Assembly: GCA_025363275.1 (NCBI GenBank)
Contig: JANYEE010000085.1
Coordinates: 1 to 35,413 of the forward strand
Direction of reading: 5' to 3'
DNA from: Burkholderiales bacterium
Lineage (GTDB): Bacteria > Pseudomonadota > Gammaproteobacteria > Burkholderiales > Burkholderiaceae_C
Length of the DNA: 35,413 bases
Made by a program: the position numbers and the translations under genes. The notes under the pieces are model-generated. The model saw only the letters and a list, made by a program, of their open reading frames with translations, did not search any database and was not told where the DNA came from. Below, in pieces: positions 1-35,413 of this stretch. The first letter of the stretch is position 1. The number at the start of each line of letters is the position of its first letter.

Positions 1-1988
1 TGGGCGAGCCCGGCCCGGAGCGTATTTGGTACGTGGGCGATGCGTTTGCACAGGGCATGAGTGTCGAGGAGGTCTTTGCGCTCACCAAGATCGACCCTTG
101 GTTTCTGGTGCAGATCGAGCAGATCGTCAAGATTGAGCTGGAAATCGAACGCCTGCCCCAGCCCGATAGCGGCTCGGCGCTGGACCGAATTGACGCGGCC
201 ACCCTGCGCACGCTGAAGCAAAAGGGCTTCTCGGACCGCCGCTTGGCCAAGCAGTTCAAGACCACTGACAAGGCCGTACGCGAGAAGCGCCGTGCGCTGG
301 GCGTGCGCCCGGTCTACAAACGTGTGGATACCTGCGCTGCAGAGTTCGCCACCAACACGGCTTACATGTATTCGACCTACGAGGCCGAAGGCGCTGAGTG
401 CGAAGCCGCACCCACAGATAAGAAAAAGATCATGGTGCTGGGTGGTGGCCCGAACCGCATCGGCCAAGGTATCGAATTTGACTACTGCTGCGTACATGCC
501 GCCTTGGCTTTGCGGGAAGACGGTTACGAGACCATCATGGTCAACTGCAACCCCGAAACTGTGTCGACCGACTACGACACCAGCGATCGTCTCTACTTCG
601 AACCGCTGACGCTCGAAGACGTGCTGGAAATCGTCGATAAGGAAAAGCCAGTTGGCGTGATCGTGCAATACGGTGGACAAACTCCGTTGAAGCTCGCGCT
701 GGATTTGGAAGCCAATGGCGTGCCCATCATCGGTACCAGCCCGGACATGATTGACGCCGCCGAAGACCGCGAGCGTTTCCAGAAGCTGCTGCATGAACTC
801 AAATTGCGCCAGCCACCCAATGCCACGGCCCGTGCCGAACCCGAAGCGCTGGAGAAAGCCGCGGCCTTGGGTTACCCGCTGGTGGTACGTCCCAGTTATG
901 TCCTGGGTGGTCGCGCCATGGAAATTGTCCACGAGCAGCGCGACTTGGAGCGCTATATGCGCGAAGCCGTGAAGGTCAGCAATGACTCTCCCGTGCTGCT
1001 GGACCGCTTCCTGAACGATGCGATTGAATGCGATGTGGATTGCATCCGCGACTCCGCAGGCGACACCTTCATCGGCGGTGTGATGGAATACATTGAGCAG
1101 GCCGGTGTGCACAGCGGAGACTCTGCGTGCTCCTTGCCACCGTACAGCCTCGCGGTTGACACCGTGGCTGAGATCAAGCGCCAGACTAAGGCCATGGCCG
1201 CTGCGCTGAATGTGGTGGGCCTGATGAACGTTCAATTCGCTATTCAAAACGTGGATGGCAAAGACGTGATCTATGTGCTGGAAGTGAACCCCCGCGCAAG
1301 CCGCACCGTGCCCTTCGTTTCCAAAGCCACGGGCATTCAACTGGCCAAGGTGGCCGCACGCTGCATGGCAGGTCAGACGCTGGCTGCACAGGGCATTACC
1401 GCCGAAGTGACGCCGCCCTATTTCAGCGTCAAGGAAGCCGTGTTTCCCTTCGTCAAGTTCCCGGGTGTCGATACCATTCTTGGCCCCGAGATGAAGTCCA
1501 CCGGCGAAGTCATGGGTGTGGGAAAGACTTTTGGCGAAGCCTTTGTGAAATCGCAACTGGGCGCCGGTGCCAAGCTGCCGCGCAGCGGAACTACGTTCAT
1601 CTCGGTAAAGCAGAACGACAAGCCCCGCGTCGTTGAAGTGGCCCGCAAGCTGGTGGCCCTGGGCTTTAGCCTGGTGGCAACCAAGGGCACTGCTGGGGTG
1701 ATCACGGCCGAAGGCATTCCCTGCGCCGTGGTTAACAAGGTCACCGAAGGGCGCCCCAACATCGTGGACATGATCAAGAACAACGAAATCGCCATGGTGA
1801 TCAACACCGTGGAAGAGCGCCGCAATGCCATTAAGGATTCGCGCTACATCCGCACCTCGGCCTTGCTGGCCCGCGTGACCACTTACACCACCATTGCTGG
1901 CGCTGAAGCGGCCGTGGAAGGCATGAACTACCTGGACAACCTGGATGTGATTTCGGTGCAGGAAATGCACGCCCAACTGGCGGCATAA
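1..1988 (+). CDS. carB: Carbamoyl-phosphate synthase large subunit, C-terminal part (5' end outside window)
   Basis: Large subunit of carbamoyl-phosphate synthase, which makes carbamoyl phosphate from bicarbonate, ATP and glutamine-derived ammonia for arginine and pyrimidine synthesis in the cytoplasm. The reading frame is open from base 3, so the gene begins upstream; about 661 of the usual ~1080 residues are present. In order, counting from the GTG at base 33, I see the end of the oligomerisation region ([15 protein letters not shown]), the second ATP-grasp half beginning near residue 131 with [15 protein letters not shown] and containing [18 protein letters not shown], and a C-terminal MGS-like allosteric domain from about residue 520 ([15 protein letters not shown]). 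The GTG at 33 is internal and not a real start. A hairpin follows the stop codon, then greA. Identification is secure. Confidence 0.97.
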
Positions 1989-2003
1989 TTCAACCCTAGC
2001 CCG

Positions 2004-2046
2004 CAAGGACAGTGCAGTGTGCCCACGCTGCCCTGTCCTTGTTTCT
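2004..2046 (+). terminator. Probable terminator or attenuator after carB
   Basis: CAAGGACAG (2004-2012) pairs perfectly with CTGTCCTTG (2033-2041), with an inner GCAG/CTGC pairing, and is followed by a T-rich stretch (TTTCTTG). It lies 15 bases after the carB stop. The T run is imperfect, so termination may be partial. Confidence 0.55.
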
Positions 2047-2060
2047 TGTGACGAAAGTTT

Positions 2061-2090
2061 TTGATTTTTCGACTGAACCAACCCTGTTAC
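2061..2090 (+). promoter_or_regulatory. Candidate sigma-70 promoter of greA
   Basis: TTGATT (2061-2066), an 18-base spacer and TGTTAC (2085-2090). Transcription would begin at or next to the A of the greA ATG at 2096. Each hexamer matches the consensus only partly, so this is a prediction from spacing and position. Confidence 0.4.
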
Positions 2091-2095
2091 TTTTT

Positions 2096-2572
2096 ATGGC
2101 AACCATTCCCATTACCAAGCGCGGCGCTGAGAGCCTGAAGGCCGAACTGCACAAACTCAAGACTGTGGACCGCCCTTGGGTGATCAACGCGATCTCTGAG
2201 GCGCGCGCCCAGGGTGATCTGAGCGAAAACGCGGAATACGAGTCGGCCAAAGATCGCCAGGGCTTTATTGAAGGGCGCATCCAGGAAGTCGAAGGCAAAC
2301 TGTCGGCAGCCCAAATCATCGATCCGTCTGAGCTGGACGCTGGCGGCCGCGTGGTGTTTGGTGCCACGGTGGAGCTCGAAGACGAAGACACTGGCGACCG
2401 CGTGACCTACCAGATCGTGGGTGAAGACGAAGCCGACCTGAAAAAGGGTTGGGTCAATATCAGCTCACCCATCGCGCGTGCGTTGATTGGCAAGGAAGAG
2501 GGCGACGTGGCCGTGGTCGTGGCGCCGGGCGGCGAGAAGGCTTTCGAGGTCGTCGCGGTCAAGTACATCTAA
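2096..2572 (+). CDS. greA: Transcription elongation factor GreA
   Basis: GreA rescues backtracked RNA polymerase by inserting its coiled coil into the secondary channel and stimulating cleavage of the extruded transcript. The protein is 158 residues, the standard length. The N-terminal coiled coil carries the acidic tip in GDLSENAEYESAKD, which corresponds to the catalytic Asp41/Glu44 loop of E. coli GreA. The C-terminal FKBP-like domain contains NISSPIARALIGKEEGD and ends VAVKYI. The ATG at 2096 gives the conserved start MATIPITKRGAE; an in-frame extension back to 2012 is open but does not look like family sequence. There is no Shine-Dalgarno sequence before the ATG (five T residues precede it), which fits a leaderless message from the promoter at 2061-2090. 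The DUF4149 gene follows 24 bases later. Confidence 0.97.
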   Translation: MATIPITKRGAESLKAELHKLKTVDRPWVINAISEARAQGDLSENAEYESAKDRQGFIEGRIQEVEGKLSAAQIIDPSELDAGGRVVFGATVELEDEDTGDRVTYQIVGEDEADLKKGWVNISSPIARALIGKEEGDVAVVVAPGGEKAFEVVAVKYI

Positions 2573-2596
2573 GTCCGCCTTTAAGCGCGAGTCGAC

Positions 2597-3013
2597 ATGC
2601 GTCACTTACCGATCTGGCTATCAGCGTTGTGGTGGGGGAGCCTCACCACGCTGGGCTTCTTGGTGGTGCCCATGCTGTTTGCGAACCTAGCCACTCCTGC
2701 AATGGCGGGCAATATGGCGGCCAAACTCTTCTCAGCCCAAACCTATATCTCTAGCGTATGTGGGCTGCTGATATTGCTCATTTTCGGATCAAAACGCCCG
2801 TTGGTCCGCAAGAAAACTGCCCAGGGTGCTACACTTTTTGTAGTGGGCGGTATGCTCTTGGCATTGCTAGTCGAGTTTGGCGTGGCCCCCCGCATCGTGG
2901 CCCGCGAAAACCTGGCCCTGTGGCATGGCTTGGGTAGCGCCATGTACGTAGTTCAGTGGTTATGTGCTGCGGCGGTGTTTTGGAAACTGATCCAGGCGAC
3001 TCAGACGGATTGA
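2597..3013 (+). CDS. DUF4149 family membrane protein
   Basis: A 138-residue, very hydrophobic protein with about four membrane segments: near residues 5-28 (ALWWGSLTTLGFLVVPMLF), 46-63, 75-95 (LFVVGGMLLALLVEFGV) and 108-130. The W-G-S-L-T-T-LGFLVVP start followed by LFANLATPAMAG is what I know from the DUF4149 family, which commonly sits beside greA in Comamonadaceae. The function is unknown. It starts 24 bases after greA on the same strand, so the two are probably cotranscribed. No catalytic motif is visible. A dispersed repeat lies immediately after its stop codon. Confidence 0.8.
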   Translation: MRHLPIWLSALWWGSLTTLGFLVVPMLFANLATPAMAGNMAAKLFSAQTYISSVCGLLILLIFGSKRPLVRKKTAQGATLFVVGGMLLALLVEFGVAPRIVARENLALWHGLGSAMYVVQWLCAAAVFWKLIQATQTD

Positions 3014-3024
3014 AGTTGCTACGT

Positions 3025-3074
3025 TTGCTATTGAATTGATAGCTGCTCCCGCATATTCCACTTGGGCTACAGGC
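3025..3074 (+). repeat. Dispersed GCTAT-N7-ATAGC repeat, intergenic copy 1
   Basis: Begins 11 bases after the DUF4149 stop. The element has a 5' inverted core (GCTAT, 7 bases, ATAGC at 3027-3043), then GCTCCCGCATATTCCAC and a 3' block GGGCTACAGGC ending at 3074. It matches the copy inside earP at 39 of 50 positions and shares the same 5' and 3' blocks with the copy at 23398-23451. No ORF or target-site duplication is evident. Confidence 0.8.
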
Positions 3075-3253
3075 ACTATTAGCTGGTGGATTCAAGTGCG
3101 CGGTGCAATGCAAGCTTGTAGACGCTTGGTGCCAGGACCTGAGTGGCTGTCTGTGCGTTTTACCTCAGTGTGCAATCGAGCAGAGCACGACACTCCAGTA
3201 CTTAGGGTACGCGGATGGGCTTGACGATAGCTGTGCGAAAATTACCGCAAAAC

Positions 3254-5293
3254 ATGAAACAGAAAAACACAAAAAAGCATTTGGTATTGGGGGTCGCCTT
3301 GGCGTGTTTAGCGACTTCCAGCGCCGCGCTGACCTTGGGACGGGCCCGCGGTGCAGTATTGCTGGGGCAACCGCTGAGCCTGACCATTGCTGTTCAGGCG
3401 GACGGTGATGACGCCGCGGCTGATTTGTGTTTTGACGCGGACGTTTACTACGGCGACATTCGCCAAGACGCAAGTCGTATCTCGGTCGTACCGCTGCGCC
3501 AGGAAGGCGGGTCACCGACGGCGGTCAAACTGGGCGTATCGGCGCCGGTAGATGAACCCATTGTTACGGTATATCTGCGCTCATCGTGTGGGCAAAAGAC
3601 TTCCCGCAAATACGTGCTTCTTTCTGACTTGGCGAGTGACCTCGCACCCGCCTTGCCCAGCGAGGTGATTGCCCGTGTCCCTCGCACGCTGGCGCAGCCC
3701 GCTGTTGGCGTGGTGGCTCCCTCTGGCACACCACAGACCGTTCCAACCGGTGGTGTTGAACCCACCGACCCCAAGCAGCTCGCACCGCGTAATAAAAAGC
3801 GCACGGCGCCGGTTTCCAAACCGGTAGCTTCCCGTCCTGCGGCCGTACCGAAGCTTGCTACTGCTGGAACGAAAGCGCGCCTCAAACTGTCCATTCTGGA
3901 TTTGGTTGATATCAAGGATCCCAACCTCAAGCTCAGCAATGAATTGAGTAGCCAGCCATCGGATGACCCGCAAAAACGAGAGGCCGCCAGTGCCCTGTGG
4001 CGTTCTTTGAACACTTCGGTGCAAGACTTGATTCAAGAAGGCGCGCAACAGAAAGCTCTGAGGGAAGATCTGAAGAGCTTGCGTGACCTCACTGGAAAAA
4101 ACCAACGGGATTTGCAGGAACTGTTGGGCCGCCTCCAGCAAGCTGAGGCTCAGCGTTACGCCAACCCTTTGGTGTATGGCTTGGGTGCCCTGCTGTTGCT
4201 CGCATGTTTGGCGTTGCTCGCATTGCTTTTTAAACTCCGTCGCAGTGGCTCTGACGATGAGCCCTGGTGGCGTAGTGACAGTGAGCATCAGGCTGATGAT
4301 CTCGACACAGCACTAATTTCACGTGTGGGCGTAGCCCCGCCCACGGCAGCGGAGCGGTCCACAGAAGACGAAGACATAACTGTGGCTTCGCCCCGCAAGG
4401 TAGTCCCGGCGGCGGCGACTCCGGATTTCAGCAATTCTGGGTTGGACATCGATCTTGATTTGGACAATCCTCTGCCTGCAGCATCGATACTGGAGGCACC
4501 CCATGCTGTGCAACGTCAAGAGTTAGCCGCTGCTGTAGGGTCAAGCGGCTTTAGTGCTCCCGGTACTCGTCGGGATTTGTCGCACAGTGTGCACGCGTCC
4601 TTGCATGCTATCAACACCCAAGAAATGCTGGATGTGCGTCAGCAGGCCGACTTTTTCATGACACTGGGTCAGCATGAAGAAGCCATCAGTTTGTTGGAGG
4701 GAAGCATTCACGAAAATGAGGCCTCTAATCCTTTGGTTTACTTGGACTTACTCAAGGTTTTGCATACGCTCAGTCGCAAACCGGCGTTCGACCATTACCG
4801 CTCTGAATTCAACAGCATCTTCACGGGACGCGTGCAGCCCTATGCGACCTTCGGGCAACCTGGGAATTCCCTGGACGCTTATCCCCAGATCTGTGGAGAA
4901 ATTTCTGAACTGTGGAGCACCGATGCGGCGGTTGAGTTCTTGGAGCAATGTATGGTGCGCCGCCCTGAAGATGCGCCGGAGCTGTACTTCGATTTGGACG
5001 CATTTCGTGATCTCTTGCTATTGCACGCTGTGGCAAGCCGCGTTCGTTTGAACTCAGTGTCAGACTCCGGATTATTGCCTTTCAGCGCAATAAAAATGGC
5101 CGCCAGTCCAGACGTTGAGGGCAGCAGCGCACTGGTGGTGTCGGACGGGCTATCTGAAATGACGATTCCAGTGACTCTAGTCGAACCTCAGGGTCATGAA
5201 TTGGCAGTTGATCTGGATTTATCCAGTGCGGATAACAACCTGATTGACTTCGATGCTTCAGGCTTTACCGTCAACTTGCCGAAGCCAGGTTAA
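3254..5293 (+). CDS. FimV-like envelope protein with TPR-type C-terminus
   Basis: A 679-residue protein resembling FimV, an inner-membrane hub protein that in Pseudomonas supports type IV pilus assembly and polar organisation. It has a signal-type N-terminus (HLVLGVALACLATSSAA), then a beta-rich domain beginning LTLGRARGAVLLGQPL with SLCFDADVYYGD-like wording at about residues 55-80 and YLRSSCGQKTSRKYVLL. A Pro/Lys-rich linker follows, then a coiled coil at about 245-300, one transmembrane helix at about 302-326 and an acidic cytoplasmic region (DIDLDLDNP). The C-terminal helical repeats from about 457 (ADFFMTLGQHEEAISLLEGSI) recall FimV_C. No LysM domain is obvious. ATG 3254 is chosen because it places the signal peptide at the N-terminus; upstream in-frame starts add a non-signal segment. 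No pilus genes are nearby. It is convergent with the next gene, 16 bases away. Confidence 0.75.
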   Translation: MKQKNTKKHLVLGVALACLATSSAALTLGRARGAVLLGQPLSLTIAVQADGDDAAADLCFDADVYYGDIRQDASRISVVPLRQEGGSPTAVKLGVSAPVDEPIVTVYLRSSCGQKTSRKYVLLSDLASDLAPALPSEVIARVPRTLAQPAVGVVAPSGTPQTVPTGGVEPTDPKQLAPRNKKRTAPVSKPVASRPAAVPKLATAGTKARLKLSILDLVDIKDPNLKLSNELSSQPSDDPQKREAASALWRSLNTSVQDLIQEGAQQKALREDLKSLRDLTGKNQRDLQELLGRLQQAEAQRYANPLVYGLGALLLLACLALLALLFKLRRSGSDDEPWWRSDSEHQADDLDTALISRVGVAPPTAAERSTEDEDITVASPRKVVPAAATPDFSNSGLDIDLDLDNPLPAASILEAPHAVQRQELAAAVGSSGFSAPGTRRDLSHSVHASLHAINTQEMLDVRQQADFFMTLGQHEEAISLLEGSIHENEASNPLVYLDLLKVLHTLSRKPAFDHYRSEFNSIFTGRVQPYATFGQPGNSLDAYPQICGEISELWSTDAAVEFLEQCMVRRPEDAPELYFDLDAFRDLLLLHAVASRVRLNSVSDSGLLPFSAIKMAASPDVEGSSALVVSDGLSEMTIPVTLVEPQGHELAVDLDLSSADNNLIDFDASGFTVNLPKPG

Positions 5294-5309
5294 GAGTACC
5301 GGCCATTTT

Positions 5310-6317
5310 TTACCTTCGGACCTGTAGGGAGCCGGGATTGACGATATTCGTCGGTGTGCCGCGTATGAAATTGACTACATTATCAAAAGCTGCTCCGAAG
5401 TACATTTCATAGCTATTAAGTTCTACAAAGCCGATGTGGGGAGTGCAAATGCAGTTCTCCAGCCGCAAAAGAGCGTGACCTTGCAGAATGGGCTCTGTCT
5501 CGAATACATCGACTGCAGCCATACCGGGACGCCCGCGGTTTAGCGCGGTTAGTAATGCATCTGGCTCTATCAATTCAGCCCGTGAGGTGTTAACCAGCAG
5601 CGCTGTTGTTTTCATACGGGCTAGGTCTGCCGCCGTAACGATACCCAGGGTCGAAGCTGCAAGTCGCAAATGTAGGCATAAAACATCGCATTGCTCAAAA
5701 AATTCTTCCCGACTGGCTGCAACTTCCAGTCCGTCCATCAGGGCGTTTTGGCGGGATGTCTCGCTTCCCCAAATCACAACGCGCATGCCAAAAGCCTTGC
5801 CGTAGCCTGCCACCAGCTTGCCAATACGACCGTAGCCCCAGATGCCGAGTGTTTTGCCGTTCAAGGTCACGCCGAGGCCAAAGTTACTGGGCATGGCGCC
5901 CGCCTTGAGCCCACTTTGCTGCCAGGCACCGTGCTTCAGGTTGCCTATGTACTGGGGCAACCGCCGCATCGCCGCCATAGCCAGAGCCCAGGTCAGCTCG
6001 GCGGGTGCGATTGCGGAGCCCACACCTTCTGAAACGGCTACACCACGCTCAGTGCACGCCTGGATGTCCACGTGCTCGCCCACACGTCCGGTTTGCGATA
6101 TCAGTTTAAGTTTGGGGAGCTTTTCGATGAGCTGACGCGATATGGGTGTGCGTTCGCGGTTCAAAACGACGACATCTGCATCTTTGAGTCTGACGGATAG
6201 CTGTCCTAAGCCCTTAACGGTATTGGTGTAAACCTTGGCTTGGTAGATGTCGAGTTTGGACGCACATTCCAGTTTGCGCACGGCATCTTGGTAGTCATCG
6301 AGGATCACAATATTCAT
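5310..6317 (-). CDS. D-2-hydroxyacid dehydrogenase family protein
   Basis: NAD(P)-dependent oxidoreductase of the D-isomer 2-hydroxyacid dehydrogenase family, 335 residues. The Rossmann motif GYGRIG lies at about residues 161-166. The family catalytic set is present: Arg in LLVNTSRAELIE, Glu in DVFETEP and His in CTPHIGF. The C-terminus carries ELNSYEMYFGAAFDN, a conserved tail motif of this subgroup. The substrate cannot be read from sequence. The start MNIVILDDYQDAV matches the family; another ATG lies nine bases upstream at 6326, where a CAAGG could act as a close ribosome site. It is the last of three minus-strand genes after lexA and the small gene at 6369-6722, with only about 50 bases between, so it may be transcribed from the lexA promoter. 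Confidence 0.88.
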   Translation of the reverse strand: MNIVILDDYQDAVRKLECASKLDIYQAKVYTNTVKGLGQLSVRLKDADVVVLNRERTPISRQLIEKLPKLKLISQTGRVGEHVDIQACTERGVAVSEGVGSAIAPAELTWALAMAAMRRLPQYIGNLKHGAWQQSGLKAGAMPSNFGLGVTLNGKTLGIWGYGRIGKLVAGYGKAFGMRVVIWGSETSRQNALMDGLEVAASREEFFEQCDVLCLHLRLAASTLGIVTAADLARMKTTALLVNTSRAELIEPDALLTALNRGRPGMAAVDVFETEPILQGHALLRLENCICTPHIGFVELNSYEMYFGAAFDNVVNFIRGTPTNIVNPGSLQVRR

Positions 6318-6368
6318 GCATGACATTGTGCCTTGTCACAAGGGTCCTGCCGGTGCGCTGGCGCGCGT

Positions 6369-6722
6369 TTAGCAGGAGACAGCAACCCCACCACGTGGGC
6401 CACAGTGTTCAGCGGCTTCGCGTGCCGCAAGCCGGTCCAGTTCCGCACACACATCAGCCATGTGGCCCGATATCACCATGCGACCAACATGGGCGCGGGG
6501 TTGACCGCTTTCAACAACGCGCACCACCCGCAAAGGCCGCCGTGCCTGAAAACAGGGTTGGCTGACGGGTGTGGCGGGCCGTAAAGCGGATGGACCCACT
6601 GACCGACAGTTGACGCTAGGCGCCAAGGGGGGCTGAGACACGGCATGCCCGGACAGTAAGCGGTAAGCCCAGGATTGCAGGGAGGACACAGCCTTGCTGC
6701 GAAGGATAAAAGCGAAGTTCAT
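6369..6722 (-). CDS. Small unknown protein encoded directly downstream of lexA
   Basis: A 117-residue protein I cannot assign. The N-terminus (MNFAFILRSKAVSSLQSWAYRLL) could be an amphipathic or weak membrane-targeting helix. The middle is Pro/Ser-rich, and the best-formed part is RVVRVVESG followed by HVGRMVISGHMADVCAELDRLAAREA (about residues 69-103), which reads like a conserved folded segment. AAGGAT lies about six bases before the ATG, a good ribosome site. The gene begins 26 bases after the lexA stop on the same strand, so it is almost certainly cotranscribed with lexA. In several proteobacteria this slot after lexA holds the cell-division inhibitor sulA, but I see no SulA resemblance and the protein is shorter. 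DNA-damage induction is inference from position only. Confidence 0.6.
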   Translation of the reverse strand: MNFAFILRSKAVSSLQSWAYRLLSGHAVSQPPLAPSVNCRSVGPSALRPATPVSQPCFQARRPLRVVRVVESGQPRAHVGRMVISGHMADVCAELDRLAAREAAEHCGPRGGVAVSC

Positions 6723-6747
6723 GGTGATCCTTAGAAGGTCAAAACGA

Positions 6748-7422
6748 TTACATCAGCATGGTGTTACGAATTAAACCCACGGCTAAGCCTTCGATTTCGA
6801 AAGGCTCGCCGGGCTCGACCACGATGGTTTGGTAGTCGGGGTTTTCGGCGTGGAGTTCGATCAGATGTTTGTTGCGGCGAAAGCGTTTGACGGTGACTTC
6901 GTCACCCAAACGTGCCACCACAATCTGTCCGTTCTTGGCGTCCTTCGTGGCTTGCACAGCCAATAAGTCACCGTCCATGATGCCGGCGTCTCGCATGGAC
7001 ATTCCGCGTACTTTCAACAGGTAATCGGGCTGGTGCTGGAACAGGCTGTTTTCTACATAGTAGGTTTGGTCGACGTGTTCTTGCGCCAGAATCGGCGAGC
7101 CAGCGGCAACGCGGCCAATTAAAGGCAGACCCAACTGGGCCATACCTGGCAAAGGCATGGAAAATTGCTTGGCGCGTGACTCGTTAATGGAGCGCAGCGT
7201 GTCGCCGCGCAGGCGGATGCCACGCGACGTGCCGCTAACCAATTCGATAACGCCTTTGCGGGCCAAAGCCTGCAAGTGTTCTTCGGCAGCGTTGGCAGAT
7301 TTAAAGCCCAGTTCCGTGGCGATTTCGGCACGGGTAGGGGGCGCACCAGTGCTGGCAATGGCGGCTTGAATGAGGTTCAAGATCTGTTGCTGGCGAGCGG
7401 TGAGTTTGGGGCTGTTTAGCAT
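6748..7422 (-). CDS. lexA: LexA repressor
   Basis: SOS repressor with self-cleaving S24 peptidase domain, 224 residues. The N-terminal winged helix-turn-helix covers about residues 1-72 ([37 protein letters not shown]). The cleavage site is Ala107-Gly108 in [11 protein letters not shown], the nucleophile is Ser142 in [11 protein letters not shown] and the general-base lysine is Lys179 in GDEVTVKRF, so all residues for RecA-stimulated autoproteolysis are present. AAGGAGT sits five bases before the ATG. Two LexA-like boxes in the divergent region (7453-7468 and 7489-7504) indicate autoregulation. The small gene at 6369-6722 and the dehydrogenase at 5310-6317 follow on the same strand. Confidence 0.97.
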
Positions 7423-7452
7423 GCTGACTCCTTACAGGTGGGCCGAGTCCGA

Positions 7453-7468
7453 CTGTTTGTATGTACAC
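7453..7468 (-). promoter_or_regulatory. LexA box, lexA-proximal
   Basis: CTGT-TTGTATGT-ACAC, 15 of the 16 positions compatible with the CTGT-N8-ACAG operator. It lies 31 bases upstream of the lexA start codon, where a bound repressor would block the lexA promoter. Confidence 0.7.
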
Positions 7469-7488
7469 ACTGGTTCGGCATCCAGTAG

Positions 7489-7504
7489 CTGTATTTTTAA
7501 CCAG
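7489..7504. promoter_or_regulatory. LexA box, asparaginase-proximal
   Basis: CTGT-ATTTTTAA-CCAG, one mismatch from CTGT-N8-ACAG, with an AT-rich centre as in strong LexA sites. It lies 36 bases from the first box and 24 bases upstream of the asparaginase ATG, so it could affect both divergent genes. Confidence 0.65.
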
Positions 7505-7527
7505 TTTATTTATTTTTGCAAGTGGGA

Positions 7528-8514
7528 ATGAAAGTGACAGTGAAAAAAGTGGTTTTTTTGGGCACTGGCGGCACGATTGCTGGTCGGTCTGTTGATCGAT
7601 CGGACAACGTGGGCTATCTGTCGGCGCAAGTGGGCGTGACGCAACTGCTGGAAGGTTTGCCTGCGCTGGCCGCCGCATTGCAGGGCATCACCCCGGAGAG
7701 CGAGCAAGTTGCGCAGGTCGATAGCAAAGACATGGACTGGTCGCAATGGCAGGCGCTGTATGCCCGCGCGCTGCACCACTTACAGCGCGAGGATGTGGAG
7801 GCTTTGGTGATTACCCACGGCACGGACACGCTTGAAGAGACCGCCTTCTTTTTATCGCGGGTCCTACCGGGAGATCTTTTGGCCAGCAAGCCCGTGGTGC
7901 TGACCTGTGCGATGCGCCCGTCGACTGCAGACTTCCCTGACGGACCGCAGAACTTGTGCGATGCGGCCGTAGTGGCGAATGCGCTTGGTGCGCGGGGTGT
8001 TTTGGTGGTTTGCGCGGGGGTCGTGCACTCCGCACGGGACGTGCAGAAAGTCCACCCCTACCGCTTGGATGCTTTTAGCTCGGGGGAGGCGGGACCCCTC
8101 GGATGGGTGGAAGAGGGGCAAGTACGTTGGGTGCGCCTGATACACCAACACGGCGGCGTAAAGCCCGGTTTGCGGTGGCCAGCAGGGCCTTGGCCGCGGG
8201 TAGAGATCGTAGTGAATGCGGTGGGCATGGGCGGAGCCGCAGTCCGCGCGCTGTGCGCAGTGCCTGCTGCGCCCGATGCCCCAGTGCGGGGCATAGTTGT
8301 AGCAGGTACAGGAAACGGAACTATCAACCACGGTATGGAGGCAGCGCTTGCGCAAGCACGGGCCAAAGGCGTTCGGGTGGTGATCACCACCCGGTGTGCT
8401 TTGGGTCAACTGGTCGGCGCACGGGGGGCACCGGTGGCGGACGCCGAGTACTTGGGTTTGTCGGTAGTGAAGGCGCGCATCGCGCTGGTGCTGGAGCTCC
8501 TGGGTGAGCGCTAA
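7528..8514 (+). CDS. Asparaginase (L-asparagine amidohydrolase family)
   Basis: Hydrolyses L-asparagine to aspartate and ammonia. The protein is 328 residues with no signal peptide, so it is probably cytoplasmic. Both signature threonine motifs are present: LGTGGTIAG (nucleophile Thr13) and VITHGTDTLEETAFF (Thr99-Asp100). AMRPSTADFPDGPQNL and AGTGNGTINHGME further support the family. ATG 7528 is chosen; a GTG two codons later (7534) has better spacing from the GGGA upstream, and a TTG at 7516 is also in frame, so the exact start is uncertain by a few residues. It is divergent from lexA, with a LexA-like box in its leader, and ends in a hairpin terminator shared with convergent adk. Confidence 0.92.
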   Translation: MKVTVKKVVFLGTGGTIAGRSVDRSDNVGYLSAQVGVTQLLEGLPALAAALQGITPESEQVAQVDSKDMDWSQWQALYARALHHLQREDVEALVITHGTDTLEETAFFLSRVLPGDLLASKPVVLTCAMRPSTADFPDGPQNLCDAAVVANALGARGVLVVCAGVVHSARDVQKVHPYRLDAFSSGEAGPLGWVEEGQVRWVRLIHQHGGVKPGLRWPAGPWPRVEIVVNAVGMGGAAVRALCAVPAAPDAPVRGIVVAGTGNGTINHGMEAALAQARAKGVRVVITTRCALGQLVGARGAPVADAEYLGLSVVKARIALVLELLGER

Positions 8515-8526
8515 GCTTCAGACGTT

Positions 8527-8551
8527 AAAAAGGCCGCATCTGCGGCCTTTT
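8527..8551. terminator. Bidirectional terminator between asparaginase gene and adk
   Basis: AAAAGGCCGCA (8528-8538) pairs with TGCGGCCTTTT (8541-8551). The GC stem is flanked by A and T runs, so it can end transcription from both converging genes. Confidence 0.85.
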
Positions 8552-8571
8552 GCCTGGCCAACGGAGCCGAC

Positions 8572-9246
<675 letters not shown>

Positions 9247-9348
9247 CTAAACCGATGTGCCTGCCGTGGGCTGTGCCGCCCGCGTGTCTCCGGACAGCTT
9301 TGGCCTTGAGAATAGCACGCGCAAACCGCGATTCGCCTTACAAAAGAC

Positions 9349-10116
9349 TCAGGTAAACCCGCGCAAAATATTACGCACCCGGTCCAAATCTTCCGGGGTG
9401 TCAACGCCAGGACCGGGTGCGCTGCCCGTCACATGTACCGCGATGCGGTAGCCGTGCCACATGGCGCGCAGCTGTTCCAGTGCCTCGGTGGTTTCCATCG
9501 GAGCCGGTGCCAGGTTGGGGAAAGCCCGCAAAAAACCAACACGGTAGGCATAAATGCCGATGTGGCGTAGGGGTGCAAGTTCTGGCAGGGCCATTTGCCC
9601 GCTCACTACGCCATCGCGCCACCAGGGAATGGGCGCGCGGCTGAAATACAGGGCTAAGCCCGCGGTATCCAGCACCACTTTCACGATATTCGGGTTGATG
9701 AAATCCGCTACCGACTCAATTGGGTGGGCTGCGGTGCCCATGGCAGCGTCTGGGTGTTCAACCAGCAACGCTGCAACGGATTCCACCAAGCCGGGGTCGA
9801 TCAGTGGTTCATCGCCCTGCACATTGACGACGATATCGCCCTGGTCCAAGCCCAGGATGGCGCTGGCCTCTGCCAAGCGGTCGCTGCCGGAGGGGTGGTC
9901 CTGGCGGGTGAGGACGGCTTCCACACCATGCGCCGCACAAGCGGTCAAAATTTCGGGGCTATCTCCTGCCACCACGATACGCACGCTGTCCGCCACGCCA
10001 GACCGCACGCGCTGGGCCACGCGCACCACCATGGGCAAGCCAGCTATGTCGGCCAATGGCTTGCCCGGCAAACGGCTGGAGGCCAAGCGCGCGGGGATCA
10101 ATACGGTGTAGTGCAA
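9349..10116 (-). CDS. kdsB: 3-deoxy-manno-octulosonate cytidylyltransferase (CMP-KDO synthetase)
   Basis: Activates KDO with CTP to give CMP-KDO, the donor for the inner core of lipopolysaccharide. The 255-residue protein opens with the nucleotide-binding motif [15 protein letters not shown], has [17 protein letters not shown] and [12 protein letters not shown] in the core, [13 protein letters not shown] in the sugar-binding part, and ends [12 protein letters not shown]. The start is a TTG at 10116: no ATG or GTG falls between the upstream Trm112 stop (10118) and the conserved motif, and GGGA lies seven bases upstream. The start is separated by a single base from the Trm112 stop, so the two are translationally coupled. 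Confidence 0.95.
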
Positions 10117-10117
10117 A

Positions 10118-10300
10118 TCAGAGTCCCAGCTCTTCGTCGGTGAGTACCCGAGCTTCGGTTTCCAGCAGCACGGGGATGCCATCGCGCACCGGGTAGGCCA
10201 AACGGGCGCTGTGGGAGAAGAGTTCTTGCTGTTCGCGGCGGTATTCCAGCGGGCCCTTCGTAACGGGGCAGACCAGCAGTTCAAGTAGTCGTGTGTCCAT
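10118..10300 (-). CDS. Trm112 family protein (YcaR-like)
   Basis: A 60-residue member of the Trm112/UPF0434 family ([20 protein letters not shown]; then [18 protein letters not shown]). Eukaryotic and archaeal Trm112 activates methyltransferases; the bacterial protein has no well-settled role but is very commonly encoded between lpxK and kdsB, as here. Only one cysteine of the usual zinc-knuckle pair is present (CPVTKG rather than CPVCKG), as in many proteobacterial members. The ATG overlaps the end of lpxK by 20 bases, so it probably depends on lpxK translation. Upstream in-frame codons inside lpxK give no family-like sequence. Confidence 0.9.
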
Positions 10301-11342
10301 GGAGCGATGATAGCTTTGCCGCGCCGGCGGCCTGCAGCAATGGGTCGAACCGGTGCCAGAAGGCCGGCTCCAATTCAAAGTCCAGCGGCACAGCAATCGC
10401 GTCTGGAGCAGTGCGCCAGAGCTTTACAGCGTCTTTTTCGGTACAAATCAGGCTGTGGCCCGCGTATTTATTACCTGTCCAGCTATCAAAATCATAGTGA
10501 TCGGGTAAGGCCAGGGTCTCTTGTAGGTCCAGCCCTTGGGCGCGCAGCATCGTAAAAAACTCTTCCGGCTGGCTGGTTCCCGCCAAAGCAATCCGTGCTG
10601 GGCTGCCGGGCGCGGCCAGATCGTTCAGAGAAACCCGTGTGCCGTCTTTGCGAATTCCATAGTCCGCCAGGCGACGTTGGCCCCTCAGGCCGGAGAAAGC
10701 TGGAGATTGGCCGGTGTGCAGCGCCAGTGTGCAGGAGGGTGATTGTCCGGCGGATTTCACCAGCGCCCGCGGCCAGTGTTCGCGCAGGGGGCCAGATGGC
10801 AGCAGCCAACCATTGCCGCAGCCCCGGTCGTCAAACACACAGATTTCCACATCACGGAACAAGCCGTAGTGCTGCAAACCATCGTCGCATACCAGCACCT
10901 GGGTTTGGGGGTAACGCCGCAGCAGCGCGCTGGCCGCTTCAAACCGGCTGGGGCCGACGAAGACCGGCGCGCCGGTTTTTTGGTGAATCAGCATGGGCTC
11001 ATCGCCAGCCTCGTGGGGCGGTGTGGCCGCAGTCACCTCTAGGCAGCCAGTAGAGCTGCGCCCGTAGCCACGCGACACCACACCCACGAGCCAACCCGCG
11101 GCTGTCAAATGCGCAACCAGGGCAATGGTGACGGGCGTTTTACCTGAGCCGCCGGCCACCACATTGCCCACCACGACCACGGGAATACTGACATGGTGGG
11201 ACTTTTGCCATTGCCAACGATATAGCTGGCGGCGTAACGCCGCCAAGCCGCCGTAGAGCGCGGCCACAGGTAGCAAAAGGCGGGATAGAAGTCCGCGGTG
11301 GTTCCAGCTCTGGCCCAAACGCTGTTGCATTGCGGCCGGCAT
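10281..11342 (-). CDS. lpxK: Tetraacyldisaccharide 4'-kinase
   Basis: Phosphorylates the 4' position of the lipid A disaccharide precursor to give lipid IVA at the inner membrane. The 353-residue protein has an N-terminal hydrophobic segment ([19 protein letters not shown]) that anchors it, a Walker A motif at about residues 59-69 ([11 protein letters not shown]), [27 protein letters not shown] and the C-terminal [12 protein letters not shown]. Unusually, residues about 282-300, just before LICTEKDA, are encoded by a copy of the dispersed repeat of this genome (10444-10497). The start is uncertain: ATG 11342 overlaps the exbD region by a few bases after its stop, while ATG 11327 (MQQRLGQSW) looks more like the family; neither has a strong ribosome site. 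The 3' end overlaps the Trm112 gene. Confidence 0.94.
10444..10497 (-). repeat. Dispersed repeat copy translated inside lpxK
   Basis: Read on the minus strand, this stretch matches the intergenic copy at 23398-23451 at 42 of 54 positions without gaps, including the CTAT...GATAGCT core, TAATAAATAC and GGGC.ACAG blocks. It is in frame and encodes [17 protein letters not shown]. The first base of the core (C of CTAT) is the third base of a codon. Confidence 0.75.
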
Positions 11343-11346
11343 GGGC

Positions 11347-11772
11347 TTAACGGCCGGATTGCGCCGAGGACTGGGTGGCAAAGGTAATTTGGTTCAGACC
11401 GGCGCGACGCGCTGCCTCCATTACCGTCACCACGGACTGGTGCTTGGCGCTGGCATCTGCGCTGATGATGACCACGGTCTCTTTACCGGCTTTGGCACCG
11501 TCGCCCAGCGCAGCGGCCAGGGTCTCTAGGCTGCGGCCGGTGACAGCCACGCGGTTGACGCTGTAAGCCCCCTCAGCACTGACTGACACAATCATTTCCT
11601 TCGGGTAGTCCCGCTGGGCATCGGTGTCTGCTACCGGCAGGCGCAGTTGCATTTCGGTGAACTTGCTGTACGTGGTGGACAGCATCAAGAAGATCAGCAC
11701 CACCAAGAGCACGTCAATGAACGGAATCAGGTTAATTTCAGGTTCGCTGACCGGGCGCGCGCGGAAGTTCAT
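11347..11772 (-). CDS. exbD: ExbD/TolR family biopolymer transport protein
   Basis: Partner of ExbB in the proton-driven motor that energises TonB-dependent outer-membrane transport (or Tol-Pal in related systems). The 141-residue protein has one membrane helix near residues 15-33 with the conserved proton-carrying aspartate, Asp20, in INLIPFIDVLLVVLIFLML, followed by a periplasmic domain (RLPVADTDAQ, VVIISADASAKHQSVVTVMEAA). It lies 16 bases after exbB and immediately upstream of lpxK, an arrangement I know from other betaproteobacteria. No tonB gene is in the window, so the TonB versus Tol assignment rests on neighbours and wording and is not certain. Confidence 0.9.
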   Translation of the reverse strand: MNFRARPVSEPEINLIPFIDVLLVVLIFLMLSTTYSKFTEMQLRLPVADTDAQRDYPKEMIVSVSAEGAYSVNRVAVTGRSLETLAAALGDGAKAGKETVVIISADASAKHQSVVTVMEAARRAGLNQITFATQSSAQSGR

Positions 11773-11788
11773 AGCGGCAGCTTTCCGG

Positions 11789-12415
11789 TTACTTGCGGGC
11801 GTGGCGCAGGTGGCGTGCCAGGCGCTCGGCAGACAACTCCAGTGTCAGCAAATACGCATCGACCCGGCTACGGAAATAGCGCCAAAAAATCAGCGATGGA
11901 ATGGCCACCATCAAACCAAAAGCGGTGTTGTACAGGGCAATAGAAATGCCGTGGGCCAGCTGGGCGGGGTTACCGCCGGTGGAGCCGCCGGGCGCTTGCG
12001 ATCCAAAAATTTCGATCATGCCGACGACCGTGCCGAACAAGCCCAGCAAAGGGGCGGCAGAGGCAATGGTGGCCAATGCGCTCAGGTAACGTTCCATGCG
12101 GTGTGCCACGGTACGGCCGGTACCTTCCATGGTGGCGCGCAGGTCCTCAGGGCTGCAGCGCGGGTCGGAGTTGAGGGCTCGCAAACCACTGGCCAGTACC
12201 TCGCCCAACGCCGAGTTTTGCTCCAGTTGCGACACCACATCAGGCCCTGGCAGGTTGGAGCGGGTCACGCTCAGCACCTCGTCCAGCAATTTGGGGGGCG
12301 CGATCTTGGCCGTCTTGAGGCTGACAAAGCGTTCAATGACAATCGCCAAAGACAGAATCGAGCAGGCAATCAGGGGCCAGATGGGCCATCCGGCGGCTTG
12401 TATGATGGAAAACAA
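11789..12415 (-). CDS. exbB: MotA/TolQ/ExbB proton channel family protein
   Basis: Inner-membrane channel component that works with ExbD to convert the proton gradient into movement of TonB. The 208-residue protein has three membrane segments: about residues 8-30 (WPIWPLIACSILSLAIVIERF), about 113-135 (LSALATIASAAPLLGLFGTVVGMI) and about 155-180 (ISIALYNTAFGLMVAIPSLIFWRYF). LGLFGTVVGMIEIF is the family signature. The start codon is TTG: GGAGAG (12421-12426) lies five bases upstream and no ATG or GTG fits. It heads a minus-strand operon with exbD, lpxK, Trm112, kdsB and probably adk, and is divergent from xseA across 150 bases in which I see no clear Fur box. Confidence 0.9.
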   Translation of the reverse strand: MFSIIQAAGWPIWPLIACSILSLAIVIERFVSLKTAKIAPPKLLDEVLSVTRSNLPGPDVVSQLEQNSALGEVLASGLRALNSDPRCSPEDLRATMEGTGRTVAHRMERYLSALATIASAAPLLGLFGTVVGMIEIFGSQAPGGSTGGNPAQLAHGISIALYNTAFGLMVAIPSLIFWRYFRSRVDAYLLTLELSAERLARHLRHARK

Positions 12416-12420
12416 ATGGT

Positions 12421-12426
12421 CTCTCC
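12421..12426 (-). promoter_or_regulatory. Ribosome binding site fixing the TTG start of exbB
   Basis: GGAGAG on the minus strand, five bases before the TTG at 12415. It is the only strong site near the start and supports the non-ATG initiation codon. Confidence 0.7.
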
Positions 12427-12553
12427 GTGCGATTGAAATCGTCAGCGATTATGGCCCAGCGTTTCACGCCCACCCGCTTCCATCGCTGCTGGTTCCGCTC
12501 AATTACACCTGTTGAAACAATAAACATGCCTATTCACCGCACACGCTTCAATT

Positions 12554-12559
12554 TAGGAG
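12554..12559 (+). promoter_or_regulatory. Ribosome binding site fixing the TTG start of xseA
   Basis: TAGGAG, six bases before the TTG at 12566. No in-frame ATG or GTG lies before the conserved OB-fold, so this site decides the start. Confidence 0.75.
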
Positions 12560-12565
12560 CCTGCA

Positions 12566-13852
12566 TTGCCCGATAGTTTCGTCCCCACATCCACAGCGCG
12601 CGTCTGGCGCGTTGGGGCTTTGTGCCGCGCGATTGCGGATGCGCTGGACGCGCGCTTCAACCCAATCACCGTGGAGGGCGAGATCAGCGGTTTTTCCCGC
12701 GCGGCCAGTGGCCACTGTTACCTGACATTGAAAGACGAGTCGGGGCAATTGCGTTGCGCGATGTTCCGCCGGGCCGCCAGCGGCTTGGATTTTTCACCCA
12801 AGGATGGCGACAAGGTCGAAGTCCGCGGGCGGTTGTCTGTGTACGAGGCCCGTGGCGAGTTGCAACTGGTGGTGGATTCCATGCGCCGGGCCGGGCAAGG
12901 CACTTTGCTGGAGGAGTTTTTCAAGCTCAAGCTACGTCTGGAGCAGGAAGGCTTGTTTGACTCTGGGCGTAAGCGCACCTTGCCAATGATGCCGCGTACC
13001 ATAGGGCTGGTGACGTCATTGGGCGCGGCCGCTTTGCACGACGTGCTGACGGCTCTGCAGCGCCGTGTGCCCCATATTTCCGTCGTGCTGGCACCTGCTT
13101 CGGTTCAAGGGGCAGGGGCGCCGGCTGAGCTGAGTAGGGCGCTGGAGTCGCTGTACGCCCTCAGCCCAGGCCCCGACGTGATCTTGCTGGTGCGTGGAGG
13201 CGGGGCCATGGAAGACTTGTGGGCCTTTAATGATGAAGGGCTGGCGCGCACTATTGCCCGCAGCCCGGTGCCCGTCATTAGCGGCATTGGGCATGAGACC
13301 GACTTCACGATTGCCGACTTTGTGGCGGATTTGCGTGCACCCACGCCTACCGCGGCGGCCGAGCTGGCAGCCCAGTCCACCCAGTTTTGGCAGGACCGCA
13401 CCGAACAATGGGCGACGCGACTCAACGAAATTTTGTTTGCGCACCTGGACCGCCAGGCCCAGCGTCTAGACTTGGCGGCATCGCGCCTGGGCCGACCTTC
13501 GGCTATGGCGCAGCAGCAGCGTTTACGCTTGGCTTCGGTGCAGCAAAGGCTGGGGCACGGATTAAGGACAGCCGTGCAGCGCGACCGTGTGCGCTGGGAG
13601 CGCATGTTAGGCAGGCTGACCCCCGCAGCACTACGCAGCCGCGACACCGCCAAGCGCAGGGTGGATATGGCTGGACTTAAGCTCAGCATGCTGGATCCCA
13701 GTCTGGTTTTGCAGCGTGGCTACGCTTGGCTGACCACCGAAGATGGAACGACCCTGACGCGGGCCGAACAGGCGCAACCCGGCGAGCATCTGACCGCTAC
13801 CCTGGCCAATGGCAAGGTTGCGTTGGTAGTGCACGGACACCCACCCAATTAG
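12566..13852 (+). CDS. xseA: Exodeoxyribonuclease VII large subunit
   Basis: Catalytic subunit of exonuclease VII, which degrades single-stranded DNA from either end in mismatch and damage repair. The 428-residue protein has an N-terminal OB-fold at about residues 15-105 ([42 protein letters not shown]), the catalytic core from about 140 ([52 protein letters not shown]) and a C-terminal helical region with RGYAW near 390. Initiation is from TTG 12566, supported by TAGGAG six bases before it. The small subunit xseB is not adjacent. The stop is 44 bases before sodB. Confidence 0.96.
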
Positions 13853-13896
13853 TTTCTACAATCCAAGAGCTTTTTTGTCACTTTGAAGAGGAAATT

Positions 13897-14478
13897 ATGG
13901 AACACACCCTACCCGCATTGCCTTACGCCATCGACGCTTTGGCGCCCGCCTATTCCCAGGAAACGCTGGAATTTCACCACGGCAAGCACCACAACGCTTA
14001 CGTGGTCAATCTCAACAACCTGCAAAAAGGCACTGAGTTTGAAGGCATGACCCTGGAAGAAATCATCAAAAAGTCGTCCGGCGGCATTTACAACAACTCC
14101 GCCCAAATCTGGAACCACACCTTTTTCTGGAACTGCATGAAGCCCCAAGGCGGCGGCGAACCTACTGGCGTATTGGCCACCGCCATTACCGCCAAGTGGG
14201 GCAGTTACGCGGCCTTCAAGGAAGCTTTTGTGAAGTCGGCCGTTGGCAACTTCGGCTCGGGTTGGACCTGGTTAGTCAAGAAGGCAGACGGTTCTGTGGA
14301 TATCGTCAACACGGGTGCCGCCGGTACACCTTTGACAACCGCCGACAAAGCCTTGCTGACCGTTGACGTGTGGGAGCATGCTTACTACATCGATTACCGC
14401 AATATGCGTCCCAAGTTTGTTGAGACCTTCCTCGATAAATTGGTGAACTGGAGTTTTGCGGAAGCTAATTTCGCCTAA
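13897..14478 (+). CDS. sodB: Superoxide dismutase, iron type
   Basis: Converts superoxide to oxygen and hydrogen peroxide in the cytoplasm. The 193-residue protein is the usual SodB length. The metal ligands are His27 ([11 protein letters not shown]), His75 (WNHTFFW), Asp158 and His162 (DVWEHAYY). Gln71 in [12 protein letters not shown] is the N-terminal-half glutamine typical of iron enzymes; manganese enzymes usually carry it in the C-terminal half. AGAGGA lies six to nine bases before the ATG. A TACAAT sequence at 13857-13862 may be a -10 element. A strong bidirectional terminator follows the stop. Confidence 0.96.
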
Positions 14479-14490
14479 GCGATCTGGCAT

Positions 14491-14523
14491 AAAAAAAACC
14501 GACTATGAAGTCGGTTTTTTTTT
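14491..14523. terminator. Bidirectional terminator between sodB and the DUF192 gene
   Basis: A run of eight A residues and CCGACT (to 14504), loop ATGA, then AGTCGG and nine T residues to 14523. The stem and flanking A/T runs serve both converging genes. Confidence 0.92.
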
Positions 14524-14544
14524 CTCTGGTGACTCAGCGGTCAA

Positions 14545-15003
14545 CTATCGCGATGGACTAAACGGCCGTCCGCCCAATTTGCTGCCCGGTTTCACGCCCT
14601 TTTTTGTAAACCATCCTTGATTCATCTCCAGCACATAGCGTACCGGCTTGGTGGAGCAATGTGATTCGGTGGTCTGCGGTTTCATATTTTCCAAGTTGAC
14701 GATGGTGCCGTCGTCAGCTACAAAGGCAGCGGTTAGTGGAATGCGGGTGTTTCTCATCCAGAAACATTGCACTGTGGGCTGTTCAAACACAAACAGCATG
14801 CCTTCGTTCATGGGCATTTCGTCCCGATACATGAGGCCTACGGCGTGCTGATTTTGCGTGATGGCCACCTGGGTATCGATTTGATGAATGCCCGCCGTAA
14901 GCGTGATGCGCTGGAGACCCATTTGCGGTGATTCATCTGCAGTGGCAGTGCCTGCCGCCATCACCAGCAGCGTGGAGAATACGCTAGTCCAAAAATTCTT
15001 CAT
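14545..15003 (-). CDS. Exported DUF192 family protein
   Basis: A 152-residue exported protein of the DUF192 (UPF0127) family, whose role is unknown. The N-terminus [22 protein letters not shown] is a signal peptide with a likely cut after ATA. The conserved core includes [27 protein letters not shown] and [20 protein letters not shown], then the short C-terminal [15 protein letters not shown] 15003 starts at the signal peptide; ATG 15021 adds six residues, and neither has a strong ribosome site. It is divergent from icd across 178 bases. Confidence 0.85.
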
Positions 15004-15181
15004 CGTAGAAATGGCAATCAAAGTAATGGAGGGTGTAGAAACTATTTTCTTTGATTATCGTAATCCCAAATCCCCATGGGCATCGGTGAATTGTTTAGGG
15101 CTAGAATTTCCCTCGACTTCAGATGGCGCATGGGCTCGCTGCATGATGCTTCACACACCAAAACACCCGGAGACCGATTTC

Positions 15182-16435
15182 ATGTACCAACACATCGTAG
15201 TTCCTGCAGAAGGCCAGAAAATAACGGTCAACCCAGACATGTCGTTGACCGTCCCCGACCAGCCTATCGTTCCTTTCATTGAGGGCGACGGAACTGGTGT
15301 GGATATTACGCCAGTGATGTTAAAAGTGGTGGACGCCGCTGTGGCCAAAGCCTACGGCGGAAAAAAGAAAATCCATTGGATGGAGGTGTATGCCGGTGAA
15401 AAATCAACCAAAGTCTACGGCCCTGATGTGTGGTTGCCTGAGGAAACCTTGCAAGCGCTGCGCGAGTATGTGGTGTCCATCAAAGGCCCGCTGACAACCC
15501 CGGTAGGGGGCGGCATCCGCTCCCTGAACGTCGCTTTGCGCCAAGAGTTGGACCTGTATGTTTGCCTGCGCCCGATCCAATATTTTGATGGCGTGCCCAG
15601 CCCGGTGAAAGAGCCGCACAAAACTAATATGGTGATCTTCCGTGAGAACTCGGAAGACATTTACGCCGGTATCGAATTTGAGGCGGAAAGTGACAAGGCC
15701 AAAAAGCTGATCAAGTTTTTACAGGACGAAATGGGTGTGAAGAAGATTCGCTTCCCGAACACCTCAGGCATTGGTATCAAGCCGGTGTCACGCGAAGGCA
15801 CCGAACGCTTGGTGCGTAAAGCGATTCAGTACGCAATTGACAACGACAAGCCCAGCGTGACCATCGTGCATAAAGGCAACATCATGAAGTACACCGAAGG
15901 TGGCTTCCGCGACTGGGCCTACGCTTTGGCACAAAGGGAGTTTGGTGCAGAACTCATTGACGGTGGACCTTGGTGCAAATTTAAAAACTCCAAGACTGGC
16001 AAAGAAATCATCATCAAGGACTCAATTGCAGACGCCTTTTTGCAGCAAATTTTGTTGCGCCCGGCCGAGTACAGCGTGATTGCTACGCTTAACCTGAATG
16101 GTGACTACGTGTCTGACGCGCTGGCGGCGCAAGTGGGCGGTATCGGTATTGCCCCGGGGGCTAATTTGTCGGACTCAGTTGCTTGCTTTGAAGCCACGCA
16201 CGGTACTGCACCCAAATACGCAGGAAAAGATTACGTGAACCCAGGCTCTGAGATCCTGTCGGCTGAAATGATGTTGCGCCACATGGGGTGGGTTGAGGCT
16301 GCAAATCTCATCATTAGTTCGATGGAGAAATCCATCAAGAGTAAAAAGGTGACCTATGATTTTGCTCGCCTGATGGAAGGAGCGACCCAAGTCAGTTGCT
16401 CTGGCTTCGGTCAGGTGATGATCGACAACATGTAA
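15182..16435 (+). CDS. icd: Isocitrate dehydrogenase, NADP-dependent
   Basis: Oxidatively decarboxylates isocitrate to 2-oxoglutarate in the TCA cycle and supplies NADPH. The 417 residues are close to E. coli Icd (416) and the sequence is very similar throughout. [22 protein letters not shown] holds Ser114, equivalent to the serine phosphorylated by the AceK kinase/phosphatase when carbon is routed to the glyoxylate shunt. [18 protein letters not shown] carries the Lys-Tyr pair that favours NADP over [20 protein letters not shown] is the family signature. The ATG at 15182 has CGGAGA eight bases upstream; a long in-frame extension from 14888 overlaps the DUF192 gene and is rejected. Confidence 0.97.
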
Positions 16436-16484
16436 TTTAAACAATGCGTGGTTTGGCGTCTGTCAGGCGCTGAGTCCGCGATGG

Positions 16485-16521
16485 CCGCCCTTACCTGTGC
16501 AGGTTCGTGGCGGTTTTTTTT
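16485..16521 (+). terminator. Terminator after icd
   Basis: CCGCC (16485-16489) pairs with GGCGG (16509-16513), with an inner ACCT/AGGT pairing, and is followed by eight T residues. It lies 50 bases after the icd stop. Confidence 0.8.
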
Positions 16522-16604
16522 GGATCAGAGCTTGAATGTGGACCGAGTGTCTCCAATTTCAGTGCATGCCACGGAAACTCAGGGCACCCGATAAAATGAG
16601 AAGC

Positions 16605-16967
16605 ATGGCAACCAATAACCCGAACCAACCCCCTGAGCCCCCGATTGTTCCGCCCCGCCGAGAGTCTGGCGGCGCGGTTGTACTGGAGCGGCGTACCGAG
16701 CGCGTCAAGCCGCCATCCATGTATCAGGTGCTGATGCTCAATGACGACTACACACCTATGGAGTTTGTTGTCGTCGTGATTCAGGAGTTTTTTGGAAAGG
16801 ATCTGGCGGCTGCTACGCAGATCATGTTGAAAATTCACCTCGATGGCCGCGGCGTGTGCGGTGTCTACCCCAAAGACATTGCCGCTACCAAGGTTGATCA
16901 GGTGTTGGAGGCTGCCCATAAGGCTGGGCATCCGCTTAAATGTGTCAGTGAGCCCGTGGATTTGTAA
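16605..16967 (+). CDS. clpS: ATP-dependent Clp protease adaptor ClpS
   Basis: Adaptor that recognises N-degron substrates and hands them to ClpA for degradation by ClpAP. The 120-residue protein has a flexible Pro-rich N-terminal tail (about 1-35), which in the family helps delivery into ClpA, then the folded domain: [17 protein letters not shown] contains the Asn-Asp pair that binds the substrate amino terminus, and [16 protein letters not shown] carries the conserved histidine. ATG 16605 is preferred; ATG 16596 would add three residues. clpA follows after 76 bases on the same strand, the usual arrangement. Confidence 0.95.
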
Positions 16968-17043
16968 ATGCTTTGCCACACTGCGGCACGGCCAACTAAA
17001 ACGGTTTACAGTTAATCATCAACGCAAGGCAAAAGGAACCCAC

Positions 17044-19365
17044 ATGATCGCCCAAGAATTGGAAGTCAGTCTGCACATGGCGTTTGTGGAAGCGCGTCAA
17101 CAACGGCATGAATTCATCACCGTCGAGCACTTGTTGTTGGCATTGCTGGACAACCCCAGCGCCGCTGAAGTGTTGCGAGCCTGCTCCGCTAACGTCGACG
17201 ACTTGCGCAAGTCGCTGACTAACTTCATCAAAGACAACACGCCCCAAGTGGCGGGCACCGATGATGTGGACACGCAGCCGACGCTAGGTTTCCAGCGCGT
17301 GATTCAACGCGCCATCATGCATGTGCAATCCACAGGCAGTGGCAAAAAAGAAGTGACAGGCGCCAATGTGCTCGTTGCCATTTTTGGCGAGAAAGATTCG
17401 CACGCGGTGTATTACCTCCACCAGCAAGGGGTGACCCGTCTGGACGTGGTGAATTTCATTGCCCACGGCATTAAGAAAAACGATCCGCCTGAGGCCGCAA
17501 AGTCTAGCGAAAGCCCATCTGAGGCGGAAGAAGGCGGCAGCGAAAAGAACGAGAAGGCTTCGCCGCTGGAGCAGTACACCGTGAATCTGAATCAGCTTGC
17601 CAAAGAGGGCAAGATCGATCCGCTGATCGGACGCGAGTACGAAGTCGAGCGCGTGATTCAAATCTTGTGCCGCCGTCGCAAAAATAACCCACTGTTGGTG
17701 GGTGAGGCAGGCGTGGGTAAAACTGCTATTGCCGAAGGCTTGGCCTGGAGAATTACCCAAGCCGATGTACCCGAAATTTTGGCGGACTCGGTCGTCTACT
17801 CTTTGGATATGGGTTCCTTGCTGGCGGGCACCAAGTATCGAGGTGATTTTGAGCAGCGTCTCAAAGGCGTGCTCAAGGCTTTGAAAGACAGGCCTAATGC
17901 GGTGCTGTTCATTGATGAAATTCACACCTTGATCGGTGCAGGTGCTGCCTCTGGCGGCACGCTGGATGCATCCAATTTGCTGAAGCCTGGTTTGAGCTCC
18001 GGTCAACTGAAGTGCATAGGTGCAACTACGTTCACTGAGTACCGCGGTATTTTTGAGAAAGACGCAGCTTTGTCACGCCGCTTCCAGAAGGTTGATGTGG
18101 TGGAGCCGACGATTGATCAGACCGTAGAAATTTTGAAGGGGTTGAAGTCGCGCTTTGAAGAGCACCACAACGTCAAGTACGCTGTGGCCGCTTTGCAAGC
18201 TGCCGCTGAACTGAGCGCCAAGTACATTAACGACCGCCATTTGCCCGATAAGGCAATTGACGTGATTGATGAAGCCGGTGCTGCCCAACGCATCTTGCCG
18301 CCAAGCAAGCGCAAGAAAACTATTACCAAGGCGGAGGTGGAAGAAATCGTGGCGAAGATTGCCCGTATTCCCGCGGCCAATGTGTCCAACGACGACCGCG
18401 GCAAACTTAAAACTCTTGAGCGCGATTTGCGCAACGTGGTGTTTGGTCAAGACAAGGCACTGGACGTGTTGTCCTCCGCTGTGAAGATGGCGCGCTCAGG
18501 TCTGGGCAAGGGCGACAAGCCGATTGGCTCTTTCTTGTTCAGCGGCCCTACTGGTGTGGGTAAAACCGAGGCTGCAAAGCAGCTCGCGTACATCATGGGA
18601 ATCGATCTGATTCGCTTTGATATGAGCGAGTACATGGAGCAGCATGCGGTGAGCCGCTTGATTGGTGCGCCTCCAGGCTATGTGGGCTTTGACCAAGGCG
18701 GTTTGCTGACTGAACAAATCACCAAGAAACCGCATTGCGTGTTACTGCTCGATGAAATCGAAAAGGCGCATCCAGCGATCTTCAATGTGCTGCTGCAGGT
18801 CATGGACCATGGCACGCTGACGGATAACAACGGACGCAAAGCGGACTTCCGCAACGTCATCATCGTCATGACGACCAATGCGGGCGCAGAGACGATGAAC
18901 AAGGCTTCCATCGGATTTACGAATCCGCGTGAAGCCGGCGACGAAGCAGCAGATATCAAACGTTTGTTCACGCCTGAGTTCCGCAATCGCCTGGATGCGA
19001 TTGTGAGCTTCAAAGCGCTGGATGAAAACGTGATTTTGCGAGTGGTTGATAAGTTCTTGCTGCAGTTGGAAACCCAGCTGGCGGATAAGAAAGTGGATGT
19101 CACCTTTACCGACAAGTTGCGCAAGCACTTGGCTAAGAAGGGCTTTGACCCACTGATGGGTGCGCGTCCTATGCAGCGCTTGATTCAAGACACTATTCGC
19201 CGTGCGCTGGCTGACGAACTGCTGTTCGGACGCCTCACCGATGGCGGACGCTTGACCGTGGATCTGGACGACAAGGATGAAAGTAAGACGGAAGTGTTGC
19301 TGGACATCCAGCCGCTACCCGAGAAGAAGGGCCGCGCCAAACCTGAAGAGGCAACTGCCGGCTAG
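17044..19365 (+). CDS. clpA: ATP-dependent Clp protease ATP-binding subunit ClpA
   Basis: Hexameric AAA+ unfoldase that feeds proteins into ClpP; with ClpS it degrades N-degron substrates. The 773-residue protein has the N-terminal Clp_N repeats (about 1-150, FITVEHLLLALLDNPSA) where ClpS docks, an acidic linker (SEAEEGGSEKNEK), a first AAA module with Walker A GEAGVGKT (220-227) and Walker B VLFIDEIHT (about 287), and a second module with GPTGVGKT (501-508) and VLLLDEIEKAH (about 566). The C-terminal D2-small domain includes GARPMQRLIQDTIRR. AAAGGAA lies six bases before the ATG. clpP is not in the window. A 16-base-pair hairpin terminates the gene. Confidence 0.97.
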   Translation: MIAQELEVSLHMAFVEARQQRHEFITVEHLLLALLDNPSAAEVLRACSANVDDLRKSLTNFIKDNTPQVAGTDDVDTQPTLGFQRVIQRAIMHVQSTGSGKKEVTGANVLVAIFGEKDSHAVYYLHQQGVTRLDVVNFIAHGIKKNDPPEAAKSSESPSEAEEGGSEKNEKASPLEQYTVNLNQLAKEGKIDPLIGREYEVERVIQILCRRRKNNPLLVGEAGVGKTAIAEGLAWRITQADVPEILADSVVYSLDMGSLLAGTKYRGDFEQRLKGVLKALKDRPNAVLFIDEIHTLIGAGAASGGTLDASNLLKPGLSSGQLKCIGATTFTEYRGIFEKDAALSRRFQKVDVVEPTIDQTVEILKGLKSRFEEHHNVKYAVAALQAAAELSAKYINDRHLPDKAIDVIDEAGAAQRILPPSKRKKTITKAEVEEIVAKIARIPAANVSNDDRGKLKTLERDLRNVVFGQDKALDVLSSAVKMARSGLGKGDKPIGSFLFSGPTGVGKTEAAKQLAYIMGIDLIRFDMSEYMEQHAVSRLIGAPPGYVGFDQGGLLTEQITKKPHCVLLLDEIEKAHPAIFNVLLQVMDHGTLTDNNGRKADFRNVIIVMTTNAGAETMNKASIGFTNPREAGDEAADIKRLFTPEFRNRLDAIVSFKALDENVILRVVDKFLLQLETQLADKKVDVTFTDKLRKHLAKKGFDPLMGARPMQRLIQDTIRRALADELLFGRLTDGGRLTVDLDDKDESKTEVLLDIQPLPEKKGRAKPEEATAG

Positions 19366-19401
19366 CGCGATAATCGCCCAGTCTATTCGGGGTGATTACA
19401 G

Positions 19402-19441
19402 AATAAGGGCTCAGTTCTTCTCGAACTGGGCCCTTATTGTT
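19402..19441. terminator. Bidirectional terminator shared by clpA and the DUF1499 gene
   Basis: AATAAGGGCTCAGTTC (19402-19417) pairs with GAACTGGGCCCTTATT (19423-19438) with a single G-T mismatch and a 5-base loop, followed by GTTT on the plus strand. The stem covers the stop codon and last codons of the convergent minus-strand gene. Confidence 0.85.
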
Positions 19442-19899
19442 TCAATGCGCGCACGGTTGACGTTGAAGTCTTTGCGTCCGATACGGCTGGCGGAGCGCAC
19501 ATGGATTACGTGGGCTTCACGGTCTAAGGCAAACTCCACATCGTCTGTGAATTTGAGCAGAGCCGTGGTGCTTTGTGCGTATAGGTATTCGGGCTCCTGG
19601 GCAATAATGACCACGCCATCGGTGTCCCGCAAAAGATTCATCAAGCGGGTCATCGCCTGATCGGCATCGCCGCTGAATTTGAGTGGTTGAATGCTCGCAA
19701 AAGCTTGCTGGGGGTGGTTGGGGTAAAGATCGGCCTGGCTGCTAACACTGTTGGGCGTCAGCGCGGGCGGTTTGAGGCGACCATCGCGGACACCCAGATC
19801 CGAGGGAGCCCGGCCGCGCAAAAAGCCCAGTTGCCCCAGCAAAAATAGTGCAGCGACCAGGCCCAGGATCGAAGCAACAAGAATCCAAACAATGCGCAT
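19411..19899 (-). CDS. DUF1499 family protein with N-terminal membrane anchor
   Basis: A 162-residue protein of the DUF1499 family, function unknown. An N-terminal membrane helix (IVWILVASILGLVAALFLLGQLGF, about 3-26) anchors it, with the rest probably on the periplasmic side. The domain includes SVSSQADLYPNHPQQAFASIQPL and ends with DDVEFALDREAHVIHVRSASRIGRKDFNVNRARIE, the most recognisable part of the family. AGAGG is six bases before the ATG. It is convergent with clpA, and its last codons form one arm of the shared terminator. Confidence 0.82.
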   Translation of the reverse strand: MRIVWILVASILGLVAALFLLGQLGFLRGRAPSDLGVRDGRLKPPALTPNSVSSQADLYPNHPQQAFASIQPLKFSGDADQAMTRLMNLLRDTDGVVIIAQEPEYLYAQSTTALLKFTDDVEFALDREAHVIHVRSASRIGRKDFNVNRARIETIRAQFEKN

Positions 19900-20334
19900 A
19901 TCGAACCTCTTCTACTATCAAAAAACCCGCGGGTGCGGCGCTGGGCAAAGGATATCTGATAACGCCAGAGTTCTTGATCTTTATAACCTTTAAAACCTTT
20001 GCAATCAGTCATTCGTCATTGACATTGGCAGAATGCTGCTGGGCTGGTCGTGTACGCAAGAAAACTGATCGAATAGGCTGTATTTTTGGACAATTGGCCC
20101 TTGCACTGCCCGAGATATCAACATGCACACCCTAGGATTGTTGGTTGGGAAACATCACGCCCCAGCGCCCGTCCGCTCCTTTGTGAAATGTGGAGCCCTT
20201 GATCGTGTGCAGTTGACGCGCCAGCAACCAGGGCGAGGGCGGTCACGGACAATAGCAACTCCTTCATGGGTGGTTGCGTAATTCGGAACCTCCCCCACAA
20301 TCAAGATAACGCGAATCGTTCGCAATAAAGTGTT
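19900..20334. other. Gene-poor interval between the DUF1499 gene and the patatin gene
   Basis: 435 bases with no convincing gene. A minus-strand reading frame starting at ATG 20267 has a signal-peptide-like start (MKELLLSVTALALVAGASTA) but runs only 49 codons into unremarkable sequence, and lacks a ribosome site. In the next frame the same DNA reads IKGSTFHKGADGRWGVMFPN before a stop, so this may be a small exported-protein gene broken by a frameshift. Near the patatin start there is an inverted repeat GCGAA-TCG-TTCGC (20311-20323), a possible operator. I see no RNA gene. Confidence 0.5.
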
Positions 20335-21276
20335 ATGAGCTCATCGTTATTTACCAAGGTTAATGTTTTGGCCGCGATAGCCATTTTGGTCGCATTAACT
20401 GGCTGTGGGAGCGCACCCGTGTCGCCAAACACAGCAGCAGTGCTCCCCGTGAAGCCGACAGAGCCACCAATCAGCGTGATGCCTATCCCGAAGATACCGC
20501 CTCGCATTGGGCTGGCACTAGGTGGCGGCGCTGCGCGCGGGTTTGCGCATGTGGGCGTGATTCAGGTTTTAGAAGAGGCCGGTATTCGTCCCAATCTAGT
20601 CGTCGGCACGTCTGCAGGCAGCTTGGTAGCCGCCATTTATGCCAGTGGCAAAACCGGCGCCCAGCTGCAGCAGATTGCGCTGACGATGGAAGAAGCCACC
20701 TTCACGGACTGGACCCTACCGATCTTTAACAACGGCATGTTGCGGGGAGATGCATTGGCCCGTTACGTGAACGGCCAGGTGGGATCTAAAGTGATCGAAG
20801 AGATGCCAATACCCTTGGGCGTGGTCGCCACCGATTTGCAAACCGGCCAGGGCATGCTGTTTCAAAGGGGCGACACCGGTACGGCGGTACGAGCTTCCAG
20901 TGCGGTACCCGCGGTTTTTCAGCCTGTCAAAATTTCAGGTCGCGAGTACGTAGACGGCGGCTTGGTGTCGCCGGTACCTGTACGCTACGCCCGCCAAATG
21001 GGTGCTGAGCTGGTAATAGGCGTCGATATTTCCAGCCCGCCTGAGGGCAATATAGCCAGCGGGATGCTGCAAATTCTGTTGCAAACCTTTTCCATCATGG
21101 GCAAAAGTATCAACACCCTTGAGTTGAAAGAGGCTGACGTGGTGCTGCGTCCAGCCTTGAATGGCGTGGGGAGTTCGGACTTTGGTGCGCGTCGGCGTTC
21201 TATTGAGGCGGGCCGCCAGGCCATGCTGCAAATGCTGCCGCAACTTAAGGCGGCCATTGCCGCCAAATCTCACTAA
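20335..21276 (+). CDS. Patatin-like phospholipase family lipoprotein
   Basis: Predicted acyl hydrolase of the patatin/RssA group. The 313-residue protein starts with a lipoprotein signal, VALTGCGS, with the lipidated cysteine at residue 24, followed by a Pro-rich tether to about residue 55. The patatin domain then shows the oxyanion motif GGGAARGFAHVGV, the nucleophile Ser93 in VGTSAGS and the second dyad residue Asp207 in YVDGGLVSPVPV, so the active site is complete. The lipobox places it on a membrane facing the periplasm, unlike the cytoplasmic RssA. Substrate is not known. The start ATG has only a weak ribosome site. It stands alone, convergent with the phasin gene. Confidence 0.88.
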   Translation: MSSSLFTKVNVLAAIAILVALTGCGSAPVSPNTAAVLPVKPTEPPISVMPIPKIPPRIGLALGGGAARGFAHVGVIQVLEEAGIRPNLVVGTSAGSLVAAIYASGKTGAQLQQIALTMEEATFTDWTLPIFNNGMLRGDALARYVNGQVGSKVIEEMPIPLGVVATDLQTGQGMLFQRGDTGTAVRASSAVPAVFQPVKISGREYVDGGLVSPVPVRYARQMGAELVIGVDISSPPEGNIASGMLQILLQTFSIMGKSINTLELKEADVVLRPALNGVGSSDFGARRRSIEAGRQAMLQMLPQLKAAIAAKSH

Positions 21277-21295
21277 GAGCGTTGGAATTCACAGC

Positions 21296-21327
21296 AAAAA
21301 AAAGGCCTCGTCTTGCAACGAGGCCTT
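21296..21327 (-). terminator. Terminator downstream of the phasin gene
   Basis: AAGGCCTCG (21302-21310) pairs with CGAGGCCTT (21319-21327) around an 8-base loop. On the minus strand the stem is followed by eight T residues, so it best fits read-out from the phasin gene; it may also stop patatin transcripts less efficiently. Confidence 0.8.
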
Positions 21328-21474
21328 GAAGGGATCCCTGAACCTGAAGGTTTCGAAAGGACCCGAGGAGACAAACGGTAGAAAAACAATGAATCGTTCT
21401 TCAATATCTGAATTATCTCAGGGTTTTCCCTTGGTTCTTAGAGAGCACACTCAAAAACCAGAGGAACCTTCAAC

Positions 21475-22017
21475 TTAACGCTTTTTCGCGGTGGTCTTAG
21501 TCGCGTTGGTCGCTGTTGCGGCCACGGCATTGAAGTTGGCTTCAGCGACTTCAGTCGCTTGTTTGACCGCTTTTTGAACCGATTCCAACGCGTTGTTGGC
21601 AGCAGCTACAGTGCTTTTCATGATGGCAACAGCGGCTTCGGAACCAGCGGGTGCATTCTTGGCGGCGTTGTCCACTAGACCCATGAATTTCTTCTGGGCA
21701 TCAGAGGCTTGGCCTTCAAAGTTCTTGCTGAATTCAGCAGCAGAACCGGTAGCGATGTCATACAGGTGGCGGCTGTAAGCGGCGGTCTTCTCGGCCAGGG
21801 GCTGGAACAGGCCGGATTGCAAAGCCAACAGTTCTTGTGCGTCTTTCACGCTCAACAGCGACTGGGTGTGGCCGGATGCCTCAGACAAGGCTGCCTTGGA
21901 AGCAGTCAGGTTCAGCTCAACAATTTTTTCGACGCCTTCGAAAGCCTTGTTGGTCAGGCCAAACAGGGTTTCGATGTTGGCTTTGTGGGATGCCATTACT
22001 TGTTCAACGGTCAGCAT
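21475..22017 (-). CDS. phaP: Phasin (PHA granule-associated protein)
   Basis: Coats polyhydroxyalkanoate storage granules and controls their number and size. The 180-residue protein is almost entirely helical with no cysteine, has the phasin_2 wording ([71 protein letters not shown]), and ends in an Ala/Thr/Lys-rich tail ([11 protein letters not shown]) as is common for betaproteobacterial phasins. GGAGAA lies seven bases before the ATG. The promoter region contains two near-identical palindromes that look like PhaR operators, implying induction when granules titrate PhaR. PHA synthase genes are not in this window. Confidence 0.93.
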
Positions 22018-22087
22018 AGTGATTTCTCCAGAAATTAAGGTTAAAAACTCGTTATCTGCGCCGTAACCGGCTGTCTCACCGAATTAA

Positions 22088-22102
22088 TGTTGCAGTGCAG
22101 CA
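22088..22102 (-). promoter_or_regulatory. Putative PhaR operator, downstream copy
   Basis: TGTTGCAGTGCAGCA on the plus strand, the reverse complement of TGCTGCACTGCAACA. It is an imperfect palindrome identical at 14 of 15 positions to the copy at 22146-22160 in the opposite orientation, and would cover the transcription start of the phasin gene. Confidence 0.6.
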
Positions 22103-22109
22103 TGGACTA

Positions 22110-22137
22110 ATTATAGGGATATCAGTGGGATACGCAA
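22110..22137 (-). promoter_or_regulatory. Predicted sigma-70 promoter of the phasin gene
   Basis: On the minus strand, TATAAT (22115-22110) preceded by a 16-base spacer and TTGCGT (22137-22132). The -10 is a perfect consensus. The start of transcription would fall near 22103. Confidence 0.7.
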
Positions 22138-22145
22138 GCATTTTT

Positions 22146-22160
22146 TGCTGCATTGCAACA
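22146..22160 (-). promoter_or_regulatory. Putative PhaR operator, upstream copy
   Basis: TGCTGCATTGCAACA, lying nine bases upstream of the -35 element of the phasin promoter and inverted with respect to the copy at 22088-22102. The TGC/GCA palindromic core resembles described PhaR sites. Confidence 0.6.
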
Positions 22161-22250
22161 AATTGGTACAAATCACCTAAACCCGGCATTTGTCATGCCC
22201 CGGACATGTGGTTCTGCAGGCTGGCAAAATCAGGGCTACAGGATAGCCCC

Positions 22251-22694
22251 ATGACAAGTAGCAGCAACGCAAAACCCCAAGCCGAACCCCGCGGTGCCTA
22301 CCGACACTTCCAAAGTATCACCACCCGCTGGTGCGACAACGATGCCTACGGCCACGTCAACAACGTTGTCTACTACAGCTGGTTTGACACGCTGGTCAAT
22401 ACCTTCCTGATTCAGCAAGGCGCATTGGATATCCACCACGGCACAACCATTGGCCTGGTAGTGGAAACGGGTTGCAACTACTTCGCATCGCTGGCCTTTC
22501 CTGAGACCGTGGTACTGGGCCTGCGCCTGGCGCACCGGGGCCGAACCAGTGTGCGCTACGAGATCGGGGTATTTGGCGCTGATGGCCTCATGGCCGCCAA
22601 AGGGCATTTCGTGCATGTGTATGTTGACGCACGGACCCGCAGGCCCACGGCCTTGCCCGACAATCTAATACATATTCTGGAGGCCTTGCAATGA
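22251..22694 (+). CDS. Acyl-CoA thioesterase, 4HBT hotdog family
   Basis: Predicted thioesterase that releases free acids from CoA esters. The 147-residue protein is one hotdog domain with the 4-hydroxybenzoyl-CoA thioesterase signature around residues 29-45, CDNDAYGHVNNVVYYSWFD, in which the Asp in DNDAYGHVNN is the catalytic candidate. ALDIHHGTTIGLVVETGCNYFASLAFPETV matches the substrate-binding helix and strand of the YbgC/FadM type. ATG 22251 follows an AGGAT at about eight bases; an upstream in-frame ATG (22206) adds sequence unlike the family. The stop codon overlaps the nitroreductase start by four bases (ATGA), so the two are coupled. The physiological substrate is not evident. Confidence 0.85.
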   Translation: MTSSSNAKPQAEPRGAYRHFQSITTRWCDNDAYGHVNNVVYYSWFDTLVNTFLIQQGALDIHHGTTIGLVVETGCNYFASLAFPETVVLGLRLAHRGRTSVRYEIGVFGADGLMAAKGHFVHVYVDARTRRPTALPDNLIHILEALQ

Positions 22695-23386
22695 GTCTGT
22701 CTACCGTCGACGAAGCGATCACATCCCGCAGTTCCATCCGCGCATTCACGGCCCAACCGGTACCGCGTGAAACCCTGACGCATCTGCTGGAAGTGGCCAG
22801 CCGTGCACCGTCGGGCACCAACTGCCAGCCATGGCGTGTGTATGTACTCCAGGGCGCTAGTCGCAATGCGCTGGCGGATAAGGTGTGCGCCGCCCATGAT
22901 GCGCTGCGAGCCGACCCCAGCTTGGCCTCGCACTATGCAGAGGAATACGACTACTACCCGCAGCAGTGGGTGAGCCCGTATATTGACCGCCGTCGCGAGA
23001 ATGGCTGGGGTCTGTACGGCTTGCTGGGCATTGGCAAGGCCGATAAGGACAAGATGCACGCCCAGCACCAGCGCAACTACCGCTTCTTTGACGCGCCGGT
23101 GGGGCTGATGTTCACGGTAGACCGAGTGATGGGCCGGGGTTCGCTGGTGGACTATGGCGCGTTTTTGCAAAGCATCATGGTGGCCGCGCGCGGTCATGGG
23201 CTGCATACCTGCCCCCAGGCGGCTTGGAACGGATTCTCCAGCATCATCCTGCCGCATATCGGCGCGCAAGCGTCTGAAATGCTGGTGTGCGGCATGGCAC
23301 TGGGTTATGCCGATACCTCGGCCACGGTCAATAGTTTTCACACGCCCCGGGTGCCGGTGGCAGATTTCACGACCTGGCTGGAGTAA
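22691..23386 (+). CDS. Nitroreductase family protein
   Basis: FMN-dependent NAD(P)H oxidoreductase, 231 residues. The FMN-binding N-terminus is RSSIRAFTAQPVPRETL, followed by ASRAPSGTNCQPWRVYV, and the second FMN region is YGAFLQSIMVAARGHGLHTCPQAAW. An insertion of about 40 residues with many Tyr, Arg and Trp (EEYDYYPQQWVSPYIDRRRENGWGLYGLLG) lies between them, as in the larger nitroreductase subgroup. The substrate (nitroaromatic, quinone or other) cannot be told from sequence. The ATG overlaps the end of the thioesterase gene. The copy 2 repeat follows the stop within 12 bases. Confidence 0.9.
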   Translation: MSLSTVDEAITSRSSIRAFTAQPVPRETLTHLLEVASRAPSGTNCQPWRVYVLQGASRNALADKVCAAHDALRADPSLASHYAEEYDYYPQQWVSPYIDRRRENGWGLYGLLGIGKADKDKMHAQHQRNYRFFDAPVGLMFTVDRVMGRGSLVDYGAFLQSIMVAARGHGLHTCPQAAWNGFSSIILPHIGAQASEMLVCGMALGYADTSATVNSFHTPRVPVADFTTWLE

Positions 23387-23397
23387 CTTGCTAGCCG

Positions 23398-23451
23398 CTA
23401 TGAATTTAATAGCTATCCAGTTAATAAATACCTGGGCTACAGGCCGTTTTG
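23398..23451 (+). repeat. Dispersed GCTAT-N7-ATAGC repeat, intergenic copy 2
   Basis: Lies 12 bases after the nitroreductase stop. It has the GCTAT-GAATTTA-ATAGC core (23397-23413), then TAATAAATA and CCTGGGCTACAGGC. It is aligned without gaps to the copy inside lpxK at 42 of 54 positions. The 3' block CCTG-GGCTA-CAGG can form a second small hairpin. Confidence 0.8.
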
Positions 23452-23484
23452 GCATGTAATTGACTCAAAAAACGCGTACCAAGC

Positions 23485-24495
23485 ATGTCCAGCACCTCCA
23501 AACCCCGTGTCCTCGTCACACGCGCTATCTTTCCCGCCGTTTTGGCGCATTTATCGGCCCACTGCGAGGTGGAGTCCAACCAGGACGACACCCTTTGGGT
23601 CCCCGCCGAACTGGCCAGCCGTCTGCAGGGCAAGGCCGGTGTGTTGACCACATCCAGTGAGGCCATCAGCGCCGATTTGCTGCGCCAGTGCCCTGATTTG
23701 CGCGTAGTGGCCAACATGGCCGTGGGCTACAACAACTTTGACCTGCCCGCTATGACGGCAGCGGGCGTGCAGGGTACCAACACACCCGATGTACTGACTG
23801 AATCCACCGCCGACTTTGGCTTTGCGTTGCTGATGGCCACGGCCCGCCGGATTACCGAAAGCGAGCATTTTTTGCGCGCCGGGCAATGGAGCCGTTGGCG
23901 CTACGACCTGTTTGCCGGTGCCGAGGTGCATGGCAGCACGCTGGGCATCATCGGCATGGGGCGCATCGGCCAGGGCATCGCCCGCCGGGCGCACTTTGGC
24001 TTTGGCATGCGGGTGGTGTATCACAACCGGTCCCGGCTGGATGACCGCACCGAAGCCGACCTGGGTGCCACTTACCTGAGCAAAGAAGATTTGCTGAAGA
24101 CGGCCGACCATGTGCTGCTGGTGGTGCCGTATTCCGCAGCGTCGCACCACACCATTGGTGCGCCCGAGCTGGCGCTGATGAAGCCCACCGCCACGTTGGT
24201 CAATATTGCGCGCGGTGGCGTGGTGGACGACGCTGCGCTGGCCGATGCGCTGCGCGAGCGGCGCATTGCCGCGGCGGGCTTGGATGTGTTTGAGGGCGAG
24301 CCTGCCGTACACCCTGGCTTGCTGCAGGTGCCCAATGTGGTGCTGACGCCGCATATCGCCAGCGCCACCATCACCACCCGCACGGCCATGGCGCAACTGG
24401 CGGTGGATAACCTGATTGGCTACCTGGTTCATGGGCAGGCACTTACGCCCGTGAACACGTTGCCGGCTGCCAGTAAAGACAAGGTTTCCCATTGA
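23485..24495 (+). CDS. D-glycerate / glyoxylate (hydroxypyruvate) reductase family dehydrogenase
   Basis: D-2-hydroxyacid dehydrogenase of the GhrB/GyaR type, expected to interconvert glyoxylate and glycolate or hydroxypyruvate and D-glycerate using NAD(P)H. The 336-residue protein has ANMAVGYNNFDLPAMTAAGV (substrate loop), TESTADFGFALLMATARR, the Rossmann motif GMGRIG at about 157-162, and the catalytic Arg in VNIARGGVVDD, Glu in DVFEGEP and His in LTPHIASAT. VVYHNRSR after the Rossmann strand carries Arg residues that would favour NADPH. It overlaps rmuC at its stop codon (TTGA). Exact substrate preference is not shown by sequence. Confidence 0.9.
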   Translation: MSSTSKPRVLVTRAIFPAVLAHLSAHCEVESNQDDTLWVPAELASRLQGKAGVLTTSSEAISADLLRQCPDLRVVANMAVGYNNFDLPAMTAAGVQGTNTPDVLTESTADFGFALLMATARRITESEHFLRAGQWSRWRYDLFAGAEVHGSTLGIIGMGRIGQGIARRAHFGFGMRVVYHNRSRLDDRTEADLGATYLSKEDLLKTADHVLLVVPYSAASHHTIGAPELALMKPTATLVNIARGGVVDDAALADALRERRIAAAGLDVFEGEPAVHPGLLQVPNVVLTPHIASATITTRTAMAQLAVDNLIGYLVHGQALTPVNTLPAASKDKVSH

Positions 24496-25913
24496 ACGAC
24501 TTGGTCATTTGGCTTCTGCTGGGGGTAGGCCTGGCAACACTGTTGGCGGTGGTGTGGGTGGGTTTGGCGCTGCGCAGCCACAACGACGACAACGGGCTCC
24601 TGGAGGCCCAACAGGCCCAGGAGACCGCGCGGCAAGAGCTGCTGACCCTGGTGCGCGGCAATGCCGAACGCCTGGATCGCATTGAGCGCGAGCTGCGCCG
24701 CGAGATCACCGAGTCGGCCCGCGCAGGCCGCCAGGAGCTGGCGCAAAACCTGGCGGCTTTTCAGCAGACCCTGGTGCAGCAAAGCGGCGAAGCCACGCGC
24801 ACCCAAAACACGCAGATCGACGCCTTTGGCCAGCAGTTGGCGCTGCTGCAAAAGACGCTCTCGGACACCCTGACGAATCAGTTATCTGGCTTGAGCGAAT
24901 CCAATGCGCGGCGCATGAACGAGGTGCGCGAAACGCTGGAGAAGCAACTGGCACAGCTGCAAACCAACAACGCGGCCAAGCTGGACGAGATGCGTGCCAC
25001 GGTGGATGAAAAACTGCAGGCCACGCTGCAGGCCCGCCTGGGCGAAAGCTTCAAACAGGTGGCTGACCGCCTGGAGCAGGTACACAAGGGCCTGGGCGAG
25101 ATGCAATCGCTGGCCCAGGGTGTGGGCGACTTGAAGCACCTGCTGACCAATGTAAAAACCCGCGGCATATTCGGCGAAGCGCAGTTGGCCAGCCTGCTGG
25201 AGCAGGTGTTCGTGCCTGACCAGTACGCCGTGCAAGTGGCCACCCGGCCGGGCAGCAAGAACGTGGTCGACTTTGCCATCAAGCTGCCGGGCAAGTCCGA
25301 CAACGGCGAGCCGCTGTGGTTGCCGATTGACGCCAAGTTTCCGAACGAAGACTACGAGCGCTTGCTGGACGCCCAGGGCCGCGCCGATGTGCTGGGTGCC
25401 GAGGCTGCTGGCAAGGCGCTGGAAATGCGTATCCGCCTGGAGGCCAAATCCATCAGCGAAAAGTATGTGGAGCCGCCGTACACCACCGACTTTGCGATTT
25501 TGTTTTTGCCCACCGAAGGCTTGTACGCCGAAGTGCTGCGCCGCCCGGGGCTGATGGAAGGCTTGCAGCGCGAGCACCGCATCACGCTGGCCGGGCCCAC
25601 TACCTTGTTGGCCATGCTCAGCTCGCTGCAAATGGGCTTCAGAACGCTGGCGCTGGAGAAGCGCTCCAGCGAGGTCTGGCAGGTGCTGGGCGCGGTCAAA
25701 ACCGAGTTTGGCAAGTTTGGCGATGTGCTGGCCAAAGTGAAGGCGCAGACAGAGACGGTGCTCAAAACTATCGACGGCGCAGAGACCCGTAGCCGCGCTA
25801 TGGGCCGGGCGCTCAAAAAAGTGGAGGCCTTGCCCGACGCGCAGGCCCAAGCCTTGATTCCTGCGGATAAAGACTTTGACCGCGAAGCTGAGCTGCCAGG
25901 TGTGGGCTTATGA
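24492..25913 (+). CDS. rmuC: DNA recombination protein RmuC
   Basis: Member of the RmuC family, thought to limit inversions at short inverted repeats; the catalytic role is not settled, though the domain resembles nucleases. The 473-residue protein has an N-terminal membrane helix (LVIWLLLGVGLATLLAVVWVGL, about 4-25), a long coiled coil (about 35-200) rich in Gln and Leu, then the RmuC domain with GIFGEAQLASLLEQV, VDFAIKLPGKS and LPIDAKFPNEDYERL and a C-terminal KTEFGKFGDVL helix. Start is TTG 24492, overlapping the previous stop codon by three bases; an AAGG lies about eight bases upstream. The MFS gene overlaps its stop. Confidence 0.94.
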   Translation: MNDLVIWLLLGVGLATLLAVVWVGLALRSHNDDNGLLEAQQAQETARQELLTLVRGNAERLDRIERELRREITESARAGRQELAQNLAAFQQTLVQQSGEATRTQNTQIDAFGQQLALLQKTLSDTLTNQLSGLSESNARRMNEVRETLEKQLAQLQTNNAAKLDEMRATVDEKLQATLQARLGESFKQVADRLEQVHKGLGEMQSLAQGVGDLKHLLTNVKTRGIFGEAQLASLLEQVFVPDQYAVQVATRPGSKNVVDFAIKLPGKSDNGEPLWLPIDAKFPNEDYERLLDAQGRADVLGAEAAGKALEMRIRLEAKSISEKYVEPPYTTDFAILFLPTEGLYAEVLRRPGLMEGLQREHRITLAGPTTLLAMLSSLQMGFRTLALEKRSSEVWQVLGAVKTEFGKFGDVLAKVKAQTETVLKTIDGAETRSRAMGRALKKVEALPDAQAQALIPADKDFDREAELPGVGL

Positions 25914-27133
25914 CTGAGACCAGCCACAACCACAACCACTACCACAAAAACACCCATGCCAAGGCTTGGACGCTGGCCCGGCTGATTGTTGGTCAAGTGT
26001 GCTTGCACGGCGCCATGGCAGGCATGCGCATGGCTGCCCCCTTGCTGGCGCTCAAGGCGGGGCACAGTGCCTTTGCTGTGGGCGTGCTGTTGGCGCTGTT
26101 CTCTCTCACCCAGGTTTTTTTGGCGTTACCTGCAGGTCGTTTTGCCGATCGCCACGGCCTGCGCCGCCCTATCAGCCTAGGCGTGGTAGCCGCCACGCTG
26201 GGCGCGGTACTGCCGGTGGTGTGGCCGCACTTTGCGGTGCTGTGTGTCAGCGCTTTGCTGATGGGTGGTGCCAGTGGCGCTGCGTCCATCGCGCTGCAAC
26301 GTCATGTGGGCCGTTTGGCCAGCGACACTACCGAGCTGAAAACCCTGTTCAGCTGGTTGGCCCTGGGGCCTGCGATTTCTAATTTTGTGGGTCCGGTGCT
26401 GGCCGGGCTGTTGATTGACTACGCCGGTGTGTGGCTAGGCGGCAGTGCAGCCGATGCGCGGGGTTTTCAGATGGCCTTTGTGGGGCTGGCGTTACTACCG
26501 CTGGTGACCTGGTTGCTAGTGCGCCAAACTCCCGAGTTGCCCAACGTTGTGGTCAACCAATCCGTGCGCCAACCTCAGGTGTGGGACCTGTTGCGCGACC
26601 CTCAGATGCGTCGCTTGTTAATGGTGAACTGGCTGCTGTCGAGTTGTTGGGATGTGCATACCTTCGTCGTACCCGTACTGGGGCACGAGCGTGCCTTCAG
26701 CGCCTCCGTGATTGGTGCCATCTTGGGTAGCTTTGCTGTGGCCGCTGCCGTAGTCCGGCTGGCTATTCCCCTGCTGGCCTCCCGCTTGCAAGAGTGGAAG
26801 GTGGTGACTACTTCCATGCTTGTTACAGCCACGGTATTTGCCGTCTACCCCTTAATGTCCACGCCTATCAGCATGGCTCTGTGCTCCATTATTTTGGGTT
26901 TTGCCTTAGGGGCCGTGCAGCCCATGATTTTGAGCACATTGCACCAGATCACGCCGCATGCCTTGCATGGGCAGGCGCTGGGGCTGCGGCTCATGGTGAC
27001 CAACTTGTCCAGCGTGTTGATGCCCATGCTGTTTGGAAGCGCCGGGGTTGCCGCTGGTGTTTCGGTAGTGTTTTGGACCATGGGGTCGATGGTGGCCGCA
27101 GGCTCACGCGCAGCATGGCGGCTGCGGCCCTGA
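25910..27133 (+). CDS. MFS transporter
   Basis: Major facilitator superfamily transporter, 407 residues with about 12 membrane segments. The loop 2-3 motif LPAGRFADRHGLRRPISLG is the MFS motif A. The N-terminus carries a His/Asn-rich stretch (SHNHNHYHKNTHA), which is unusual and might bind metal, but that is only an impression. The substrate is unknown; the sequence has no clear tie to sugars, drugs or organic acids. The start ATG overlaps the rmuC stop (ATGA), so it ends a tightly coupled row from the dehydrogenase through rmuC. It is convergent with the LOG gene 21 bases further on. Confidence 0.87.
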   Translation: MTETSHNHNHYHKNTHAKAWTLARLIVGQVCLHGAMAGMRMAAPLLALKAGHSAFAVGVLLALFSLTQVFLALPAGRFADRHGLRRPISLGVVAATLGAVLPVVWPHFAVLCVSALLMGGASGAASIALQRHVGRLASDTTELKTLFSWLALGPAISNFVGPVLAGLLIDYAGVWLGGSAADARGFQMAFVGLALLPLVTWLLVRQTPELPNVVVNQSVRQPQVWDLLRDPQMRRLLMVNWLLSSCWDVHTFVVPVLGHERAFSASVIGAILGSFAVAAAVVRLAIPLLASRLQEWKVVTTSMLVTATVFAVYPLMSTPISMALCSIILGFALGAVQPMILSTLHQITPHALHGQALGLRLMVTNLSSVLMPMLFGSAGVAAGVSVVFWTMGSMVAAGSRAAWRLRP

Positions 27134-27154
27134 TTCAGCGGCCCAGTCCACTCA

Positions 27155-28027
27155 TCAGTCCTGTGATAGTTGATAAAACTCGCGAATGATGCGCCAGGCA
27201 TCGTCTGGGTCATCACTGTAGTGAAACAAGTCCAAGTCTTCGGGTGATACCGCTCCTTCTTCCACCAGCACCTCAAAATTCATCAAGCGCTTCCAATAAT
27301 CGGTACCAAACAAAATGATGGGTACCGGTTTGGCCTTGCGGGTTTGCACCAGCGTGATCACTTCAAACAGTTCGTCCAGCGTGCCAAATCCACCCGGAAA
27401 CGCCACCAATGCCTTGGCACGCATCATGAAATGCATTTTGCGCAGTGCAAAGTAGTGAAATTTGAAACTCAGAGAGGGCGTCACATAGGGGTTGGCACTC
27501 TGTTCGTGGGGCAGCGCTATGTTCAGGCCTGGCGTCAATGCCCCCATTTCATGGGCGCCACGGTTGGCGGCTTCCATGATGCCTGGGCCGCCGCCAGTGC
27601 AAATGAATAGCCGATCTCTCAAAGGTTTGCGAGCGCTGTAGCCCGCCACCAACCGCGCAAACAGGCGGGCCTGGTCATAGTGCTTGGCGTTGCGGATATG
27701 TCGCTGCGCCAATGCCAGCTCGGTGGCATCGCCACTAGCGGTGGCCCTGGCAAGAGCCTCTTGTGCCCCTTCGGGCGACAAGAAGCGCGCGCTGCCAAAA
27801 ACCACCACGGTGTTTTCCACACCTTGCTCTGCCTGATCGATATCGGGTTTGAGCATCTCCAGTTGCATGCGCAGGCCACGGGTTTCCCGGCGCAGCAGAA
27901 ATTCGGGGTCGGCGAAAGCCAAACGGTAAGCGTCGGCTTGCAATAGATTGCCTTGATCTGCATGGGCTTGCAGATCGGCCCAGGCATTGGCTAGGCGGCT
28001 GACTGCCAGGTTTTGTGTGTTTTCCAT
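27155..28027 (-). CDS. LOG family (TIGR00730 Rossmann fold) protein
   Basis: A 290-residue protein of the LOG family, related to enzymes that release cytokinin bases from riboside monophosphates in plants and to similar bacterial nucleotide hydrolases. Motifs are VVVFGSARF, ICTGGGPGIMEAANRGAHEMG, and FPGGFGTLDELFEVITLVQTRK, the PGGxGTxxE active-site motif. An N-terminal helical extension of about 90 residues precedes the Rossmann fold, as in the longer bacterial versions. ATG 28027 (MENTQNLAVSRL) is chosen; the longer frame runs through the efp terminator and is rejected. The gene lies downstream of efp on the same strand but behind a strong terminator. Confidence 0.88.
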   Translation of the reverse strand: MENTQNLAVSRLANAWADLQAHADQGNLLQADAYRLAFADPEFLLRRETRGLRMQLEMLKPDIDQAEQGVENTVVVFGSARFLSPEGAQEALARATASGDATELALAQRHIRNAKHYDQARLFARLVAGYSARKPLRDRLFICTGGGPGIMEAANRGAHEMGALTPGLNIALPHEQSANPYVTPSLSFKFHYFALRKMHFMMRAKALVAFPGGFGTLDELFEVITLVQTRKAKPVPIILFGTDYWKRLMNFEVLVEEGAVSPEDLDLFHYSDDPDDAWRIIREFYQLSQD

Positions 28028-28062
28028 GCCCGCATTATTGCTGCAAGCCAAGGGCCGCATTG

Positions 28063-28093
28063 AAAAAACAAAAGGCTCCCAAAGGAGCCTTTT
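28063..28093 (-). terminator. Terminator of efp
   Basis: AAAAGGCTCC (28070-28079) pairs with GGAGCCTTTT (28084-28093) around CAAA; on the minus strand the stem is followed by TTTTGTTTTTT. It lies 34 bases after the efp stop and separates efp from the LOG gene. Confidence 0.9.
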
Positions 28094-28126
28094 GCATCTG
28101 GCGCTGCCATACGGCAGCGCGCACAT

Positions 28127-28681
28127 TTACACCCGCTTGCGGTATTCGCCGGTACGTGTGTCGATCTCGACCTTGTCGCCTTGTGCCACAAAAATGGGTA
28201 CACCGATCTCAAAACCAGTAGCGATCTTTGCGGGCTTCAAAACCTTGCCGGAGGTGTCGCCCTTCACGGCGGGCTCAGTCCAGGTAATCTCGCGCACCAC
28301 GCTGGTCGGCAGTTCCACAGAAATAGCCTTGCCGTCATAGAAAACGACTTCCACTTCCATACCGTCTTCGAGGTAGTTGAGTGTGTCTCCCATGTTCTCC
28401 GACTCCACTTCGTATTGGTTGAAGTCTGCATCCATGAACACATACAGCGGGTCAGCGAAGTAGGAGTAAGTGCAATCCTTCTTGTCCAGAATGACCTGGT
28501 CCATCTTGTCGTCGGCCTTGAACACGACTTCGGTGCCGAAGTTGGCGATCAAGCTCTTGAGCTTCATTCGCACGGTGGCCGAGTTGCGGCCGCCGCGGCT
28601 GTATTCGGTCTTTAGCACAACCATAGGGTCTTTGCCGTGCATGATCACATTGCCGGCGCGGATTTCTTGAGCGATTTTCAT
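28127..28681 (-). CDS. efp: Elongation factor P, arginine (EarP) type
   Basis: EF-P relieves ribosomes stalled at runs of proline. The 184-residue protein has the three-domain layout, with the modification loop at [17 protein letters not shown]. Counting from Met1, the tip residue is Arg32, the residue that EarP rhamnosylates in this subclass (lysine-type EF-P proteins have Lys at this place and use EpmA). earP lies just upstream on the same strand, which confirms the pairing. The ATG is at 28681; the DNA before it is TTCCTGTTACTTT and carries no Shine-Dalgarno sequence, while three inverted repeats fill the 106-base spacer to earP. A terminator ends the gene. Confidence 0.97.
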
Positions 28682-28693
28682 AAAGTAACAGGA

Positions 28694-28769
28694 ACAGCTG
28701 CAGCTGTCAGCGTGTGTAGGCCGCAAACTGCGGCGGGGGCGTGATTTGCCCGGTTGGGGTCCGGCAAAT
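28694..28769 (-). other. Structured spacer between earP and efp (three inverted repeats)
   Basis: Three inverted repeats in 106 bases: the 14-base perfect palindrome ACAGCTGCAGCTGT (28694-28707), GCCGCA-AAC-TGCGGC (28720-28734), and ATTTGCC(C)GG with CCGGCAAAT around TTGGGGT (28744-28769, one bulge). None is followed by a T run on the minus strand, so they do not look like a simple terminator. The first lies only 12 bases before the efp start codon. Confidence 0.6.
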
Positions 28770-28787
28770 TCAGCAAAGCCTCGGATT

Positions 28788-29960
28788 TTATCGTTTTTTC
28801 AGCACGAACCCGATAAGTTGCGTCGTGAGATCGTCCGTCTGCAGGAGTTGGGCCTGCAAGCCTTGCACTGCGCTGTACCAGGCGCCCAGCTCAGTGGGTA
28901 GCCATTCAGCCAGATCTGCCTCTGACGTTTGACTCTCTATCCCGTTCCACAGCCGGTGAAATTGCACCAGGCTGGGTGGCGCCTTCAGCACGTCCAAAAA
29001 CGCCATCAGCTTGGCATGGTGGGCATCGTCATTCTGCGGGTAGATGTGCCATACCAAGGGCTTGCCCGCCCAGATGGCACGCACCAGCGAATCTTCGCCG
29101 CGTACAAAATTCAGATCGCAGCAACGCAGCAATTCGTCAAACTCGGTCTGGCTCAGCGGGGACAAATAGGTGACCTGCAGTGGGCAGTGTGCGGCGAGTG
29201 GGCCAATTGTTGCCAGCGCGGATTGCACCGCCTGTGTTGCGCGCCCTGCCGAAACGAGGAGCCGCGTGCTGAACGGCTGCACTGCCCAGTGGCGCAGCAG
29301 TGCAGCAAGCAGTGCGGGTTCGTAACAAAACAGCGAGACCAAGTATTCATCGCGCCACGCGATGCCATGCTCCGCCAACCAGCATCGTTTTGCGTCTGTG
29401 TCACCCCAATGCTGTTGGCTACCCAACAACCCAGGCTCACGCAGCAGCCCGCCTGTGCCTTGCGTGAAGCCAGGGTAGAAAAAATACTTGGTGTGACCCG
29501 TCGCTGGCCCCTGCATCACCGGCGAGGGCAAGGCGTGTGCACGCTCCACGTAAGCCTCTGCCGACAGGTACTCCAGATTGATCCAAACCGGGAAATTTGA
29601 GCCATTTAGGTCTGAGGCCCTTGTGGAATATGCCTGAGTAGCTATGAATTCAGGAGCAATTTCGCAGCCAAATCCTTCTACCCAGACATCTGCGGGCTCC
29701 AACTTCGCCAGGCTCGGCGCGTGGTGGGTCTGCTCCCACCGCAAGACTCGCACGCCTGGCCAGTCACCTTGCAAAGCGCCCGGTGCCATCCACTGCAAAG
29801 CTGAAGCATCGTCCACCCACAGGCGTACGCGGTGGCCGCGGCAGGCCAAGTCGGCGCTCAAGCGCCAGCACACACCCAGATCGCCAAAGTTGTCGATCAC
29901 GCGACAAAAAATATCCCAAAGCAGAGGCGTGGGGCAAGGTGTGGGCTGGGCCGTGGTCAT
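28788..29960 (-). CDS. earP: EF-P arginine rhamnosyltransferase EarP
   Basis: Transfers rhamnose from dTDP-rhamnose to Arg32 of EF-P, an inverting glycosyltransferase with GT-B fold. The 390-residue protein has the N-terminal motif [21 protein letters not shown], which includes the catalytic Asp residues (Asp23 and Asp27), [17 protein letters not shown] in the middle and [25 protein letters not shown] at the C-terminal nucleotide-sugar site. Residues about 101-117 ([16 protein letters not shown]) are encoded by a copy of the dispersed repeat and fall between a conserved EGFGCE and the WINLEYL motif, a segment that varies among relatives. efp follows on the same strand. The gene is divergent from uvrC across 66 bases. 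Confidence 0.94.
29610..29659 (-). repeat. Dispersed repeat copy translated inside earP
   Basis: Read on the minus strand, it matches intergenic copy 1 (3025-3074) at 39 of 50 positions without gaps, including TGAATT.ATAGCT, GCATATTCCAC and GGGC..CAG blocks. It is in frame; the C of the core is the second base of a codon, a different frame from the lpxK copy. Confidence 0.75.
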
Positions 29961-30026
29961 AGGCTGAATTGTCTATCTTGTCCAGGGCGCGCCAGATGCG
30001 CGCAGGATTGAGCACAATACCGCCCC

Positions 30027-32021
30027 ATGACCCCTGTGCATTCAGAAGAACTTTTACGCGAAGTCGCGGCGCTGCCGCCGCTGCCCGGCGTGTACCGCTA
30101 CTTTGATAGTGATGGCCAGGTTCTGTACGTGGGCAAGGCCATCAGCCTGAAGAAGCGCGTTTCGAGCTATTTTCAGAAGAACCATGGCGGTACCCGTATT
30201 GGGCACATGGTCAGCAAAATTGTGCGACTCGAGACCACGGTAGTGCGGTCTGAGGCCGAAGCGCTGCTGCTGGAAAACAACCTCATCAAGACGCTGAACC
30301 CCAAGTACAACATCTTGTTTAGAGATGACAAGAGCTACCCGTATTTGAAGATGTCGGGCATGGTGCCTGTGGCGCGCAAGGGGGAAAACAGTGTTAATGC
30401 TTCAGTGCCCACGGGTGGCACTGCGACACTTAAACCCGCTGCCCCCGGTGATTTTTCCCGCGTCTCGTACTACCGTGGCGGCGTAGAAAAGAAGCACCGC
30501 TACTTTGGCCCGTACCCCAGCGCCTGGGCAGTCAAAGAAGCAATTTTGCTGATGCAAAAAGTTTTTCGGCTGCGCACCTGTGAAGACTCGGTGTTTAGCA
30601 ACCGCACGCGGCCCTGTCTGCTGTACCAAATCAAACGCTGCTCTGCACCTTGTGTGGGGCACATCAATGCCGCCGACTACGCTGGCGATGTGGCGAACGC
30701 AGAAAAGTTTTTGCGGGGCGATGCCCGAGAAGTGCTGCGCGGACTGGAAGCCAGAATGATGGCGCACGCTGATAAGCTGGAGTTTGAGCAGGCTGCCGAG
30801 TTACGTAACCAGGTAGCTGCACTCTCCAATGTGTTGCACCAGCAGTCGGTGGACAACGTGCTCGACCGCGACGTTGATATTCTGGCGGTGAAAGTGCAGG
30901 GCGGCAAAGCCTGCGTGAACTTGGCAATGGTGCGCGGTGGTCGGCACTTGGGTGATCGACCGTACTTCCCGGTGCATGTGGAAGATGCCGTCAGTTGGCA
31001 AGACCTGGAGGAGGATAACGGCCCTGCGGTCTCTGTCGAGGCCCAAGTGCTGGAAGCCTTTTTGGCGCAACACTACATCGGTATACCGATGCCTGGCACG
31101 CTGGTGGTAAGCGAACCGGTGCGTAAGGATTTGCTGCAAGCCTTGTCGGAGCAAACTGGCGTCAAGGTCAACGCCGTGCACCAGCCACGCGAGCAGCGGC
31201 GCGCATGGCTGGACATGGCGCAGACCAATGCTGCGATTCAACTGGCGCGCTTGTTGGCAGAGGAGGGCTCGCAGCAGGCCCGCACCCGTGCGCTGGTCGA
31301 AGCGCTGGATCTGACATTGGAAGACCTGGAAGAGCTCCGGGTTGAGTGTTTTGACATTTCGCACACCGCGGGGGAGGCCACACAGGCCTCGTGTGTAGTG
31401 TTTCACCACCACAAGATGCAAAATTCGGAATATCGGCGTTTCAATATTGAAGGCATTACTGCGGGGGACGACTATGCCGCCATGCGCCAGGTACTGACGC
31501 GGCGCTACAGTAAGGTGGCCGAAGCCTATGCCGAAGCCAAGAAGGCGGGTCAAACGCCCACCGGTTTTGCCCGCATGCCCGACCTCGTGCTGGTAGACGG
31601 CGGCAAGGGCCAGGTGTCCATGGCGCGCGACGTGTTTGAAGGTCTGGGCCTGGATCTGTCGTTGATTGTGGGTGTAGAAAAAGGCGAGGGCCGCAAGGTG
31701 GGTTTGGAGGAGTTGGTGTTTGCCGATGGGCGCGACAAGGTGTATTTGGGATCGGACTCTGCCGCGCTAATGTTGGTGGCGCAAATCCGTGATGAAGCGC
31801 ATCGCTTTGCCATCACAGGCATGCGCGCGCAGCGGGCCAAAGTGCGTGTGGGCGGCAGCAAATTGGAAGAAATTCCAGGCATCGGTCCTAAGCGCCGTGC
31901 GCGTCTGTTGCAAAGGTTTGGCGGGGTCCGGGGTGTGACCTTGGCCAGTGCCGAAGATTTGGCCAGCGTCGAAGGAATCTCCCGCGACTTGGCTGACGAA
32001 ATCTACCGAGCACTGCATTAG
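30027..32021 (+). CDS. uvrC: UvrABC system protein C (excinuclease)
   Basis: Makes the 3' and 5' incisions around DNA lesions in nucleotide excision repair. The 664-residue protein has the GIY-YIG nuclease ([19 protein letters not shown], about 20-38), the UVR motif ([16 protein letters not shown]), the RNase H-like nuclease ([34 protein letters not shown]) and C-terminal helix-hairpin-helix repeats ([18 protein letters not shown]). Compared with E. coli UvrC (about 610 residues) there is an insert of about 31 residues at 112-143, between LKMSGM and SRVSYYRG, plus a short one near [18 protein letters not shown]. The start ATG has only a weak ribosome site. pgsA follows after 27 bases. Confidence 0.96.
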
Positions 32022-32048
32022 CCAGGTTGGCCGTGCCACAATGCCGCC

Positions 32049-32624
32049 ATGTTTTTGACGATACCCACCATCATGACCTGGACGCGAATCTTCGCGATCC
32101 CTTTGATCGTCGGTATTTTCTATTTGCCAGAAGCCTGGATCAGCCCGGGTAACAAAAATCTAGTGGCCACCATCATGTTTGTGGTTTTCGCGGCCACTGA
32201 TTGGCTGGATGGCTATTTGGCACGCAAGCTTAACCAAACCTCCGCCTTTGGCGCTTTCCTCGACCCGGTAGCAGATAAATTTTTAGTGTGTGCCTGCGTG
32301 CTGGTGTTGGTGCATCTGCAACGTACCGATGTATTTGTGGCGCTGATCATCATTGGTCGTGAGATTGCAATCTCCGCGTTACGCGAATGGATGGCCCAGA
32401 TTGGTGCGTCCAAGAGCGTAGCTGTGCATAGGGTCGGTAAATTGAAGACCGTCGTGCAGATGGTGGCGATACCGTTTCTCTTATACGACGGGCCTTTATT
32501 TGGTGTCATCAATACTCACTGGTGGGGCAACGGATTAATTTGGGTAGCTGCGGTTTTGACAGTGTGGTCCATGGTCTATTACCTGCAGAAGGCACTTCCT
32601 GAGATTCGTGCGAGAGCACATTAA
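32049..32624 (+). CDS. pgsA: CDP-diacylglycerol-glycerol-3-phosphate 3-phosphatidyltransferase
   Basis: Makes phosphatidylglycerol phosphate from CDP-diacylglycerol and glycerol-3-phosphate in the inner membrane. The 191-residue protein has several membrane helices and the complete CDP-alcohol phosphotransferase motif D-x2-DG-x2-AR-x8-G-x3-D-x3-D beginning at Asp51: DWLDGYLARK, then GAFLDPVADKF. It lies 27 bases after uvrC on the same strand, as in many proteobacteria. A 328-base gap follows before the HU gene. Confidence 0.95.
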   Translation: MFLTIPTIMTWTRIFAIPLIVGIFYLPEAWISPGNKNLVATIMFVVFAATDWLDGYLARKLNQTSAFGAFLDPVADKFLVCACVLVLVHLQRTDVFVALIIIGREIAISALREWMAQIGASKSVAVHRVGKLKTVVQMVAIPFLLYDGPLFGVINTHWWGNGLIWVAAVLTVWSMVYYLQKALPEIRARAH

Positions 32625-32771
32625 ACAAGCCCCGACACGGTGCGTCATGCAGTCGAATGCCAGCTACCAGGCTGTATTTTTCTTAGCATACTTTTTCTTG
32701 CACTCATCGCCAACTTGCGGTCGGAAAACCGACTAGAATTTGTGCTCACATCATGTAAAAGTGCGAGCGTA

Positions 32772-32800
32772 TTGACAGGCGGTGCTCACGTCGCTGTAAT
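32772..32800 (+). promoter_or_regulatory. Strong sigma-70 promoter of the HU gene
   Basis: TTGACA (32772-32777), a 17-base spacer and TGTAAT (32795-32800): perfect -35 and five of six in the -10. Transcription would start near 32807, leaving a leader of about 145 bases before the HU GTG start. Confidence 0.75.
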
Positions 32801-32836
32801 GGAAGCCTGTGCTGAAATTAGTCAATTGGAGTTTCA

Positions 32837-32896
32837 ATGTGCGGGGTCAAGCTCTGCAAGATCTCCGGGCGAAATGGCGCAACACCACGTGACTAA
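32837..32896 (+). CDS. Possible 19-residue leader peptide upstream of the HU gene
   Basis: ATG 32837 has GGAG (32828-32831) at five bases, a better site than many full genes here, and runs for 19 codons (MCGVKLCKISGRNGATPRD) to TAA at 32894. It lies within the predicted HU transcript, 57 bases before the HU start. The composition is not informative. It may be chance; the strong ribosome site and position are the only evidence. Confidence 0.3.
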   Translation: MCGVKLCKISGRNGATPRD

Positions 32897-32952
32897 AAAT
32901 ATAGATTTGAAGAGACATTTCAACCAACGCTGCTCGCACTCAAGGGGTCCTT

Positions 32953-33225
32953 GTGAATAAAACTGAACTGATCGAACATATTGCAAAACATGCCGACATT
33001 TCCAAGGCCGCGGCGACGCGTGCATTGGAATCTACGATTGGCGCCGTAAAGACCACACTCAAAAAGGGTGGCACGGTATCGTTAGTAGGATTTGGTACAT
33101 TTGCCGTCGGCAAACGCGCAGCCCGCACGGGTCGCAATCCGCGTACTGGGGATGCGATTAAAATCAAGGCTGCCAAAGTGCCGAAGTTCCGTCCTGGCAA
33201 AGCATTGAAAGATGCGTTGAATTAA
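32953..33225 (+). CDS. HU family DNA-binding protein
   Basis: Small nucleoid protein that bends and compacts DNA. The 90-residue sequence is typical HU: helical N-terminus [61 protein letters not shown] forming the beta arms that grip DNA, and C-terminal [15 protein letters not shown]. It starts with GTG 32953 after AAGGGG at five bases. The Pro in GRNPRTG is the one that intercalates at bent sites. The tRNA-Val gene follows 17 bases after the stop and is probably cotranscribed or immediately adjacent. Whether it is the HupA- or HupB-like copy cannot be told. Confidence 0.94.
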
Positions 33226-33242
33226 ATTTTTGGTTTCAGGTG

Positions 33243-33318
33243 GGGTGATTAGCTCAGTTGGTAGAGCGGCGCCTTTACACGGCGTAGGTCGGCGGTTCGA
33301 GCCCGTCATCACCCACCA
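33243..33318 (+). tRNA. tRNA-Val (anticodon TAC)
   Basis: A 76-base cloverleaf with encoded CCA. The acceptor GGGTGAT pairs with ATCACCC, the D arm is GCTC/GAGC, the anticodon stem GCGCC/GGCGT holds the loop TTTACAC with anticodon TAC at 33276-33278, and the T arm has GGTTCGAGCC. It is followed by A-CCA. Confidence 0.97.
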
Positions 33319-33329
33319 CCCACCTAAAG

Positions 33330-33356
33330 GCGAACATGAATGTTCGCTTTTTTTTT
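33330..33356 (+). terminator. Terminator after tRNA-Val
   Basis: GCGAACA-TGAA-TGTTCGC (33330-33347) followed by nine T residues. It ends the HU/tRNA-Val transcript just before ppiD. Confidence 0.92.
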
Positions 33357-33376
33357 GTTATCCGGAGAAGTAGCGC

Positions 33377-35305
33377 ATGTTTGACTTTATTCGCAAGTAC
33401 ATGAAGGTGATTGCGATCCCTTTTTTCTTGATCATCATCCTGGCATTCGTATTTCAGTCTGTGGGGGGCTATTCGGGAATGACAGACAAGGCCGCAACAG
33501 TGGCCACCGTTGGAAGTGCCAAGATCACCCAGAGCGAGTGGGACGCAGCGCATAAGAACGAAGTGGACCGTATCCGTGCATCACGCCCGAACGTCGATGC
33601 CAAGCTGCTGGATTCTGAACAGGCCCGCTACGCCACTCTGGAGCGGCTGGTGCGTGAAAAGGTTTTGGCAGAAGCGGCCACGCAGGAACACTTGATCACC
33701 ACGGACGCTCGCCTAGCTAAAGAGCTGCAACAAGACGCCACGATCGCTTCCTTGCGCTTACCCGATGGCAAGTTGGATATGGATCGTTACAAACAGCTGG
33801 CTGCTAGTCAGGGATTGACGACAGAGGGCCTTGAAGCCCGCGTGCGCGCAGATTTGTCAGTCCGACAAGTAGAGTCGGCAGTATCAGCTACCGCACTCAC
33901 GCAACCTGCGCTGGCCGATGTGACTTTGAACGCATTCTTCGGCCGCCGCGAGGTCCAGATCGCGCGCTTCACGCCCGCGGACTACAGCGCCAAAGTAATC
34001 CCATCAGACTCTGAAATTGAGGCGTATTATCAGGCCAACCAAAAGCTGTTCCAGGCCGAGGAGTCGGCGGCGATTGAGTACGTCGTTCTGGATATGGATG
34101 CAGTCAAAAAGTCTATCACTGTGAGCGACGCTGACCTTAAGTCCTACTACGAACAAAATGCGGTACGCCTGAGCGGTAACGAGCAACGTCGTGCGAGCCA
34201 CATCCTGATCGCAGCTGCCAAGGATTTGCCAGCGGCAGAACGCAAGAAAGCCAGAGACAAGATTGACGCGCTGTTGGCTGAGGTGCGCAAGACACCGGCG
34301 GCATTCGCAGAGTTGGCTCGAAAAAACTCTCAGGACACTGGATCTGCACCTGCGGGCGGCGATCTGGACTTCTTTAGCCGTGGAGCCATGGTGAAGCCTT
34401 TCGAAGAGGCTGCATTCGCCATGAAGAAGGGTGACATCAGTGACGTGGTGGAGTCAGATTTTGGCTACCACATCATTAAGGTGACCGATATCAAAGTGCC
34501 GCAGCAAAAGAGCTTCGAAGAACTGCGCAACAGTATGGAATCCGACTTGCGTACTCAACAGGCTCAACGCAAGTTTGCCGAGGTGGCAGAAACTTTCACC
34601 AACGGCGTGTACGAACAGGCCGACAGCCTTAAGCCTATCGCTGAGCGTTTGAAGCTGGAAGTGAAGACGGCGGCCAACCTGCGCCGTACACCCACTGCTG
34701 TTGTGACTGGGGTGCTTGCCAACCCTAAATTCCTGGCGGCGGTTTTTAGCGCTGATTCGATTGAGAAGAAACGCAATACTGAAGCCGTTGAAGTGGGAGC
34801 CAACCAGATCGCTGCAGCACGCATCACCCAGTACATGGCTGCGCGTACCTTGCCGTTAGACGAAGTGCGCGCCAGCGTGAAATCCCGCTTGGTATTCAGT
34901 CGCTCTGCTGACATGGCTAAGGCAGACGGTGTCGCCAAATTGGCCGCATGGAAGGGTGGTGCTGAGGCCAGCTTGCCCGCAGCCATCGTGGCGGTCCGCG
35001 GCCCGGGTAGCACTATCTCTGGCACGTTGCTCGACGCGGTCTTGCGTGCTGATGCTACAACCCTACCTGCGTGGACCGGCATTGATTTGGGTAACCAAGG
35101 CTACGCTGTGGTGCGCATTAACAAGGTGATGGAGCGAACACCTGTGGCGCCTGAGATGGCTACGCAGGAGCGCGGTCAGTACACCAGCGTCATCGCTAGG
35201 GCCGAGAGCGAAGCGTATTTCCAATTGCTTAAATCTCGCTACAAAGCGCAGATCAAAGTTGCAAAGCCTGCCAAGCCATCCGAAACCAAACCAGCCACTG
35301 AATAG
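33377..35305 (+). CDS. ppiD: SurA N-terminal domain / PpiD-type peptidylprolyl isomerase
   Basis: Membrane-anchored periplasmic chaperone and prolyl isomerase near the Sec exit. The 642-residue protein has a short cytoplasmic start (MFDFIRKYMK), one membrane helix (VIAIPFFLIIILAFVFQSVGGY, about 11-32), a SurA-type chaperone domain (about 40-180), a PpiC-type parvulin domain at about 270-375 (RRASHILIAAAKDLPAAERKKA, GGDLDFFSRGAMVKPFEEAAF, FGYHIIKVTDI) and a second helical C-terminal region. GGAGAAG lies eight bases before the ATG. It follows tRNA-Val and its terminator, so it has its own promoter or partial read-through. Confidence 0.95.
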   Translation: MFDFIRKYMKVIAIPFFLIIILAFVFQSVGGYSGMTDKAATVATVGSAKITQSEWDAAHKNEVDRIRASRPNVDAKLLDSEQARYATLERLVREKVLAEAATQEHLITTDARLAKELQQDATIASLRLPDGKLDMDRYKQLAASQGLTTEGLEARVRADLSVRQVESAVSATALTQPALADVTLNAFFGRREVQIARFTPADYSAKVIPSDSEIEAYYQANQKLFQAEESAAIEYVVLDMDAVKKSITVSDADLKSYYEQNAVRLSGNEQRRASHILIAAAKDLPAAERKKARDKIDALLAEVRKTPAAFAELARKNSQDTGSAPAGGDLDFFSRGAMVKPFEEAAFAMKKGDISDVVESDFGYHIIKVTDIKVPQQKSFEELRNSMESDLRTQQAQRKFAEVAETFTNGVYEQADSLKPIAERLKLEVKTAANLRRTPTAVVTGVLANPKFLAAVFSADSIEKKRNTEAVEVGANQIAAARITQYMAARTLPLDEVRASVKSRLVFSRSADMAKADGVAKLAAWKGGAEASLPAAIVAVRGPGSTISGTLLDAVLRADATTLPAWTGIDLGNQGYAVVRINKVMERTPVAPEMATQERGQYTSVIARAESEAYFQLLKSRYKAQIKVAKPAKPSETKPATE

Positions 35306-35319
35306 CGGCGAAATGTCGC

Positions 35320-35325
35320 TATACT
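35320..35325 (+). promoter_or_regulatory. -10 element before tRNA-His
   Basis: TATACT, 11 bases before the tRNA, at the expected distance for transcription to start just ahead of the tRNA. No good -35 is visible in the ppiD end. Confidence 0.5.
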
Positions 35326-35336
35326 CTAGGCCTTGC

Positions 35337-35413
35337 GGTGGCTGTAGCTCAGTTGGTAGAGTCCAGGATTGTGATTCCTGTTGTCGTGGGTTCGAGCCCC
35401 ATCAGCCACCCCA
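35337..35413 (+). tRNA. tRNA-His (anticodon GTG)
   Basis: A 77-base cloverleaf that runs to the last base of the window with CCA. It has the extra 5' G (GGTGGCT...) characteristic of tRNA-His, anticodon stem CAGGA/TCCTG with loop TTGTGAT and anticodon GTG at 35371-35373, and T arm GGGTTCGAGCCCC. It closely matches E. coli tRNA-His. Confidence 0.98.

Follow-up and report, generated by a model that had tools for sequence, protein, structure and literature searches.

A copy of a dispersed 66-bp repeat lies in frame within earP in a Comamonadaceae genome

The window and its repeat copies

The window considered here is the whole 35,413-nucleotide stretch of contig JANYEE010000085.1 from a Burkholderiales bacterium. 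It contains earP and, inside it, one copy of a short dispersed repeat; a weaker copy lies in lpxK, and two others are intergenic. The relevant features are as follows.

28788..29960, minus strand: earP, EF-P arginine rhamnosyltransferase, 390 aa, host gene (Pfam PF10093, E 1.4e-118; matched by solved EarP chains)
29594..29659, minus strand: the 66-bp dispersed repeat in full length, read in the earP frame as residues 101-122 (22 residues)
29641..29657, minus strand: dyad core of the earP copy, repeat positions 3-19, GCTCC-N7-ATAGC
10281..11381, minus strand: lpxK, host of the weaker copy (name from the earlier note; open reading frame list and homologues in relatives)
10443-10498, minus strand: weaker copy inside lpxK, in another frame than in earP (33.6 bits, E 8.5e-10; 19.0 bits with repeat model R1)
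3025..3084, plus strand: intergenic copy 1 (60.5 bits; 48.1 bits with an independent profile)
23397..23459, plus strand: intergenic copy 2 (29.3 bits; 41.8 bits with an independent profile)

The earP segment is a copy of a dispersed repeat. An earlier note on this DNA had matched the minus strand of 29610-29659 to the intergenic copy at 3025 at 39 of 50 positions, and its coordinates, strand and identity are exact on recount. The copy itself is real, but 50 bp is too short for it, since it spans about 66 bp: positions 1-64 of model R1 correspond to 29659..29596, and the 3′ limit of the alignment is 29596 or, with a second profile, 29595, the full 66 positions leading to 29594. The note also had the frames right. 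In earP the repeat begins on the second base of an Ile codon, and in lpxK, by coordinates, its position 1 falls on a third codon base.

Could EarP residues simply happen to yield repeat-like DNA, by chance or protein constraint? The left-arm peptide does resemble EarP helix sequence in genes lacking the repeat, and its motif IAPEFIA is present in five EarP genes without the DNA signature, so that part of the left arm may be host-derived. However, a profile built from 148 copies, with both strong window copies excluded, gives the earP copy 50.6 bits (E 4.3e-15), whereas the best of 500 synonymous recodings of the gene reaches 17.1 bits. Thus, the encoded residues are not enough to produce the match, which exists at the level of DNA and, moreover, extends over the full repeat. 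An origin by chance or constraint is very improbable. All 17 carriers with IAPEFIA use ATA for its sixth residue, whereas ATA makes up 32 of 393 Ile codons elsewhere in the genes of the carriers, a comparison that is partly circular because carriers were picked by DNA similarity.

The genome from which the window comes (3.7 Mb in 269 contigs) yielded at least 150 matches, these being the best 150 of 1901 first-look candidates, with the last one listed at 36 bits. The window copies at 10443 and 23397 are not among them. At least two pairs of copies near the ends of contigs, identical or almost so (C211:7109 with C259:3, and C193:16453 with C238:22778), are probably assembly overlaps, and the list therefore includes a few duplicates. 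The repeat ends sharply at positions 2 and 66, and its mean GC content is 0.45, compared with 0.54 in the 30 bp on either side. The nearest to the earP copy among the other 149 listed copies, C125:16156, is identical to it at 47 of 50 positions. A further weak match (15.1 bits, E 5e-4) was noticed on the minus strand of the window at 2782-2843, within the open frame 2597-3013.

Other genomes of the genus gave 148 matches at E ≤ 1e-4 among 150 scored, 53 at E ≤ 1e-7 and 18 at E ≤ 1e-10. In the middle of the repeat, the consensus of these genomes departs from the one in the window genome, while the two close relatives G001 and G007 are alike. In the bin PBBC2 (G041), 14 of 25 matches at E ≤ 0.01 fall on a single 211-kb contig, C8, which may be misbinned from a Rhodoferax-like organism.

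A structured RNA was also considered for the repeat and dropped, as pairing came without compensatory change. RNAalifold on 20 copies returned five pairs, none with a compensatory change, and across the 150 listed copies stem pairing was like that of shuffles (for stem 1, 0.867 versus a shuffle mean of 0.860), again with no compensatory change. At gathering scores, Rfam found two tRNAs only in the whole window.

Copies captured within genes

Capture by genes is recurrent, as the earlier note had proposed from two cases. Gene calls from a self-trained model put 31 of the 150 listed copies entirely within predicted genes, with 26 across a gene end and 93 intergenic; the predicted coding share of 0.4 Mb around copies is 87%. 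Earlier classifications by codon score had given 17 and then 29 captures, and both missed earP. The 31 captures fall in 30 predicted genes, 29 of which match Pfam at 1e-5. Hosts include parts of PurL, two of which are possibly one gene split by a contig end, and genes read as ThiL, MetG, DnaX, a CCA-adding enzyme, CobU, an AmiC-like amidase and an acyl-CoA synthetase. One predicted gene, L049:402-1844 on C105, has no Pfam match at 1e-5 and holds two in-frame copies in opposite orientations. In the CCA-adding enzyme (L099:1223-2509, on C60), repeat-like DNA encodes RRD-LTINSIA where chain 1vfg has the motif RRDFTINAMA, and the acyl-CoA synthetase has LAPDF where chain 5u2a has LAPGF.

Frame use among the captures is filtered relative to chance, the comparison that the earlier note had called for. 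Sense phase 0 accounts for 14 captures and antisense phase 1 for 13, with two each in sense phase 1 and antisense phase 2. The two main frames are also those most often free of stops in the intergenic copies (42 and 34 of 93), and the 27 of 31 captures that use these two of the six frames exceed the stop-free expectation from the 93 intergenic copies at p 0.0019, the frames having been chosen after the counts were seen.

The further suggestion that selection keeps only copies landing in tolerant loops is half borne out. Relative to the best Pfam stretch for each family, 14 captures lie inside, 15 outside, meaning linkers, ends or an edge overlap of a few residues, and two are in the gene without a Pfam match. 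In an AlphaFold model of EarP (mean pLDDT 90.8), residues 103-114 form a helix, a strand follows at 125-129, and the block 111-120 has a mean pLDDT of 67. Part of the segment is therefore a low-confidence loop, in keeping with the surface loop foreseen in the note, but its first half is helix. The catalytic candidates D13, D17 and E273, described for Pseudomonas putida EarP in the consulted part of PMC5615199, are by position far from the repeat-coded segment. Judging from the open frame, the segment is presumably translated.

Captured genes are not simply longer by one repeat. Against one homologue each, the net gains of nine captured genes are 0 (lpxK), 3, 4, 8 (earP), 11, 12, 12, 15 and 15 codons, as counted from alignments in which the case of 3 has another gap of 4 nearby. 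All nine gains are below the 22 codons of the repeat. In most cases, then, capture resembles a replacement with some extension, or an insertion that was trimmed afterwards, more than a clean insertion. The 67 loci of metG, thiL and lpxK relatives yielded 17 copies at E ≤ 0.05, part of them at the captured site and the others at different places.

In EarP, the stretch from EGFGCE to WINLEYL has 32 residues in the window protein and 24 in six genes of other families. This excess of 8 residues is smaller than the 22 codons of the repeat, which would thus have partly replaced host codons. Carriers have 28, 32 or 34 residues in this stretch and same-family genes without the signature have 19 to 37; because these ranges overlap, loop length alone is no marker of the repeat.

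The DNA signature (at least 10 bits) is present in 39 of 105 EarP genes. By record title, the carriers belong to Rhodoferax, Acidovorax, Polaromonas, Extensimonas, Simplicispira, Ramlibacter and others, several of them metagenome bins. Among EarP genes of other families, it was absent from all six outgroup genes and from five more (0/11). The earlier note had staked its reading on the segment being confined to the family in EarP and on the genome holding further matches: the outcome is mixed, as the segment spans several genera of the family yet none of the 11 genes outside it, and genome-wide matches are abundant. In eight same-genus carriers the repeat begins at the same codon, and it has probably sat in earP for a long time. 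On a quick EarP tree the signature at this site requires 18 changes, which fits one old origin with many signature losses, but also several gains. A second, antisense capture lies near EarP residues 245-262 in 33 of the 105 genes (for example, KNRLQPSWNKRQQLSISYLP in L215; carriers also include L205, L208, L241, L247, L248 and L264), and 26 genes carry both. At earP codons ∼245-262 of the window genome, the antisense copy is absent.

Fixed positions and a possibly exchangeable middle

Frequent insertion, which the earlier note had named next to conversion, finds no support in the comparison of G001 and G007, close relatives with flanks about 89% identical, for which 17 pairs of orthologous stretches at 12 anchors were available. 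Of 51 copies in G007, 39 were placed in G001 (one counted twice), 10 were unplaced and 2 were at an edge. None of the 39 placed copies faced an empty site: 31 partners are exactly 66 bp and 8 have another length. The reverse test placed 37 of 45 copies, again with no empty site, the shortest partner being 41 bp. Frequent insertion is thus not supported on that time scale.

The corresponding explanation, a MITE- or REP-like element that inserts often and of which the earP copy is one recent landing, has some points in its favor beyond the high copy number of at least 150. The repeat type differs between species (G001 and G007 being indistinguishable in this respect), and the close match of the earP copy to C125:16156 would fit recent spread. 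For target-site duplications in the flanks, a trait of MITEs, no length k from 3 to 9 among 149 copies exceeded the largest of 100 shuffles; at k = 5 there are 3 cases against 2.3, and at k = 6, 7 and 8 there are 2, 2 and 1 against shuffle means of 0.4, 0.2 and 0.0, so that one or two copies with 6- to 8-bp duplications stand slightly above the null mean without any broad excess. In REP/RAYT systems, a Y1 transposase gene is flanked by repeat copies. The window genome has two Y1-type transposase genes; one (L101:364-1242, on C6) starts about 80 bp from a copy, but with a copy on one side only, and its own ends bear, by eye, an inverted repeat unlike the 66-bp repeat. The second has no repeat copy within 1.5 kb on either side. 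With the signature in 39 EarP genes across several genera as well, recent or frequent mobility is unlikely.

Conversion, the other process that the earlier note had suggested, is plausible, although earP itself gives no clear direction. Between the lpxK genes of the window genome and contig C8, the outer parts of the repeat are nearly identical, whereas the middle agrees at 4 of 15 positions with no change in length (P 3e-7 given 86% overall identity, for a block picked by eye). This middle matches another copy of its own genome at 17 of 21 positions and copies of four other sets at no more than 13, the own-genome set being much larger, which favors it as the source of the best match; the 21 of 21 obtained with the C8 set is trivial, since that set holds the copy itself. 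The same swap is visible by eye at two intergenic orthologous sites, window 23397 and C176:45020. Together with an lpxK segment equal in length to that of a homologue from another family, and with net gains that stay below 22 codons in all nine captured genes, these observations suit ectopic gene conversion, by which the earP and lpxK copies would be repeatedly overwritten, at least in the middle, from repeats of their own genome.

Other observations pull away from repeated overwriting. In a tenth captured gene, GluQ-like, the unaligned stretch containing the repeat has 69 residues against 33, a gain of 36, and the best match is the orthologue in 29 of 31 cases between G007 and G001. In earP, 8 of 31 middle positions differ by eye from the nearest relative; the window copy has its genome's consensus letter at 21, 25 and 26, the relative's copy at 38, 39 and 49, hence no net drift toward the own type. 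Own-genome conversion of the earP copy was rejected as a specific candidate, as profile scores do not single out the own genome across relatives. The middle of the window copy scores 37.8 with the profile of its own genome and at most 25.5 with others, but earP of G007 and of contig C8 score higher with the profile of a different genome, and for earP of G022 and G001 such a profile does about equally well. Best-match identity does not discriminate among so many copies, a foreign earP also reaching 29 of 31. We regard repeated overwriting of the two genic copies as possible but doubtful.

An apparently conserved dyad core, and comparison with known repeats

The dyad core, with family consensus GCTAY-N7-RTAGC, behaves differently from the rest of the repeat. 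In 29 pairs from G007 and G001 (31 minus one duplicate match and one pair below 50% identity), nine core positions differ in 5 of 261 comparisons, against 264 of 1653 (16%) at other repeat positions and 11.3% in the flanks. Ten of these pairs are anchors, chosen since they were listed in both genomes. In the 19 pairs not pre-selected in this way, the core differs in 4 of 171, other repeat positions in 216 of 1083 and the flanks at 13.0%; core letters were lost in the partner in 4 of 149 cases, against 9.7 expected (one-sided p 0.036), and three of these four changes come from one doubtful pair of 58% identity. In a stricter set (at least 65% identity), there are 2 of 225, against 12.4. All of these counts rest on one genome pair and on copies found by a profile that rewards the core.

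The low rate of core change suggests that GCTA-N8-ATAGC is a DNA-level site under selection that genes must accommodate. With no compensatory change in the stems, a putative DNA-binding site is likelier than an RNA hairpin; we know of no protein that binds this core. More broadly, and tentatively, at least 150 such dyad sites (GCTAY-N7-RTAGCTG with a nearby GCGCA-type box) may be kept by purifying selection at fixed chromosomal places in Comamonadaceae, some of them within enzymes, the loops and even the motifs of which would have been shaped to read through the sites. In some hosts, the CCA-adding enzyme and the acyl-CoA synthetase among them, the site appears to have been laid over codons that already resembled the left arm.

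The account we favor, and consider somewhat probable, is that the earP segment is an old, fixed copy of a Comamonadaceae repeat. It would have entered earP in frame in an ancestor, replacing host codons as well as adding some, and been passed down since. Repeat identity, the shared position in eight same-genus genes, segment lengths and the predicted structure are what the comparisons yield directly, and we infer a single origin. The repeat would now code for a helix end and a surface loop in the N-terminal half of EarP, as the predicted structure indicates. For a copy in a gene to survive, it would need both a frame without stops and a place that tolerates it. The repeat does not appear to be jumping now, and its middle part, judging from three loci, would be exchangeable between copies. 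Its core would be conserved at the DNA level at each site, most simply through the binding of a protein, so that in earP the same bases may serve both as codons and as a DNA site.

Rickettsia is the best-known source of in-frame coding repeats, which have there been called selfish DNA in protein genes; enterobacteria and Neisseria are reported to have such repeats as well. In the present case the hosts belong to a betaproteobacterial family, and the captured genes include enzymes of translation and the cell wall. Since the positions of the repeats are fixed between two relatives while the core resists change, one can test whether repeats of this kind are insertions that are now dead or DNA sites that are maintained. 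Equally testable is how a protein evolves around a DNA site that it must encode.

It is useful to contrast this repeat with known elements, most of them compared through the portions of the cited papers that were consulted. Close in kind is the Rickettsia palindromic element, RPE (Ogata et al. 2000), a short dispersed repeat of 105-150 bp with terminal inverted repeats (PMC10969869, PMC2229807). Like RPE, the present repeat is short and dispersed and lies both between and inside conserved protein genes, in frame and in unrelated enzymes; the RPE trait of in-frame presence in conserved genes is found here in the 31 captures among 150 listed copies, with Pfam matches for 29 of the 30 host genes. 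Unlike RPE as described there, it is 66 bp long, belongs to Comamonadaceae, uses both strands and four frames, and is without terminal inverted repeats, a trait shared by RPE and MITEs, the consensus ends being by eye not complementary; in the single genome pair compared, its dyad core is strictly conserved.

The beta-proteobacterial repeat element BRE (Hot et al. 2011) is reported from Comamonadaceae genera and from Bordetella, with some copies entirely within coding sequences; Bordetella copies are 75-91 bp with an average GC content of 69%, according to the sections consulted of PMC3110155. The present repeat resembles BRE in its occurrence in Comamonadaceae and in having some copies inside coding sequences. 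At 66 bp and 45% GC, it is set apart from BRE (about 90 bp, GC near 69%) by its length and base composition. Intragenic elements also include the 168-bp YPAL of Yersinia and ERIC (PMC2229807, PMC10969869, in part), and protein-coding palindromes of Wolbachia appear as a title cited in PMC2229807. These too are small repeats fused in frame to genes; by description, they differ in host group, and YPAL is larger. In REP/RAYT systems, a short palindrome carries on one side a GTAG or CGTC tag (PMC3733652), which is not present at the ends of this repeat, TTGC...AAAA. Among the open-licence papers listed in searches on Comamonadaceae repeats, in-frame palindromes, BRE and the repeat's own words, RPE and BRE are described and this repeat is not.
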